NCBI GenBank assembly: GCA_009781635.1
Contig: WQXU01000015.1
Span: 1-61,147 of the forward strand
DNA length: 61,147 nt
Direction: 5' to 3'
Origin: Treponema sp.
Lineage (GTDB): Bacteria > Spirochaetota > Spirochaetia > Treponematales > Breznakiellaceae
This document shows positions 1 through 61,147 of the stretch, piece after piece (position 1 is the first letter of the stretch; the number at the start of each line of letters is the position of its first letter). Below the pieces are notes generated by a model. The model had not been told where the DNA came from. It did no database searches and saw nothing but the letters and a program-made list of their open reading frames with translations. The translations under genes were made by a program, and so were the position numbers.

Positions 1-438
1 GGTGCAAGCGGTTACAGATTGCCGACAGAAGCGCAGTGGGAATACGCCTGCCGCGCTGGAACTTCAACAGCCTTTAACTGGGGTACTAATCAAATAACAT
101 CAGATCAGGCAAATTTTAATGCTTTTTTTTATCAATATAACGACAGTCCTGCGGGAGAATACCGTGAAGCAACAACAGAGGTTGGAAGATTTACAGCTAA
201 TGCCTGGGGTTTATATGACATGCACGGAAATGTATGGGAGTGGTGCTGGGATTGGTATGACAACTATCCATCGGGTTCTGTGTCCGACCCCACGGGAGCG
301 GACTCTGGCTCGTACCGTGTGATGCGCGGCGGGGGCTGGTTCACCGAAGGGCAGAACCTCCGTTCTGCGTATCGGGACAACTACGACGACCCATGGAGCT
401 ATGGCAACAACTATGGTTTCCGGCTGGTTCGCCCCTAA
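1..438 (+). CDS. SUMF1/FGE-like domain protein, C-terminal part (cut by window edge)
   Basis: The frame is open from base 1, so the 5' end lies outside the window. The visible 145 codons carry the usual C-terminal marks of the formylglycine-generating-enzyme/SUMF1 fold: RLPTEAQWEYACRAG, GLYDMHGNVWEWCWDWY, YRVMRGGGW and a terminal GFRLVRP. True FGE enzymes have two active-site cysteines shortly after the RGGSW motif; here that stretch is WFTEGQNLRSAYR with no cysteine, so sulfatase activation is unlikely and a structural or ligand-binding (C-type-lectin-like) role is more plausible. Bases from about 285 to the stop are visibly GC-richer than the AT-rich part before. A terminator follows directly. 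Family assignment is firm, function is not. Confidence 0.9.
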   Translation, partial: GASGYRLPTEAQWEYACRAGTSTAFNWGTNQITSDQANFNAFFYQYNDSPAGEYREATTEVGRFTANAWGLYDMHGNVWEWCWDWYDNYPSGSVSDPTGADSGSYRVMRGGGWFTEGQNLRSAYRDNYDDPWSYGNNYGFRLVRP

Positions 439-445
439 AAGTTCT

Positions 446-473
446 AAAAAATCAACATCCATGTTGATTTTTT
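446..473 (+). terminator. Intrinsic terminator after the SUMF1-like gene
   Basis: A perfect 13-bp inverted repeat (446-458 against 461-473) begins with an A-run and ends with a T-run. It sits 8 nt after the SUMF1-like stop codon, and the A-run/T-run symmetry could let it work in both directions. Confidence 0.8.
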
Positions 474-481
474 AGATCGAA

Positions 482-580
482 ATGCATAAATATCTTTTTA
501 CCAAAGCAATGGCTGTTCATAAAACCCCGGCAGATATCATAAATGATCTGGTTAAAAAGGAAATAGCTGCTGCAATGTAA
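482..580 (+). pseudogene. Short 32-codon ORF, probable gene remnant
   Basis: An ATG-to-TAA frame of 32 codons reads MHKYLFTKAMAVHKTPAD and continues to a helical KKEIAAAM end. There is no Shine-Dalgarno sequence and it follows a terminator immediately. The composition looks like the C-terminal tail of a DNA-binding or antitoxin-type protein, so it may be the leftover of a deleted gene next to the toxin-antitoxin pair. No family is recognised; it could also be chance. Confidence 0.3.
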
Positions 581-674
581 CAATAACAGCATTAATACCG
601 CATATATGGAACTTAACCTCTTGATTTTATTTGTTTTTTATGTTTTATTAATAATTAAGGCAGGAGGAAACATA

Positions 675-908
675 ATGCAGGCAATTAATGCAATATTTGA
701 TGGGAATAATTTTAAACCTGTAGAACCAATCCCTGTTAGAGAAAAGTATGAAGTGGTAATAACTTTTACTAAACCGATTAATAATATAGACACAAAACGT
801 CAAAGAATTCTAAAACATTTTGGCACATGGGATGATGATGATATAAATACAATAAATCAAATCATTGAAGAAAGAGCAAATTTTTCAATAAATAGAACTC
901 AATTATGA
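675..908 (+). CDS. VapB-type antitoxin, AF2212/DUF104-like
   Basis: This 77-aa protein opens with MQAINAIFDGNNFKPVEP, the beta-strand signature of the AF2212-like (DUF104) antitoxins, which normally reads AIFDGxxFxPxEP. The ATG at 675 is chosen because GGAGG lies 8 nt upstream at 663-667; the frame is open back to 606 but that extension is hydrophobic filler without a ribosome site. Such antitoxins bind and neutralise a PIN-domain RNase and repress their own operon. The stop overlaps the next start by 4 nt (ATGA), the usual layout of a co-translated pair. The pair is much richer in AT than the acs region, which suggests acquisition. Confidence 0.8.
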   Translation: MQAINAIFDGNNFKPVEPIPVREKYEVVITFTKPINNIDTKRQRILKHFGTWDDDDINTINQIIEERANFSINRTQL

Positions 909-1300
909 TTTTTCTTGACACTGATATTATTTCATATTATTTTAACGCAAATATAAAAATAAGAGAAAAAATATTGGAGGCAATAGACAGTAATGATAAT
1001 ATTTGTACTACAGTAATAAATATTTATGAAATTTTGAAAGGATTTAAATGGAAAAATAATAAAAATAAGGAAAATCAATTTAAAGATTTTTTGGAAGATG
1101 TAATTATATTTACAATAGATGATGAGGTAATAGAAATAGCATCAGAAATATATTCTGATTTAAGAAAAAATGGAAAAACAATCGGTGATGCAGATATTTT
1201 AATTGCCGCTATTGTAATAAAAAATAATGGAATATTGATAACAAACAATATTAGACATTATGAAGGTATTAAATCATTAAAGTTAATTAATTGGATATAA
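905..1300 (+). CDS. VapC-type PIN-domain RNase toxin
   Basis: This 131-aa protein is a full-length PIN domain. The acidic residues expected around the Mg2+ site are present: LDTDIISYYF at the N terminus (first Asp), YEILKG (Glu), GDADILIAA (Asp pair) and the C-terminal TNNIRHYEGI block. VapC proteins cut specific RNAs, often initiator tRNA or rRNA, when freed from their antitoxin. It overlaps the antitoxin gene by 4 nt and must be translated by coupling. Nothing looks broken. The target RNA cannot be read from the sequence. Confidence 0.88.
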   Translation: MIFLDTDIISYYFNANIKIREKILEAIDSNDNICTTVINIYEILKGFKWKNNKNKENQFKDFLEDVIIFTIDDEVIEIASEIYSDLRKNGKTIGDADILIAAIVIKNNGILITNNIRHYEGIKSLKLINWI

Positions 1301-1362
1301 AATTGCAGCCTGCAGTTTAAGATTTATATAGATTAAGTTAGGCACATAAGTCGTATTCACAA

Positions 1363-4300
1363 TCAGCCATCCTTCTTAAAAAAGGCATGCGCGTGAAAAG
1401 TTGGAATATCGCCAAGCTCTTCAACATCTTCATATCCCCGCGGATCAATTATAACAAGCGCTTTTGCAAATTCCTGCTGACTGTAATACACGGAAAATCC
1501 TCTTGCATTATACACCTTCATTGCTGTTGATTTACCAAGTTCGTATTTTCTGATTAAATTGTCGAAGTGCCCGCTGTTGGAAATAAGTCCGCCCTTGGAT
1601 TCTATTCCGGAAATAACTACGGGAAGTTTGGTCATTCGCGCGATTTTCTCAAGGTTCAGGCGGAATTGAAGATATAAAAATAATGCCTGCTCCTCGGTGC
1701 AATTTCTTAAAAATGAAAAAAGAGGATTAAAAGCAAAAGCGTGCCAGTAATTTACCGCCTGTACCTCATTCGAACTAAAACCGCTTGTAGATAAATACAA
1801 AACAGACATGCCGATAATCTGCCTGTCTGTTAAATCTGCAAGCCGCTGTACAAAAAAGCCTGTCCGCAGTATTTGCCCAGGCTGTGTGGAAAGGCAAATG
1901 CCGCCCATATCACCGTAATGGGAATCCATAAAAGTTTTGGAAGTATATATTTCCATATTGTGATAATATTTTTCATCCTTCTCTTCCATGCTTGCAAGAA
2001 TACCCTGCCATTTGGCGCGTTCAGCCTGCAGGGAAGCAAAGGCGGTAATTTTCTTTGCGGCAGCATCGAGGGCATCCATAGTAATTTCTTTTTTCTTTGT
2101 AATAATATACTGCTCAAGAATTTCCTGTAATACCGTGTCTTCCAAAAGCAGTTTGGCTATTTCTCCATCTTCACGCAGTTCAAAAAATAAAGTTTCCAAA
2201 AGATTTAAAAGATAAATTAACTGCTGATAACTAATAACATCTACGCTTACATCGTCTTTTAAAAAACTAAAACGGGAAGTAATGCTTTCAAGATGCTTAT
2301 ATCTTTGAAGCAGTAAGGCCCCTGCAAAACCGGAAAAATCTTCGATAGGGCGCTTATTGTCATCTGTCTCATCATGCCCGGCAGATTTTTCAGATCTTGA
2401 TTGCGAAAGTTTATCTTTTGTTCCTGCAAGTATAAGAGCTGTAATAAACTTTTGTAAATCGTTAAGAGAATCAAATTTTTCGATTATTTTAGAGTAATGC
2501 TGCTTCTTCTCCTGAAGCGCATTTATTGTTTTATCCTGTTTTGCTATATCCTTTTCCAGTTTTTTTATTATCTCTTTATCCGCAGTCTGCAGCTCTTTTA
2601 ATTCATTTTCATATGAGAGTTTTCTCTCATATGCCTTATCAAGCGGTTCATTTAAATCCATTGCCCAGCTGTTAATAAAAGAAATTGTATTGTAAACATT
2701 AACCTGTTCTGTTGTATACAGGGCATTCCATACCTTTTCTATATTAACAAGATTAATTCTCTTCCGTGCAAATTTATCTTTTTCCGCATCGTTTTGCCCT
2801 ATCTGTATTATAGGCATCTGAAAACTGGTTCTTGCATTAACAAAGAACGAAGAATGGACAGAACCGTACTCTTCAAAAAGCTGAGCAAAGCAGAATGACT
2901 TGGACATCGACCATCCGCAGCCTATCCCGCGGATAACAGAACGCAGTAAGGGTCCATGCAGACTTCTTTCTCCTGAAACGCCAAGAAGATCAAGCTTCTG
3001 AATATATTCTTTTGTCCATTGACGATCACTGCCGCAAAGAAAATTATTTTGATATTTTTCTATTACATCCTTTGTTTCAGGATATTCACTCATATATGCG
3101 TTAAGAAGATCCCTGTAAGAAACAGAAGTTTTATTTTTAAGGAAAGCATCGCTTAGACCGAAATTATTTACAAGGTTATGCACATCCCTTGTTTCACGCG
3201 CGGCATCTTCATCGCGGAAAATAAGGTGTAAGCGCGGATACTGAGGATCGCATCCGCGGTTTTCTTCGATGAACTGTATATATTTATGCATATTGATTTT
3301 TGTTATTCCCAGTAATTTCTGCGTGTGCCATTTGTAAATATGCATTCCGCCTCTGTCATCAATAATTCGCACTAACTTGTTCATAAACTCGGCTATAACA
3401 GGATTTTTAAACCGTTTTAAAAGACGGGCATAATAGGCGCACAGATATACGCCTGTGGCTTTTTGCAAAAGCGCTTTTACGATGCTGAAATATGCTTTAA
3501 TTTCCACGGCAAAATCAAGACTGTGAAACCCGGAATTTTTTCTTGCCTGAATTGCATGATCAATATCATAATCATACAGAAACATCGCCTTAATGCTTTT
3601 TATATTGATATTGGCATCAGGAAAAGTTTTTGTAAAAGCGCGTTCAATATCGGGAAGCTGTTCAACAATTGCAACTAACTGCACAAGATCTATTTTTCCG
3701 GACATAATGTATATAAAATGAAGCGCATTGTTTCTCATAAAATAAAGACTTAAGGGATTCTGCAAAGATATTTTCTGCCATGTCTGTCTGTAATTTGCCA
3801 GTTTTTCTTCATCACGTAATTGCGCCGCCTGATACTGCGAAAGGGGTCTGCCTATGTATCTGACAAGGACAATATCTCTTGCAAGCTTTGTCCGGCCGGA
3901 TCCTATATGCTCCTGATTAAAAGGCGGATGCTCTTTTGCGGCAGTAAGAAGCTGTGCGATAATCTGCAGGGACTCTAAATGATTATCCTTCCATCTGCGC
4001 CAGTTATAATCCTGCCGCATTCTCGGCAGAATGACATATTCGGCAAATGCTCTTGGAGAAATATTATTTTTCGCCAATTGAACAAGAAGCTGAACAAAGG
4101 GTTGCAGGGCCTGAGTGCCTCCCTGGTATTTAAATAATATTTCTTCCAGTACTCCAAGCCCATTGCTTTTATCCATGGGATTCAGCCAGTATTTATTGCC
4201 GTTCTCCAGCCAGAGAGTAAATAACTCCTTTATACCAATTGGCTTTTGACGTTCCAAATCAAGTTCAACTGAGCCAAGAAACGGTATTATTGCCGATTTT

Positions 4301-4452
4301 GCGGCTTTTGTAAGGGCTATTTTACTGCGCAGGGCCTTAAGTTTTGAGCTATTTGGTATTGAAGATGCAATATCATCCTGTGATTGAGTATGAGCAAGAT
4401 CGAGTTCCATTAAAGCATCCTGAGCTATTTTGTCAGCCTCATTTACCGCCAT
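1363..4452 (-). CDS. Unrecognised 1029-aa protein
   Basis: I do not recognise this protein. It has no signal peptide and no evident membrane segment. A charged coiled-coil stretch lies about 60% along the chain (around KELQTADKEIIKKLEKDI), separating a large helical N-terminal half from a C-terminal third. The C-terminal third contains GGICLSTQPGQILRTGFF and closes with RGYEDVEELGDIPTFHAH. The frame is open back to a TTG at 4488 and another ATG at 4473, but I choose the ATG at 4452: a promoter-like pair (TTGCTG, 17 nt, TATATT) ends only 7 nt before it and overlaps the longer starts. It stands alone, convergent with the VapBC pair. The length and intact frame argue that it is a real, maintained gene. 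Confidence 0.75.
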   Translation of the reverse strand: MAVNEADKIAQDALMELDLAHTQSQDDIASSIPNSSKLKALRSKIALTKAAKSAIIPFLGSVELDLERQKPIGIKELFTLWLENGNKYWLNPMDKSNGLGVLEEILFKYQGGTQALQPFVQLLVQLAKNNISPRAFAEYVILPRMRQDYNWRRWKDNHLESLQIIAQLLTAAKEHPPFNQEHIGSGRTKLARDIVLVRYIGRPLSQYQAAQLRDEEKLANYRQTWQKISLQNPLSLYFMRNNALHFIYIMSGKIDLVQLVAIVEQLPDIERAFTKTFPDANINIKSIKAMFLYDYDIDHAIQARKNSGFHSLDFAVEIKAYFSIVKALLQKATGVYLCAYYARLLKRFKNPVIAEFMNKLVRIIDDRGGMHIYKWHTQKLLGITKINMHKYIQFIEENRGCDPQYPRLHLIFRDEDAARETRDVHNLVNNFGLSDAFLKNKTSVSYRDLLNAYMSEYPETKDVIEKYQNNFLCGSDRQWTKEYIQKLDLLGVSGERSLHGPLLRSVIRGIGCGWSMSKSFCFAQLFEEYGSVHSSFFVNARTSFQMPIIQIGQNDAEKDKFARKRINLVNIEKVWNALYTTEQVNVYNTISFINSWAMDLNEPLDKAYERKLSYENELKELQTADKEIIKKLEKDIAKQDKTINALQEKKQHYSKIIEKFDSLNDLQKFITALILAGTKDKLSQSRSEKSAGHDETDDNKRPIEDFSGFAGALLLQRYKHLESITSRFSFLKDDVSVDVISYQQLIYLLNLLETLFFELREDGEIAKLLLEDTVLQEILEQYIITKKKEITMDALDAAAKKITAFASLQAERAKWQGILASMEEKDEKYYHNMEIYTSKTFMDSHYGDMGGICLSTQPGQILRTGFFVQRLADLTDRQIIGMSVLYLSTSGFSSNEVQAVNYWHAFAFNPLFSFLRNCTEEQALFLYLQFRLNLEKIARMTKLPVVISGIESKGGLISNSGHFDNLIRKYELGKSTAMKVYNARGFSVYYSQQEFAKALVIIDPRGYEDVEELGDIPTFHAHAFFKKDG

Positions 4453-4459
4453 AAAGATT

Positions 4460-4488
4460 AATATAATATGCATGTTAATTTTCAGCAA
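4460..4488 (-). promoter_or_regulatory. Probable leaderless promoter of the 1029-aa gene
   Basis: On the minus strand a TTGCTG box (4483-4488) and a TATATT box (4460-4465) are separated by exactly 17 nt. Only 7 nt separate the -10 box from the ATG at 4452, and there is no Shine-Dalgarno sequence, so transcription should start at or next to the start codon. Confidence 0.5.
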
Positions 4489-4656
4489 GCTGACGCATGT
4501 AATGGCAGGAGGGAGTTTCGATAGTGTAAAATATTACAGATTTTAGTATTAACAAAAATTTGTTTTTTTCCCTTATCTTGTCCAATAGAGTAAAATATAT
4601 TAATATACAGAGAGGCTTCAGGCCTTAGCGCCTGTTGAGGATTAAAAGGAGAAGTT

Positions 4657-5964
4657 ATGAGTACACTGGGAATTGTTAATTCAGATCCGGAAATTCAAAA
4701 AAGCATTGAATTTGCCTTTGAACAGAGGCAGGATTTGCAGACATCCAATTATAAAAAAGACCTTTTATTTTTAGTCCAGGAAGATGAAATTGTCGAATTT
4801 TTAAAATATGCTCTGCCTGAAATTGTTGTAATTAATTTTTCTGATCCTTTAATAGATATAAATAAGATAATAAATCAAATCCAGAATGATAAATGGATTT
4901 TAAACTTTGGAATTATCGGTCTTTTTGACAACACCGCAGACAGGGAAGAGGAGCTGTTAAAAAAATATAAGGCAATTAATGTTCTTGTTATGCTGGATAA
5001 CTGTCTTGTAAAATCACATCTTGTAAAAAGCATAGAATGCATTGAGCAGAATTATCAGATTATTTTTCAGCGGGAGTTTTCAAAAACATTTTTGGAAGGA
5101 TCGTCGGGAAGTTTCATTATTGATAACGATATACAGGCGGTGCCGCTTTATGCAGGTATTGGAGCTACTATCCTGTCCCAAAGAGGGCTTATAAATCCTG
5201 ACAGAAAGATGCACCTGCAGCTTGCTTTAATCGAACTTATCATAAACGGAATTGAGCACGGAAGCTGCGGTATAAGCTACGATGAAAAAACAGACGCTCT
5301 GGAAGCGGGGATTTCTTCTGTTGATCTGATTAAAGAAAAATGCAAGGACCCGTTTATAAACGCAAAAAAGGTTTTTTTCAACTGGGATATCAAGCCGGAT
5401 AAATCAACATTTATTATTCGTGACCAGGGCAGCGGCTTTGATGTTAAAGCGTTTATAGAAAAATTAAAAACACAGGATGATTACAGTCTGCACGGCAGGG
5501 GAATTAAAATGGCCGCAAAGCTGTCCCACAAATTAAAGTATAATACAAAGGGCAACCATGTAGCGTTGATTGTTAATCATGATAAATCGGTAGAGTACGA
5601 AGTGCCCGTTGGTTTTACAGGGGAGCAGGTTGTTATTGTAAAAAAAGGCGATGTTATAATGCGCGAGGGAGATCCAAACGATTTTCTTTACTATATTTCT
5701 TCCGGCACATACGAAGTGATTCATAACGATATATGCGTGGGCTCTCTTTCCGCTCAGGATATTTTCATGGGGGAGATGTCTTTCCTTTTAAACAAACGCC
5801 GCTCTGCGACAATTAGAGCGACAAGCGCAGGAAAACTTGTGCTTTTAACACAGAAAACATTTATCAATATAATCCGCGAGTATCCTCATTATGGAGTGTT
5901 TCTGTCAAAACTTCTTGCCAAACGTCTTGTGCGCAGCAATAAACAAGCCGCAGAGCGTCAATAA
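4657..5964 (+). CDS. Receiver-like / HATPase / cyclic-nucleotide-binding signalling protein
   Basis: This 435-aa protein joins three modules. Residues 1-130 resemble a response-regulator receiver in outline (MSTLGIVNSDPEIQ, then IVVINFSDP in the phospho-acceptor position). Residues about 180-300 are an anti-sigma/histidine-kinase type ATPase fold: ALIELIINGIEHGSCG is the N-box, DQGSGFD the G1 box and HGRGIKMAAKL the G2 box. Residues about 315-425 are a cNMP-binding domain (KKGDVIMREGDPNDFLYY, FMGEMSFLLNKRRSATIRA). There is no kinase dimerisation domain or phospho-acceptor His, so it more likely acts like an RsbW-type ATPase or a sensor than as a classical kinase. AAAAGGAGAAG precedes the ATG. 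It is not linked to an obvious sigma or anti-sigma-antagonist gene. Confidence 0.8.
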   Translation: MSTLGIVNSDPEIQKSIEFAFEQRQDLQTSNYKKDLLFLVQEDEIVEFLKYALPEIVVINFSDPLIDINKIINQIQNDKWILNFGIIGLFDNTADREEELLKKYKAINVLVMLDNCLVKSHLVKSIECIEQNYQIIFQREFSKTFLEGSSGSFIIDNDIQAVPLYAGIGATILSQRGLINPDRKMHLQLALIELIINGIEHGSCGISYDEKTDALEAGISSVDLIKEKCKDPFINAKKVFFNWDIKPDKSTFIIRDQGSGFDVKAFIEKLKTQDDYSLHGRGIKMAAKLSHKLKYNTKGNHVALIVNHDKSVEYEVPVGFTGEQVVIVKKGDVIMREGDPNDFLYYISSGTYEVIHNDICVGSLSAQDIFMGEMSFLLNKRRSATIRATSAGKLVLLTQKTFINIIREYPHYGVFLSKLLAKRLVRSNKQAAERQ

Positions 5965-6672
5965 TTAAATAGGCAAAAACAGAACTGACAATCCGCATAT
6001 AAGAATTGCAGAGCCGGCAAGCGCATGAGCGTACTTTTCAAGTTTTTCTGTTTTTAAAAGCTGAAAACCTTTTAGCCCGATTAATGTCATAACAAGCATT
6101 ACAGAAATTGTAAACACAGAAAAACTTACAGTAACCAAAACAAGTGTAAATATATCCATGGTAGCCGCAGGGTACATTAAAAGCGGGATTAGAGGTTCGC
6201 AGGGGCCAAGTACAAAGAAAATAAAAAGCCCCCAAAATGCATTGTTTTTATTTTTTGATTTTTCAGGCGAATGTTTATGATCTGTATTGTCATGGGCATG
6301 CGAATGAAAAAATGTTTTTCCGTCGGCGCCGGTGTGCGTATGGGTTTTGTTTTTTACTGCGCATCTTATGCCGTAAATTGTATAAATTAATCCAAAGGCA
6401 ATTAATACATATGTTGCAATTACTCCGCGGATATCTTCTATATTAACAAGTGATGTTACCGCAGCTGAAAGGGCAATGCCGAAGAAACCCAAAAGAACAG
6501 AGCCCATTACATGCCCGATTCCGCATAACAATACGATGATAATGGTTTTTTTTACTGCCCAGTTATTCGCCTTGCTAAGAGCGATAAAAGGTATATAGTG
6601 ATCCACTCCGATAAGAGTGTGGATAAGCGCAATGCTTATTGATGTGCCTAATAGAATCATTGTTTCTGTCAT
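5965..6672 (-). CDS. NicO/UreH-type nickel-cobalt transporter with His-rich loop
   Basis: This 235-aa integral membrane protein has six likely membrane helices and the family marks of NicO/UreH-like transporters: HTLIGVDHYIPF in the first helix pair, CGIGHVMGS, and LGPCEPLIPLLMYPAA later. Between the two halves lies a cytoplasmic loop rich in His (HTHTGADGKTFFHSHAHD and following HKH), a typical metal-binding feature. It is the last gene of the acs operon, 25 nt after the RACo stop. Since CODH and acetyl-CoA synthase need nickel and the corrinoid protein needs cobalt, supplying metal to this pathway is the natural reading. The family includes importers and exporters, so direction of transport is inferred from context only. 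Confidence 0.8.
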   Translation of the reverse strand: MTETMILLGTSISIALIHTLIGVDHYIPFIALSKANNWAVKKTIIIVLLCGIGHVMGSVLLGFFGIALSAAVTSLVNIEDIRGVIATYVLIAFGLIYTIYGIRCAVKNKTHTHTGADGKTFFHSHAHDNTDHKHSPEKSKNKNNAFWGLFIFFVLGPCEPLIPLLMYPAATMDIFTLVLVTVSFSVFTISVMLVMTLIGLKGFQLLKTEKLEKYAHALAGSAILICGLSVLFLPI

Positions 6673-6697
6673 ATAATATCTTCCCTGTTTGATTATA

Positions 6698-8500
6698 TCA
6701 TTCGAATAATTTTTTATCAGTATGCGGCAGAAATAACGCGCCTGTATAGTAATCCATGTACCTGGGCTCGCTGCTTAAATCCACATAGGTTATTCTTTTT
6801 GCAAGCTTAAGCTGTTTATTTCTATATTCTTCGCTTATCAGGGTAAGGTATGCTCCAAGCGCCGATGAGTTTCCAAGAAAGGTATATTTTTCATCGGCAA
6901 TACGCGGAAGCAAGCCAATCGTTCTTGCATCTTCAAGGTTTAGAAACCTTCCAAAGCCGCCTGCAACATAAATTTTATCCAGATTACTAAAAGACATTTC
7001 AACGCTTTCAAGCAGGGTCTGGCAGGCGGAAAAAACCGCGCCCTTTGCTCTTATAAAATTGTCGATGTCAGCTTCGCTTATTGTAATCTTTTGTTTGCCG
7101 GGCGATCCTTCGCATAAAATATATTCGAAGGTTTTTTGTGAAAACTTTCCTGCAGAATCGATAATTCCGTTTTTAAAAAGCTCCGCGGCTACGGAGATTA
7201 CACCGGATCCGCAAATACCTATAGGGGGAGCATTGCCGATTGTAAAAATTTGCGGTTTTCCGTTTTTTATAATTACTTTTTCAATTGCTCCAGGGCAGGC
7301 TCTCATTCCGTGCTTTATTCCGCCGCCTTCGAAAGCAGGCCCTGCAGAACATGCGCAGGCGAAAATAAAATCCCTGCTGCCAAGGACAATTTCCCCGTTG
7401 GTGCCAATGTCGATAAATAATATCAGTTCGCCGGGGGATGAATCATCGTCTTTGGGTTCTGATGCAAGTTCTGTGCAGAGCAGCCCTGCTGTTATATCTC
7501 CGCCGACATAGCTTCCAACGCAAGGAGCAAAGAGCAGGGGAGCGTTTTCACAAACCTTAAGCCCTGTCTGCTGCGCTGTGTAAATCTGCGGCTGGAAAAC
7601 AGCCGGCGTGTACGGAGAGAGCCTTATATATTCAGGTATAATGCCAAGGAATATATGGGTCATTACAGTATTCCCGGCAAGGGATACAAATAATATTTCA
7701 GACGGCTCTATTTTTATTTCACCGCAGGCATCAGAAATTAATTCATTGACTGTTTTTAAAATCCTTGCGCGAAGCTCATTCAGATTTTTTTTTGCGTAGT
7801 TTATACGGCCTATTATATCAAGCGCGCATTCAACCTGACTGTTGTATGCGTTGCGCGTAACAAGGACTTTTTTGTCTTCCAAGTCTGTTAATAAGAGGGA
7901 TACAGTTGTGGTGCCTATATCAACTGCCGCGCAGTAAATTTTTTGCTCATTGCCGGCAGAAAAAATATTTATAACTTTTGCAATATTGTTATCTGTAAAA
8001 TAGATAAAAATAATTTCTCCCTCTGCTTCGCGCAGTCTTTCCGGCAGACAGGATAAAACAGAAAGCGGAAGTTCAATAAAGGCGCATTCTGCTTCTCTTT
8101 TAAAAGCTCTTGTAAACCTGTCGGCGTCAGACAGGCCGTCCAGAGGAGCTGCAGGCGCAACTTTTAATTTAATTTTTTTAATAAATGCTTCAGAGTTTTC
8201 ACATGATAATCCGTCCGGAATAAAAGCAATATCTTTTAAATATGAATCTTGAGTTTTGCCGCTATCTGTAAGTTGTTTTAGTTCCACTGTAATAGATTCA
8301 TCCGGCACAGCTGTCCGGCAAATAAGCGCTTCCCGGGTTTCATTATTTTGAGTTATTTTTACAAGGCACTTTTTGCAGCTTCCTTCGCCGCCGCAGGGTG
8401 TTTCAACAAAAATGCCTATAGAACGCGCAGCATCCAGAAGGGATGCGCCTTGCGGAAAATGCGTTTTTATATTGTCAGGCAAAAATGTAATTTCGCTCAT
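6698..8500 (-). CDS. RACo, ATP-dependent reductive activator of the corrinoid iron-sulfur protein
   Basis: This 600-aa protein has a plant-type [2Fe-2S] ferredoxin domain at residues 1-90 with cysteines at 36, 42, 45 and 61 (PCGGEGSCKKC). A linker and middle domain lead into an ASKHA ATPase domain starting near CAAVDIGTTTVSLLL, with FIDIGTNGEIVLG, ACSAGPAFEGGGI and VAGGFGRFLNLEDA. This is the architecture of RACo, which uses ATP to re-reduce Co(II) to Co(I) in the AcsCD corrinoid protein after accidental oxidation. It overlaps the AcsC gene by 1 nt (TAATG), supporting translational coupling to its substrate protein. No defect is visible. Related DUF4445 proteins activate other corrinoid methyltransferases, but the position here makes CFeSP the clear target. 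Confidence 0.93.
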   Translation of the reverse strand: MSEITFLPDNIKTHFPQGASLLDAARSIGIFVETPCGGEGSCKKCLVKITQNNETREALICRTAVPDESITVELKQLTDSGKTQDSYLKDIAFIPDGLSCENSEAFIKKIKLKVAPAAPLDGLSDADRFTRAFKREAECAFIELPLSVLSCLPERLREAEGEIIFIYFTDNNIAKVINIFSAGNEQKIYCAAVDIGTTTVSLLLTDLEDKKVLVTRNAYNSQVECALDIIGRINYAKKNLNELRARILKTVNELISDACGEIKIEPSEILFVSLAGNTVMTHIFLGIIPEYIRLSPYTPAVFQPQIYTAQQTGLKVCENAPLLFAPCVGSYVGGDITAGLLCTELASEPKDDDSSPGELILFIDIGTNGEIVLGSRDFIFACACSAGPAFEGGGIKHGMRACPGAIEKVIIKNGKPQIFTIGNAPPIGICGSGVISVAAELFKNGIIDSAGKFSQKTFEYILCEGSPGKQKITISEADIDNFIRAKGAVFSACQTLLESVEMSFSNLDKIYVAGGFGRFLNLEDARTIGLLPRIADEKYTFLGNSSALGAYLTLISEEYRNKQLKLAKRITYVDLSSEPRYMDYYTGALFLPHTDKKLFE

Positions 8501-9822
8501 TATTTTTTTGCTAATACACTCTTGATAAAACTTTCCAAATCCGCAGCTTCCGCAGGGCCTACAATAACTTTAAATCCCGGAAGGTTTTCTTCAAGCTCTC
8601 CTGAAATTTGAGCAACATAACCGGGGATTACAATTTCTCTTGTATCAACCTGGCTTTCCAGATCAATTTCCCTGATAAACTTGGCGATGCTGGTTCCGGA
8701 AAACTTTCCTGCAGCCCAGGCGGTAAGTACGCTAAAGCCCTCGCATTCAGGAATAATAAGCCATGCGGAAATACCGCAGTTTTCGATCTCGCCTGAAACA
8801 AGAAAGTAGGTAAGGGAAAAGTTTGTCGTAACAAAGACAGGGGATTTTCTGTTTGGCTCGCCTATTGCGTAAAGTTTTGGTTCAACCTGGATTGGTTTTT
8901 GCGGATCTGTGTAAATATTCTGGCGCAGGGCGAAAAGAGTTATAAGCTGCGCAGGGCAAAAAGAGGGAAGTGCAATAATGCCGCCAAACTTGCTGATCTC
9001 CGTAACAGCATAAATAAAATCATCCATTTCGTTTCCGGTGTCAATAAAGCGAAGATAAGCATAACCAAGGGCTTTAATATTCTTTTTAAGCGCCGCTTTT
9101 CTTGCGATGGAATTTGTCTGGAAACTTTCAGATATGCCGCCGGTTTGAAATTCGATTATAAGATCATTAAAACCCTTCTCTTTAATTTTTGAAGTTAATT
9201 CAAAAATGCCGTCTGCATCCGGTGCTGTCACAGCCAAAACCTGATTGTCGCGCTTTGCGATTTCTACAGCTTCATCTGCGGTTTGCAAAGTTATGCCGCA
9301 AAGGATGCTGCGCGAACCTGCAACAGCCTGCGAGGCCTTGTTAAGGCCGGCAATATCATCTGCGCGCAAGATAAGGGGCAGTTTTGTTTTTCCGTAGACC
9401 TTTGCGCAGTAATCTGCAAACAAGCCGCTCTTTTGAGTTATTGCAATTGCGCCTATAAAAAGTTCTTCTCCTACGCGTACAGGCCTGTAATTTTTTATCC
9501 TGTCCGCAAGGGCAAGATCGCTGCCCTCATCAAGACTTACGGCAATTACAGTTTTGTTTACAAAAGTTTTTTCATGCCTGTACATTACGGTCTCTTCACC
9601 AAGCCTGCTTGATATTTCTTTTCCGATTACTACTGCCTTTACAGGAGGTTCGCTTGCAGCTCCAAGTATTTTTTTAGCTTCATCGGAGGCATAGGGGCAA
9701 TCATCGAGCATTGCTTTTTTGGCTGCAAGTTTCATGGCAAAGGCCATGCAGGTGCTGGAACCGCATTCCTTGCAGTTGGTGCCGGGAAGGAGTTTTTGTA
9801 TTTGTAATCCGCTAAGAGCCAT
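8500..9822 (-). CDS. acsC: Corrinoid iron-sulfur protein large (gamma) subunit AcsC
   Basis: This 440-aa protein begins with the [4Fe-4S] domain of AcsC/CdhE: cysteines at 17, 20, 25 and 42 (LPGTNCKECGSSTCMAFA). A TIM-barrel domain and a C-terminal cobamide-binding domain follow (from about residue 320). Together with AcsD it forms CFeSP, which carries the methyl group from methyl-THF to acetyl-CoA synthase. The length matches the family. It starts 1 nt after the AcsB-AcsD fusion ends, so it is likely translated with its partner domain. The partner AcsD is not a separate protein here but the tail of the preceding gene product. Confidence 0.95.
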   Translation of the reverse strand: MALSGLQIQKLLPGTNCKECGSSTCMAFAMKLAAKKAMLDDCPYASDEAKKILGAASEPPVKAVVIGKEISSRLGEETVMYRHEKTFVNKTVIAVSLDEGSDLALADRIKNYRPVRVGEELFIGAIAITQKSGLFADYCAKVYGKTKLPLILRADDIAGLNKASQAVAGSRSILCGITLQTADEAVEIAKRDNQVLAVTAPDADGIFELTSKIKEKGFNDLIIEFQTGGISESFQTNSIARKAALKKNIKALGYAYLRFIDTGNEMDDFIYAVTEISKFGGIIALPSFCPAQLITLFALRQNIYTDPQKPIQVEPKLYAIGEPNRKSPVFVTTNFSLTYFLVSGEIENCGISAWLIIPECEGFSVLTAWAAGKFSGTSIAKFIREIDLESQVDTREIVIPGYVAQISGELEENLPGFKVIVGPAEAADLESFIKSVLAKK

Positions 9823-12800
9823 TTATTTACCCTCGCTTTGTGACATGAGATTGTTTATTGTTTTCTTTAACGCTATCGCAGCTTCCGGGGTATACATAAT
9901 TAATATATCTGCTCCGGCGTAAAGCAGGCTTAAGGCTGTAGCGGTTTCCCAGTAAGCTGCGCGTTTTACAAGATCTCCCCAATCAGGGAAGCTTGACTGC
10001 GGCGCTTTAAACTCTTTTACCTTGGCGCATTCCTGCCCTGCAGAAACTATCATCGGGCTTAGAAGCATGCTGTCTCCTCCAAGACCTGTCAGGCGGATAC
10101 GTTCCATAACTGAATATGTATATTCAATGCCGTAACCGATAGTGCTTGTCATGGGGTCAATGATGATCCTGTCCATGGAAAGCCCCATGTTTGTAAGAAG
10201 GATGTTAAGCTGCTTGCTTATGTTTACATCAATCGGAGCCTGCGCAACCAGGGTGTGTCCGTAGGCCATAACCGCTCCTGCTATTGTTTTGTAATTATCC
10301 TGCTCTGCAAAATTAAAAAGAAGGTTTTCTCCCTCGCAGGCCTGCGCTATTGCCTTCATTACTTCGTTGTTTTTTTCAAAGTGGTTTATGCCTGTAATGA
10401 TTAGCGGCACATCAACAGATGCAAGAATGGATTTGACAAGAGTGACGCTTTGCTCTGCGCTGAAGTTTGCGCGCTCCGGGTGTATGCCGTCAAGGTTAAC
10501 GCTTATTAAATCGGCTGCGTATTTATCCACACAGAGCTTTGCCATTTTAGCAGGTGTTTTTAAAACATCGCCGTAAATGTTACGTAAAACTACAGGATAC
10601 TTTTCGCTTACGCTGTCAAAGACTTCCATGGCAATAAGGGGCCTGTTGGGCATTTGTCCTTCCCAGAAATGAAAAGGCATACAACTGGCTCCTCCTATTG
10701 TAAAAGTTCTGCCCCGTGTGCCGCCTTCTTTTGCCAGGTTTCCAAGCTTTACAGTGTATGTTGCATAATTTGAAGTTTCCGAAGGCAGGGCAAATGATTT
10801 TATGCCGGATATCCTCTCCTGCGCAGAGGGTTCAAGTTTACAAGCTGCAGGTGCAGTTATACTTTGCCCGAGGAATTTCTCGCTTAATGTATTGATAATA
10901 CTTGTGATAATTTCTTTAGTGACGCTTGCTTTAACCTGCTCTGTTATTGCCGCAATATCAACATCAACTTCTTTCTGTTCACTTGCTTCTAAATCGGGTT
11001 TTTTAGTCTCCGTGTCCTTGCTCTCTGTTTCCTCTTTATCATCACTTTGAGCGAAACGGGACATGTCTTCCATTTCAAGAGCAGGGTGCTTTACTTTTTC
11101 CAAAAACGCTTTTAGATCTTTTGCAGTAACAGCCTTTGTTTCGTCGGCTATTTTTTCAATAAATCCGCTTAGTTTTTGTTCTTCAAAACGTTTTAATAAA
11201 TCGCTTTGCAGCAGTTCCTTTAACTCTTTTGGCATCCATACAATTCTTGCGAACCCTCCTTCTGCAGAAAGGAACTTGCGGCTTGTAAGGAACACTTTTC
11301 CGCAGCCGTAAAAACCAGGCGTCTGCTGACCGCCGCCAACGGAGCCTGCAAGAGTAGAAAAAGTCATTCCTGTCGGTGTTTCACCGAGGTATTCGCGGTT
11401 AACGGCCATTACGCCGTTACACTCCGGTATATATGCGCAAATGACTTCAAAACATCCGCAGCTTGTCATGGGTCTGTCCATGATGGAATAGGCGCAGAAG
11501 GCCTCGATTGTTTTGTGGCTGTTTGTATAGACATATTCGTTTACACCGGCCCAGATTCCTTTGACAGGATCAAGGCACTCGCCCTTGTTAAGAGGCTGAT
11601 TCGGGCCTGTCTCATCAATCTCGTACGCCGCTTTTCCGTCAAGCCAGTTGTACGCGCCGCAAAGACCAAGGCGCTCCGGTGTGATTACGCAAACATGGTT
11701 AGGCGCAAAGCTCTGGCAAAGAAGACAGGAATAAAAAGTATCGACAGATTCATCGGTCATTGCTTCCAGACGCCTGTTGCGCTCATCGTAGACTTTTCTG
11801 GCTGTCTCAAGGCGTTTTTCAACTTCGCTCTGGTCTGTTACAAGCGTTACGCGCACTTTATCGACAATGGCAGGGTAGTCCGCCAAAAGTTTGGCATGAA
11901 GGATCTCTGCGTAGTGTTTAAGCCTGAGTCCCTTTGCAAAACCCGCTTTGGAAACACGTGTCCAGACAATGTCGCGCTGCCCCATGTGCCAAATTCCTTC
12001 GGCTCCGTTAACAAGGTGATGTATCTGCCTTTCCAGTATCGGCTCAAAATCGCTTTGCATTTTACGGCCTGCAACTTCCACCCAGATGCCAAGGGGAAGC
12101 CTGCCGCCCGGCTCTACTGTGTCAATATCAGGGCCGATAATATTAATTTCACCGTCTTTAATTTCATCATAGCCGGCGCTTGTCACAAATTCAAAGGCAA
12201 GAGTTCTATTGCCGCCGAACTCCACATGAGTATCTTCCTTGCGGATCCTCTCTCCCTCAAAGGCAGGGCCGTAGGCTACAGGAATTGGTACATCAACTAT
12301 TTTGATCTTGCAGCCGCGCACTTCAAGCGCTTTTTCTACTATTTTATCGTGGGGTATATTTGCGACAACATGCTCGTAGGTGCAAACGCCTGTTGGTAAA
12401 ATCTCCGGGATGTTCGTATCGGAGATAACAGGAAAACCGTAATTGATGGCTCCGGCTGCTGCTGCATACTTGTCAGGCGTTACCTCTCCAAGGGCAATAA
12501 CAAAGGCAAAAATTCTTGTCTTGTTGTATTTAAGGTTTGCTTCGTAGTCTCCCGGTTTTACTCCGCCGAATGAAAGCGCAGCGCGGTTTGCAAATCCAAG
12601 AGCGTAAATTAAGGAAGAAACATCCCGCCCAAAAGGTACAAGGCGCGTTTCCCAGCCAAGCTGAACGCCTTCGGCTGCAAGCTGTTCTGCAAATTGTACG
12701 CCCTTAGTGCATCCGCCCATAAATACATACAAATTTTTCTGCTGAAGCTCCTTTGCGATTTTTACAGCTGTTGCGTTATCGGGCGCCGCTCCTGTTATGG

Positions 12801-13236
12801 CTGCGAAGCCGGGAGCAGTTCCGTCTACAAACTCTATTCCGCGCTCGCGCATTATAACGTCATTTGCGGCTCCAAGCCAGATTCCGTCAACCGGGTTTGG
12901 CCCTGTTAAATACTTGCACGCTTCAATTACTTCGCATGCAAAGAGGGATGCAACGCCTGCATCAAGCGCGCCGCCAAGATAGGGCAGCCATACATTATCA
13001 GAAGGACGTGCCGGAATTAAAGATTCTGCTTCTTCAAGAATACCCTTTAAGTCAGCCAGGGTTTTCATCTGTTTGCCTGTAAATGAATAAATGACAGGCA
13101 GAAAATAATTTGTGTCAGGAAATCCTACGGGATGCTCAAGTCCTTTTTGTTTTATTGCTTCTTCCAGCATGGAACGGGCCTGCGCAGCAAAGGATACGGC
13201 TCCGTCAACAGCGCTTGTACAAATAAATTTTGACAT
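9823..13236 (-). CDS. acsB: AcsB-AcsD fusion: acetyl-CoA synthase plus CFeSP small subunit
   Basis: This 1137-aa frame contains two proteins that are normally separate. Residues 1 to about 721 are acetyl-CoA synthase, full length, with all A-cluster ligands: CLLCQSFAPNHVC at 504-516 and C526 for the cubane, C507 bridging, and the C593-G594-C595 nickel site. Residues about 722-825 form an acidic then helical linker (QSDDKEETESKDTETKKPD, then a region rich in I, V and K). Residues about 826-1137 are the AcsD/CdhD TIM barrel, complete to the end (GGTRGRTFTIGGASCMPFHF, TIGYGIEYTYSVMERIRL). No stop or frameshift separates them. The fusion would hold the methyl carrier beside the A-cluster. It overlaps the AcsA stop/start by 1 nt. 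The gene symbol given is that of the first domain; acsD is the second. Confidence 0.95.
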   Translation of the reverse strand: MSKFICTSAVDGAVSFAAQARSMLEEAIKQKGLEHPVGFPDTNYFLPVIYSFTGKQMKTLADLKGILEEAESLIPARPSDNVWLPYLGGALDAGVASLFACEVIEACKYLTGPNPVDGIWLGAANDVIMRERGIEFVDGTAPGFAAITGAAPDNATAVKIAKELQQKNLYVFMGGCTKGVQFAEQLAAEGVQLGWETRLVPFGRDVSSLIYALGFANRAALSFGGVKPGDYEANLKYNKTRIFAFVIALGEVTPDKYAAAAGAINYGFPVISDTNIPEILPTGVCTYEHVVANIPHDKIVEKALEVRGCKIKIVDVPIPVAYGPAFEGERIRKEDTHVEFGGNRTLAFEFVTSAGYDEIKDGEINIIGPDIDTVEPGGRLPLGIWVEVAGRKMQSDFEPILERQIHHLVNGAEGIWHMGQRDIVWTRVSKAGFAKGLRLKHYAEILHAKLLADYPAIVDKVRVTLVTDQSEVEKRLETARKVYDERNRRLEAMTDESVDTFYSCLLCQSFAPNHVCVITPERLGLCGAYNWLDGKAAYEIDETGPNQPLNKGECLDPVKGIWAGVNEYVYTNSHKTIEAFCAYSIMDRPMTSCGCFEVICAYIPECNGVMAVNREYLGETPTGMTFSTLAGSVGGGQQTPGFYGCGKVFLTSRKFLSAEGGFARIVWMPKELKELLQSDLLKRFEEQKLSGFIEKIADETKAVTAKDLKAFLEKVKHPALEMEDMSRFAQSDDKEETESKDTETKKPDLEASEQKEVDVDIAAITEQVKASVTKEIITSIINTLSEKFLGQSITAPAACKLEPSAQERISGIKSFALPSETSNYATYTVKLGNLAKEGGTRGRTFTIGGASCMPFHFWEGQMPNRPLIAMEVFDSVSEKYPVVLRNIYGDVLKTPAKMAKLCVDKYAADLISVNLDGIHPERANFSAEQSVTLVKSILASVDVPLIITGINHFEKNNEVMKAIAQACEGENLLFNFAEQDNYKTIAGAVMAYGHTLVAQAPIDVNISKQLNILLTNMGLSMDRIIIDPMTSTIGYGIEYTYSVMERIRLTGLGGDSMLLSPMIVSAGQECAKVKEFKAPQSSFPDWGDLVKRAAYWETATALSLLYAGADILIMYTPEAAIALKKTINNLMSQSEGK

Positions 13237-15182
13237 TATATTGCCCTCCTGTCTTTCATATCAAAGAGTTTGCGCTCTTCTTTCCTGTTTATTCCAAGCC
13301 CTTCCCTTGCGGCATTAATAATTTCTGTGATGCGCTTTGCAGCTTCCAGAGGATCATCATAATAATGAAAGCATGCGCCAAAATCTTTTGTCACACCGCC
13401 GTCGGCATCAGTTCCATGCAGATAGTTATGAACATTCGCAGAGCCTGATGTGTAAAAGGGGTTGCCAAGAAAAATATCGACGCCGGAAGCTACAAAGTAG
13501 CATCCTATTGATATTGCTTTCTCGCTCATCCATTCAGCGGCCACGCCAACAGCAGGAAGCGTTCCCAAATCTTCACCAAGTCCTCCCTCGTTTATTATTT
13601 CTGTTGCAGCCTCCAGTATGCGGGTATTGTCAACGCAGCTGCCCAAATGCAATATGGGCGGGATGCCCACAGCTTCGCATACTTCACGCAAACCTGGTCC
13701 TGCGATTTTAAGGGCGGTTTCGGGGGTGAGCCTTCCTGCCTTAGCGGAACTTATGGCAGCGCAGCCTGTTTGCAGAACAAGAATATTGCGCTTTAAAAGT
13801 TCTTCTGTTAATACATTGATGTATTCGTCTGTTCTTCGTTTTGTGCTTGTGCAGCCTGCGATTCCCACTACGCCGAAAATTCTGTTTTGAATAATGGCGT
13901 CATTAAGGGGACGGAAGGAAGCTCTGTATTTGCCGCCTAGCATGTATTTGATTGCATCCACGCTGAAACCTGCGACAAGTTCCTCTTTGTCAGCCGGGAT
14001 TTTCACTTTTGATTTATCCCTTTTTTTAAAGTTGTCTATGGCCCGTTTAACAATTTCTTTTGCGGCAGCCAGGGGATTTACCTCTCCTACCGCCATGTGT
14101 TTTGCGCCTATTGTTTTTGCCATATCGGTTGTGGAAACAATTTCTGTGTGATACTCCTTTGCAGCATCAATTAAACCAGGCATGACGCACTGTACGTCTA
14201 CTACCATCATTTCCACAGCCCCTGTAATGATGGCAAGTTCCTGCTGCAGCATGTTCCCGGCCAGGGGAACTCCATGGCGCATAAGCACTTCGTTTGCCGT
14301 GCAGCAAATACCTGCAATTGTTATACCCGAAGCTCCCGCATTTTTTGCGTATTCTTTTATTTCAGGAGCAGAAACTGCAACTGTAAGTATTTCAGAAATT
14401 GCAGGCTCATGTCCGTGGATTAAAATATTTACTGTGTCCTCTTTTAAAACTCCAAGATTGGCGGAGCTTTTCAGGGGAGAGGGCGTTCCGAACAGAATGT
14501 CTGACACAATCGAAGCGATTCTTGAGCCGCCCCAGCCGTTGGAAAGAGCAGTGCGGAAGGCATGCATTAAAAGGTTTTTATAATCGTGATCAACGCCGAT
14601 TGATGTACGGTGCATTGATTCCACGACCATGCGGTCAATTCCGCAGGGTTTGATGCCCTTTGCTTCCCAAATGCCCTGCCGTTTTTTCGGAGCCAGTTCC
14701 AGTGTTTTTAATGTTTCTTCCTGGGAAGAAAACTCGTTTAAGAACAAGTTTGCCAAATCAAGCGCAATGGAATTTATTCCGCGGTTTTCCGTTTCTATCC
14801 CGTAACGCCTTGCGTTTAGTAAAAGCACTTTTTCATCTTTTATTGCAAAGCCTTCCGCCTTGCCTTCGGCAACATGTTTGAGCTTTAAAATCAAATGTCT
14901 TCCGTGGTCTGAATGCGCCGATGTGCCTGCCGCCACTTCCCGGAGGAAGTTACGCGCAACAATTGTGTCGGCGTCAGCTCCGCAAATACCCTTGGGTGCT
15001 TTGACAGTGATTCTGCACGGCCCCATATGGCAGACGCGGCAGCATACTCCCTTTAAGCCGAAACTGCAATGAGTCTTCTGATGTTCTGCGCGATCAAAGC
15101 AGGTTTCAACGCAGTCAGCTTTGCTTTTTTCAAGCATTTCAAGTGATGCATTATCGCTTACTTTTGAATGTAAATTATCCAT
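13236..15182 (-). CDS. acsA: Carbon monoxide dehydrogenase catalytic subunit AcsA/CooS
   Basis: This 648-aa protein is a Ni-CODH of normal length. N-terminal cysteines for the D and B clusters are in CVETCFDRAEHQKTHC and CCRVCHMGPC. C-cluster blocks are present: GICCTANEVLMRHG, GIAGCTSTK, LQTGCAAISSAKAG, LHLGSCVDNTRI and IGCYFVASGVDIFLG. It reduces CO2 to CO (or the reverse) and passes CO through a tunnel to acetyl-CoA synthase, whose gene follows directly with a 1-nt overlap. AAGGAGC stands before the ATG. No key residue seems missing. Confidence 0.96.
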   Translation of the reverse strand: MDNLHSKVSDNASLEMLEKSKADCVETCFDRAEHQKTHCSFGLKGVCCRVCHMGPCRITVKAPKGICGADADTIVARNFLREVAAGTSAHSDHGRHLILKLKHVAEGKAEGFAIKDEKVLLLNARRYGIETENRGINSIALDLANLFLNEFSSQEETLKTLELAPKKRQGIWEAKGIKPCGIDRMVVESMHRTSIGVDHDYKNLLMHAFRTALSNGWGGSRIASIVSDILFGTPSPLKSSANLGVLKEDTVNILIHGHEPAISEILTVAVSAPEIKEYAKNAGASGITIAGICCTANEVLMRHGVPLAGNMLQQELAIITGAVEMMVVDVQCVMPGLIDAAKEYHTEIVSTTDMAKTIGAKHMAVGEVNPLAAAKEIVKRAIDNFKKRDKSKVKIPADKEELVAGFSVDAIKYMLGGKYRASFRPLNDAIIQNRIFGVVGIAGCTSTKRRTDEYINVLTEELLKRNILVLQTGCAAISSAKAGRLTPETALKIAGPGLREVCEAVGIPPILHLGSCVDNTRILEAATEIINEGGLGEDLGTLPAVGVAAEWMSEKAISIGCYFVASGVDIFLGNPFYTSGSANVHNYLHGTDADGGVTKDFGACFHYYDDPLEAAKRITEIINAAREGLGINRKEERKLFDMKDRRAI

Positions 15183-15197
15183 AAGGGCTCCTTATAT

Positions 15198-15956
15198 TCA
15201 AAGATGATTAATTATTTCCGCTATTTTACTATATACAATATTTGAATCTGAAATTTCCAGATAGCATTTGCTTTGTTCTGCGAAAGCTGCGATTTCTTCA
15301 TTTTCAGGAAGCCCGATGACAAGATCGGCTCCGGTTTTTGTTTTGATATCTTCGATTCTATCAGGGAGTTTACCGTTTCGCAGTCTGTTTATTACTAGCG
15401 CAAGCTTGCTGTATGTCATTTCCATTTCAGATGCAAGTTCATAAAGACGAAGCAGAGTTTGCAGTCCTGAATTGGAAGCATCCGATACAAGGACGAGCAT
15501 GTCCGCCTTTTGAACAATACGGCGGGAAAGATTTTCAAGGCCGGCTTCATTATCAAGAACAACATAGGGGTATCCTGATGATATTTCTGCGATGATGTCT
15601 TTTAGAATATTATTCGCATAACAGTAACAGCCCTCTCCTTCCGGTCTTCCCATGGCAACAAGGTCAAACCCTTTAGCCTCTGCAATAGAACTCTCCAGTT
15701 TTAACCGCAGAAGTTCCCGTTTGGAAATACCTGAATCTGTTTCTGTTTTCACTTCTTCACGAGCGCGTCCTACAGTACTTGTTACGTTTACCCCAAGCGC
15801 CGAATCAAGGCAGCTGTTCGGATCGGCATCTATCGCAAGTACAGGCGTTTTTCCTGCGGCAAGCAATTGTTTAATTAAAAGCGCGCAGACAGTTGTTTTA
15901 CCAACACCGCCTTTTCCCGTTACCGCGATAAGTCTGCTTTTATTTTTTATGCTCAT
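15198..15956 (-). CDS. CooC-type nickel-insertion ATPase
   Basis: This 252-aa MinD/ParA-like ATPase has a deviant Walker A motif (VTGKGGVGKTTVC), a switch II region (YVVLDNEAGLENLSRR) and the CXC metal-binding motif in GRPEGEGCYCYAN. CooC dimers bind nickel through this CXC and insert it into the CODH C-cluster in an ATP-dependent step. It directly precedes acsA in the operon and overlaps the other CooC-like gene by 4 nt. Two different CooC paralogues occur side by side: by position this one more likely serves CODH and the other acetyl-CoA synthase (AcsF), but that division is an inference. Confidence 0.9.
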   Translation of the reverse strand: MSIKNKSRLIAVTGKGGVGKTTVCALLIKQLLAAGKTPVLAIDADPNSCLDSALGVNVTSTVGRAREEVKTETDSGISKRELLRLKLESSIAEAKGFDLVAMGRPEGEGCYCYANNILKDIIAEISSGYPYVVLDNEAGLENLSRRIVQKADMLVLVSDASNSGLQTLLRLYELASEMEMTYSKLALVINRLRNGKLPDRIEDIKTKTGADLVIGLPENEEIAAFAEQSKCYLEISDSNIVYSKIAEIINHL

Positions 15957-16729
15957 GAAAGCCTTCCCTGCCAGATTGCTTCTATTAAAGTTTCGATTGT
16001 TTTTTGCTGTTCATCATTCATTCCATCAAGAGCTGTGATGCCCTCTCTGTCAGCTTTGCGAATGCTTTCGCAGTAGGGCAGGAAGGCTGATACTTTTAAA
16101 CCGGGAAAACTATCAGAAATAAAAACTTCATCATCCTTGCAGGTGATTTTATTTCCAACGATTACAAAATTTGAAAGACCTATTTCTTCAGACATTCTTA
16201 TGATGCTGTGCGCGCAATCAAGGGCGCGTTTGCCAGGCTCTACGACAATTATCATTACATCGATCCCTGTAACAGTCGCCCGGCCAAGATGTTCAATTCC
16301 GGCTTCCATATCCATTATAAGACTCTCATTTTTATACAGTACAAGATCGTTAACAAGGGATTTAATAAAAACATTTTCCGGGCAGGCGCATCCGCCTCCG
16401 CCCCTTTTTGCAGCGCCAAGCACTAAAAGTTCCACGCCCTTATGTTTAAATGCAAACTTATCAGCAACATCGGACACCTCTGGGTTCAATTTAAAAACCT
16501 GCCCGTACTTGTCTATTTTTGCTCCTGTGCGCTCTTCAATGAGCGCAATCTCCTGCGAGATGGGAATAATTTTTTCCGAGTCCGGAATGCCAAGAGCGCC
16601 GGCCAAATTGGCATCAGGGTCTGCATCCAGGGCAAGGACTCTTATGCCTTTTTTTGCAAGAAGCAGGGCGATGCAAGATGCGATAGTGGACTTGCCGGCT
16701 CCTCCCTTTCCGGAAACTGCAATTTTCAT
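15953..16729 (-). CDS. CooC/AcsF-type nickel-insertion ATPase, second copy
   Basis: This 258-aa protein is another MinD-like ATPase: MKIAVSGKGGAGKSTIAS at the N terminus, LIMDMEAGIEHLGRATV in the middle, and the CXC metal site in RGGGGCACPEN. The frame is open upstream to 16819, but the ATG at 16729 overlaps the preceding stop (ATGA) and puts the P-loop at the usual position, so I take it as the start. AcsF activates acetyl-CoA synthase by loading nickel into the A-cluster; CooC does the same for CODH. It is only distantly similar to the neighbouring copy, so this is not a recent duplication. Confidence 0.9.
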   Translation of the reverse strand: MKIAVSGKGGAGKSTIASCIALLLAKKGIRVLALDADPDANLAGALGIPDSEKIIPISQEIALIEERTGAKIDKYGQVFKLNPEVSDVADKFAFKHKGVELLVLGAAKRGGGGCACPENVFIKSLVNDLVLYKNESLIMDMEAGIEHLGRATVTGIDVMIIVVEPGKRALDCAHSIIRMSEEIGLSNFVIVGNKITCKDDEVFISDSFPGLKVSAFLPYCESIRKADREGITALDGMNDEQQKTIETLIEAIWQGRLS

Positions 16730-17790
16730 CCGTATTTTTCTTTCATCCGCTTTGTCAGATCCAGCATTAAAGAGAAAACTTTTTCTGCATCTGCTGTTGC
16801 AAGAGAGCCTGTTCCGCAAGAGGGAGTTATAATTGCCTGTTCTGTAATCAGCTTTTTATCGATCCCCCTGGAGGCAAGATTGTCCATCATATTTTCAAGC
16901 TGCTTTTCAAGTGATTCCACTGTCTGCTCTCTTATCTTTTCGGAAGTGGGCACAACACCCCAGGCAAGAGAGCCCCCTCTTTCCAAATGCTGCCTGACAT
17001 GGCCCTCGTACATGGCAATTGTTTCTCCGTACTCAAATGCGTCAAAATTTACAATGTCTACACCAGCATCAATAAGAATGCTCCACTCGGTATTTCCGCA
17101 GCAGTGGATTCCCGCTACAGCGCCTTCAGCATGAATAGCTTCGATTACCTCGGCAAGGATTCCAACAACATCTTCACGTTTGACGGAGACATAGGTGGAA
17201 CTGCCAAAGGCCGATAAAATCGGTTCATCTATAAAGCAGATAATATTCTCTGCAAATGGTTTAAACTTTTGTATCTGCCAGCGGCTTTTCATTACAATAG
17301 ATTTAACAATTACATCGCGGAACTCTTCGTTGTAGTACATGGCGCGTTTGTTCTCATCAACAATAGAGAGAGCGAATGTGACAGGCCCTGTAGACTGAAC
17401 CTTAAGCCAGGGTAATTTTTTACCTGTTTCTTTTAAGGTTTCCAAAAGCGCATATATACCCTTAGAATATTTTTCGCTTATTGCCATGGGTGAAAAATCT
17501 TTTGTTCCGTTATCGGGATCGGTTGCAGCCATGTAGGCTTCATAAAATTCCGCAAATTTTTCCGAATAATCTTCGTCTGTCTGAAAATACATGCGGCTTT
17601 TTTCTGTATCTATAACAGCGCAGGGAATGTTCTCGGAGTACTGGACTTCCATTTGCTCCAGCAATCCAAGCCGCGGCAATTGAGGCCATATTGGCGCGTC
17701 AAGTGATTTTAAGGAAACTGATACTGCATACCTGGGATCTTCAAAGGGCATTGAGCCGATTGCAGTAGAAAGAAATTTTGTTTTTGTCAT
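16726..17790 (-). CDS. Core MetE-like cobalamin/corrinoid-dependent homocysteine methyltransferase
   Basis: This 354-aa protein belongs to the UROD/MetE C-terminal superfamily. It begins FLSTAIGSMPFEDPRYA and carries the zinc ligands of MetE-type enzymes: His and Cys in AGIHCCGNTEW and a distant Cys in ITPSCGTGSL. It lacks the N-terminal folate-binding half of MetE. Stand-alone core methionine synthases of this type (the MesB family) are known from anaerobes with the Wood-Ljungdahl pathway and are predicted to take methyl from the corrinoid iron-sulfur protein. Its place in the acs operon, 14 nt after a homocysteine methyltransferase gene and overlapping the CooC gene, fits that role. An MtaA-like methyl-corrinoid transferase is the alternative. 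Confidence 0.8.
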   Translation of the reverse strand: MTKTKFLSTAIGSMPFEDPRYAVSVSLKSLDAPIWPQLPRLGLLEQMEVQYSENIPCAVIDTEKSRMYFQTDEDYSEKFAEFYEAYMAATDPDNGTKDFSPMAISEKYSKGIYALLETLKETGKKLPWLKVQSTGPVTFALSIVDENKRAMYYNEEFRDVIVKSIVMKSRWQIQKFKPFAENIICFIDEPILSAFGSSTYVSVKREDVVGILAEVIEAIHAEGAVAGIHCCGNTEWSILIDAGVDIVNFDAFEYGETIAMYEGHVRQHLERGGSLAWGVVPTSEKIREQTVESLEKQLENMMDNLASRGIDKKLITEQAIITPSCGTGSLATADAEKVFSLMLDLTKRMKEKYG

Positions 17791-17804
17791 TTTTATTCTC
17801 CTTA

Positions 17805-18686
17805 TTAATTCAATGCTTCTTTGATAGCTCTAATATGATCAGGCGTTGTTCCGCAGCAGCCGCCTATGATGTTGGCGCCGGCAGCTGCAAGCTTTGGAGC
17901 CAGAGCTGCCATATCCTGCGGAGTTTCCGGAAAGACAACTTGTCCTCCCTCATTTTTCGGAAGGCCTGCATTGGCATGAACAAGAATCGGAATATCCTTA
18001 TTAACAGCGCGCATCTGACTTACGATTTCGATCATTCTTTCAAGTCCGTTACCGCAATTTGCACCTACAATATCAGCGCCTGCTTCTATAACCGCATTCA
18101 TTGCGGAAATGGGGTCTGCACCCATCATTGTTCTGTATTCACCCTGCACTGTTTTCTCAAAAGTAAATGTGCAGATTATTTCAAGGCCGGTATTTTCCTT
18201 TACAGCTTTTACAGCCTGGCAGGCTTCTTCTATATCGCTCATTGTTTCGATACAGGCTGCATCCGCTCCGCCTTTTTCAAACGCAACTGCCTGTGTCTTA
18301 AATGCATCGTAGAGTTCTTCTTCGGTTACTTCTTCTGTTACAAGCATCTTACCTGTCGGGCCTATGGAAGCGATTACCCACTTGTCACCTGCAGCTTCGC
18401 GGGAGATTCTTGCCGCAGCTTCGTTTATTTCCGCCGCCCTTTCGGCAAGACCGTAATGCTGAAGTTTAAAACTGCTTCCTCCGAAGCTGTCTGTTTCCAC
18501 CATGTCCGCACCGGCGTCTATATAGCTTTTTGCCACATCCAAAACATCCGCAGGCCTGTCTATACACCAAAGTTCAGGGCATTCGCCGGGTTTTAAGCCT
18601 TTCTTATGCAGAAAAGTCCCCCATGCGCCGTCAGAAATTAACACCTTTCCCGATTTGAGAGCCTGCGTAATTTTTTGCTTTGCCAT
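17805..18686 (-). CDS. Homocysteine S-methyltransferase domain protein (MetH N-domain/BHMT type)
   Basis: This 293-aa protein is a complete Hcy-binding TIM barrel: ISDGAWGTFLHKKGL at the start, ETDSFGGSSFKL, and the three zinc cysteines in VGANCGNG and GGCCGTTPDHI near the end. It corresponds to the first module of MetH without the folate, cobalamin and reactivation modules, so it needs a methyl donor in trans, either a methyl-corrinoid protein or a small donor such as betaine. It is the first gene of the acs operon and is preceded by GGAGATAAAA. Together with the next gene it suggests methionine synthesis from the corrinoid methyl pool. Confidence 0.88.
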   Translation of the reverse strand: MAKQKITQALKSGKVLISDGAWGTFLHKKGLKPGECPELWCIDRPADVLDVAKSYIDAGADMVETDSFGGSSFKLQHYGLAERAAEINEAAARISREAAGDKWVIASIGPTGKMLVTEEVTEEELYDAFKTQAVAFEKGGADAACIETMSDIEEACQAVKAVKENTGLEIICTFTFEKTVQGEYRTMMGADPISAMNAVIEAGADIVGANCGNGLERMIEIVSQMRAVNKDIPILVHANAGLPKNEGGQVVFPETPQDMAALAPKLAAAGANIIGGCCGTTPDHIRAIKEALN

Positions 18687-18726
18687 TTTTATCTCCTTAA
18701 AGCAGATAGTTATACTTAATGCGATA

Positions 18727-18755
18727 ATTATATATCATAGAAGGGAAATCAACAA
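18727..18755 (-). promoter_or_regulatory. Promoter of the acs operon
   Basis: On the minus strand TTGTTG (18750-18755) and a perfect TATAAT (18727-18732) are separated by exactly 17 nt. Transcription would start near 18720, giving a leader of about 34 nt before the ATG at 18686. The whole space between the divergent genes is only 88 nt, so no riboswitch fits here. Confidence 0.7.
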
Positions 18756-18774
18756 GAAAAAGAAGGACACTAGT

Positions 18775-19338
18775 ATGGGATATGATGATGCGTTAAACCT
18801 TGCCATGCAAAAACTTTCGCAGATAAAACCAGAAACAGTCTGCGGGAATTGCGGCGTGCGTTACGAAGGGGGAGAGTATTTTCTTTCATGGTTTAATATG
18901 GAAAAATCCTTGTCGAATGCTTCTGTACCTCATAAAATCTTATGGCTTCATTACATGACTGCAGATGGGTCAAAGAAAGAGGCAGGACAATTGATGTCTT
19001 ACAGGGAAGCTGCTCCTGCGCTTTTTTATGAGCCAAACTTCAATAAGAGGGCAGTGCGCCCCCTTGTTAACTGCTTTGGTAAAAATCCCGAAAAATTAAT
19101 TGAAACAGGCCTTGCTCTGGGCGGACAAAAAGCCTTAACAGGTGATACATCAATTAAAGCAAATGTCCTTCCTTACCTTCCTTTAACCTTTGTCATATGG
19201 AAGGGGTGTGATGAGTTTCCTCCCGGCGGCAATATACTGTTTGATAAATCAGCCAAAACCTGGTTTCCGCCTGAAGATTTGGCAGTTCTGGCAAGCTTTG
19301 CAGTTTACGAGTTAATTGGCGCAAGCAAAAGATTGTAA
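18775..19338 (+). CDS. DUF3786 family protein
   Basis: This 187-aa protein resembles DUF3786, a family of unknown function seen mainly in anaerobes. The visible marks are VCGNCGVRYEGGEYFLSWF near the N terminus, LWLHYMTADG, and a C-terminal PLTFVIWKGCDEFPPGGNILFD. The frame is open further upstream to 18655, but the ATG at 18775 has GAAGGA 7-12 nt before it and the extension runs into the acs promoter. It is transcribed away from the acs operon and shares its intergenic region, so co-regulation is plausible. The paired cysteines (CGNC) could bind metal; this is a guess. Confidence 0.8.
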   Translation: MGYDDALNLAMQKLSQIKPETVCGNCGVRYEGGEYFLSWFNMEKSLSNASVPHKILWLHYMTADGSKKEAGQLMSYREAAPALFYEPNFNKRAVRPLVNCFGKNPEKLIETGLALGGQKALTGDTSIKANVLPYLPLTFVIWKGCDEFPPGGNILFDKSAKTWFPPEDLAVLASFAVYELIGASKRL

Positions 19339-19545
19339 GTGCGTTATGTGCAATACATTAAAAAAGGGGTGATAAACCCCTGTTATGTAAAAACCGCCTG
19401 AAGTGCCCGGGCATTAAATACCATTACGCTCTTCTTTCTCTTGATTTTTAGAAAAGTCTGTATGATAATGTCAGAGACCTTCTATGGATTTTATTTTTAG
19501 AAGCTCCCTGGTTAATTTTTCGCTCAGGAGAAAGATAAAAAGATA

Positions 19546-20922
19546 ATGGCAGTTAAAAAAAGGCATAGATTGTCAGTTAAAGCGGTGATGTCATTTTTTT
19601 GTTCATTGGCGCTTTGCTCATTTGTTGCCGGAATTACAATATCAAGCAGGCAAAATATTGAAAAACTGCAAGTGGAACAGCTTATACTGGAAAAAACAAT
19701 TCGTATTAATGATGTTATTTCCAAATTGCTTTACAGGGCAAACTCGCTTGCGACAATGGTAGTCCAGGGAAATGGTGTTGTTGAAAATTTTGATATTGTT
19801 GCGCCTACTATAGCCAATGATCCGGCAATTTTAAATGTACTTGTCGCTCCTGGCGGCGTTGTATCAAATGTCTATCCCCTGACTGACGGTAACGATGCCG
19901 TTTTGGGCTGGGATTTTTTCAGCAATAATCCTGGTAATCTGGAAGCCATTGCCGCAATGGATTCCGGAACTATTTTGCTTGGAGGCCCTTTTAGATCGGC
20001 GCAGGGCAGTGAAGTTCTGGTTGGAAGGATGCCGGTATACATCGATACTCCTTTAGAAAAAAATAAACTTTGGGGGCTTGTCTCTGTAACGCTCAGATTT
20101 CCGGATGCTCTGGATAATGCCGATCTTGGTATTTTAAGCAGCCGGGGTTTGGCATATGAATTATGGAGAATTAACCCGGATACAAATGAAAGACAGGTAA
20201 TAGCAACCAATTATGAATTTGCAAGAACGGACGCACATTTTACCGAGAAACATGTTCCTGTAATAAATGCAAACTGGTATTTAAAGGTATGGCTTACTTA
20301 TGCATGGTACAACCATCCGGAAAATCTGGCTCTTATAATCGCAGGTTTTCTTATAAGCCTTCTTGTCTTTTTTGTTATGCAAAATAACTATGAGCTGAAA
20401 AAAATGAGAACTGTTTTGGAGGACATAGTAAAAACAGATCCCCTGACAGGCATATTCAACAGACGGCATTTTATGGAAATATCATATATGAATACAGAAA
20501 GAGAACGCCGTCAAAACGGAGAATGTTATATTGTGCTTTTTGATCTGGACAGATTCAAAAAAATCAATGATACATACGGACATGTTGTTGGCGATTATGT
20601 TCTAATAGAAGTATCATCGCGCGTAAAAGCGATGATTCGCCCATATGATTTATTTGCGCGATACGGCGGAGAAGAGTTTATTATTTACGCATCCCAGGCA
20701 GACAAAAAAGATATATTTGAAATGACTGAACGGATTAGATTGGCTTTGTTTAACAATGAGTTTAAAAATAATGAAGTATCCTTTTCTGTATCTGCAAGTT
20801 TTGGCATAGCATGTATCAATGATTATGATATTGGTAAGGCTATAGTAAATGCGGATAAAGCGCTTTACAAGGCGAAAGAAAACGGCCGGAATAATACTGT
20901 TTTTTGGGATGTAAATTATTAA
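19546..20922 (+). CDS. Membrane-bound diguanylate cyclase (CHASE-like sensor, GGDEF)
   Basis: This 458-aa protein has an N-terminal membrane helix (about residues 15-33), an extracytoplasmic sensor of about 230 residues resembling CHASE domains, a second helix near residue 265 (LALIIAGFLISLLVFFVM) and a cytoplasmic GGDEF domain. The catalytic site is intact: DPLTGIFNRRHF, FDLDRFKKINDTYGH and RYGGEEF (a functional GGEEF variant). It should make cyclic di-GMP in response to an unknown external signal. CAGGAGAAAG precedes the ATG. It sits alone between two intergenic spaces; pgi follows after 20 nt and could be cotranscribed. Confidence 0.92.
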   Translation: MAVKKRHRLSVKAVMSFFCSLALCSFVAGITISSRQNIEKLQVEQLILEKTIRINDVISKLLYRANSLATMVVQGNGVVENFDIVAPTIANDPAILNVLVAPGGVVSNVYPLTDGNDAVLGWDFFSNNPGNLEAIAAMDSGTILLGGPFRSAQGSEVLVGRMPVYIDTPLEKNKLWGLVSVTLRFPDALDNADLGILSSRGLAYELWRINPDTNERQVIATNYEFARTDAHFTEKHVPVINANWYLKVWLTYAWYNHPENLALIIAGFLISLLVFFVMQNNYELKKMRTVLEDIVKTDPLTGIFNRRHFMEISYMNTERERRQNGECYIVLFDLDRFKKINDTYGHVVGDYVLIEVSSRVKAMIRPYDLFARYGGEEFIIYASQADKKDIFEMTERIRLALFNNEFKNNEVSFSVSASFGIACINDYDIGKAIVNADKALYKAKENGRNNTVFWDVNY

Positions 20923-20942
20923 GTAAATAAAAGGAGATAGAC

Positions 20943-22520
20943 ATGCAATACTTAAATTTTGACAAGGTTCCTGTATACAAAAAACTGGCGGAACATGCGG
21001 GCACAGGTTTTAATTTTAAGGAAAAACTGGACGCAAAAAGGGTAGAAGATTGCATTGTTCCCATGGCTGCTTCTCTTAATTATTCATGGGCGGCAAAGGC
21101 AGCTGATTCGCAGTGCATAAAATTATTGCAGGAACTTGCAGAGCAGCAGGAACTAATTGCCAAGTACAAGGCTCTTTTAAACGGAGAGATGATGAACACA
21201 GGCGAGAAACGCAAGGTGCTGCATCATCTTCTTCGCGGGGAGCAGGGGCAGCCTGTGACGGAAGACGGAAAAAATATCGGGGATTTTTACAGGAAGGAAC
21301 TGGACAGATTCAGTTCTTTTGCATCCGCTGTTCATGAAGGTAAATATAAGGGTTCTACAGGAAAAATGTTTAATACAGTTGTCCAGATAGGCATTGGCGG
21401 CTCCGATTTGGGGCCGCGCGCGCTGTATCTGGCCTTGGAAAACTGGGCGGAAGCTGAAGGAAAGAAAAAATTAAATGCCAAATTTATATCAAATGTTGAT
21501 CCGGATGATGCATCTTCTGTAATTGCTTCCTGCGCGCTTGAAAATTGCCTTTTCATTCTTGTTTCAAAGAGCGGAACAACGCAGGAGACGCTTGCAAACG
21601 AACTTTTTGTAAAGGATAAATTGACAAAGGCAGGACTTGATGCAAGCAAACACATGATTGCAGTTACAAGCGAAACAAGTCCCCTTGCGCGTAACAGCGC
21701 GTATCTTGATTCCTTCTACATAGACGATTATGTGGGCGGACGTTATTCTTCTTCGTCGGCAGTGGGCGGATGCGTTCTTTCTCTTGCCTTTGGGCCGGAT
21801 GTTTTTAAGGAATTTCTTGCAGGAGCCGCACAAGCCGACAAGCTTGCATTAAATGAAAATATACTTGAAAACGCAGCCTTACTGGATGCCTTAATCGGAA
21901 TTTGGGAGCGCAACTTCCTTAATTATCCGTATACCGCAGTGCTGCCTTACAGCCAGGCCTTAGGCCGCTTCCCTGCGCACCTGCAGCAGATGGACATGGA
22001 ATCGAACGGAAAGCGCGTTAACAGAAACGGCGAAGCTGTTTCGTATAACACAGGCCCAGTTATTTTCGGCGAGCCAGGGACAAACGGCCAGCATTCCTTT
22101 TATCAGCTTTTGCATCAGGGAACAGGAGTTATTCCATTGCAGTTTATTGGTTTTTCAGACAGCCAGAGAAACGATGATGTAATTGTTGACAATTCAATAA
22201 GCCAGAAAAAACTTGCAGCTAACCTTGCAGCCCAGATTGTAGCTTTTGCAAAAGGTCAGCAAAGCGAAGATGGCAATAAAGAATTCCCCGGCGGAAGACC
22301 GTCCAGCCTTATTTACGGAAAAAAGCTTACGCCTGCCGCGCTTGGATGCCTTCTTGCGCATTTTGAAAACAAGGTTATGTTCCAGGGATTTGTGTGGAAT
22401 GTAAACAGTTTTGATCAGGAAGGAGTGCAGCTTGGAAAAATCCTTACAAAAAAAGTTCTGTCAGGCGATTTTTCAGACGGCGCGCTTGAAATATACAGCA
22501 AAATACTTGGGATTTTTTAA
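20943..22520 (+). CDS. pgi: Glucose-6-phosphate isomerase
   Basis: This 525-aa protein converts glucose-6-phosphate and fructose-6-phosphate. Family blocks are plain: QIGIGGSDLGPRALYLAL, VSKSGTTQETLANE, DYVGGRYSSSSAVGG, PYTAVLPYSQALGRF, GTNGQHSFYQLLHQGT (the catalytic His region) and EGVQLGKILTKK near the C terminus. AAAGGAGATAG stands before the ATG. Its stop overlaps the convergent peptidase gene by 4 nt. It is a long-type isomerase, somewhat longer than the compact bacterial form of about 450 aa. Confidence 0.97.
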   Translation: MQYLNFDKVPVYKKLAEHAGTGFNFKEKLDAKRVEDCIVPMAASLNYSWAAKAADSQCIKLLQELAEQQELIAKYKALLNGEMMNTGEKRKVLHHLLRGEQGQPVTEDGKNIGDFYRKELDRFSSFASAVHEGKYKGSTGKMFNTVVQIGIGGSDLGPRALYLALENWAEAEGKKKLNAKFISNVDPDDASSVIASCALENCLFILVSKSGTTQETLANELFVKDKLTKAGLDASKHMIAVTSETSPLARNSAYLDSFYIDDYVGGRYSSSSAVGGCVLSLAFGPDVFKEFLAGAAQADKLALNENILENAALLDALIGIWERNFLNYPYTAVLPYSQALGRFPAHLQQMDMESNGKRVNRNGEAVSYNTGPVIFGEPGTNGQHSFYQLLHQGTGVIPLQFIGFSDSQRNDDVIVDNSISQKKLAANLAAQIVAFAKGQQSEDGNKEFPGGRPSSLIYGKKLTPAALGCLLAHFENKVMFQGFVWNVNSFDQEGVQLGKILTKKVLSGDFSDGALEIYSKILGIF

Positions 22521-23446
22521 TTAACAAGTTCTGTCATAAATTTTATTGTCTGCGGGAAGTGTTCAGGCGTAAGGCGCGAATGGGTATCGTTTGCATTGTT
22601 GATACATCTCCATGTTTCAGGAAGATGGCGGCGTTCTGCAGGAACCTTAATTTCCCCTGAAATAATTATATCCGCAAAATCGGGGCGGTTTCGAAGAAGT
22701 GATTCGTACTTATCCGCTTCCTGCGCCGGAAGCACTGTGACAGTCTGCGAGGCAAGTCCTGCGCGCAGGAAACCAATGTCATCTGAAAACGGGGTTGGAG
22801 CTAAAAGGACCTTATCCATGCGAAGATTATTGGCGGTGACAAGCGCATGATCCCTTAACTTCTTTATAGCGGAACTTACCCTGTTTATATTGGAGCTTTC
22901 GCTTTTTTTCAGCATATGATCTGTTGTAGTTGAAATAATAAAGACATCTCCTGTGCCGCATGCGTCAAAATTAAACATCTTCGCTTTTTCAAGTCCCCAT
23001 GTTTTAATTTTTTTTGCCAGTGTATAAGACCCCTGATCTTCAAAACTTTCCCCGGCGGATAATTCCTCTTTGTCGGTAAATACAATTATCCAGTTGTTGG
23101 AGTTTTTTTTTGCCAGAATAAGGGCCGTGTTTAACAGATGAAAAACAGCTATGCTGTTATCATTGGCTCCGCTGCTTCCTGCGACACGATCATAATGCGC
23201 AGTTAATAAAAAAGGGCTTTGCCCCTTAAATGGAAATGTTCCGCCTGATTCACGCAAAGGTTTTTGCCGCGGCGGAAAAATAAAAATATGCCTGTTTCCC
23301 GCAACAGATATGACTGCCGAGTTTAATTTAAGCGCATCTATCCTTGCTGTTAGTATGGCATAACGGTCGGCATTAGGAGAGATAAAATCAAAGAAGCGGT
23401 CATACGGAGCATATTTTACCCAGTCGCTTAAATTATTTGATTTCAC
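22517..23446 (-). CDS. M28-family zinc peptidase-like protein
   Basis: This 309-aa protein has the metal ligands of M28 aminopeptidases in order: His and Asp in LTAHYDRV, Asp in GANDNSIAV, Glu-Glu in FTDKEELS, Asp in FNFDACGTGD and a C-terminal His in NDTHSRLTPEH. No signal peptide is visible, so it likely acts in the cytoplasm. The start is a GTG at 23446 directly abutting the TAG of pdxY, with no good ribosome site, implying translational coupling. It is the last gene of a four-gene operon (phosphoesterase, ParB-like, pdxY, peptidase). The substrate is unknown. Confidence 0.85.
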   Translation of the reverse strand: MKSNNLSDWVKYAPYDRFFDFISPNADRYAILTARIDALKLNSAVISVAGNRHIFIFPPRQKPLRESGGTFPFKGQSPFLLTAHYDRVAGSSGANDNSIAVFHLLNTALILAKKNSNNWIIVFTDKEELSAGESFEDQGSYTLAKKIKTWGLEKAKMFNFDACGTGDVFIISTTTDHMLKKSESSNINRVSSAIKKLRDHALVTANNLRMDKVLLAPTPFSDDIGFLRAGLASQTVTVLPAQEADKYESLLRNRPDFADIIISGEIKVPAERRHLPETWRCINNANDTHSRLTPEHFPQTIKFMTELVN

Positions 23447-24316
23447 CTATTTTATTTTTTCCGCCTTGAAATTTAAAACAGGAGATACAAGCTGCATCTG
23501 CGCCTGTATTATTTTTAATTCTACAGGGCCGTTTTCCGTCCCCGAAGATGCGTTTTTACTTTCATTTAAAATGCCGAAAACAGACGCAGTGCAAAGCTCT
23601 AAAGTTTTTTCAAGATTTTTTGTTTCCAGATAACGCGACAGGAAGACGGCTGCGGTCATATCTCCTGTTCCTGCAACGCTTCCAAGAGGCAGTTCCGGAG
23701 TTGTAATTTTATATATATTTGTTTTATTTGACGCAATCATACTCAATACCGGATGGGAATTATTTTCCTTATAACTTGTAACAAGTACAATAGACGGCCC
23801 CATTTCATGCAGAATATTAACAGCTTCTAATGCATTATCAAGCGTTTGCGTTTTAATGCCTGTAAGCGCTTCAAGTTCAAACTGGTTCGGGCTTACAATG
23901 TCAGCTAATGGTACAAGTTCATTTTTAAAAATCGCAGGTATATCCGGTTTAACGTAAAAACCCCTGCCTGCATCGCCCATGACAGGATCGCAGCAGTAAA
24001 TGGCATTTGGGCTGGATGCGCGCACTTTATTTACAGCGTCAATAACAGCCCTGCCGATTGAGGCATCTCCAAGATAGCCTGAAAGAACGGCATCACAATT
24101 AACAAGCGCGCCTCTTTCTTCAAGCCCTGTAACAAGCTCTGATGTCAGCTCTGCTCCCAGAACCCTGCCTCTCCATGAACCGTAACCTGTGTGGTTTGAA
24201 AACTCCACTGTGTTAACAGCCCACACTTCACGGCCCAGCCTTTGCATGGGGAAAACTGCCGCTGTATTTCCTGCGTATCCGTATACCACATGAGACTGAA
24301 TTGATAAAATTGCCAA
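23447..24316 (-). CDS. pdxY: Pyridoxal/pyridoxamine kinase PdxY
   Basis: This 289-aa ribokinase-fold enzyme phosphorylates pyridoxal in the PLP salvage pathway. Signatures include ILSIQSHVVYGYAGN at the N terminus, NTVEFSNHTGYGSWRG, DPVMGD and the ATP/catalytic block GSVAGTGDMTAAVFL. The Val in the substrate loop and the SNHTGYG block fit PdxY rather than ThiD. It starts 1 nt after the ParB-like gene and its stop abuts the peptidase GTG. Length is normal. Confidence 0.93.
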   Translation of the reverse strand: MAILSIQSHVVYGYAGNTAAVFPMQRLGREVWAVNTVEFSNHTGYGSWRGRVLGAELTSELVTGLEERGALVNCDAVLSGYLGDASIGRAVIDAVNKVRASSPNAIYCCDPVMGDAGRGFYVKPDIPAIFKNELVPLADIVSPNQFELEALTGIKTQTLDNALEAVNILHEMGPSIVLVTSYKENNSHPVLSMIASNKTNIYKITTPELPLGSVAGTGDMTAAVFLSRYLETKNLEKTLELCTASVFGILNESKNASSGTENGPVELKIIQAQMQLVSPVLNFKAEKIK

Positions 24317-24317
24317 A

Positions 24318-25244
24318 CTATGCCTTCCTGTTTATACGAAGAATCCTGTCAATAAATGACGATAAAAATCTTGGTAATTTGCCTTTGTCCTGCCCGTATT
24401 TTTTGGAAAAATCATCGGCGGCTTTTGAAAGCGAATAAGAACCGTATTTTTTTTTAAGAAAATCCCAGTGTTTGATTATCCACACATAAAGATCTGCTTC
24501 CGTTCTTCCGGGAAAGTTAACAAGCAGCCGTTGTTCTCTTGTTACCTCTATTACGGGATTATACACATTGTTATACCATGATACAAGCGCATCATTAAAT
24601 AAAATTTCTTCTTCAATGTCTTCGTTTAAATAATATTTATGTACAAGAATATGATTGTAAATGACATCGTAGCGGCCTGTAGAGCTAAAATCAAGATTCC
24701 AGAAATCAGTAAGATCGCCGAAATAGGTTTCTGAATAAAATATTTTTTTCTCGTACTCTATAATTGCATCGCGCAAATCATCTGTTGACATGGAAGGCGA
24801 TAAAATAATTTCTGTTGAAAGGCTTATAACTTCAGCGTCGATAAACTCCACCTGCTGCATTTTTGCAACAGATACCCTGTGATTACCGTCGCGTACAAAA
24901 TAAACTCCGCCTATTTCGTAAAGCAGAATCGGCGGCAGAATGATGTCTTTAAGATGCGCTTCATCAACCCTCTGCCAGCGGTGACGAAGATGCTCTCTTT
25001 TCGGAAGAAAGTACTTGTTAAAATCATGGTAACGGCCTTCGCTGCCTATAACAAGTTCGATAGGTACTGTCTGATTTCCCATGTATACTTCGTTTTTAGG
25101 TTTTAAAATATCCTTGACATCATTAAAAGACAGCAGCCTGTCACGATCGGTATTTAAAAAATTGGCAATTTTTGTAAGCATTGCCCTGCCGCGCGCGCGT
25201 GAAAAATCTTCAGAAGCCCTCACCGTTATTGCATCAAAATCCAT
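24318..25244 (-). CDS. ParB/DUF4032-like nuclease-fold protein
   Basis: This 308-aa protein contains a ParB-N-like core: ILLYEIGGVYFVRDGNHRVSVAKM, where GNHR is the family motif of ParB/sulfiredoxin-type domains, followed by a helical C-terminal region. The frame is open to 25358, but TTTGGAGAT before the ATG at 25244 and the 1-nt spacing from the upstream stop make that the start. Proteins of this kind bind nucleotides (CTP in ParB), but partner genes for chromosome partition are absent. The role is not known; the operon links it to a phosphoesterase and a vitamin-salvage kinase. Confidence 0.7.
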   Translation of the reverse strand: MDFDAITVRASEDFSRARGRAMLTKIANFLNTDRDRLLSFNDVKDILKPKNEVYMGNQTVPIELVIGSEGRYHDFNKYFLPKREHLRHRWQRVDEAHLKDIILPPILLYEIGGVYFVRDGNHRVSVAKMQQVEFIDAEVISLSTEIILSPSMSTDDLRDAIIEYEKKIFYSETYFGDLTDFWNLDFSSTGRYDVIYNHILVHKYYLNEDIEEEILFNDALVSWYNNVYNPVIEVTREQRLLVNFPGRTEADLYVWIIKHWDFLKKKYGSYSLSKAADDFSKKYGQDKGKLPRFLSSFIDRILRINRKA

Positions 25245-25245
25245 T

Positions 25246-25902
25246 TTAATCTCCAAAGTTAATAACATAATGGCTGTATGCGTTAATAACAGTTGTATCC
25301 TTCCATTTGGTGCATCGTACATCTGAAAGATCGTATAAATGAATATGACCATGAACAAGATATTTTGGTTTAAATGTCTTCATAAACCATAAATAGGATT
25401 TAAAGCCGCAATGGCATTTATCGCTTTTGTCATGAATGCCCTTGGGCGGGGCATGAGTCAGAAGAATGTCAACAAACCTGCCGTATGCAATACGGTTCCA
25501 CAAAAGTTTTGGTATTAATTTAACTATCTCCAGAAACATCTCAAAATCCGAAAACTGGTTTACGCCGTTATTGTAACGCATAGAGCCGCCAAGGCCTGCA
25601 AGAATAATCTTCTCCTCTTTTTTTACCTTTGTCCCGATATGAATGGCGCCGCAGCCCATATAATCCCTGATTTCCGGTATTAAGGGAGTGCTCCATAATT
25701 TTTTATAATGACACAGGTTATCCGTATGGTGGTTCCCAAAAACAAAAAAGAGGGGTTTATTCAATATAGAAATTATATAATCAAGATAATCAAGCGGTAA
25801 ATCCCCTGCAGCCAGGATTAAATCAACATCGGCAAAACGCTCCTTTATTCTGGGTGAATAGACTTGCGGATCCAGTTGATCGGAAATACATAGTATCTTC
25901 AA
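25246..25902 (-). CDS. Calcineurin-like metallophosphoesterase
   Basis: This 218-aa protein has the metallophosphoesterase motifs: CISDQLDPQ (a variant of the DxH block, with Gln instead of His), AAGDLPLDYLD (GD), FGNHHTD (GNHx), LLTHAPPKG (H) and VHGHIHLYD (GHxH). The first ligand His is replaced by Gln, which may alter metal preference. The start is a TTG at 25902 with a short AAGG upstream; a TATAAT box lies about 21 nt before it. It is the first gene of the operon. Confidence 0.85.
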   Translation of the reverse strand: MKILCISDQLDPQVYSPRIKERFADVDLILAAGDLPLDYLDYIISILNKPLFFVFGNHHTDNLCHYKKLWSTPLIPEIRDYMGCGAIHIGTKVKKEEKIILAGLGGSMRYNNGVNQFSDFEMFLEIVKLIPKLLWNRIAYGRFVDILLTHAPPKGIHDKSDKCHCGFKSYLWFMKTFKPKYLVHGHIHLYDLSDVRCTKWKDTTVINAYSHYVINFGD

Positions 25903-26011
25903 TGGCTGCGCCTTTTTGTCGATATTATAGTAAGGCTTGCCATAAATATGGCAATGATTACCTGTGTTTTACATTAATTTTAATATATATTATGGATATA
26001 AGGAAGGTTTT

Positions 26012-26752
26012 ATGGATAAAAAGATCTTGATTATTCATGTTATGGGGGCTTGCGCTTTTAAAGCGGCCTTTTTAACAGGTATATTTTTATTTTTAATTCC
26101 TTTCACCTACGGGCAGTCGGCTTTTGTAAGGGGAGAGGAGCTGTTAATGCAGAATAATCCGGCCCAGGCAGCGCCCTTTCTTGAACGCGCTCTTGCAGAA
26201 GATCCGGCAAATGTGACAACCTATCTTTATCTTGGCATTGTATATGAGCAGTTAAACAGAATGGATGAGGCTATTGCCGTTTACAGGCGGGTTTTACCAA
26301 CTGCAGGGAATATGTCCGCTGCTGTTGCAAATAATCTTGGAAATGTATATTTTCAAAGAGGTAATACAGAGCTGGCCGAGCAGTTTTATACGCAGTCGAT
26401 TGGTTTTAACTCGATTTTTTCAAATGCATATCTTGGCAGAGCCAACACCAGAATAAAGACAGGGCAGTTATTGCACGCAGTCACCGATTATGAGCAGTAT
26501 TTGACGCTTGAGCCGCGCTCAGGACAAAGAGAAAATATTGAAAGGCTGATAGCTTTAATCCGCACGGAAATTGCCGCAGAAGAGATGAGAAGGATTATGG
26601 CGGCGGAAGAGGAGCGCAGAATAGCGGAAGAAAGGCAGAGGCTTTTGGATACAGTTTCGGCGTCCCTGCAATCGCTGGCTGAATCAAGTCAGGGAATATC
26701 TACAGGCGCAGAAAGCGTAATTCAATATGACGATGAGTTTGAACTTGAATAG
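26012..26752 (+). CDS. Secreted TPR-repeat protein
   Basis: This 246-aa protein has a signal peptide or membrane anchor (a hydrophobic run over residues 14-34 ending near YGQS), then three to four TPR repeats (AAPFLERALAEDPANVTTYL, AVYRRVLPTAGN, AEQFYTQSIGFNSIFSNAYL) and a charged helical tail rich in EEMRR and EEERR. The start is the ATG at 26012 with GGAAGG upstream; the frame extends to 25964 without a ribosome site. It precedes a second TPR gene by 27 nt, so both are probably cotranscribed. It likely acts as a periplasmic scaffold. Partners are unknown. Confidence 0.8.
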   Translation: MDKKILIIHVMGACAFKAAFLTGIFLFLIPFTYGQSAFVRGEELLMQNNPAQAAPFLERALAEDPANVTTYLYLGIVYEQLNRMDEAIAVYRRVLPTAGNMSAAVANNLGNVYFQRGNTELAEQFYTQSIGFNSIFSNAYLGRANTRIKTGQLLHAVTDYEQYLTLEPRSGQRENIERLIALIRTEIAAEEMRRIMAAEEERRIAEERQRLLDTVSASLQSLAESSQGISTGAESVIQYDDEFELE

Positions 26753-26779
26753 TGTCAGCTTAAAAGGGGGGGATTTGTT

Positions 26780-28726
26780 TTGACAAGAAAAAAATTGATT
26801 TTGATAATTTCCGGCGCAGCCTTAATCATTATGATTATTGTTACTGTAATTTTAGTGCGCACCTGCGGAAAAGAAGATGAAGAAGAAGAAGAAATAACAG
26901 GGATATCTGAAATGGATCAAAGAAGGATGAATATTCTGCGTCTTGCCGCAGAGTATGTAGCCTATGGAGATTATGACAGAGCATTAAATCTTTTGGACGG
27001 TCTTTTAATCAATAATCCTGATGACGAAGAAGCCCGCGCTTTAAAGCACACTATCCTGTCCATGGAACGAGGCGGCGGATCGAATTCCTTTGATGAATCG
27101 ATTCTCGATGAACTGCGAAGGCAGAATCAGGCTCTTGCCTCAAGTTTAAACAGGCCAATTGTTGTCCAGGGCGGCGGCAGTGCGCCGCAGGTTGATGACG
27201 AAGCGGCAGCGGCGCGAAGGGCTGCAGCCGAAGCGGAAGAGAGCCGCAGAAGAGCGCAGGAAGAAGAGATGGCAAGGGCTAACCGTGAAACTCAGGAAAT
27301 AATGAGAAGGGTTAACAATCTTGTTAATGACGGAAAGGCAAGGCTTGCATCCTCGGATTTAGCAGGCGGAACGCAGTTATTTGACGAGGCAAGAAGGATA
27401 ATGCCCGCTGGAGAAAACCGTTTTGAATCGCAGAAACTGTCGGAAATGGCGGATGCGTATTATGTCTTTTCAAGGGAGAACCAAAATTCAAACAACGGAC
27501 GGGAAGCGCTTGCAAATGCCGCATCGCTTTCAAATGACGCAATAGCAAAGGATTCAACTCAGGCGCTGCCTCATTATGTGCTTGGGCGTATTTCCCGTGA
27601 CGCAAGGCAGAGCGACAGGGCCATAGCTTCATTCAGGGAAGCTGTGCGTCTTGAGCAGAATAATTTTTTATACCACCATGAATTGGGAAGAATCTTTTTC
27701 ATAACAAGGCGTTATGCGGAAGCAAGGGATTCTTTTCAGACAGCGACAAGGCTTAATCCAAATTATGAACAGTCATGGTATAATCTTGGCGGAACCTATC
27801 GCGCATTAAACCGTAACGATGAAGCCATTGCAGCATACAGAAGAGCGACAGAGATAAGAGCCGATTATTTTGCGGCGCACAGGGAGATAGGCAGACTGCT
27901 TATCGCAAAAGGTGATGCGCAGGGAGCAATTCAATCCTTTACAAGAGCGCAGCAGTACAATCCAAATGATTACAATACCTTATGTGAACTGGCAGCAGCG
28001 CACAGTCAGGCAGGCAATTTTACAAACGCAGAAAATTTATTTACAAGAGCATTGTCAATAGCTCCTGCTGATCCGCAAACCAACTACAATATGGCAGTTG
28101 TAAAACTGGAACTTAAAAAAAATAACGAAGCTGTTAACTTTGCAAGGACTGCGGTAGAAGGAGATTCATCAAACGCAATTTATGTTTACACCCTGGGGCT
28201 GGCGCTTGAAGCATTAAACGCAAACGATCTTGCAATTTCGGCATATAAGACAGCGGCATCTCTTGATGCAAGATATCTGCGCCCAAGAATCAATCTTGGA
28301 AGCCTCCTGCTTGCAACAGGGAATTTGCCGGAAGCAATTTCGTATCTAAATGAAGCATATGCTGTTGAGCCCGGCAACTTTGAAGTAAATAATAATCTGG
28401 GAGCAGTTTATGCCAAACAGGAAAATTGGCATTCCAGTATAAATCATTACGAGAGGGCCTTGAACGTAAGGCAAAATGACGCTACTGTAAGATTTAATCT
28501 TGCCCGCGCGTATGCAGCTTCCGGCGATCACCAGAAAGCGCAAGCTTCCTATCAGGCAGTGCTTCGTTTAACGCCCAATAACTGGGATGCCATGTATGAA
28601 TTGGGCATGACCTTTGTAACCCTAGGTGATAATACCGAGGCAAAACGTTATCTGCAGGAACTTGTTAACCGTAACCCAAATTACACAGGCAGGGCTGAAG
28701 CAGAGAGGATTTTAAACAGCTTATGA
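26780..28726 (+). CDS. Membrane-anchored TPR-repeat protein
   Basis: This 648-aa protein starts at a TTG (26780) after a GGGGGGG run. A single N-terminal membrane helix (about residues 5-27) is followed by an acidic stretch (EDEEEEE), an alanine- and arginine-rich helical segment (DDEAAAARRAAAEAEESRRR) and about ten TPR units through the C terminus, such as AIASFREAVRLEQNNFLYHH and AIAAYRRATEIRADYFAAHR. Such proteins organise protein complexes at the membrane; the spirochete envelope is likely. Its stop overlaps the ACT gene by 4 nt. Confidence 0.85.
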   Translation: MTRKKLILIISGAALIIMIIVTVILVRTCGKEDEEEEEITGISEMDQRRMNILRLAAEYVAYGDYDRALNLLDGLLINNPDDEEARALKHTILSMERGGGSNSFDESILDELRRQNQALASSLNRPIVVQGGGSAPQVDDEAAAARRAAAEAEESRRRAQEEEMARANRETQEIMRRVNNLVNDGKARLASSDLAGGTQLFDEARRIMPAGENRFESQKLSEMADAYYVFSRENQNSNNGREALANAASLSNDAIAKDSTQALPHYVLGRISRDARQSDRAIASFREAVRLEQNNFLYHHELGRIFFITRRYAEARDSFQTATRLNPNYEQSWYNLGGTYRALNRNDEAIAAYRRATEIRADYFAAHREIGRLLIAKGDAQGAIQSFTRAQQYNPNDYNTLCELAAAHSQAGNFTNAENLFTRALSIAPADPQTNYNMAVVKLELKKNNEAVNFARTAVEGDSSNAIYVYTLGLALEALNANDLAISAYKTAASLDARYLRPRINLGSLLLATGNLPEAISYLNEAYAVEPGNFEVNNNLGAVYAKQENWHSSINHYERALNVRQNDATVRFNLARAYAASGDHQKAQASYQAVLRLTPNNWDAMYELGMTFVTLGDNTEAKRYLQELVNRNPNYTGRAEAERILNSL

Positions 28727-28992
28727 ACGCGATAATAACTGTAGTAGGAACTGACAAGGTCGGAATAATCGCAAAAGTATCGGCTTTTCTTGCTGAGCGC
28801 GGTATAAATATCGAAGATATATCGCAGACTGTTTTAAGCGGTAATTTTGTCATGATGATGATGGTAAACTTAAGCTCCTGTTCAAAAGCGCTTGAAGAAA
28901 TAAAGGGTGAGCTTTCCGCGCTTGGAAACACATTGAATGTGAGTATCAGCATGATGCATGAGAAAGTTTTTTCTGCAATGCATCGCATATAA
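28723..28992 (+). CDS. ACT-domain protein (UPF0237)
   Basis: This 89-aa protein is a single ACT domain: AIITVVGTDKVGIIAKVSAF, GINIEDISQT, then MMMMVNLSS. ACT domains bind small ligands, often amino acids, and regulate partner enzymes. Proteins of the UPF0237 type are typically encoded next to a UPF0210 protein, and that partner follows after 31 nt. The start codon overlaps the TPR gene stop (ATGA). Confidence 0.92.
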   Translation: MNAIITVVGTDKVGIIAKVSAFLAERGINIEDISQTVLSGNFVMMMMVNLSSCSKALEEIKGELSALGNTLNVSISMMHEKVFSAMHRI

Positions 28993-29023
28993 AAGCATAA
29001 AATATTTTATTTATTGGTGATAT

Positions 29024-30385
29024 ATGTTATTTACGCCGTTTGAAATTAAAGAAACTGTAGATATGTTTCTGCGCTACAAGCTGGACATAAGGGCCATTAC
29101 CCTTGGCATCTCGCTTCTTGACTGTATCTGCTCAACAGGAGATGCAACAAGAAAAAAAATGCGGGAAAAACTTTTACGTGTTGCAGGCTCGCTTGTAAAA
29201 ACCGGATGCGATATAGAAACCGAGTACGGCATTCCAATTATTAATAAACGCATATCAGTCACCCCGATAGCGATTGTCGCCTCCTCCTGCAGCGAAAATG
29301 ATTATCTGTTATTTGCAAAAACAATGGATGAAACTGCAAAGGAGCTTGGCGTAGATTTTATCGGAGGTTTCTCATCTCTTGTTCAAAAAGGGATTTCCAT
29401 CGGAGATGAAAAGCTTATAAGGTCATTGCCGGAGGCCTTGTCGCAGACACAGCGGGTTTGCGCTTCTGTAAATGCCGCAGCTACAAAAAGCGGCATCAAT
29501 ATGGATGCCGTAAGATTAATGGGAGACATAATCAAAAAAACAGCCGAAGCAACGGCACAAAGAGACGGCATTGGCTGCGCAAAGCTTGTCGTGTTTTGCA
29601 ACGCGCCGGAAGACAATCCTTTTATGGCAGGGGCTTTTCATGGAACAGGAGAGGCTGAAAGCGTGCTTAACATAGGAGTATCAGGGCCCGGCGTAATAAA
29701 GGCTGCGATTGAAAACTGCCGCGGCATGAATTTTGACATGTTAGCTGACACAATTAAAAAGACGGCGTTTAAAATTACACGCATGGGGCAGCTTGTCGGA
29801 ATGGAAGCGGCGCGCCGCATAGGAGTTCCCTTCGGCATACTGGATCTGTCGCTTGCGCCGACTCCCGCAGTAGGGGACTCTGTTGCGCGTATACTGGAAG
29901 AGATGGGTCTTGAAACTGCAGGAACTCACGGAACAACAGCGGCGCTTGCAATGTTAACCGACATGGTAAAAAAAGGCGGAGTCATGGCGTCCACGCATGT
30001 CGGAGGATTTTCCGGAGCGTTTATTCCCGTTTCCGAAGATGAGGGAATGGTCGCCGCTGTAAAAAAAGGCTGTATCACCCTTGATAAACTGGAAGCCATG
30101 ACATGCGTATGCTCTGTAGGACTTGATATGATTCCAATCCCCGGTGATACTCCGTCTTCGACAATTGCCGCAATCATAGCAGACGAAATGGCAATTGGCA
30201 TGGTGAACAATAAAACAACCGCAGTGCGCGTAATTCCGGTCCCCGGTAAAAAGGCAGGAGAATGGGCGCAGTTCGGAGGTCTTCTGGGAGGCTCTCCAAT
30301 AATGGCAGTTAACAGCGCAAAGAGCCATGATTTTATTAACCGCGGCGGGCGCATTCCAGCTGCGATACACAGCTTCAGAAATTAA
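29024..30385 (+). CDS. UPF0210 (PFL/DUF711) family protein
   Basis: This 453-aa protein matches the UPF0210 family in length and conserved blocks: [32 protein letters not shown]-type block [58 protein letters not shown] and a C-terminal [17 protein letters not shown]. The fold is a glycyl-radical-like barrel but there is no glycyl-radical loop, and the biochemical function is not established. It probably acts with the ACT protein encoded just before. It overlaps the convergent ABC gene by 4 nt. Confidence 0.93.
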
Positions 30386-31071
30386 AAGGCAATCATTCCT
30401 TTTTCCATAACTGCCGTCCTGCCGCAAAGATATTCAACAGCGTCTTTGTTATGTGATATAAAAAGGATGCTTAAGCCCGTATTTTGATGAAGCTCCCTGA
30501 ACAGATTTAGTATTTGCGCTCCGGCTGATACGTCAAGCGAACTTATAGCTTCATCTGCAATTAAAAGAAGCGGATTTAAAATAAGGGCGCGCCCTATGCA
30601 GATGCGCTGCTTCTGCCCTCCGCTTAGTTCATGTACGCGCCTTTTTTTATATGAAGGATCCAGTCCGACTTTTAAAAGTATTCTGTTTACTTCCTCGCTG
30701 CGTTCCGAAGGCGTGCCTTTTTTGTGTATATGCAAAGGTTCTTCCATTAACCAGCCTATTTTTTTTGCGGGATTTAATGATGCGCCCGGGTCCTGAAAAA
30801 CCATCTGGATTTGAGAGGATACCCCTGTTTGTTTCTGCCCGCTTATGAAAATCTCCCCGTCATAATTAATCAATCCTAAAATGCAGCGCGCAAGAGTTGT
30901 TTTGCCGCATCCTGATTTTCCTGTCAGGCCGAAAATTTCTCCCCTTTTTATTTCAAGATTCACATTTTTTAAAACGGGTTTTCTTTCTATTTTGCCGAAC
31001 AAACCGTATTTTCTGTCTGTATAAACATTTGAGACATCCCGGACAGACAGAAGCGTATTATTTTCAGACAT
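30382..31071 (-). CDS. Peptide/nickel-type ABC transporter ATPase, DppF/OppF-like
   Basis: This 229-aa ATPase has Walker [13 protein letters not shown], signature [14 protein letters not shown] and Walker [15 protein letters not shown], then the switch His in [12 protein letters not shown]. The frame is open to 31185, but the ATG at 31071 overlaps the previous gene by 8 nt and yields the usual N terminus. It lacks the C-terminal oligopeptide (HPY) extension found in many OppF proteins and is of NikE-like length. It is the last gene of the five-gene importer operon. Confidence 0.9.
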
Positions 31072-32041
31072 CGCTGTCTCCGGGATCCAATGGAAAATAG
31101 CAAAAGACTTTTGCACATCCGTATTCCTTTGCCGGAGGGAATGATTCCTTGCAGATGTCTTTTGCTCTTGTGCATCTTGGCGCAAAAGGACAGCCTTGTA
31201 ATTTATCTTCTACAGAAGGAGCTCTTCCCGGAATGTTTTCCAGGTTGCTTCCGCGCTTATCCTTGTGCGGAATTGCATTTACCAAAGCCCGCGTATACGG
31301 ATGCAAGGGAGAATAAAGAGACTGCGCTGTACCTTCTTCAATAATTTTTCCTGAGTACATAACAAGAAAGCGGCTGCAAAACTGCTGTATAATTGAAAGA
31401 TCATGAGAAATAATAAGTAAAGACATTTTGTGAACGCTGTTTCTTTCGGCAAGAAGCGACAGGCAGCGTTTCTGGCTTTCCTCATCAAGGGAACTTGAGG
31501 GTTCATCACCCAAAAGAAGTTTTGGGCGGCGGATAACTGCGATGGCTGTCATTATTCTTTGGCACATGCCGCCGGAAAGCTGATGCGCATATGCATTGTA
31601 TATTCTTTGCGGATTATTAAAACCAAGAGCGGCAAGCATTTCAAGAGTATTTATTTTATTCAAATTTTTATCTTTGCTGCCGCCAAGTTCCAGTGTTTCT
31701 GTTATCTGTTTTCCGATTTTCATAAGGGGATTTAAAGCTGATCTTACATCCTGAAAGACAATGGATATTTCATTTCCTCTTATGCCGCATAATTGTTTTT
31801 CGTCTAAATCTGTTAATGCGATATTGTTAAATATTATACTGCCGTCTGTAATTTTTACATTATGCGGCAGAAGATTTGCAATGGAAAGCGCTGTCATGCT
31901 TTTACCGCAGCCGGATTCCCCTGCAAGTCCCAGTATTTCACCCTCATCAATTGTGAAACTTATATCGTCAAGTATTTTGTGTGATTTTCCCTCTTTTTTT
32001 ACGCAGACAGTCAGGTTTTTAACTTCAAGCAAGCGTGCCAT
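31064..32041 (-). CDS. Peptide-type ABC transporter ATPase, DppD/OppD-like
   Basis: This 325-aa ATPase carries Walker A GESGCGKSMTALS, signature LSGGMCQRIMTA, Walker B LLLGDEPSSSLDEE and switch His in IISHDLSII. The C-terminal extension contains a cysteine cluster (CPFAPRCTRAKDIC), the iron-sulfur-like motif of OppD/DppD proteins. It pairs with the shorter ATPase that follows and overlaps the permease gene by 17 nt. Confidence 0.92.
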   Translation of the reverse strand: MARLLEVKNLTVCVKKEGKSHKILDDISFTIDEGEILGLAGESGCGKSMTALSIANLLPHNVKITDGSIIFNNIALTDLDEKQLCGIRGNEISIVFQDVRSALNPLMKIGKQITETLELGGSKDKNLNKINTLEMLAALGFNNPQRIYNAYAHQLSGGMCQRIMTAIAVIRRPKLLLGDEPSSSLDEESQKRCLSLLAERNSVHKMSLLIISHDLSIIQQFCSRFLVMYSGKIIEEGTAQSLYSPLHPYTRALVNAIPHKDKRGSNLENIPGRAPSVEDKLQGCPFAPRCTRAKDICKESFPPAKEYGCAKVFCYFPLDPGDSDV

Positions 32042-32840
32042 GCCGTCCTCCGAAATGACGCCTGAGTCCTTCGCCTAACAGATGAAATGCAACAACGGTG
32101 AGCATTATAAATATCCCTGGAGCCAGTGCAAACCACGGCGCGTTAAAAAACCATGATTGCGATTCAAAGAGCATGCGCCCCCATGACGGATCCGGAGGCT
32201 GAATGCCCATTCCAAGATAACTCATGGCGGACTCCGCCAGGATTGCGTTTGAAAGCCCTATTACAGAAGCGGAGAGAAGGGAAGGTGCAAGATTCGGCAG
32301 GATATGGATAAAAGTGATGCGCATAAATCCTGCACCAAGTATTTTTTCCGCATGTACAAAGGTTGCGTTTTTATACCGCATTGCCCCTGTGCGCATAACG
32401 CGCGTATAACTTGGTATAAATAGAATTAGAAGGGCGAAAAAAAGGCTATACCTTGTGTTATCAATTATAACGACAGAAAGCAGCGCAAGAACTATTCCCG
32501 GAAAAGAACTTAGAGTATCAATAATTCTCATGATAATTTCATCTGTAATGCCTCCAAGATACCCTGCAAAAAGACCGAGTATACATCCTGCCGCCGCCGC
32601 TCCTGTTACTGTAAAAAACGCAAGCAGCAGTGAATTCCTGCCTCCTGCCATAATACGGGAAAAAATATCCCTTCCGAAATTGTCGGTTCCAAGCAGGTGG
32701 TTTGAATCCGGAGGCAGAAGGCGTATGGAATGATTCATGCTGTTAAAATCATAAGGAACCCAAACAAAACTTATTAATGACATAATTACAATAACAGCTC
32801 CGATTACAGCGCCGAAAATCAATTCGTTATTGTGTTTCAT
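32025..32840 (-). CDS. ABC transporter permease, DppC/OppC-like
   Basis: This 271-aa protein has an N-terminal membrane helix, the DppC domain start (HLLGTDNFGRDIFSRIMAGGR) and a binding-protein-dependent permease core with the EAA loop near EKILGAGFMRITFIHILPN. Five or six helices are expected. It forms the heterodimeric channel with the DppB-like permease encoded just upstream (4-nt overlap). Confidence 0.92.
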   Translation of the reverse strand: MKHNNELIFGAVIGAVIVIMSLISFVWVPYDFNSMNHSIRLLPPDSNHLLGTDNFGRDIFSRIMAGGRNSLLLAFFTVTGAAAAGCILGLFAGYLGGITDEIIMRIIDTLSSFPGIVLALLSVVIIDNTRYSLFFALLILFIPSYTRVMRTGAMRYKNATFVHAEKILGAGFMRITFIHILPNLAPSLLSASVIGLSNAILAESAMSYLGMGIQPPDPSWGRMLFESQSWFFNAPWFALAPGIFIMLTVVAFHLLGEGLRRHFGGRHGTLA

Positions 32841-33793
32841 ATGATTTTTCCCGTGCGTTTAATTCTTGGGTCAATAATCATAATGACAATATCAGCCATG
32901 GTATTTGCAATCACAACTATAAATGCGATATAAACCATAAGTGCCTGAATCAGAGGATAATCCCTGGAACCAATTGCGGTAATTAAAAGCCTTCCTATTC
33001 CGGGAATTGTAAAAACCTGTTCAATTATAATGCTGCCGGAAAATACTTCTGCGATTATCATGCCAAGCATTGTTACAGCAGGCAGACAGGCGTTTTTCAG
33101 CACATGGCGATGAAGGATGTAAAATCTTCCTGCTCCCTTGCTTCTTGCAGTTCTTACATAATCGCTTTGCAGTTCCTGAAAGAGGGAACCCCTTAAAAAT
33201 TTTATTAAAATTGCAGAATTTGGAATTGCAATTGCCAGCGCCGGAAAAAATAAATAAAAGACAAACCCGAAGATGCTGTCATTATAATCAATAAAATAAC
33301 CCGGGACAAACAGCCTGAATGTAAAGCCGAAAATAAATATAAAAAGCAGCCCTAAAAAAAATCCCGGTGTACTTATACCGGCGGCAGTTAGTATATTTAC
33401 GGATATATCAATAATATTTCCCTCTTTTTTGACTGTCAAAAGAGAGACGGAAAGAGAAATAACAACAATAAAAAAGAGCGACAGCATGGCAAGCGTTACA
33501 GTTACCATAAGCCTCTGGGAAATCAATACAGAAACATCTTCTCCGCGGAAAAAATATGAGTTTCCAGGATTGCCGGAAATAAACATTAACAGCCAGTCAA
33601 TGTAACGTGAAAATATGCTGCGGTTAAGCCCCATATCTTCGCGTAACACTTCCAACTGCTCAGAAGAAACCTGCATTCCGCCAAGAGCGCTTGCGGCATC
33701 TCCGCGGATGACATTAAAAGTTAAAAAACATAAAACGGAGACAAGGAATAAAGTAATAAAGGCAATAATAATTCTTCTTAATATAAATCTCAA
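32837..33793 (-). CDS. ABC transporter permease, DppB/OppB-like
   Basis: This 318-aa membrane protein matches DppB: a first helix followed by a long periplasmic loop (REDMGLNRSIFSRYIDWL), the permease core with the EAA loop YVRTARSKGAGRFYILHRH, and a C-terminal VDPRIKR-like end (IIDPRIKRTGK). It overlaps both neighbours by 4 nt. Confidence 0.92.
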   Translation of the reverse strand: MRFILRRIIIAFITLFLVSVLCFLTFNVIRGDAASALGGMQVSSEQLEVLREDMGLNRSIFSRYIDWLLMFISGNPGNSYFFRGEDVSVLISQRLMVTVTLAMLSLFFIVVISLSVSLLTVKKEGNIIDISVNILTAAGISTPGFFLGLLFIFIFGFTFRLFVPGYFIDYNDSIFGFVFYLFFPALAIAIPNSAILIKFLRGSLFQELQSDYVRTARSKGAGRFYILHRHVLKNACLPAVTMLGMIIAEVFSGSIIIEQVFTIPGIGRLLITAIGSRDYPLIQALMVYIAFIVVIANTMADIVIMIIDPRIKRTGKII

Positions 33794-35271
33794 TTTTTAG
33801 TTATCCTGTAAATTGAAGCAAAATCAATGACGTATAGGGGATAATCAAGCGCTCCGCCGAAAGCGCCGCCGCGAAGAGCTATAAAATAAAGAATATCCTG
33901 TATGTAAACACCGGCGGCATTTTCAATAATAATCCTCTGGGCTTCCCTGTAATATCCTATACGCGCTGATCTGTCAGTTTCGGTAACAGCGGCATTGTAT
34001 ACTCTGTCAAAATCAGCGCTGTTAAAATTCAAAAAATTATCCCTGTTATTTGACTGGTAACGGGCAAGAAAACCGCGCGGAGAAACGCTTGAGCTGTCTA
34101 TAGATATAATTGTCGCCTGATACTGTCTTCCAAAATAAACATCAGAAAGCCATGTCGGCCAGTCTACAAGTTTGATGCTTGCATTAACGCCTATTTTTTC
34201 AAGCTGGTTTGTAATTACCTGCGCTGTATCAACATGCATTGTAAAATTTGACGGAACTGTTATTTCCAGTGTCAGCCTGTTTGCATTATTGAAACCGGCC
34301 TGTGAAAGAAGGTTCATTGCAAGATCGGGGTTGTATGTATATGCTTGCGAGTTTACATAATAGGCCGATAATCCCGGAATTATCGGGCTTGCTGAAGGAA
34401 CGCCCTGTCCGAAGAATGCAGAGTCAATTATCCCCTGGATATCAATGCCGTAGTTAAGAGCGCGGCGGATATTTATATCATTTAAAGGAGGGGCCAGGTT
34501 ATTAAACGCCAGTAATTGCACCCCTGCAGATCTGTTATTAAAAATGTCAAATTGCCTGTGATCAAGCTGCGCTGCCATTGAGCCTGTTATAAAAGCGCCG
34601 TCTATACTGCCGCCTCTTAAAGCTACCATAAGCGTGTCATAATTCGGGAAAAACACAATTGTTACTTTTTCAAGATGCGGCAGATTGTTCTGCCAGTAAT
34701 TGTCAAATTTAACCAATACAAGATTTCTTTGCGGTGAATAACTCTCGATGAAAAAAGGCCCTGTTCCAATTATATTTTTTTCGCGATCCGTATTTCCCGC
34801 TTTTACAATTCCAACTGTAAGGTATGGCAGAAAGTCAGGATCGGCTGTTTTCAAAATTATTCTTATCAGATTATTTTCAATAGTAATAACTTCTTCTATA
34901 TTATTTAAACCGTTAAAACCGGCAGCAACCGCAATATCAAGACTGTGCTTTACATCCAGGGAAGTTACAAAAGAGCCGTCATGAAAAAACACGCCTTCTC
35001 TGAGAGTAAAATCATAAATGAGCCCGTCCTGTTCTATTACCCAGGATTCAGCTATACAGGGCATCAGATTTCCTTCTGTGTTTGGCTTTACAAGTCCTTC
35101 AAAAACATTAAAAAGGATACTTCTGCCGTCTGCGGTATTTGAAGGATTAAGAGGATCCAGCGTGGTAGGTTCTGTTGTAAAACCATAACTTAATCCGTCA
35201 TGCTGCATGCGGTTACAGGATATTAATAAAACAATTGCAATAATCAGAAATAATATAAAAAATTTCTTCAT
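33790..35271 (-). CDS. Substrate-binding lipoprotein, SBP family 5 (peptide/nickel type)
   Basis: This 493-aa lipoprotein begins with a signal peptide ending in the lipobox LLISC, so it is anchored outside the cytoplasmic membrane. Family-5 features include TEPTTLDPLNPSNTADGRS, YDFTLREGVFFHDGSFVTS and RRALNYGIDIQGIID. The start is the ATG at 35271 behind TTGGAGGAAA; upstream ATG and other starts lack a ribosome site. It is the first gene of the importer operon. Family 5 covers oligopeptides, dipeptides, nickel and others; the sequence does not tell me which. Nickel would be attractive given the acs operon, but nothing proves it. Confidence 0.88.
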   Translation of the reverse strand: MKKFFILFLIIAIVLLISCNRMQHDGLSYGFTTEPTTLDPLNPSNTADGRSILFNVFEGLVKPNTEGNLMPCIAESWVIEQDGLIYDFTLREGVFFHDGSFVTSLDVKHSLDIAVAAGFNGLNNIEEVITIENNLIRIILKTADPDFLPYLTVGIVKAGNTDREKNIIGTGPFFIESYSPQRNLVLVKFDNYWQNNLPHLEKVTIVFFPNYDTLMVALRGGSIDGAFITGSMAAQLDHRQFDIFNNRSAGVQLLAFNNLAPPLNDINIRRALNYGIDIQGIIDSAFFGQGVPSASPIIPGLSAYYVNSQAYTYNPDLAMNLLSQAGFNNANRLTLEITVPSNFTMHVDTAQVITNQLEKIGVNASIKLVDWPTWLSDVYFGRQYQATIISIDSSSVSPRGFLARYQSNNRDNFLNFNSADFDRVYNAAVTETDRSARIGYYREAQRIIIENAAGVYIQDILYFIALRGGAFGGALDYPLYVIDFASIYRITKN

Positions 35272-35322
35272 TTTTCCTCCAACTAGTTGTGTCAGTTTCT
35301 GATGAACGATGACTATAAAAAT

Positions 35323-35352
35323 ATTATACAAAATATTGGACTTATACAGCAA
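35323..35352 (-). promoter_or_regulatory. Promoter of the ABC importer operon
   Basis: On the minus strand TTGCTG (35347-35352, inside the hydE 3' end) and TATAAT (35323-35328) are 18 nt apart. Transcription would start near 35316, leaving a 45-nt leader with a good ribosome site before the lipoprotein gene. It would uncouple the importer from hydFGE. Confidence 0.55.
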
Positions 35353-36343
35353 GAGCATCAGCGCGGCTCATATCGGGCATATAACCGCTTTTTATAATCT
35401 TTTCATATAATAGCCGGAAGGTTTCCGCCGCTTCTTCTGCAGTTGAGGCTTTGTTATTGTAAATCGCATAGAGTTTTCTTGTTGCAATGGGCGACAGATT
35501 GGGCATTACTACATTTGCGCCGGCATCCAGCGCAAGTTCCCTTCCGTTAGGTGCAATCACGCTCATTGCTGTTACGGCAGGGATAAGCGTTTGCGGCAGA
35601 AGTATACGCGTAAGGGCTATCATTTTCAGGCTTAAAATCAGGTTTCCCTGCGGATACGCGCCAAAGGGAGTATCTGCCTGGGGAATAAAAGGGCCTATGC
35701 CAGCCATTTCAGGCTGCAGTTCTTCCAGAAAGCGGATATCCGCAAGCAGGTTTTCAGGGGTTTGAAAGGGGGTTCCAGCCATGAATCCGGCTCCAACCTG
35801 ATACCCGATTTTCTTTAATGCCAAAAGGCATTTTTTGCGGTTATTTAAAGTCATGTTAGAAGGGTGGAGTTTAGAATAATGCTCATGTGATGCAGTTTCA
35901 TGACGAAGCAGGAACCTGTTGGCTCCGGCTTTAAAAAAAAGTTCGTAATCTTTTTGTGTGCGCTCCCCGACAGAGAGAGTGATTGCATGATTTGGAAAAT
36001 CATGCCTTATTGCAGATACAATTGTTGCAACACGCCCGCTTGTAAAAAAGGGATCTTCTCCGCCTTGCAGCACAAAGGTTTTTATTCCAAGGCCGTTTCC
36101 CCTCTGACAGCAGGCAAGGATTTCTTCGCAGGAGAGCCTGTAACGCATTAATTTTTTATTTGAACGGCGAATACCGCAATAATAGCAATCGTTTTTACAG
36201 TAGTTTGTCATTTCTATTAAGCCGCGGAAAAAAACTCTTTTTCCGTAAACTTCATCACGCGCCTTACGGCTCTCTGCAAAGAGGGATTCAATATCATCAT
36301 TATTTTCCGTTGTAATTATTTTTAGTATGTCATCGTCATTCAT
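35342..36343 (-). CDS. hydE: [FeFe]-hydrogenase maturase HydE (radical SAM)
   Basis: This 333-aa radical SAM enzyme has its CX3CX2C motif at C49, C53 and C56 (CKNDCYYC), preceded by FRGLIEMTNY, and HydE blocks such as LQGGEDPFFTSG, LRHETASHEHYSKLHP and PNLSPIATRKLYAIYNNK. HydE helps build the dithiomethylamine-bridged diiron subcluster with HydG and HydF. The second cluster motif found in some HydE proteins is not obvious. It overlaps hydG by 4 nt. Confidence 0.95.
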   Translation of the reverse strand: MNDDDILKIITTENNDDIESLFAESRKARDEVYGKRVFFRGLIEMTNYCKNDCYYCGIRRSNKKLMRYRLSCEEILACCQRGNGLGIKTFVLQGGEDPFFTSGRVATIVSAIRHDFPNHAITLSVGERTQKDYELFFKAGANRFLLRHETASHEHYSKLHPSNMTLNNRKKCLLALKKIGYQVGAGFMAGTPFQTPENLLADIRFLEELQPEMAGIGPFIPQADTPFGAYPQGNLILSLKMIALTRILLPQTLIPAVTAMSVIAPNGRELALDAGANVVMPNLSPIATRKLYAIYNNKASTAEEAAETFRLLYEKIIKSGYMPDMSRADALAV

Positions 36344-37725
36344 ACAAAAAAATCACGTCCTTTGCCTGCACGGATATTATTAATGTTTTCAATTGTTTTT
36401 TGCCGGATTGATTCATTTGCTATATTCAGGATTTCTTTTTCTATAATACCTGCGGTCTTTTGCGTGAAGATTCCGCCGCCGTAGTCCATTGCGTATTCGC
36501 ACAGGGTCATAAGCGCATTTGGAAGACAGACATTTTTAATTTCACCGGATTTTGCAAGTGACATAAACCGATCCCCTGTTCTGCCTCCGCGGTAACAGGC
36601 AGTGCAGAAACTTGGAATATAGCCGTCATCCATCAGTTCAGAAATAATCGATGTTGCGCTTCGCTCGTCATTTACAAGAAACTGCGAAGTTGTCTGCCTG
36701 TTTTTGGAGTATCCGCCGACTTCAGTTTTGGAACCTGCGCTTATTTGCGATATTCCCAGCTGTAAAAGTTTTTTCCGCATATCATGATTTTCCCTTGTAG
36801 AAAGAATCATTCCCGTAAAGGGCAGCGCAATCCGGATAATTGCAACGATTTTTGCGAATGTTTCATCATCAACAAGATTGGGAAAATTATTAATATTCAT
36901 TCCAGAAGCAGGGCAGAGCCGCGGAACGGAAATGGTATGAAAGCCAAAATTATATTTTTTTTCCAGATGTTCGTTGTGCAAAAGAAGCCCCATTACTTCA
37001 AAGCGGGGGTCTGCAAGGCCGAAGAGAACACCGCCGCCGACATCATCAATACCGGCATCCGCTGCGCGATCGAAAGCGTTTAGGTGCCAGTGAAAATCCG
37101 ACTTTGGTCCTGCAGGATGAACAATTTTATAGGTTGGTTCGTGATAGGTTTCCTGAAATAAAATATAGGTGCCAATCCCTGCGTTCTTTAGTTTGCGGTA
37201 ATTATCTTCTGTGCTTGCCGCAATGTTTACATTAATGCGCCTTATCTCGCCGTTTTCAAATTTCATGTCATAGATGGTTTTTATGCATTCAATAATATAA
37301 TCAATGGAGCATTGCGCATCTGCTTCTCCTGATTCAATGGCAAGCCTTTTATGCCCCATCATTTCAAGAGCTTTTACTTCCTGGCGTATTTCATCCATTG
37401 TCAGTTTACTTCTGTTAAAAACATGCTCTTTATTAAAACTGCAGTAAGTGCAGGAATTAATGCAAAAATCACTTACATATAACGGAGCGAACATGACTAT
37501 TCTGCTGCCGTATATTCTTTTTTTTATCATTCCGGCTATTTCATAAATGCGTTTTAAGTGCTCTTCATTATTATTAACAAGAAGACAAGCTATCTCCTTA
37601 TGAGAGAGAGCTTCTCCTTCTTGAGCCTTGTCAAGAGAACGCCTGATGCCGGCATTATCTGTAAATTTTGCTTCTTCCAGCAGCTCTTCAATATAAGCGC
37701 TGTTTATAAAATTTGTTGTCATCAA
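36340..37725 (-). CDS. hydG: [FeFe]-hydrogenase maturase HydG (tyrosine lyase)
   Basis: This 461-aa radical SAM enzyme cleaves tyrosine to provide CO and cyanide ligands for the H-cluster. The N-terminal CX3CX2C is at C88, C92 and C95 (CINSCTYCSFNKEH). The C-terminal auxiliary cluster motif CX2CX22C is present, beginning in SFCTACYRGGRTGDRFM and ending in NVCLPNA. Other HydG marks are LFQETYHEPTYKIVHPAG and HTISVPRLCPASG. Length is normal for the family. It overlaps hydE by 4 nt. Confidence 0.96.
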   Translation of the reverse strand: MMTTNFINSAYIEELLEEAKFTDNAGIRRSLDKAQEGEALSHKEIACLLVNNNEEHLKRIYEIAGMIKKRIYGSRIVMFAPLYVSDFCINSCTYCSFNKEHVFNRSKLTMDEIRQEVKALEMMGHKRLAIESGEADAQCSIDYIIECIKTIYDMKFENGEIRRINVNIAASTEDNYRKLKNAGIGTYILFQETYHEPTYKIVHPAGPKSDFHWHLNAFDRAADAGIDDVGGGVLFGLADPRFEVMGLLLHNEHLEKKYNFGFHTISVPRLCPASGMNINNFPNLVDDETFAKIVAIIRIALPFTGMILSTRENHDMRKKLLQLGISQISAGSKTEVGGYSKNRQTTSQFLVNDERSATSIISELMDDGYIPSFCTACYRGGRTGDRFMSLAKSGEIKNVCLPNALMTLCEYAMDYGGGIFTQKTAGIIEKEILNIANESIRQKTIENINNIRAGKGRDFFV

Positions 37726-37811
37726 GTTTAAATATAATAAAAATGAGCGCGTTTGTCATTATAGGTTATTGACTTACCGGCTTTTTCATTTTTATGGCAG
37801 GGGATCGGTGC

Positions 37812-38993
37812 TTAAGTAGAAAATACCGCAATACTGCGCTTGAGTATTCCGGAAAGATGCGCAAGAGTAATCCCGTAATTTGTAAATGGAATATTCTGCT
37901 CCCCTGCAAGATCTCTTCGGTACTGCATCTCGCGTTCATTAAGCATACAGGAACCGCAATGAATGATAAGCTTGTAAGCAGACAAGTCCTGAGGAAAATC
38001 TCCTGCCGAACAGAAGCTGTACTGTATCTCTTTTGAGCAGTGTGCTTTGATAAGGCGGGGAATTTTGACAGTTCCAATATCGTCGCATTGGCGGTGATGA
38101 GTGCATCCCTCGCATATCAGTATTTTATCTCCCTCATTCAGGGTGTCAAGGCAGGATGCTCCTTTAACGGAAGTTTCCAAAAAACCTTTATAACGGGCAA
38201 ATAAAATTGAAAACGATGTAAGGGCAATCTCCTGCGGCACAATTGCGGAAACTTCCTTAAACACCTGACTGTCGGTTATAACAAGAGCAGGTTTTACCCC
38301 AATGCAAGAAAGCGTTTTTTGCAATTCAGTTTCTCTTACAGCAATAACAGCTGCGCCTGCTTCCAGAATATCGCGTATCACCTGCTGCTGGGGAAGTATT
38401 AGCCGGCCCTTGGGCGCAGCCTTATCAATTGGGATTACAAGGATGACAAAATCATTTTTATTGATTAAATCAGATACAAGTTTTTTGTCCGAATCCTTTA
38501 AAAACGCAAGTTCTGTAATTCTATTTTTTAATTTGTCTATGTTTAATCCTGTTTTGGCGCTGACGGTAAGTATTTCACTTTTTTCTTCAGTACTGTGCAA
38601 ATCGCCTTTATTGAATACCGCTATATAAGGTATATTTTTTGCTTTTAGAATATCTATAAATCTGCTTTCAGTTTCAGACAGGGAAGGAGTATTAGCTTCA
38701 AGAACAAGCACAGCCAAATCGGTTTTATTTAAAACCCGTTTTGCTCTGTTTACGCGCATTTCGCCCAATTCACCCTCATCGTCAAAACCCGGGGTGTCAA
38801 TTATTACAACAGGTCCCAAAGGAAGCATTTCCATGGATTTATACACAGGGTCTGTGGTTGTCCCTTTGATATCGCTTACAATGGCCAGATTTTGCCCAGT
38901 TACGGCATTTACAAGGGATGATTTCCCTGTATTTCTGCGGCCAAAAAAGGCGATATGAATGCGGTTTGCCTGCGGCGTCTCATTCATGCTCAT
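37812..38993 (-). CDS. hydF: [FeFe]-hydrogenase maturation GTPase/scaffold HydF
   Basis: This 393-aa protein has an N-terminal GTPase domain (GRRNTGKSSLVNA at 18-30, DTPGFDDEG, NKGD) and a C-terminal cluster-binding domain with CEGCTHHRQC and HCGSCMLNE, which supply the Cys ligands of the [4Fe-4S] site. HydF receives the diiron unit from HydE and HydG and delivers it to the hydrogenase. It is the first gene of hydF-hydG-hydE, with an 86-nt gap before hydG. No hydrogenase gene is present nearby. Confidence 0.95.
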   Translation of the reverse strand: MSMNETPQANRIHIAFFGRRNTGKSSLVNAVTGQNLAIVSDIKGTTTDPVYKSMEMLPLGPVVIIDTPGFDDEGELGEMRVNRAKRVLNKTDLAVLVLEANTPSLSETESRFIDILKAKNIPYIAVFNKGDLHSTEEKSEILTVSAKTGLNIDKLKNRITELAFLKDSDKKLVSDLINKNDFVILVIPIDKAAPKGRLILPQQQVIRDILEAGAAVIAVRETELQKTLSCIGVKPALVITDSQVFKEVSAIVPQEIALTSFSILFARYKGFLETSVKGASCLDTLNEGDKILICEGCTHHRQCDDIGTVKIPRLIKAHCSKEIQYSFCSAGDFPQDLSAYKLIIHCGSCMLNEREMQYRRDLAGEQNIPFTNYGITLAHLSGILKRSIAVFST

Positions 38994-39058
38994 AAAATCA
39001 TTATCTCAGGATTTTCAATTAATATAAAGAGAGAATTTTTGCCGATAATTAATAGATA

Positions 39059-41824
39059 ATGACATATCTTTACTTTTTTTTGAAATTCAAGTCCCAGCTG
39101 CGCAGAACAAGGCCGGATATTATCCGTCAGATTGATGAATCAATTGCGCGTGCGATAATAAACGCTGGCGGAAAAATAACAGGGGATAGATTTGTAAGTT
39201 CCGCCGTGTTTAAAGAAGACACAATCGGTTTTTGGCTGGATATTTATATCCTGATCGAAAATATTAAAAAGAGTATAGAAGCCTCTGCGGAATTTTACGG
39301 GTACTCTCTTGTAATAAGCGGAAAACTGCCGGATTCTCCGGAACTTTTAACGCGTTTCCTTGCAAATAACGGCGGTATTTTTACTGACGAAAAATCCGCA
39401 AAAAGATTACTGCCATACGCTTCCTTTGAGAAACCGTCAGAGTGGATGAAAAACATGAAGACCCGCAAATACGGCTGCGGCAGTTATTACAGAATCAGGG
39501 AATTAAAAGTTTTCAAATCCGGCGCAGGCAATGATTTAGAGCTGCAAAAGCATGTGTTTAAAATATATAAACAGGATAACAGCAAAAACACGCTGATTCT
39601 TGGACCTTCATTTGTACAGATGCGCAGCGCGCTTGGTTTGCATTGCAGCAATATTAATGATGATTTTCCTCCGTTAAAAGTTTGTTTTGAAAGCATTGGC
39701 CTTGGCTGCGTTGTTGATATATGGTCGCAGGATATCCGCGCTCTTGAAAAAACAGAGCCTGCGCTTTTGTTTTCCGGCAGCCAATCAACTGAAGAAATTG
39801 ATAATCTTTGGGAATTTCTTTTCCGTGAACGCATTCGCAATGAAATTTCAGAATATGTTATCCGCTGCGCAAGGCGGTTTTTATTTCTTGTTTTTGACTT
39901 TTATCTTAATGCAGCGCGCAGGAAAAACAAAACACCGGTTCTTGCACTGGAGAATATTCATTTGGCGGAAAGCAATGCGATGATCCTGCTTATTGATGCG
40001 TTAGCCGAAATAAATCAGAAACATGAAACTAAATTTCTTGTGCTTGGGACAGGAGAAGATGATATTCCGCAAAATTTGATGGCCAGGTGGGAAGCTGTTT
40101 TTGATAATGTTAAAAAGATAGATGATATTAAGTCAAACTCCCTGTATTATCCGAAACTTTCAGTGGATTTATGGGAAATCATTTATGCGATATCCCTGTT
40201 CAGCCGTTATTATTCACCTGAACTTTTTCTAAGGCTTTTTGAAGAAGATGATAAAAATCCTGTAATGATTAAAAGAGCTTTTTCCATACTTCATTCGCTT
40301 GGCATAATCGATTCTATGCGCGAACCGCGTTTAGTGAAAAGGCGCTTTGAAGACAATGCACACAGTATATTAAACGGGAAAGAATACAGAATAAATGAAA
40401 TGGTCCGCGGCCGGCTTTTAAATTGGGCTGTAAAGCAGAATTTAAATCCTTGCTTCCGTCTGCTTTTAATTATCGCGGAACTGGACGGCGTAAAGCAGAT
40501 AGATGATCTTCTTCTTTTAAAATCTTTTTCATCCGATATTGTAAATAAAACTACCAATGAAATTGAAGCTGCGATTACCAGCGGCAGATTCGAAGAGCTT
40601 GTTGAGGCAAAGGCGCCTGCAATGCGTCATATCTATAAAACATCCAAAGCGCTTTTATCCGGATGCCAGAAAGATATTGAAAATGCATTTATTGAAACGC
40701 AGCTAAATAATTTACTGACAGATTGCGAATCATTTCCCGTATTAAAAGTTCAAATGGTTGTAAATCTCTGCGCATATTATTTAGGCCGTCATGATGTAAG
40801 AGAAGCGGCTGAAAAGGCAAAAGAAGCGATTTTACTGGGACAAAGTAAAAATTTATTTTGCCTTCCCCAGGGATATCGTCTTTTTTCGCTTGTCTGTCTT
40901 GCAAAGCAGCAGATTAATGAAACAATAGAGTATCTTGGATTTGCGCTTACCAATGCGGAGAAGAGCGGAAATAATCATGAGCTTGCAATATCCGCATATT
41001 ATATGGCGGCAGCGCAATTCCTGTACGGTGATATTTACAATGCGGCGCATCTTGCGCGTAAGTCAATTGAGCAGTCGCTTTCTGCGGGGCATCCGGATTG
41101 GGCGGATCGTTCCCGTTTTCTGGAAGGAAGGCTTGAACTGGAATTGGGTCATTACAAAGAGGCATTAAAAATATTTGAAGGATTGCATAAAGAGCCGTAT
41201 GGCAGCATGACTTGCGAAAAGGAAAATCTGCTTGCAGCCTGGATTTACAGATCCAAAGTTTATTGCAAGGATCCGCTGGCTGTAAAACCTGAAGGCGCTG
41301 TTTATGATGCCGACTTGTTTGAGATTGAAGCTGCATATTTGTCAGGCGATTATAAAAAAGCTCTTGAACTTTCAACATCGCTGAAAAATCCATTTTCAGG
41401 CGAGGGTTTTCTTTATACCGAACAGGCGGACTGGCGAAGCGGATTCGCCCAGTGCGAGCATCTGTATTTTACAAACGGTGAAATTCAAAACAGAATAATA
41501 AATCTTTTTCATGCGCTTGCTTTAAGCAAATTAACGCCTAAGGGCAGCGATGAAGCTGTTCATGTAATTCAGCAGATACTCAGGGATGAAAGGTTATGCG
41601 AAATGGATCCGTGGGATGCGTTTTATTTTTATGCAAAGTACCGGATCCTTGAGCAGTCCGGAGCAAGCCATGTAGACATGAGTACGGCTGTAAGCATGGC
41701 TTTTAAACGGCTCCAGCGCCGGGCAGGACGCATCGAGGACATCGAGACCCGCCGGCAATACCTTAACGGGCCGCGCTGGAACCGCGAGTTAAGCGCCGCC
41801 GCAAAAGAATTTAAATTGATATAG
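39059..41824 (+). CDS. Large TPR protein with decayed STAND/AAA-type ATPase domain
   Basis: This 921-aa protein is arranged like the signalling proteins that combine an N-terminal module, a STAND ATPase and C-terminal TPRs. Residues 1-140 could be a degenerate nucleotide-cyclase-like module. The ATPase segment has a likely Walker B in VLALENIHLAESNAM (near residue 295), close to the EDLHWAD motif of STAND/AfsR-type ATPases, but the expected Walker A position (LILGPSFVQMRSAL, about 179-192) lacks the GK[ST] signature. Residues about 560-900 are helical TPR-like repeats. It starts at an ATG without a clear ribosome site. The role is probably scaffolding or nucleotide-independent signalling. Confidence 0.65.
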   Translation: MTYLYFFLKFKSQLRRTRPDIIRQIDESIARAIINAGGKITGDRFVSSAVFKEDTIGFWLDIYILIENIKKSIEASAEFYGYSLVISGKLPDSPELLTRFLANNGGIFTDEKSAKRLLPYASFEKPSEWMKNMKTRKYGCGSYYRIRELKVFKSGAGNDLELQKHVFKIYKQDNSKNTLILGPSFVQMRSALGLHCSNINDDFPPLKVCFESIGLGCVVDIWSQDIRALEKTEPALLFSGSQSTEEIDNLWEFLFRERIRNEISEYVIRCARRFLFLVFDFYLNAARRKNKTPVLALENIHLAESNAMILLIDALAEINQKHETKFLVLGTGEDDIPQNLMARWEAVFDNVKKIDDIKSNSLYYPKLSVDLWEIIYAISLFSRYYSPELFLRLFEEDDKNPVMIKRAFSILHSLGIIDSMREPRLVKRRFEDNAHSILNGKEYRINEMVRGRLLNWAVKQNLNPCFRLLLIIAELDGVKQIDDLLLLKSFSSDIVNKTTNEIEAAITSGRFEELVEAKAPAMRHIYKTSKALLSGCQKDIENAFIETQLNNLLTDCESFPVLKVQMVVNLCAYYLGRHDVREAAEKAKEAILLGQSKNLFCLPQGYRLFSLVCLAKQQINETIEYLGFALTNAEKSGNNHELAISAYYMAAAQFLYGDIYNAAHLARKSIEQSLSAGHPDWADRSRFLEGRLELELGHYKEALKIFEGLHKEPYGSMTCEKENLLAAWIYRSKVYCKDPLAVKPEGAVYDADLFEIEAAYLSGDYKKALELSTSLKNPFSGEGFLYTEQADWRSGFAQCEHLYFTNGEIQNRIINLFHALALSKLTPKGSDEAVHVIQQILRDERLCEMDPWDAFYFYAKYRILEQSGASHVDMSTAVSMAFKRLQRRAGRIEDIETRRQYLNGPRWNRELSAAAKEFKLI

Positions 41825-41831
41825 GCGGGAA

Positions 41832-42026
41832 TCAGACTCTTTTTACATAAATATTTTTCCCGCGCACGCGGGTAACTTTAACGCCTCTGCCTTCATCTAC
41901 ATATTCACCGTCAGTTTTTACTTCATATACTTCATCGTCAATTAATACAATCCCTGACGGCTGCAACGATGACTCTGTTATTCCTATTTTTCCCAAAAGG
42001 GCAGTGTAGTCTTTGTCTTTTTTCAT
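41832..42026 (-). CDS. Small NfeD C-terminal-like OB-fold protein
   Basis: This 64-aa protein matches the C-terminal OB-fold domain of NfeD proteins: LLGKIGITESSLQPSGIVLI, then YEVKTDGEYVDEGRGVKVTR and a final GKNIYVKRV. In NfeD this domain follows membrane helices; here it stands alone, so it is either a stand-alone family or a truncated remnant. There is no Shine-Dalgarno sequence. A TATAAT box (42034-42039) ends 7 nt before the ATG, suggesting a leaderless transcript, though no -35 box is convincing. Confidence 0.7.
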   Translation of the reverse strand: MKKDKDYTALLGKIGITESSLQPSGIVLIDDEVYEVKTDGEYVDEGRGVKVTRVRGKNIYVKRV

Positions 42027-42075
42027 TAACTTGATTATATTACAGGAAATCCATTTTTACTGTAAAAATGATATA

Positions 42076-42104
42076 TTGACATTTTTTATGGGTTTTTATA
42101 TAGT
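42076..42104 (+). promoter_or_regulatory. Strong promoter of the tRNA-Met unit
   Basis: A perfect TTGACA (42076-42081) is followed after exactly 17 nt by TATAGT (42099-42104). The predicted start near 42111 lies 8 nt before the first leader repeat and about 170 nt before the tRNA, so the repeats are part of the primary transcript. Confidence 0.75.
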
Positions 42105-42118
42105 TTCAGTAAGTTAAA

Positions 42119-42196
42119 GCGATTTTGGCGGCTGGAACCCCTTCGGGTTTCGAGCCGTAAGGAAATTATTTAATTATCGTCCCGGCTGTGCCTGCG
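42119..42196 (+). repeat. Structured tandem repeat, copy 1, in tRNA-Met leader
   Basis: This 78-nt unit begins GCGATTTTGGCGGCT, whose last seven bases equal the first seven of the tRNA downstream. It folds as an outer stem CGGCT/AGCCG around an inner hairpin GAACCC-CTTC-GGGTTT, followed by a TTAATTATCG tract and a CGGCTGTGCCTGCG tail. Confidence 0.8.
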
Positions 42197-42273
42197 GCGA
42201 TTTTGGCGGCTAGAATCCCTTCGGGTTTCGAGCCGTAAGGTAATTATTAATTATCGTCTCGGCTGTGCCTGCG
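42197..42273 (+). repeat. Structured tandem repeat, copy 2, in tRNA-Met leader
   Basis: This 77-nt copy differs from copy 1 at several bases. In the inner hairpin the C of GAACCC is a T (GAATCC), which keeps pairing through a G-U wobble. A third partial copy of the unit start (42274-42287) runs straight into the tRNA gene. Confidence 0.8.
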
Positions 42274-42280
42274 ACGATTT

Positions 42281-42353
42281 GGCGGCTTAGCTCAGTTGGT
42301 AGAGCAAACGGCTCATATCCGTTGGGTCATAGGTCCGAGTCCTATAGCCGCTA
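42281..42353 (+). tRNA. tRNA-Met (anticodon CAT), with unusual T-loop
   Basis: The 73-nt cloverleaf has D arm GCTC/GAGC, anticodon stem AACGG/CCGTT with loop CTCATAT (anticodon 42314-42316), and T stem ATAGG/CCTAT. The acceptor GGCGGCT/AGCCGCT ends in a G1-U72 wobble. The T-loop is TCCGAGT, so base 55, nearly always U (pseudouridine), is C. CCA is not encoded. The anticodon could also belong to an Ile tRNA with lysidine, but the body fits elongator Met. Two departures from consensus suggest either a peculiar isoform or an ageing copy. Confidence 0.85.
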
Positions 42354-42356
42354 GTG

Positions 42357-42390
42357 CCGGCGCTTAAGAAATTAGGCGCCGGTTTTTTTT
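42357..42390 (+). terminator. Intrinsic terminator after tRNA-Met
   Basis: The stem CCGGCGC (42357-42363) pairs perfectly with GCGCCGG (42376-42382) and is followed by eight T residues (42383-42390). It begins 4 nt after the tRNA. Confidence 0.9.
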
Positions 42391-42444
42391 GCATTGGGGC
42401 TTGTATGGCTCTTTTTAATATTAAAATGATATAATGCGTATATA

Positions 42445-43704
42445 ATGCCAAAAAATAATGATGCTTGCAGGTATAAAATTTTAGTTGCTGTTTTTCTCAT
42501 ATTTTCAGTTTTTATATTTCCTGCCTATTCAGAAGAAGATGATACTGCAGCAAATACAATAAGATCAATAGAGATACAGGGTCTAAGTAAAACCCGTCCC
42601 CATATTGCAAGTTATCCGCTGGAAAAATTTCTTGGTCAGGATGCTTTAACTTTTGATTTAAATGAGGTGTATGCCGCAGTAATAGACATGGGTATCCTTG
42701 AACCCTTATCTGCAGAGCTTATAGAAACCGCGGACGGATTTATACTGCATCTTATTGTGGAAGAGAAATGGTCACTGTTTCCCTTTCCCCTTGTCTACGC
42801 CGGCTCTGATGATATCAACCTTGGTCTTTTCTTTTGCGATTTAAACGCCTTTGGTCTGCGTGATATGGCTGTAATCGGAGGAGCGTACAGTACAAGAGGC
42901 TGGCATTTTATTTCATTGTATAACCATACTCCAAACCGCAGGGGAGTCCCCGGATTAAACGGCATGTTTATGTACAGCCGTAATGAAAAGGAAAATGTTG
43001 ACAGACATGAAAGAGTAAACCGCAAGTTTACTCAGGACAGGATTCTTTGCTCTCTGGGTTTAAACTATATATTTTTGGATTTAATAACAGGCTCCATGAA
43101 TTTTAATTTTATAAATATTTCTCTTAACGATGATGATGTTTATAATCCGCCGGAAAACGGAGCCATGTTAATCGGCTTTAATCCAGGGCTTTCCCTGCGG
43201 AATAGCAGCTGGGATGGTTATTTTTTATCCAGCAGGAATATATCACTGCAATATACTTATAATCTTGCCGTATCAGGTTCTTCTTTTCATCAGGTTGAGT
43301 ATAAGGGCGGCTATGAACAGTCGCTGGTTCCCGGTTTTCGCATAAATGTGCGAAGCGCGGGGGTCTGGAAATCAACAGATGATCCGCTTTATGAAGAAGG
43401 TCCGCATAAGGCCCTTGTCAATATTTTACCCCGGGATTATTCTGCGCTTTATATGATTGGATTGTCTGCGGGACTGGAAAAATATATTTTAAAATTAAAC
43501 TGGGGAACTTTTTCTGTTCAGTTTTCATGGCAGGGTGTTTATTCATATAATACTTTTACAGATTTGGAATTTGATCACGGGCCGTCGGCAGGAATGCTTT
43601 TTTATCTAAGCCGTCTTGCGATACCAGCAATTGGCATAAACACAGCCTATAATGTAGTTTCCGGCTTATACCAGTTCAGTTTTAGCGTAGGTATGTCTTT
43701 TTAA
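42445..43704 (+). CDS. Omp85/BamA-like outer-membrane protein with one POTRA-like domain
   Basis: This 419-aa protein has a signal peptide (hydrophobic residues 11-26 ending at PAYS), a POTRA-like domain (TIRSIEIQGLSKTRPHIASY to about residue 110, LHLIVEEKW) and a C-terminal beta-barrel of alternating aromatic strands ending in Phe (YQFSFSVGMSF), the typical barrel terminus. It is shorter than BamA, which has several POTRA domains. No Shine-Dalgarno sequence is seen; a TATAAT box at 42430-42435 lies 9 nt before the ATG. It may insert or secrete other envelope proteins. Confidence 0.8.
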   Translation: MPKNNDACRYKILVAVFLIFSVFIFPAYSEEDDTAANTIRSIEIQGLSKTRPHIASYPLEKFLGQDALTFDLNEVYAAVIDMGILEPLSAELIETADGFILHLIVEEKWSLFPFPLVYAGSDDINLGLFFCDLNAFGLRDMAVIGGAYSTRGWHFISLYNHTPNRRGVPGLNGMFMYSRNEKENVDRHERVNRKFTQDRILCSLGLNYIFLDLITGSMNFNFINISLNDDDVYNPPENGAMLIGFNPGLSLRNSSWDGYFLSSRNISLQYTYNLAVSGSSFHQVEYKGGYEQSLVPGFRINVRSAGVWKSTDDPLYEEGPHKALVNILPRDYSALYMIGLSAGLEKYILKLNWGTFSVQFSWQGVYSYNTFTDLEFDHGPSAGMLFYLSRLAIPAIGINTAYNVVSGLYQFSFSVGMSF

Positions 43705-43791
43705 CAGGATTGCTTTGGTTCGAATCCCCAACGTTTTAGTTTTAAATAATTTAATAAAAACTGAAGGAATTATTTACTTTTTCTTTATTTG

Positions 43792-43864
43792 TCGGGGAGG
43801 GGGGATTCGAACCCCCGATATCCTGGTCCCAAACCAGGCGGAATAGCCACTATCCTACCCCCCG
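43792..43864 (-). tRNA. tRNA-Pro (anticodon TGG)
   Basis: Read on the minus strand, the 73-nt cloverleaf has acceptor CGGGGGG/CTCCCCG (one G-U pair), anticodon stem CCTGG/CCAGG with loop TTTGGGA (anticodon TGG), and T arm GGGGG-TTCGAAT-CCCCC. Discriminator A follows and CCA is not encoded. All standard features are intact. Confidence 0.95.
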
Positions 43865-43936
43865 TGTACTTGTCAATAATAGTAAATATCTGTTTTTTGT
43901 TCAAGTCATGGTATTTGTGATATGAAACAAAGAATT

Positions 43937-44926
43937 TTACCTGTATTTTTTCCAGGCTCGCACGCTGTTTAGATATTCTATCACTCTAAGGCCGTCGATT
44001 GCACCGGATACCGGTTTTCGCTGCGGATCGCGTACGCAGGCAACTGCGTCTTTAAGCATGTTCGCAAAATAGCCTGTGGGGCCGGAAAAATGTTCGCCTG
44101 TGTTTTTTAATGAACGAAACTTTTCGGCGTACGGGCTTGGAGAGCTTTCCCAGACTTCAAAAATGCCGTTGCCTATGCGCAGCCGTCCCCTTTCGCAGGA
44201 GAACTCAATCTCAAAAATTAAATGATCCCGCCCGGCTCCTATTTCAAAAATTACAGGAACTAAATTGCCTTGAAGCTCTCCCTGCAGCCAAGCAGTGCCG
44301 TTTTTGGAATTGAGTTTTGCTCCCCAGCTTCGAAGGTGCTTCAGCCTGGAATTTGTAAGGAACATTATTATGTCCGCAAGATGCGTTCCGTCATGCCAAA
44401 GCTGATTTATAATTGGGGAAGTGCGCCCCATGCATAAAACAGCGCGGACAGCAAGAAGACAGCCAAGCTTTCCTTCGTCAAGAATAGTTTTGGCGCGGAT
44501 ATAATCCTGCGAGTAACGGCGTTCGTGGTTTGTGATAATAACCGGGCCTGATGCTGCAAGTTTTGCAATCTTCCGCGCGTTGCGGATGTTATCTGCAATC
44601 GGCTTTTCGCAGATGACAACAGGTATTTGCATGTCTGCAGCAAGACGGCAGTAATAGTAATGGCTGTCCGGGTGGGTGGCTATCGATAAAATTGACGGTT
44701 TGCAGGCAGACAGCATCTCTTTTGCGTTATCGTAAACAGGTACCTGCCATTTCTGCGCAAATGCAATACGGCGTTTTTCATCTGTGTCACAGCCGGCTGC
44801 AAGAGAGCATTCGTCATTTGCGGCGATTGCCCCTGCATGAGTACAGGGTTTTTCGCGAAGGGTATCGTTTTCAAGAAGGGATGCAATCCGCCCAAGGCCG
44901 ACAATTGCAGCTTTTATTTTTGCCAT
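43937..44926 (-). CDS. Gfo/Idh/MocA-family NAD(P)-dependent oxidoreductase
   Basis: This 329-aa protein has an N-terminal Rossmann fold (AAIVGLGRIASLLEND), the EKPIA motif of the family (VVICEKPIADNI) and a GFO/IDH C-terminal fold with the HDGTHLADIIMF helix. It would oxidise or reduce a sugar-like substrate. It follows the RND pump gene by 20 nt and may be cotranscribed, but there is no functional link visible. Confidence 0.9.
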   Translation of the reverse strand: MAKIKAAIVGLGRIASLLENDTLREKPCTHAGAIAANDECSLAAGCDTDEKRRIAFAQKWQVPVYDNAKEMLSACKPSILSIATHPDSHYYYCRLAADMQIPVVICEKPIADNIRNARKIAKLAASGPVIITNHERRYSQDYIRAKTILDEGKLGCLLAVRAVLCMGRTSPIINQLWHDGTHLADIIMFLTNSRLKHLRSWGAKLNSKNGTAWLQGELQGNLVPVIFEIGAGRDHLIFEIEFSCERGRLRIGNGIFEVWESSPSPYAEKFRSLKNTGEHFSGPTGYFANMLKDAVACVRDPQRKPVSGAIDGLRVIEYLNSVRAWKKYR

Positions 44927-44946
44927 TGCAATTAACCGCCGGGGTG

Positions 44947-47900
44947 TTAAAGAGCAGGCTCAAGCCGGTTTGCGGCTGAACTGTTTTCCGCTGCAAGCTT
45001 TTTGCTGCGCCATGAATTCAGCACCGAATACATAATTGGCGTAACAAAAATAGTCATAAACGTACTTACAAAAAGGCCGCCGACAAATGTTTTTCCGATT
45101 GGCTGAATCGTATCTGCGCCTGCTCCGGGGAAAAATGCAATCGGCGCCATGCCAAGTATTGTAGTAAGACTTGTCATCAAAATGGGACGAAGCCTCCTTC
45201 TGCCTGCTTCAATTACAGCTTCGCGGACATCCATGCCCCGTGAACAAAGGGTGTTTGTGTAGTCAACAAGCACAATTCCGTTATTTATAACAACGCCTAC
45301 GCATGCAATAATTCCAACAATGGAAAACATTGACATGGCCTGCCCTGTAAATTTATATACCCATATTACGCCAATAAACAAAAGCGGTATGGAGAAAATA
45401 ATTATTAGAGGATCAACAAACGATTCAAATTGGCTTGCCATGATTCCGAATATAAGGAAAATCGCAGTTAAGACTATAAGCACATAAAGGGATGCAAAGG
45501 ACTGAATTTCCGAAGCCTCGCCAAGATAACGGATTGTTACGCCTTCGCGTTCAACAAGGCGCGATTTTATTGTTTCTTCAAGGCGGCGCTGCATGTCCGT
45601 TACGGCGATTCCAGGTTCAAGCCCCCCTGTTACGCGAAGAACCCTCTCCTGCCTTTCGCGCCGTATGGAAGAAGGCGCCCTTCCCTCAGATATATTTGCG
45701 ACATTTGACAGGGAAACCCGCGTTCCGTTGCGGCTTATAACGGAGATCGCATCAAGATTCGGCAGCCCCTGCCGGTCTTCTTCCTTAAGACGAACCTGAA
45801 TATTTACAAGCCTGTTTCCCTGGCTCATAGTGGTTGCCATATCCCCGTCCATCGCCGCGCGTATTTCAGATGCAATTGCCGGAAGCGACAAACCAAAACT
45901 TGAAGCCCTGTCGCGGTCAATTTCAATTTGAAGCTGCGGAGCGCCTTCATCAAGATTGATAACAGGGTATTCAATCTCCGGAAGGTAATTTAACATAATG
46001 TGCTGTATTTCCTCGGCAGTTGCCATAAGTGATTCATAATTTTTTGAGCTTACAGCGACAACAATCGGAGATGCGCTGCCCATTCCGCGTCCTGCCCTGA
46101 AACTTATTCTTGTGCCGGGAATGGAATTAAGATGGGGAGTAAGTTTTCTTATGATGGTATCAGGGGTATCTGTCTGCTGGGCGGGAGGCGGCAGTGTTAT
46201 CTGTATCGACCCCTGATTATTTCCGCTGCGGTGCGCAGTCAATACAAGATTGTTGTAGCCCTGCACTTCGCGTTTTACAATCTCTTCGATATCAAATAGA
46301 ACTTTTTCTGTAACATCAATTGCGGTTCCGCGCGGCATGGCAACGTTAAGAGTAATATTGTCATCGGTGCGCATGCGCACATTCATGTTCATGCCGATGC
46401 TGCCAAATTGCATAAGCGAAAAAGCAAGCAAAAGCACAACAAGGCCGATAATTAAAAGCCTGTGTGAAAGGCAGTAATCAAGCGCATTTTTGTAGCCGTT
46501 TTCCAGAAAACGCAGGAATGATTCTATTTTATCGTCTATAAAACGTATAAATGCATTCTTTATGGGTTTTTGCTTTCTTGTATTGAGTTTTAAAATTGAT
46601 CCTGAAAGGCTGGGAACAAGAGTAACGGCGACAATAAGGGAAACGCTAAGTGAAATAACTACGGTAAAAATAAGATCGCTGAATAAAATGCCGTTTTCTT
46701 TTAGATCATTCCTGTATATGATGATGGGAATAAATACGCAAAGCGTGGTTACAGTGGATGTTATAATTGCGCGTAACATCTCTCTGCTTCCTAAAATGGC
46801 GGCAACATTGCTTTTTGCGCCGCGTTCGCGGTAATTGTGAACATTTTCAAGAATTACTATGGATGCATCAAGCGTCATGCACATTCCCATAATAAGGCCT
46901 GTTAAAGTCATAAGATTTAATGTAAATCCGAAAATCGTCATGGCCATTAATGTCAGCATAATGGAGATTGGAATTGAAAATCCGATAATCAGCGTTGCTT
47001 TTGCATTGCGAAGGAAAAGCATAAGAATAATCATTGCAAGGCATGCGCCCTGAATTGCATTTGTATAAACCTGATTAAGCGTGGCGCGTATCATCGTTGT
47101 GTTATCTGAAAGAACCTGCAATGTTATCCCCTGGGGAAGAGTTGCGTTAATGTCTTCAAGGGCTGCCTGAACCCTGTCCGATACGTTTATCTGATTGCTG
47201 CCGCTTTCGCATGTTATCTGAATATAAACGCCGCTCTGTCCGTTTACATGAACCCTGGAAGCGTTGTCGTTATAACCCATGGATACATCGGCAATATCTT
47301 CTATGCGGATAACCTGAAACCGCCCTGAGCCTGTGTTTACAGTTCTTACCACAAGGCGCCTTATCTGCTCTATGCTTACAAGTTCTTCCTGAGTCATAAT
47401 TTGATATTCTCTTGTTCCGCGCCTTAAATTGCCGCCGGATGAAAGCACATTCTGTCCTCTTAATGCGTTTGAAATATCGCTTAAGGTAAGATTAAAAGCG
47501 GCAAGACGGTTAAGAGAGACTTCTACTTTTACAATCTGCGTAGTGCCGCCTGTGACCTCCGCCGCCGCAACGCCTTCTATGCGTTCAATACTGGGCTGGA
47601 TTTCATCTTCGGCAAAGAGGCGCAATTGATCCGGCGGATAATTTCCCCTAACAACAAGGCGCATTATCGGCATGGCATTCATGTCAAAACGCCTTACTAC
47701 AGGAGTTGATACGCCGTCAGGAAGCGAGTTAACAAGCCTGTTTACAAGAATTTGAGCGTCATTTACGGCCTTGTCCATATTGGTTCCGTAAGCGAACTCA
47801 AGCGTGATGGAGCTGGATTCAAACTGGGAATTACTTGTCATGTTTACAAGGCCGCGGGAGGATGAAAGCGCGCGCTCAAGGCGTTCTGTGACATTGCGCT

Positions 47901-48078
47901 CAACGTCGGCAGGGCCAGCTCCGGGAAAGCGCGTCCACACGGAAAAAACAGGCCTGTCAACAGAGGGGTAAAGATCCATGGCAAGATTGACAAGAAGGGT
48001 TGCGGAAATTCCGATAACAAGAATGAATAACATTATAATTGTTACAGGACGTCTTACAGAATATTCTGTTATATTCAT
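44947..48078 (-). CDS. RND multidrug-efflux transporter (AcrB/MdtB type)
   Basis: This 1043-aa protein has the RND layout: helix 1 with RPVTIIMLFILVIGISAT, periplasmic porter domains, a membrane block including GLIMGMCMTLDASIVILENVH (the DD/relay region), a second set of helices and the C-terminal GRRRLRPILMTSLTTILGMAPI. It exports hydrophobic compounds through an adaptor and an outer-membrane channel using the proton gradient. It follows the adaptor and TolC genes in the same operon. Length is normal. Confidence 0.95.
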   Translation of the reverse strand: MNITEYSVRRPVTIIMLFILVIGISATLLVNLAMDLYPSVDRPVFSVWTRFPGAGPADVERNVTERLERALSSSRGLVNMTSNSQFESSSITLEFAYGTNMDKAVNDAQILVNRLVNSLPDGVSTPVVRRFDMNAMPIMRLVVRGNYPPDQLRLFAEDEIQPSIERIEGVAAAEVTGGTTQIVKVEVSLNRLAAFNLTLSDISNALRGQNVLSSGGNLRRGTREYQIMTQEELVSIEQIRRLVVRTVNTGSGRFQVIRIEDIADVSMGYNDNASRVHVNGQSGVYIQITCESGSNQINVSDRVQAALEDINATLPQGITLQVLSDNTTMIRATLNQVYTNAIQGACLAMIILMLFLRNAKATLIIGFSIPISIMLTLMAMTIFGFTLNLMTLTGLIMGMCMTLDASIVILENVHNYRERGAKSNVAAILGSREMLRAIITSTVTTLCVFIPIIIYRNDLKENGILFSDLIFTVVISLSVSLIVAVTLVPSLSGSILKLNTRKQKPIKNAFIRFIDDKIESFLRFLENGYKNALDYCLSHRLLIIGLVVLLLAFSLMQFGSIGMNMNVRMRTDDNITLNVAMPRGTAIDVTEKVLFDIEEIVKREVQGYNNLVLTAHRSGNNQGSIQITLPPPAQQTDTPDTIIRKLTPHLNSIPGTRISFRAGRGMGSASPIVVAVSSKNYESLMATAEEIQHIMLNYLPEIEYPVINLDEGAPQLQIEIDRDRASSFGLSLPAIASEIRAAMDGDMATTMSQGNRLVNIQVRLKEEDRQGLPNLDAISVISRNGTRVSLSNVANISEGRAPSSIRRERQERVLRVTGGLEPGIAVTDMQRRLEETIKSRLVEREGVTIRYLGEASEIQSFASLYVLIVLTAIFLIFGIMASQFESFVDPLIIIFSIPLLFIGVIWVYKFTGQAMSMFSIVGIIACVGVVINNGIVLVDYTNTLCSRGMDVREAVIEAGRRRLRPILMTSLTTILGMAPIAFFPGAGADTIQPIGKTFVGGLFVSTFMTIFVTPIMYSVLNSWRSKKLAAENSSAANRLEPAL

Positions 48079-48111
48079 TGTTTTTTAACCCTCTCTTGCT
48101 AAAATTTGTCC

Positions 48112-49026
48112 TTATTCGGCTATACGGACAGGATCTCCGTCAGAAAGAAAATTCTGCCCTGCGCTTACAACATTTTCACCAAGGCTTAAACCGCTTAACA
48201 CTTCTATATAATCCTCGTTGTCAATCCCCAGCGTAATTTCCCGTCTTCGCGCAATATTTTTGTCGTCAGCGACAAAAACAATCCATGAACCGTAGGTGCT
48301 TATTACAGAGGATCTTTGAATTACAGGAATATCTGTCTTTCTGTTTGTAACAAGGCTTATTGTAGCGAACATTCCAGCTTTTATTCTTGAATCCGGATTT
48401 AAAAATCTTAGCCTTATTCTTAAAGTGCGCGTGATTGGATCGATAACAGGATTAACTTCAAATACTTCCGCGTTAAAAGTTTCGCCGGGGATTGCATCAA
48501 AGTGAAGGACAGCTCTCATTCCGGTTCTTACAGACGCTGTAAAACGCTCAGGCACAAATGTTTCAACTAACAGCGATGAAAGATCGCCGATAATAAAAAT
48601 TGGCGATTGCACCGTGACAGTATCGCCGATGCTCAAAGGCGCGCTTAACACGGTTCCGGAAACTGTGCTTATTACAGGGCTGCGCGAGTAGACTTCTCCG
48701 GGCCTTGAAGGATCAATCATTGCAACCACATCTCCCCTGTTAACCCTGTCTCCGATGCCAAAGCGCGCTTCTATTATTCTTCCTCCCACAGTAGGGAAGA
48801 TGGTAACCTGGTTACGCGCAAGTATCTCGCCGTTTATTATCACGCTCCTTTCTATTGTGCCTGTAGAAACTGGCGTTACCCGGACAGTGGTTGCGCTTTG
48901 GCGCTGTCTCTGCTCCGGCGCCAGATTTTCATTTTTTTTCGGCGCAAATATATCAAGCAGGATGAGAACTGCAAAAAGGACAATCAGGGAAACAATCGCA
49001 ATAGTGATTATTTTTGCTTTATTCAC
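48112..49026 (-). CDS. RND efflux periplasmic adaptor (membrane-fusion protein)
   Basis: This 304-aa protein has an N-terminal membrane helix (ITIAIVSLIVLFAVLILL), then a barrel-sandwich/lipoyl domain (GGRIIEARFGIGDRVNRGDVV), a beta-barrel domain and a short end. The alpha-helical hairpin is very short, which is unusual for tripartite pumps and may reflect the periplasm geometry of spirochetes. It overlaps the TolC gene by 8 nt and precedes the RND gene. Confidence 0.9.
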   Translation of the reverse strand: MNKAKIITIAIVSLIVLFAVLILLDIFAPKKNENLAPEQRQRQSATTVRVTPVSTGTIERSVIINGEILARNQVTIFPTVGGRIIEARFGIGDRVNRGDVVAMIDPSRPGEVYSRSPVISTVSGTVLSAPLSIGDTVTVQSPIFIIGDLSSLLVETFVPERFTASVRTGMRAVLHFDAIPGETFNAEVFEVNPVIDPITRTLRIRLRFLNPDSRIKAGMFATISLVTNRKTDIPVIQRSSVISTYGSWIVFVADDKNIARRREITLGIDNEDYIEVLSGLSLGENVVSAGQNFLSDGDPVRIAE

Positions 49027-50329
49027 TTGGCACTCCGTAAATTTCCATTAAATTTTTCCAGTCTATATTAAGCGCTGCCGACAGATCCAGAATCATGTTA
49101 AAATATGACAGTTCTGTTTGCAGTAAACGCTGCCTTGCGCTTGCCATGCTGTTGCGCGTATCCTGAAGCGTAAGAGCTTCGACAGTTCCGTTTAAAAATC
49201 CCTGTTCCGTCAGCTGATAACCCCTTCTTGCGGCATCCAGGCTAAGCCTTGCAATTAAAATGCTGTCCCACGAGCTGCGCAGTAATGCAGCTAACGAACG
49301 GATATGCGTTCTTGCGCTGTTTTCAGTCATTTCCAAATCCAGCTTTGCTTTTTCAAGTGAGTTTGCGGCCCTTGAAATTGCCTGCTCCCTTGCAGTGCCG
49401 GGAACCCAGGGGTCAAGCGGAATGCTAAGACGCGCTGTTGCGCCCAGCGTATCTGAAAAAGGATTGGATACAGAACCGTTCCAGTCCAAAGATAAATTTA
49501 ATGAAGGGGCGCGGCTTTGCATGACAGTTTGCATTTGAGACAGGGCAAGCCTTTCAATTTCCTGATTGCTCCTTGTAATATCAGGGCGCAGATGAAGATA
49601 TTCATTTATAAGCGCTTCTGCGTCAGCCTCGATTTTAATTATATGAACATCGCCAATCAGGACTGCGCTTTCATCCGGCGCCAATCCAAGCATGGCAAAA
49701 AATTCCGCCATGTTATTTTCATGGGAAATCCTTGCATCATTTAAATTATAACGCGCATTTTCAAGCGCCAGCCTGCTTTGCGTAAGAGAGAGCTCCCCTG
49801 TAAGCCCGTTTCTGAATGATATTTCGCTTCTTGTAAATTGTCTTTGCGCAAGATTAAATACCTCATCCAAAAGAAGAAGATTGTTCTTTTCCGCTACAAG
49901 AGCAAAAAATCTTTTTGTAATCTGAATTGCAAGCGCTCTGCATGCGTCTTCATATCTTAGGATATTGCTCTGATGAGCCAACTGGATATTTTTAATTGCG
50001 TAAGGTACTCCGGCGTTAAGCGAGAAGCTGATGCCCAAACCTATGCCGTAATTTGGGATGGAATTGCTAAAGGGGGTTCCGGTTAAAAGAGTAGTTCTGT
50101 AAGCGGCGCTTGCGTTTGCATTTACAGAAGGAAAGATTTCCGACCAGAGATTTCCCTCTGAATAACCGCTTGCGTCAAGATCGATCCTGTGTTTTTGCAG
50201 ATTTAAATTATAATCAAGGGCAAGTTTAACGGCATCATCCAGTCCAAGCTCCATAGCCGAAGCGCCGAAACCGGACAAGGCAAGGAGAAGGCAGAGAAAC
50301 AAGAGCCATGTTATTGGTTTCAGACGCAA
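49019..50329 (-). CDS. TolC-family outer-membrane efflux protein
   Basis: This 436-aa protein has a signal peptide (LLFLCLLLALSGFGASA) and two halves of the OEP fold: ELGLDDAVKLALDYNLNLQK, then repeated helical hairpins with AERQF-like and RSEIS-type heptads, and a second half with INEYLHLRPDITRSNQEI. It starts at a TTG (50329) with a very strong GAGGAGG upstream. It forms the exit duct for the RND pump encoded downstream. Confidence 0.92.
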   Translation of the reverse strand: MRLKPITWLLFLCLLLALSGFGASAMELGLDDAVKLALDYNLNLQKHRIDLDASGYSEGNLWSEIFPSVNANASAAYRTTLLTGTPFSNSIPNYGIGLGISFSLNAGVPYAIKNIQLAHQSNILRYEDACRALAIQITKRFFALVAEKNNLLLLDEVFNLAQRQFTRSEISFRNGLTGELSLTQSRLALENARYNLNDARISHENNMAEFFAMLGLAPDESAVLIGDVHIIKIEADAEALINEYLHLRPDITRSNQEIERLALSQMQTVMQSRAPSLNLSLDWNGSVSNPFSDTLGATARLSIPLDPWVPGTAREQAISRAANSLEKAKLDLEMTENSARTHIRSLAALLRSSWDSILIARLSLDAARRGYQLTEQGFLNGTVEALTLQDTRNSMASARQRLLQTELSYFNMILDLSAALNIDWKNLMEIYGVPSE

Positions 50330-50400
50330 AAACCTCCTCTTTCCTTCAATAATAGTATATTATTAAAATTATTAATAGATGAGCAGGTTACTGGAGCTTT

Positions 50401-51186
50401 TTAGGTTTCCGGCAGGTATTTCCAGTAACGTTTGGGCATGAATTGTTTTTGCAAACCGGGATTATTGCGATCCTCGTTGTTGATTGTCTTATGGTAGTGC
50501 TTCCATAGATTTTCCCATTCGTCGCTGGAGTTTACAGCGTATTCTTCTGAAGCTAAAAAAACTGTTTTTGCTTTTTCCCCGCATTTGCGGCGCAGACACA
50601 GACTGCGTTTTTCATCGATAATTGACCAGGGTGTTTCACCGAAACGCGATGTAAAATATCCGCTTAGGCTGGGAAGTATCAAATGATCAGGTGCGCATCT
50701 TGCTATGAACTCTCCGTTTTCATTCGGCAAAAACCTTAAAAGCCCCATCATTCTGTGAACTTCACGATGCACCTTCGCAGCCGCATCCAGCACTATGCGC
50801 GTATCTGCGTCTGTGCGATCATTTATTATATTTTGCGCAGAGCCTTCTTTGCTGATTATTTTTTTTCCAAAAGCGGCAGCTTCCGTATATACAGGCAGCT
50901 CGCTTAACCAGGCATGAAGAACAATGTCAAAGGCGCTGGAAGATATTTCAAACAGAACACGCGCAGAACCGCAAAGAAGCGATGGATCAAACCCCCATGA
51001 AAAATAGGCGGATAAAAGTTCGATGTCCGCTTTTTCAATTTCGTATGAATGTAAGGCGGATGAAAATAAATCTTCACCGGAATGGGAGCGCGGAACATCG
51101 AACAGGGTGCTTTGCCTGACTTCGTTTGCGCAAAAGACAGATTTGCCGTCTAGCATGGCAAAAAATTTATAAAGGCTTACTCTCAT
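50401..51186 (-). CDS. TIGR03915-type DNA-metabolism protein (DUF4130)
   Basis: This 261-aa protein matches the TIGR03915/DUF4130 family: AFDIVLHAWLSELPVYTEA in the middle, VHREVHRMMGLLRFLPNENG, then APDHLILPSLSGYFTSRFGETPW, and near the end WKHYHKTINNEDRNNPGLQK and PKRYWKYLPE. The family occurs together with a radical SAM protein of the TIGR03916 type and is thought to act in DNA repair or modification; its biochemical role is not established. The ATG at 51186 lies 1 nt after the radical SAM gene stop. Its partner carries an in-frame stop (see next feature), which puts this gene's function in doubt too. Confidence 0.88.
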   Translation of the reverse strand: MRVSLYKFFAMLDGKSVFCANEVRQSTLFDVPRSHSGEDLFSSALHSYEIEKADIELLSAYFSWGFDPSLLCGSARVLFEISSSAFDIVLHAWLSELPVYTEAAAFGKKIISKEGSAQNIINDRTDADTRIVLDAAAKVHREVHRMMGLLRFLPNENGEFIARCAPDHLILPSLSGYFTSRFGETPWSIIDEKRSLCLRRKCGEKAKTVFLASEEYAVNSSDEWENLWKHYHKTINNEDRNNPGLQKQFMPKRYWKYLPET

Positions 51187-51187
51187 G

Positions 51188-52465
51188 CTAAAACTCAAAA
51201 AGAGGCAATTGTAATCCCGCTCCGTCAATGCCGGAGAGCAGGCGGCGGATACGCTCAGGATTATCCGGTCTTTCTATGAACTTGCCCGCGGCCGTTAAAA
51301 AATAGCGTGCGCGTTTTAATGTAGCTCCTATGCGGTGCAGATTTTCTATTGTTAATTTACGCGATCTGCGGTTTTCTATTATACGCCGCGCTGTTTTGGC
51401 GCCAATACCAGGGATGCGAAGCAGTGTTTCATAATCTGCGCGGTTAACCTCTATAGGGAAGAAATCAAGGTTGTTAAGAGCCCATGATGTTTTGGGATCA
51501 AGATGCGTATCAAGAAACGGATGCTCCTCGCTTAATATTTCACCTGCGTTAAAATGATAAAACCGAAGTAGCCAGTCAGCCTGGTATAAGCGGTGTTCCC
51601 TTACTAAAGGCGGGCTAGATATCTGCGGCAATCTTGGATCGGAAAGGCTTCTTTCCCCGGGATGAATAAAGGCCGAATAATAAACCCGCTTTAATGAGAA
51701 CTTGTTGTAAAGCGAACTAGTCAAATTAATTATCTGCCTGTCATCCTCGTGCGTAGCGCCGACAATCAATTGGGTGCTCTGTCCAGCAGGGGCGAAGATA
51801 AATTTCTTTGATTTTCCCTTTGAATGGAACCTGTTTGTTTTTTGGATTTCTTCTGTTTCGCACCTTAGATTGGAAAAATCATTCATGGCGCCTATAATCG
51901 CCTTTTTTGATTTTTCCGGCGCAAGGCTTACAAGGCTTTTTTCAGTCGGAAGCTCGATATTCACACTTAGCCTGTCCGCCCACTTTCCGGCTTCGCGGAT
52001 TGCCTTTTCGCCCGTACCCGGAATCAATTTTAAATGAATATAACCGCCAAAGCCCATTTCCGTACGAAGCGTTTTTGCAGTCTCCGTCAGTTTTTCCATT
52101 ACAATATCAGGGTCTGCAAAAATCCCGGATGACAGGAAAAGCCCTTCTATATAGTTGCGCTTGTAAAACTCGCAGGTAAGCTCTGCTAGTTCCTTGACAG
52201 TAAAGCTTGCCCTTTTAATGTCAGCCGAAGCGCGGTTTACGCAGTAAGCGCAGTCTTATTTACAAACATTGGAATACAAGACCTTTAAAAGACTTACACA
52301 GCGGCCGTCCTGCGTCCAGCTATGGCAGACTCCCAGGGGCAGGGTAGAGCCAATCTTGTTTCCGCCTGAGTTTTTAAAACCGCAGCTTCCGGAGGTTGCG
52401 CAGGATGCATCGTATTTTGCAGCTCCCGACAGAATCGATATTTTATCGTGCAGTTCCTGTCCCAT
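51188..52465 (-). pseudogene. TIGR03916-type radical SAM/HhH DNA-metabolism gene with in-frame TAA
   Basis: The frame reads as one 425-codon gene interrupted once, by TAA at 52256-52258. The codons around it read Cys-Lys-stop-Asp-Cys-Ala-Tyr-Cys, so the stop falls inside the CX3CX2C iron-sulfur motif; family members usually have Tyr (TAT or TAC) in that place, one base from TAA. Everything else is preserved: GVCHSWTQDGRCVSLLK before it, VNRASADIKRASF after it, LSSGIF, and a C-terminal helix-hairpin-helix (LLRIPGIGAKTARRI). The frame is open back to 52504, but the ATG at 52465 fits the family start. A lone substitution points to very recent inactivation, a consensus error, or translational readthrough. 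Confidence 0.85.
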
Positions 52466-52471
52466 ATAATA

Positions 52472-52500
52472 ACTATACAGGCGTTTAGATGTATTGTCAA
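52472..52500 (-). promoter_or_regulatory. Leaderless-type promoter of the radical SAM gene
   Basis: On the minus strand a perfect TTGACA (52495-52500) and TATAGT (52472-52477) are exactly 17 nt apart. The -10 box ends 6 nt before the ATG at 52465, so the transcript should begin at the start codon. No Shine-Dalgarno sequence is present. Confidence 0.7.
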
Positions 52501-52549
52501 GCAACTGCAGGGAAAAATGAAAAAAAACGCTACCTACGTAATTTAGCTG

Positions 52550-52579
52550 GTGACAATCTTTTAATAGTTACTATATAAT
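52550..52579 (+). promoter_or_regulatory. Promoter of the outer-membrane/lipoprotein operon
   Basis: GTGACA (52550-52555) and a perfect TATAAT (52574-52579) are 18 nt apart. The ATG at 52592 lies 12 nt after the -10 box, so the leader is only about 6 nt and holds no Shine-Dalgarno sequence. Confidence 0.6.
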
Positions 52580-52591
52580 ACTCATACTATT

Positions 52592-53026
52592 ATGAAAAAG
52601 TTATATTTATTATTTATCCTGCTAATTCTTCCTGTCTTCCTGCATGCCCAAAATGCTGCGGAACTGGAAGCCGTATTGGGAGTTCCCAGGGTATCATGTT
52701 CTCAGGCAGCCCGGTTTATACTTGCATCCATTAATGACAATGCCGGGGGAGATGCTTTTGAACAGGCGGTTTCAAGGGGCTGGCTTAAAAATGCCTCAGC
52801 CGGAGACGCAATCACATTGGGGCAGCTTTCATTCCTTATAATGAAGGCCTTTGACTTAAAAGGCGGCATGATGTACACGATCCTTCCGGGTCCGCGTTAT
52901 GCGTACAAAAGCCTTGTAAGCCGCAACTTCATCCAGGGCGCGGCAGACCCCGCCATGAATGTAAACGGGGAGCGCTTCCTTTTAATTCTTGGAAGGGTCT
53001 TGAGTTCTGAAGGAGGCGAGTCATGA
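52592..53026 (+). CDS. Small secreted protein of unknown function
   Basis: This 144-aa protein has a clear signal peptide (MKKLYLLFILLILPVFLHAQ) and a mature part of about 124 residues. The mature part is helical, with GVPRVSCSQAARFIL, TLGQLSFLIMKAFDLKGG and NVNGERFLLILGRVL. The arrangement resembles periplasmic helper proteins placed before outer-membrane proteins in treponemes, but I do not recognise a named family. It overlaps the next gene by 4 nt and is the first gene of the operon. Confidence 0.75.
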   Translation: MKKLYLLFILLILPVFLHAQNAAELEAVLGVPRVSCSQAARFILASINDNAGGDAFEQAVSRGWLKNASAGDAITLGQLSFLIMKAFDLKGGMMYTILPGPRYAYKSLVSRNFIQGAADPAMNVNGERFLLILGRVLSSEGGES

Positions 53027-54222
53027 AAAAAATACTGATTCTTGCCTTCCTTCTGCTGTTTGCATCAAGTCTTGCCTTTTCCGTCGATTTTGGATTTCTC
53101 CTTGATCAGAATATCGAGATGGATGAGGACCTGCTTAAGTATACTCCGGGTCTTACTCCCTGGTTTTCGTGGAATGACGGACAGGGTACTTCTGTCTACC
53201 TTTCCGCTCTTTTTTCACTTAAGTATCTTCACTTCAGCGGCGAGAGATCTTCATCAAGCGGCTGGGCAAGACCCCTTATCGTACCGGAACTTGCAAGGTG
53301 CTCTGTCGGCTACAGATTTAGCCCTGCAGTGATGATCGAAGCCGGCAGGATTGGATATGCGGATATTTTAGGTTTAACAGCAACAGGGCTTTTTGACGGG
53401 CTTCGCCTGGAGATTGGCCTTCCCCAGGGCAGTTTGAATGTGGGAGCGTTTTACACAGGTCTTTTGTTCAAGGAAACTGCAAAAGTTCAAATGACAGCCG
53501 AAGATGCCGCCAATGTCGCAAAACTGTTTGATTATGATCAATTTGAAAATTATTTTACTCCTAAAAGAGCTTTGGCATTTGCCCGCTGGAACATGCCTGT
53601 AGGAGACAGCAACAGTCTTTCTGCAGAGCTGCTTACCCAGTTTGATCTTACAGAAAACACCCAAAAATTGAATTCCCAGTACGGCGCGCTTAAGTTCGAC
53701 ATGTATCCAATGAGCATGTTAAGACTTACAGCAGGCGGCGTTTTTGAAGCAATGCAATATACAAGCGGGGATCCAATGTTTGCCTTTGGAGCTCTGGCGC
53801 AGGTAAAAACAGAATTGCCCACTGCCGTAAGCGACTGGCTTGGTTTTACTGTGAAACTTGGATCAGGAGCTATGAATGACACAATTACAACATTCACTCC
53901 TGTAAGCTCAAACCCTCAGGGCTCTGTTTTCACAGGTACTCTCGGAGGGCTTGCTATAATCGGCCTTGATTACAGCGCAATGTTATTGCATACATTGTAT
54001 GCAGAATGCGCGCTGAATTATTTTTTAAGGACTTATGATGATCCGGAATCCAGCGGAAATCTTTACGGTGCAGAATTTTGGGCAACCTTTGTTTGGCAGC
54101 CCCTTGAAGATATCCGCGCTACATTGGGAGCGGGCGCTTTCTTTCCCGGTATGGGTAATATTGATGCCTACGGCTCTGATGTGCTCTGGAAAATAACAGC
54201 CGGCATATCATTATCGTTTTAG
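53023..54222 (+). CDS. Predicted outer-membrane beta-barrel protein
   Basis: This 399-aa protein starts with a signal peptide (KKILILAFLLLFASSLAFS) and continues as alternating hydrophobic and polar strands rich in Tyr, Phe and Gly, ending in ITAGISLSF. The terminal Phe and the strand pattern indicate a barrel of perhaps 16-18 strands. No homologous family is recognised. It overlaps the preceding gene by 4 nt; the FecR-domain gene follows after 17 nt. Confidence 0.75.
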   Translation: MKKILILAFLLLFASSLAFSVDFGFLLDQNIEMDEDLLKYTPGLTPWFSWNDGQGTSVYLSALFSLKYLHFSGERSSSSGWARPLIVPELARCSVGYRFSPAVMIEAGRIGYADILGLTATGLFDGLRLEIGLPQGSLNVGAFYTGLLFKETAKVQMTAEDAANVAKLFDYDQFENYFTPKRALAFARWNMPVGDSNSLSAELLTQFDLTENTQKLNSQYGALKFDMYPMSMLRLTAGGVFEAMQYTSGDPMFAFGALAQVKTELPTAVSDWLGFTVKLGSGAMNDTITTFTPVSSNPQGSVFTGTLGGLAIIGLDYSAMLLHTLYAECALNYFLRTYDDPESSGNLYGAEFWATFVWQPLEDIRATLGAGAFFPGMGNIDAYGSDVLWKITAGISLSF

Positions 54223-54239
54223 GGAGGAAAAAGGAATAT

Positions 54240-54995
54240 ATGAAAAAACTGATTTTAATCCCTGTATTATTTTTTACAGCCTCATTTATTTTTGCGCAGA
54301 ATCCGCAGGCTGTTATCAGGGAATTGACGGGAACAGTAGAAATTAAACAGGGTAGCTCCGCTGACTGGGTTCCGGCAAGGGTAGGCGATGTCATTGAAAG
54401 GTCTGCAGTCGTATCTACAAGCTTTCGCAGCATGGCTGTCCTTGCAGTGGGAAGCTCCACTTTAACGGTGCGCCCTCTTACACGTTTAAGCCTTGACGAA
54501 CTGATTTCTGTAAACGAAACGGAAACCATAAACATAAATCTGAACACAGGCAGGATAAGAGCGGATGTAAGCCCGCCTGCGGGAGGAAGAACAAATTTTA
54601 CCGTTCAATCTCCTTCGGCCACAGCTTCTGTTCGCGGGACATCCTTTGAAATGGATACCGTAAGCATTCAGGTTATTACAGGAGCTGTAAGTTTTGTGCC
54701 TTCGGGAAGTGTTAGCGCCCGTCCTGTAACGGTAAGCGCAGGACAGGAAACCTGGGTAAATACAGACACAGGCGGCGTAGTATCTACGATGGCTGCTGCG
54801 GAAGTTACCCATTCTCTTCCGCCTCTGCCCGGACAAAGCGCAGGAACAATCCCTGAAGTAGGCTCGCATCCTGAGACCACTACAGGAACACTAACAATAG
54901 GTGTGCAGCATACAGGATCGCTTGGTGTAAGCGTACAGCCTGGCGGCACTGTCAATGTTCATATAACGCCAGTAGTTGGCAATTCAAATAATTAA
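54240..54995 (+). CDS. Secreted FecR-domain protein
   Basis: This 251-aa protein has a signal peptide (residues 1-20, ending FIFAQ) and a FecR domain: AVIRELTGTVEIKQGSSADW, then ARVGDVIERSAVVSTS, STLTVRPLTRLSLDEL and a C-terminal strand TASVRGTSFEMD. There is no membrane helix or sigma-factor gene, so it is not a classical FecR anti-sigma protein but a secreted relative of unknown task. A Gly/Thr/Pro-rich tail follows. GGGAGGAAAAAGG precedes the ATG. Confidence 0.85.
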   Translation: MKKLILIPVLFFTASFIFAQNPQAVIRELTGTVEIKQGSSADWVPARVGDVIERSAVVSTSFRSMAVLAVGSSTLTVRPLTRLSLDELISVNETETININLNTGRIRADVSPPAGGRTNFTVQSPSATASVRGTSFEMDTVSIQVITGAVSFVPSGSVSARPVTVSAGQETWVNTDTGGVVSTMAAAEVTHSLPPLPGQSAGTIPEVGSHPETTTGTLTIGVQHTGSLGVSVQPGGTVNVHITPVVGNSNN

Positions 54996-55009
54996 AGAGG
55001 TAAGTAAAC

Positions 55010-58000
55010 ATGAAAACAATTAATTTCTTAGTAAAGACAGCGGCAATTATTTTTATTGCCCTAATGCTGCCTGTATCTTGTCAGATGAGCGATCTGTATG
55101 ACAGAGGAACCGTTGCAATAACCCTTCCCGGCGGCAGTTCTGCAGCCCGTAGTATTACAGGAAGTAATTTAAACGACATATTAAACACACTAAAATATGA
55201 TATTGTCGCAACAGGACCGGGTGCTACAGAAACAAGATTTGATGTCGCAGCAAATTCAACCGTTACTTTAGCGCTTGCTCCGGGGTTGTGGACAGTTACT
55301 GTAACAGCAAAGACGGCAGATGGCAAGGTAATCGGAGAAGGTACTGGTTCAGCGACTGTAGAAATTGGCAAACATGTCAATTTATCGATTACAGTTCCGA
55401 TAAACCCTGACCCAGGAGGCGGCGAAGATGGGGATGGTAATATTGGAGCAACGCTGACTCTTACAGGACAGGTGTATGCAGACGGTCTCTACACAGAACA
55501 ATTTACTCCCGGTAATCAGATACCGGTTAACAGTGAATTGGGAGGAACAGGCTCAATATCAGCAAGCGGGCAATTAAGCTTTACCATAGGAACGCCTGAT
55601 GATACAGAACCGCTTGCGAGTATGTTTAACTACGATGAGATATATACATTTACATTATCTGATAGTAATGTAAATGCAGCCATTCTTAATGAACTGATTT
55701 TTTACTCCTTCCTGAATAATGAAGAAAAAATAAAAATTACCAGACACAGAAGCTCAGTGATAGATTCGGTGCGTATCTTTGAGCATGTAATTTATTTTTA
55801 TGTAGATAAAGATGTTACAATTACTGCTCCTGCCGTTAATGATGTTTTTACTGATGAAGATGGTTATCCTTTTTATTTAATGGCTAATGCTATTAATCTG
55901 GAATTAAAAGCTGGTTGGAATGCCGTACATGAAATATCTGGAGAAAATTTTTCTGATGAAGATGGTAATCCAGTCACCGGAGGCCCTCCTCCCGTAGTAA
56001 TTCGCAGTGTTACAGTAGCAGACCCCGCAAATGTAAATTGGGCGATTGGATATTTTGAAGGTGATAACGGCGGAGATGGTACTGAACCAAAAGAAATTAG
56101 GTTTGAAGCAGAATTTCCTGATCGAATACCATTTAACACTCTAATACCTTTAAGAGGTACATTGTTTGAAGGCGATATGCCTATTCCTGACTCTGGCTCT
56201 AAAGTTGAATGGAGAATAGAAAATGATACTGACTTGGCGCAAATAGATTATATTAATGGTGAATACTATCTTTATGTTACAGGATGGGTGGATTATCTTA
56301 CATTATTCGCCAGATACCAAGATCAAGAATGGGATTTTCCCTTACATGTTACCACTTATGATAAGGAAAATAACAAACTTCATCTTATTGCTTATAAATT
56401 TCAAGATGAAAACGGTAATCCCGCAGAAGCATGGCAGTCTATGGATTCATTAAGGGTAAATGATTATGATCTAACTCTCAAACAAAATACAGTCTACGAA
56501 GTAAGGCTTCAAGGTACTTTAGATAAACCTGTAGATAATCTTTCAGCCCGATTTTGTTATTGGAATGATGAAGAAAATGTATGGTACCGATTGATAGATT
56601 TTGCATTTGTTTATTATACCAAACACGGAGTAACTGAAGACACATTTGATATAACTTTACAAATATTAACAAATGATGATCCGTATTTATTAAGACCATT
56701 TCAGCCTCTTGCTCAGATAGAAGTATACAGCAACACAAGAGATTATGATTGGAATCATGGTGAAGATTACGTTAATGGTCCGATTGGTGATAATGATGTA
56801 GGAAGAATAATGGCAACAATCGAGAATTTAAATGTGACAATTACTGAAAAAACTGATTTTAATTATTGGCCCCCATTTGGAACAATCGCTCTTTATGAAG
56901 ACAAATGGTTTGATGCTTCTATTTTGACACCCTATGAAGTTAAATGGTATGGATTTGAGGTAAGAAACGGAGAAAATTATTATGTATGGTGGAATGACTT
57001 TTATAAAGGTGATGGCAGTAAATTATTGGACATAATAGTTAATATTTACGATGATGACAGAGAAGAGATTCGTACTAGTCAGTGGGATGAGGAGTATGGT
57101 GGGATAGATTCTGCCTGGGATGAACCAATAGTAATTACGGCGGATTATGACGGATTTGTTTACATCCGTGCTACTCCGTGGGAAGAATCTTATACTGGTA
57201 TTGGTACTTATGGCATTGCTTACAATACAACAGGCGAAAGACCAGTTGTTAAAGGCGGCGGCAGCGATATACAACCGCAAACGATTTTTGACATGCATGA
57301 GTTAAGTGTAGAAGAGGCGCAAGAGTATTTTAAAGGTCTTAACAACAGAGGTCAAATAATTGTCGGGTCAGATCCAGCGGGTCGTCATGTGATATACGTT
57401 ACTAATTGGGGAGATCAAGGTGAAGGCGCTGGAGGTGGAGGTTATCACGATTCGATATATTATCCATGGGCTCCCTTAACAGTTTTTCGTCCAGAATGGG
57501 GGGGACAGGCAGGCGATATTTTAATGATAACAGGACACCTTGAAATTGAAGGTGTGACTTATCCCATCACCAATGTTGGTGTAATGGGACTTTATCAAGC
57601 AGCTCCTGCCGGGCTGCCGACTTCGATGGTTTCAACAGTTTATAGGATTGACAATCAATCTACCTTAATGGCTACATATTTTGATGTATATCATACCTTA
57701 ACAGAAGTTGAAGCTAATAACGAAATTCAAATTCGCTGGAATTTCTATGCGAATGGGGAATTAGGGCAGAACAGTTCTATTTGGACTCCCGCTCAAGGTC
57801 AGGATTTTAGCAATAAGTTCACTTTAGTGATTACTGATGTAAAAATATTACGTCATAATGGGACACCGCCAAGTGGAGGTATAACCTTAACTCAAAGTAG
57901 TCCTTCGGCGATGGTTAATGTTACTGAAGGGCCGAGCGGTCGAGTTGCTGTTACAGTGACGGCACCTTCAACAAGGAGCGTTACTCTACAAGGTACACAA

Positions 58001-58180
58001 GGTATATCAGACGCTGATGATCCGGCTTTATACGATGAGGCTGGCACACGAATCGCATTTAAAAATTTTAATGAATATAACTTTACATACAATATCCCTG
58101 CTGGACAGACACAGACTGTATATGCCGGAACAGGTGGAAATGTGGCAAGAAGCTATGTAATTACCGCTATTTTTAATTAA
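55010..58180 (+). CDS. Giant surface lipoprotein of unknown function
   Basis: This 1056-aa protein has a lipoprotein signal ending in LPVSC, so it is lipid-anchored in the envelope, probably at the surface. Residues about 30-135 form an immunoglobulin-like domain (TVAITLPGGSSAARS, LALAPGLWTVTVTAKTADGK). A Gly/Asp-rich linker (GGGEDGDG) leads to a long region of mostly beta-structure with many Asn, Asp, Tyr and Trp, including two EDGxP-type turns, and a final beta-domain. The middle third is visibly richer in AT than the ends, suggesting mosaic origin. It is the last of four cotranscribed envelope genes. I recognise no family. Confidence 0.8.
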   Translation: MKTINFLVKTAAIIFIALMLPVSCQMSDLYDRGTVAITLPGGSSAARSITGSNLNDILNTLKYDIVATGPGATETRFDVAANSTVTLALAPGLWTVTVTAKTADGKVIGEGTGSATVEIGKHVNLSITVPINPDPGGGEDGDGNIGATLTLTGQVYADGLYTEQFTPGNQIPVNSELGGTGSISASGQLSFTIGTPDDTEPLASMFNYDEIYTFTLSDSNVNAAILNELIFYSFLNNEEKIKITRHRSSVIDSVRIFEHVIYFYVDKDVTITAPAVNDVFTDEDGYPFYLMANAINLELKAGWNAVHEISGENFSDEDGNPVTGGPPPVVIRSVTVADPANVNWAIGYFEGDNGGDGTEPKEIRFEAEFPDRIPFNTLIPLRGTLFEGDMPIPDSGSKVEWRIENDTDLAQIDYINGEYYLYVTGWVDYLTLFARYQDQEWDFPLHVTTYDKENNKLHLIAYKFQDENGNPAEAWQSMDSLRVNDYDLTLKQNTVYEVRLQGTLDKPVDNLSARFCYWNDEENVWYRLIDFAFVYYTKHGVTEDTFDITLQILTNDDPYLLRPFQPLAQIEVYSNTRDYDWNHGEDYVNGPIGDNDVGRIMATIENLNVTITEKTDFNYWPPFGTIALYEDKWFDASILTPYEVKWYGFEVRNGENYYVWWNDFYKGDGSKLLDIIVNIYDDDREEIRTSQWDEEYGGIDSAWDEPIVITADYDGFVYIRATPWEESYTGIGTYGIAYNTTGERPVVKGGGSDIQPQTIFDMHELSVEEAQEYFKGLNNRGQIIVGSDPAGRHVIYVTNWGDQGEGAGGGGYHDSIYYPWAPLTVFRPEWGGQAGDILMITGHLEIEGVTYPITNVGVMGLYQAAPAGLPTSMVSTVYRIDNQSTLMATYFDVYHTLTEVEANNEIQIRWNFYANGELGQNSSIWTPAQGQDFSNKFTLVITDVKILRHNGTPPSGGITLTQSSPSAMVNVTEGPSGRVAVTVTAPSTRSVTLQGTQGISDADDPALYDEAGTRIAFKNFNEYNFTYNIPAGQTQTVYAGTGGNVARSYVITAIFN

Positions 58181-58196
58181 AGATTAGGAGATATAA

Positions 58197-58244
58197 ATGA
58201 TGAAGATAACCAGTATACAGGTAGTACGTTATTTTGAACAGTAA
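58197..58244 (+). pseudogene. 15-codon ORF with strong ribosome site, possible truncated gene
   Basis: Behind TTAGGAGATATAA lies ATGATGAAG and a frame of 15 codons (MMKITSIQVVRYFEQ) ending at TAA. The ribosome site and spacing are as good as those of the operon genes before it. It may be the start of a gene whose body was lost, or a short translated peptide. Confidence 0.3.
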
Positions 58245-58271
58245 AAGTTTATTCAAACAGTCTTAACTAAT

Positions 58272-58310
58272 AGCCTGGCCGCTTTAAAAAAGCAGCCAGG
58301 CTTTTTTTTT
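58272..58310 (+). terminator. Intrinsic terminator of the envelope operon
   Basis: AGCCTGGC (58272-58279) pairs with GCCAGGCT (58295-58302), with a further inner stem GCTTT/AAAGC, and a run of T residues follows to 58310. The 170 nt after it (58311-58481) are AT-rich and hold no gene I can support. Confidence 0.9.
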
Positions 58311-58481
58311 GGGATATATTTGTAGTATAATGTGAAAAAGAAGAGTTAAATATCATTTTTAACAGTTTTTCTCTTATTCATATAAGAGAAATCGATTCAT
58401 TAATATTTAATAATAGTGATTGAAAACAGGTTGATAAAAATTTAGGAATATTATATACATTAAAATTAAGGAATTAATATA

Positions 58482-58934
58482 GTGGAAAATAAAACAGTAT
58501 ATTTAGACACTTGTACTTTTAATAGACCTTTTGACGATCAAACACAAATAAAAATTTCTCTTGAGACTCAAGCTAAACTGTTTATTCAATCGTTAATAAA
58601 AGATAACAAATTAGATATGGTATATTCTTATATTTGCTTTTATGAAAATTATATAAATCCTTTTGAAAATAAAAAATTGACAATATTTGAATTTTCTAAA
58701 TATGCAAAATATACTGTTATTGAAAATAAAGAGATTTTATTAAAATCAAAAGAGATATCTAAAAACGGGATTAAACCAATTGATGCATTGCATTTATCAT
58801 GCGCAATTAATGCCGGGGTAAATTATTTTATAACCGTTGACGATGGTATTTTAAAATATAATACTAATGAAATAAAAATAATTGATCCAATAATGTTTAT
58901 AAAATACTGGGAAACATATGGAGGAAAAAAATGA
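58482..58934 (+). CDS. PIN-domain protein, probable toxin
   Basis: This 150-aa protein starts at a GTG (58482) and has PIN-domain blocks: VYLDTCTFNRPFDD with the first Asp, a helical middle, IKPIDALHLSCAINAG with the second Asp, and NYFITVDDGILKY with the last acidic pair. The Cys after the first Asp and the LDTCxFNRPFDD stretch mark a PIN branch often seen in anaerobes and cyanobacteria. The gene is AT-rich and lies before, not after, its small partner, the reverse of the VapBC order at 675-1300. Confidence 0.8.
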   Translation: MENKTVYLDTCTFNRPFDDQTQIKISLETQAKLFIQSLIKDNKLDMVYSYICFYENYINPFENKKLTIFEFSKYAKYTVIENKEILLKSKEISKNGIKPIDALHLSCAINAGVNYFITVDDGILKYNTNEIKIIDPIMFIKYWETYGGKK

Positions 58935-59140
58935 ATGAAGCTGTATTAATGAAAACAGGAATGAAAGTGTTAATTGAACAACTTGGAAATATAAATGCAG
59001 AAAAATTTGTTTCCATATTGTTGCGTGAACCATTTGATTATACCGAATGGAGAAAAAATAATCTTTGTGTGGGAATGACTATAGAGGAAATAAGTAAAGA
59101 GGCAATGGAAATATATAAACAAGCAAATAGACCTGGCTAA
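58931..59140 (+). CDS. Small partner of the PIN protein, possible antitoxin
   Basis: This 69-aa protein overlaps the PIN gene by 4 nt (ATGA) and has GGAGG upstream, so it is cotranslated. It is acidic-helical: MKTGMKVLIEQLGNINAEKF, then IEEISKEAMEIYKQ near the end. Position and size suggest an antitoxin, but I recognise no antitoxin DNA-binding fold in it. Evidence for the function is context only. Confidence 0.6.
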   Translation: MNEAVLMKTGMKVLIEQLGNINAEKFVSILLREPFDYTEWRKNNLCVGMTIEEISKEAMEIYKQANRPG

Positions 59141-59239
59141 CAATGATAAAATAGCTCCCTTATTTCCAAAAGTTTCCCGGATTTAATTGAAGAAACAAAA
59201 GTTATTTTTGAAACGGTATGGAAAAGATTTTTATGCATA

Positions 59240-59374
59240 AACTACAAACCCCATAATCCTGTTCTGCTGTTGCGCGCTAATTTCTGAATTCTTCTATAAA
59301 CAGGAAAGGGTATCTTGTATAGGCGTGTCAAAATTTAATTTAAATAATCATGCAATATTGCAGATTTAAACATA
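59240..59374. repeat. Diverged intergenic repeat, copy A
   Basis: This stretch after the PIN pair matches 60111-60256 with about three quarters identity by eye: both hold CCTGTT, TGCGCGC, TGAATTCTTC, ATAAACAGGAAAGG, a TATAGG tract and ATAATCATGCAATATTG with TTTAAACATA. The surrounding 59141-59483 holds no gene I can support besides a weak promoter near its end. Confidence 0.75.
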
Positions 59375-59437
59375 ACCGTCAAACCAAGCGGAGAAAACCC
59401 ATCATTTATTTTCCATAAAAATTTTTCAGATGCTGTC

Positions 59438-59467
59438 TTGACTAAGAAAGAATATTAGGAATAAAAT
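59438..59467 (+). promoter_or_regulatory. Promoter of the Phd/RelE pair
   Basis: TTGACT (59438-59443) and TAAAAT (59462-59467) are 18 nt apart. The ATG at 59466 lies inside the -10 box and is therefore not usable; transcription would start near 59474, just before AGAAGGAG and the ATG at 59484. Confidence 0.5.
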
Positions 59468-59483
59468 GAGAGAAGGAGAAGAA

Positions 59484-59774
59484 ATGCCGGTTATATGTCC
59501 TGTAACAGATTTAAAAACCAGGTTGTCAGAGATAACCAGAGTTGTTCACGAAACAGATGAACCAGTTTTTTTAACGAATAAAGGTTATGGAGACATGGTA
59601 GTAATGAGTATGAATAATTGGGAAGAAATGAATTTTGAAAATGAAATATACCAAAAATTAATAGAAGCTCAGGCAGAAGCGCAGTCAAACCCAATGCGTC
59701 TTTCACATGATGAGGTTTTCAAACCCCTGCGTCAGAAAATAAAAAATTATATAAAAACCGCAGAAAATGATTGA
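59484..59774 (+). CDS. Phd/YefM-type antitoxin
   Basis: This 96-aa protein begins MPVICPVTDLKTRLSEITR and continues PVFLTNKGYGDMVVMSMNNW, the beta-hairpin-helix signature of the Phd/YefM antitoxin family. The C-terminal helical half would cover the toxin. The ATG at 59484 is chosen because AGAAGGAG lies 5 nt before it and the alternative at 59466 overlaps the promoter. It overlaps the toxin gene by 8 nt. Confidence 0.88.
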   Translation: MPVICPVTDLKTRLSEITRVVHETDEPVFLTNKGYGDMVVMSMNNWEEMNFENEIYQKLIEAQAEAQSNPMRLSHDEVFKPLRQKIKNYIKTAEND

Positions 59775-60075
59775 AGAAATAAAATATCTTCCCTCGTTCC
59801 AACATGAACTCAATGCAATTGTAGACTATATCTCTATTGTTTTAGAAGCGCCAAGAGCCGCATTAAATCTGATAAATGAACTGGATATTGAAATTAATAA
59901 ACTTAAAACATTTCCAAACGCTCATAGATTATATCGTCCGGTTAAACCAATAAAAACACCATACCGTATATTTACTGTAGGAAATTATCTTGTTTTTTAT
60001 GTAGTACTCGATGAATATATAGAAATTCATCGTATTATATATAAAAAAAGAAATTTATCGCAATTAATAAAATAA
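59767..60075 (+). CDS. RelE/ParE-superfamily toxin
   Basis: This 102-aa protein has the RelE/ParE fold pattern: IKYLPSFQHELNAIVDYISI at the N terminus, LINELDIEINKLKTFPNAHR, then the core strands YRIFTVGNYLVFYVVLDEY and a final IIYKKRNLSQLI with the conserved basic residues. The RelE branch cuts mRNA on the ribosome; the ParE branch poisons gyrase. The length fits both. It overlaps the antitoxin by 8 nt. Confidence 0.85.
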   Translation: MIEEIKYLPSFQHELNAIVDYISIVLEAPRAALNLINELDIEINKLKTFPNAHRLYRPVKPIKTPYRIFTVGNYLVFYVVLDEYIEIHRIIYKKRNLSQLIK

Positions 60076-60110
60076 AATATTTAAAATTCATTTTCTTGAT
60101 AAATCTATAT

Positions 60111-60256
60111 AACTAAAACCTCATATTCCTGTTCCAATGCTGCGCGCTTCTCTTTCATAATTTTTGAATTCTTCCATAAACAGGAAAGGAAATCTTATAT
60201 AGGTGTGTATGTAAATTTATTCTAAATAATCATGCAATATTGTAAATTTAAACATA
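60111..60256. repeat. Diverged intergenic repeat, copy B
   Basis: This is the partner of 59240-59374, located directly after the RelE-type toxin. On the minus strand it can be read as MEEFKNYEREARSIGTGI before a stop, whereas copy A has a stop in the same place, so a relic of a small gene is possible. The rest of 60076-60380 holds only a promoter-like region (TATAGT at 60305-60310) and the inverted repeat at 60345. Confidence 0.75.
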
Positions 60257-60344
60257 GGTTAAAAATATAAAAAAAAATGCCTTTTCAAAAATACTTAATA
60301 GTGGTATAGTAATCATTAAACATGAGTATCATGTTCAACAATAA

Positions 60345-60366
60345 TGTGCGATTATTCCATCGCACA
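60345..60366. promoter_or_regulatory. Perfect inverted repeat before the PD-(D/E)XK-like gene
   Basis: TGTGCGAT (60345-60352) and ATCGCACA (60359-60366) form a perfect 8-bp inverted repeat with a 6-nt loop, 14 nt before the ATG at 60381 and right before the ribosome site AGAGG. It is either an operator for a dimeric regulator or a hairpin that affects translation. A -10-like TATAGT stands at 60305-60310. Confidence 0.55.
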
Positions 60367-60380
60367 ATAAAGAGGTTAAT

Positions 60381-61147
60381 ATGGGAAAAGCGCAAGTACA
60401 ATCAACCACATCAAATAGTCCATATTTTGATCAAATTTGGGCAATATTGCAAGAAACAGCCAAAAGTCAAAAAGAAACAGACCGCAAGATGAAAGAAACA
60501 GCTCAACAGATGAAAGAAACAGACCGCAAGATACAAGAAACAGCCAAAAGTCAAAAAGAAACTGACCGTCAGATACAAGAAACAGCTCAACAGATGAAAG
60601 AAACTGACCGTAAAATGCAAGAAACTGACCGTCTGATACAAGAAACAGCCAAAAGTCAAAAAGAAACAGCTCAACAGATGAAAGAAACTGACCGCAAAAT
60701 GCAAGAAACTGACCGTCAGATGAAGGAAACTGACAGTCAGATAAAGGATATAAATAAACGATTTGGAGAATATTCAAACCGCTTGGGTGAAATTACAGAA
60801 TATATGATTGCGCCTAATCTGATTGAGAAATTCAATGAACTTGGGCATGAATTCCTAAAAGCAAGCAGAAACACCATTGTCTCGGATCATAAAAATAAAA
60901 TATTTTTTGAAATTGATATTTTTTTGGAAAACGGCGATAAGGCAATGCTGGTTGAAATAAAAACCAACCTTACAAGTAAAAACATTGATGCTCACATTAA
61001 ACGGCTTGAAAAAATGCGAAAGTATTCCGATTTACACGGAGATAAAAGATCATTTTTAGGAGCCGTTGCAGGAGTAGTAATTCCGAATAACATAAGAGAA
61101 CAAGCATTGAATGACGGATTTTATGTAATAGAACCTTCCGGAGAAAC
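60381..61147 (+). CDS. PD-(D/E)XK nuclease-like protein with heptad-repeat coiled coil (cut by window edge)
   Basis: The frame starts at ATG 60381 behind AGAGG and stays open to the window end (255 codons, C terminus missing). Residues 24-121 are 14 heptads of the type KETDRKM or QETAKSQ, predicting one long coiled coil. Residues about 130-160 link to a PD-(D/E)XK-like core: FFEIDIFLENGDKAMLVEIK holds the Asp and the E-x-K pair of the active site. Related proteins with this N-terminal repeat and a nuclease-like domain (DUF3782 type) are common in spirochetes and cyanobacteria and are of unknown role. The position next to toxin-antitoxin pairs suggests an accessory island. Confidence 0.8.
   Translation, partial: MGKAQVQSTTSNSPYFDQIWAILQETAKSQKETDRKMKETAQQMKETDRKIQETAKSQKETDRQIQETAQQMKETDRKMQETDRLIQETAKSQKETAQQMKETDRKMQETDRQMKETDSQIKDINKRFGEYSNRLGEITEYMIAPNLIEKFNELGHEFLKASRNTIVSDHKNKIFFEIDIFLENGDKAMLVEIKTNLTSKNIDAHIKRLEKMRKYSDLHGDKRSFLGAVAGVVIPNNIREQALNDGFYVIEPSGE
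60450..60743 (+). repeat. Fourteen 21-nt in-frame repeats
   Basis: The 294 nt are exactly 14 x 21 nt, each encoding one heptad; third-codon changes (CGC/CGT, ACA/ACT) and two unit types (KETDRxx and QETAxxx) show internal shuffling. A fifteenth, decayed unit (KDINKRF) follows. Unit gain or loss would keep the frame. Confidence 0.85.

Follow-up and report, generated by a model that had tools for sequence, protein, structure and literature searches.

A fused acetyl-CoA synthase and corrinoid-protein small subunit (AcsB-AcsD) in a termite-gut-type treponeme and in relatives from many phyla

Introduction

Acetyl-CoA synthase (ACS, AcsB) is one of the oldest carbon-fixing enzymes, and how it meets the methyl-carrying corrinoid protein (CFeSP) is a long-standing question. 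ACS must open to meet CFeSP, and methanogen ACDS keeps the two in one stable assembly (PMC11474084). In a published model, the N-terminal domain of ACS touches AcsD, the small subunit of CFeSP (PMC12289521). Cultured treponemes carry separate genes for ACS and for the small and large subunits, together with a methyltransferase gene (PMC3082573). For Dehalococcoides, which has neither AcsE nor MetF, a methyl path has been proposed that runs from acetyl-CoA through CFeSP and MesB to methionine (PMC7005905, PMC7857596).

Here, we describe a locus of a termite-gut-type treponeme, contained in a 61,147-nucleotide contig (the window), in which AcsB and AcsD are encoded as one chain. Like the bacterial CODH/ACS of Moorella thermoacetica, Carboxydothermus hydrogenoformans and Clostridium autoethanogenum, it has the AcsB N-terminal domain and the A-cluster cysteines, in an operon with a CooS-type CODH, CooC, AcsC and an AcsV-type activator. 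Unlike them, it has no separate acsB and acsD genes and no gene for the CH3-THF:CFeSP methyltransferase AcsE in the cluster, two marks of the canonical acetogen operon, and carries instead MesB and a homocysteine methyltransferase; the methylene-THF reductase MetF, which marks the Wood-Ljungdahl methyl branch, is missing from the genome. The likeness to archaeal ACDS, under the reading that we favour, would lie in acetyl-CoA cleavage and in holding ACS and CFeSP together. However, archaeal ACDS consists of separate subunits, with a CdhC devoid of the bacterial N-terminal domain and a CdhA-type CODH, whereas here we find a covalent fusion with a bacterial-type CODH_A_N domain and a CooS. With the Dehalococcoides MesB/CFeSP system, the locus shares the Zn-ligand pattern, a genome without AcsE, MetF and MetE, and an expected acetyl-CoA-cleaving ACS (PMC7005905, PMC7857596), but it differs in having a CODH and in the fusion of AcsD to AcsB. 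Full-text searches of the open-access literature returned no account of AcsB joined to AcsD; an earlier mention in subscription journals or in evolutionary studies of CODH/ACS may exist.

Results

The fused gene occupies window positions 9823-13236 on the minus strand, as a single ORF of 1137 codons that opens with ATG and has AGGAGG as a plausible ribosome site; the plus strand of the same interval has many stops. A first-pass annotation had placed an uninterrupted AcsB-AcsD frame at exactly these coordinates, leaving the strand unstated, and the ORF calls, the Pfam and NCBIfam matches, structure matches and 74 single-ORF homologues bear this out. Pfam domains CODH_A_N (residues 22-110), CdhC (318-472), ACS_CODH_B_C (483-725) and CdhD (831-1066) are all matched far over cut-off. 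The AcsB part (residues 1-725; 11062-13236, minus strand; Pfam, NCBIfam and alignment) scores 1047 bits against the NCBIfam ACS alpha/beta model NF040764 (cut-off 800) over residues 11-725, with the N-terminal, middle and C-terminal bacterial ACS domains all over the model cut-off. All six A-cluster ligands proposed at first pass (C504, C507, C516, C526, C593, C595) were recovered, and none of them varies in an alignment of 16 fused proteins. An AcsD barrel, predicted to be complete from about residue 826, was likewise recovered (residues 827-1137; 9826-10758, minus strand), with 364 bits against the AcsD subfamily model NF003376 (cut-off 280) over residues 828-1131 and a match to the solved AcsD 4djd_D (E=3.5e-91). 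PDB matches to the bacterial CODH/ACS were 7zkj, 1oao and 6ytt.

The two parts are joined by a linker of ~100 residues (726-826; 10759-11061, minus strand), in which the alignment, a structure model and the sequence delineate an acidic disordered stretch, a conserved helix and a second disordered stretch. The earlier description of a linker that is first acidic and then helical proved accurate: 37% of residues 726-760 are acidic (D/E), and a helix lies at about 761-789 (10870-10956, minus strand), with a consensus of roughly TKEIVxxIIxTLSxKFLG. The helix comes from a low-confidence model; the alignment shows conservation of its helical pattern. A search of solved structures for a homologue of the linker gave just one chance-level match. 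For the full-length protein, AlphaFold gave a model too poor (mean pLDDT 55) to define the domain geometry.

An acidic disordered stretch such as 726-760 would be protease-sensitive, and in one Hydrogenedentota homologue the AcsB frame ends, right ahead of the helix, in a TGATG that overlaps an ATG belonging to the AcsD frame; the cell might thus contain two separate proteins, through linker proteolysis or an internal start. We regard this as very unlikely, since one open frame is kept in 74 homologues and residues 726-852 contain no in-frame ATG, GTG or TTG codon, which rules out an internal start yielding a separate AcsD.

When 84,980 species genomes were scanned, at least 580 relatives were retrieved, the best 80 of which were taken for analysis. 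AcsB and AcsD form a single ORF in 74 of these 80. Of the remaining six, four are truncated by the end of their contig ahead of AcsD; the other two, both from Hydrogenedentota, have separate genes. KSB1, Aminicenantes and SAR324 are represented among the 74 fused loci, in addition to at least 14 named phyla. The AcsB-AcsD fusion is no local oddity. An assembly or binning artefact, conceivable for a source genome that is a 51-contig draft, has a negligible probability, given that the single-frame fusion recurs in independent assemblies from many habitats and that five other Treponema bins carry it, with 82-83% identity in the best segment.

Of the 34 Spirochaetota genomes that gave a match, roughly one in three carries the fused form. 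In other members of the window's genus, ACS is unfused and quite distinct (about 44% identity), and two genomes of the same genus, G016 (L010, L016) and G029 (L009, L014), carry two different unfused AcsB genes each. Separate acsB, acsD and acsC genes, with a gene of 261 aa at the place of acsE, are found in two complete genomes of the same family, where open frames of 1045-1063 aa had suggested a second fusion that turned out to be false. With this ordinary separate-gene cluster in the family, the fusion is not characteristic of treponemes. The two genomes may be those of Treponema primitia ZAS-2 and T. azotonutricium ZAS-9. In a 297-genome sample of the phylum of a Syntrophaceae bin, the AcsB matches listed outside that bin lie in frames of at most 912 aa, with one exception, a 1233-aa frame that turned out to hold separate genes.

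Some loci depart from the single frame. The TGATG at L090:12521-12525, from a Hydrogenedentota genome inside the fused clade, looks like a natural gene split. At L093, the frame is split where the linker contains a run of N, and this is, therefore, no independent evidence of fission. In L013 (contig C69 of G037), a break near AcsB residue 400 leaves the fused gene in two frames, perhaps through a sequencing error or because it is a pseudogene.

The fusion might merely set stoichiometry and assist co-folding, so that, with AcsC bound, ACS and CFeSP would behave in the ordinary way and the linker would be mechanistically idle. The linkers of fused homologues, about 73-232 residues between domain matches and mostly unconserved, would suit such a role, as would the separate genes of the two Hydrogenedentota loci within the clade. 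Against it stand the persistence of the fusion in nearly all members of the clade, which come from at least 14 phyla, and the conserved helix inside an otherwise unconserved linker, and we consider it improbable.

The relationships of the fused proteins were assessed in trees of both parts. In trees that also contained the closest unfused relatives and the treponeme type of unfused ACS, fused AcsB forms one clade of 75 rows (SH-aLRT 97), a count that includes the two split Hydrogenedentota and one contig-cut locus; fused AcsD also forms one clade, of 71 rows (SH-aLRT 98). These single clades are most simply explained by one fusion event and its wide horizontal transfer thereafter, and the trees allow a single origin, short of proof. 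The window's treponemes sit beside Bacillota bins in the AcsB tree, and the window treponeme probably acquired its fusion horizontally.

The nearest unfused operons (L174-L191), from the phylum of the Syntrophaceae bin, have AcsB 56-60% and AcsD 41-42% identical to the respective domains of the fusion where compared directly. They differ from the fused loci in that acsD lies apart from acsB, mostly before cooS, and acsE lies near acsC. A simple read-through of adjoining acsB and acsD genes is, therefore, ruled out, and acsD must have been relocated before it was fused. Among these unfused-ACS relatives, four encode a MetF-AcsD fusion of 839-897 aa joined by a long linker (L179:11599-14253, L186:9925-12618, L187:11298-13976 and L190:6551-9070). 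In at least three of the four, this linker has a helix ending in (F/L)LG, and AcsD may thus be a recurrent fusion partner.

The remaining genes of the window operon lie on the minus strand on both sides of the fusion and were assigned with Pfam and NCBIfam unless otherwise indicated. The CFeSP large subunit gene acsC (8500-9822; 440 aa, with a CdhD-type barrel and a 4-Cys FeS domain) is a separate gene that follows the fusion gene with a 0-nt gap. It is followed by an AcsV/RACo-type corrinoid reductive activator (6698-8500; 600 aa), which scores 560 bits against NF040756, below the cut-off of 800. Just after the operon, a membrane protein with a DsbD_2 Pfam match and a His-rich loop seen directly (5965-6672, minus strand) is possibly a metal (nickel or cobalt) transporter. 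Preceding the fusion are the Ni-CO dehydrogenase gene cooS/acsA (13236-15182; 648 aa), whose product is over the cut-off of TIGR01702 and far below that of TIGR00314 (cdhA), and two cooC-like Ni-insertion ATPase genes identified by Pfam and operon comparison (15198-15956 and 15953-16729, the latter with a likely internal ATG start in an ORF listed to 16819). Further upstream lie a gene for a MesB-type core methionine synthase (16726-17790; 354 aa), assigned from its ligands and model, and one for a homocysteine S-methyltransferase of the MetH N-terminal type (17805-18686; 293 aa). A DUF3786 gene on the plus strand (18775-19338, in an ORF listed from 18655; Pfam and operon comparison) is recurrently linked to the cluster. 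DUF3786 genes adjoin both fused and unfused CODH/ACS operons, and G575 has a similar gene ahead of cooS. Window positions 36340-38993, some 20 kb away from the ACS operon, encode two proteins of [FeFe]-hydrogenase maturation, HydF and a radical SAM protein of the BATS type.

Across phyla, the fused loci follow the order SMT-MesB-CooC-CooC-CooS-AcsBD-AcsC-AcsV, often with DUF3786. A tblastn survey of 80 fused loci (81 minus L193, a duplicate of L025) and 18 unfused loci, the nearest relatives L174-L191, found acsE near acsC in 14 of the 18 unfused loci versus none of the 80 fused ones. MesB was found in 55 of the 80 fused loci, a lower bound since many of them are cut by contig ends, and in none of the 18 unfused. 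The curated cut-off of the AcsE model was dropped as a discriminator, as the folate-type methyltransferase beside acsD in unfused treponemes also reaches only ~204 bits; ORF size and gene position were used in its place. ORF clusters c7, c8 and c10 of the operon comparison were discarded as antisense shadow artefacts.

The 354-aa MesB-like protein has a MetE-type catalytic barrel without the folate domain (model pLDDT 88). The top PDB matches of the model are to MetE, with structures of MtaA-type methyltransferases and URO-D close behind cobalamin-independent methionine synthase. Its Zn ligands, H229, C231, D250 and C325, are conserved in at least 97% of 34 sequences, with a spacing of 2, 19 and 75, versus 2, 19 and 76 in DET0516 (positions 214/216/235/311; PMC7857596). 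The match to the NCBIfam methionine synthase model is weak, so that membership in the MesB family rests on fold, ligands and context.

We searched the window genome (G000; 2.77 Mb, 51 contigs, 99.3% complete) for enzymes that supply or use methyl groups. It has no PF02219 match (MetF), no MetE and no stand-alone AcsE; the signal for a folate-binding methyltransferase is limited to one MetH-like ORF of 497 aa (L102:538-2031, contig C7), which contains the homocysteine domain and part of the folate domain, ends early and is probably truncated. FTHFS is present. Without MetF, MetE, a stand-alone AcsE or an intact MetH, and with MesB in the operon instead of acsE, the acetogenic, methyl-loading use implied by the first-pass annotation is doubtful in this genome. 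MetF is also absent from the fused treponemes G014 (97% complete) and G027 (94%) and from four gut Clostridia-type genomes. Environmental fused genomes, by contrast, mostly have MetF and MetH-like ORFs (800-1260 aa), and a few encode a folate-type methyltransferase as an ORF of its own (273-433 aa); the fused class may, therefore, lack one shared physiology. Elsewhere in the window genome, a gene set at L200:2938-9258 (contig C2) encodes a corrinoid protein, a URO-D-type methyltransferase, a DUF2284-like protein and an ASKHA-type activator. It could be another methyl entry; no obvious first methyltransferase was found beside these genes.

Discussion

The reading that we favour, at a probability of about 0.5, is that the fused protein is a single-chain ACS and CFeSP small subunit that forms a tethered, ACDS-like and distinct unit, probably evolved once and spread horizontally, which passes methyl groups of acetyl-CoA through MesB to methionine. 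One AcsD is made per AcsB, and the earlier expectation that the fusion forces equal amounts thus stands. It had also been proposed that AcsC must assemble onto the AcsD domain, and the position of acsC, as a separate gene directly after the fusion, supports this. Bound to the AcsD tail, AcsC would keep the corrinoid near the nickel A-cluster, and the flexible linker with its conserved helix would tether the methyl-carrying protein to that site. ACS and CFeSP would then form a permanent complex with a tethered methyl donor. A flexible linker of at least 100 residues would be long enough for ACS to open toward CFeSP, and possible partners of the linker helix are AcsC, CODH and a second copy of the protein.

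As neither MetF nor AcsE is present, we infer that acetyl-CoA is the source of the methyl groups and MesB their way out, as in the path proposed for Dehalococcoides (PMC7005905). The fused ACS would take them from acetyl-CoA, MesB would hand them to homocysteine to yield methionine, and CODH would oxidise the CO released by the cleavage. A stronger version is more tentative and, in our judgement, somewhat less probable than its negation: that the fused proteins represent an unrecognised, horizontally spread CODH/ACS class dedicated to splitting acetyl-CoA for methionine methyls, while CODH removes the CO. Such a class would be a bacterial analogue of ACDS, covalently joined, and would be biosynthetic rather than energetic.

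Alternatively, the fused enzyme could be synthetic (acetogenic), its CFeSP being loaded by a MetH-like folate-corrinoid protein, by the corrinoid/URO-D set or by the MesB-like protein acting as an entry enzyme. CODH, two CooC ATPases, the AcsV-type activator and FTHFS are all there, and the corrinoid protein, URO-D methyltransferase and activator-like gene of the window genome could load the carrier. The MetF, MetH-like and stand-alone folate-type methyltransferase genes of environmental fused genomes make it possible that methionine supply is not the sole role, the MesB-like model is also matched by MtaA-type structures, and a full CODH/ACS operon seems large for a methionine-only need. However, acsE is absent from all 80 fused loci, MetF is absent from the three fused treponemes and the four gut Clostridia-type genomes, and core-MetE proteins lack the folate-binding half (PMC7857596). 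We, thus, consider an acetogenic role rather unlikely, and retain methionine supply from acetyl-CoA as the preferred reading.

This natural fusion fixes its partners at 1:1 and could give a stable complex for structural and kinetic work. The exchange of acsE for mesB questions the practice of reading acsB in a genome as a sign of reductive acetogenesis, and the many gut and sediment bins that carry the fused form may use their fused ACS differently.
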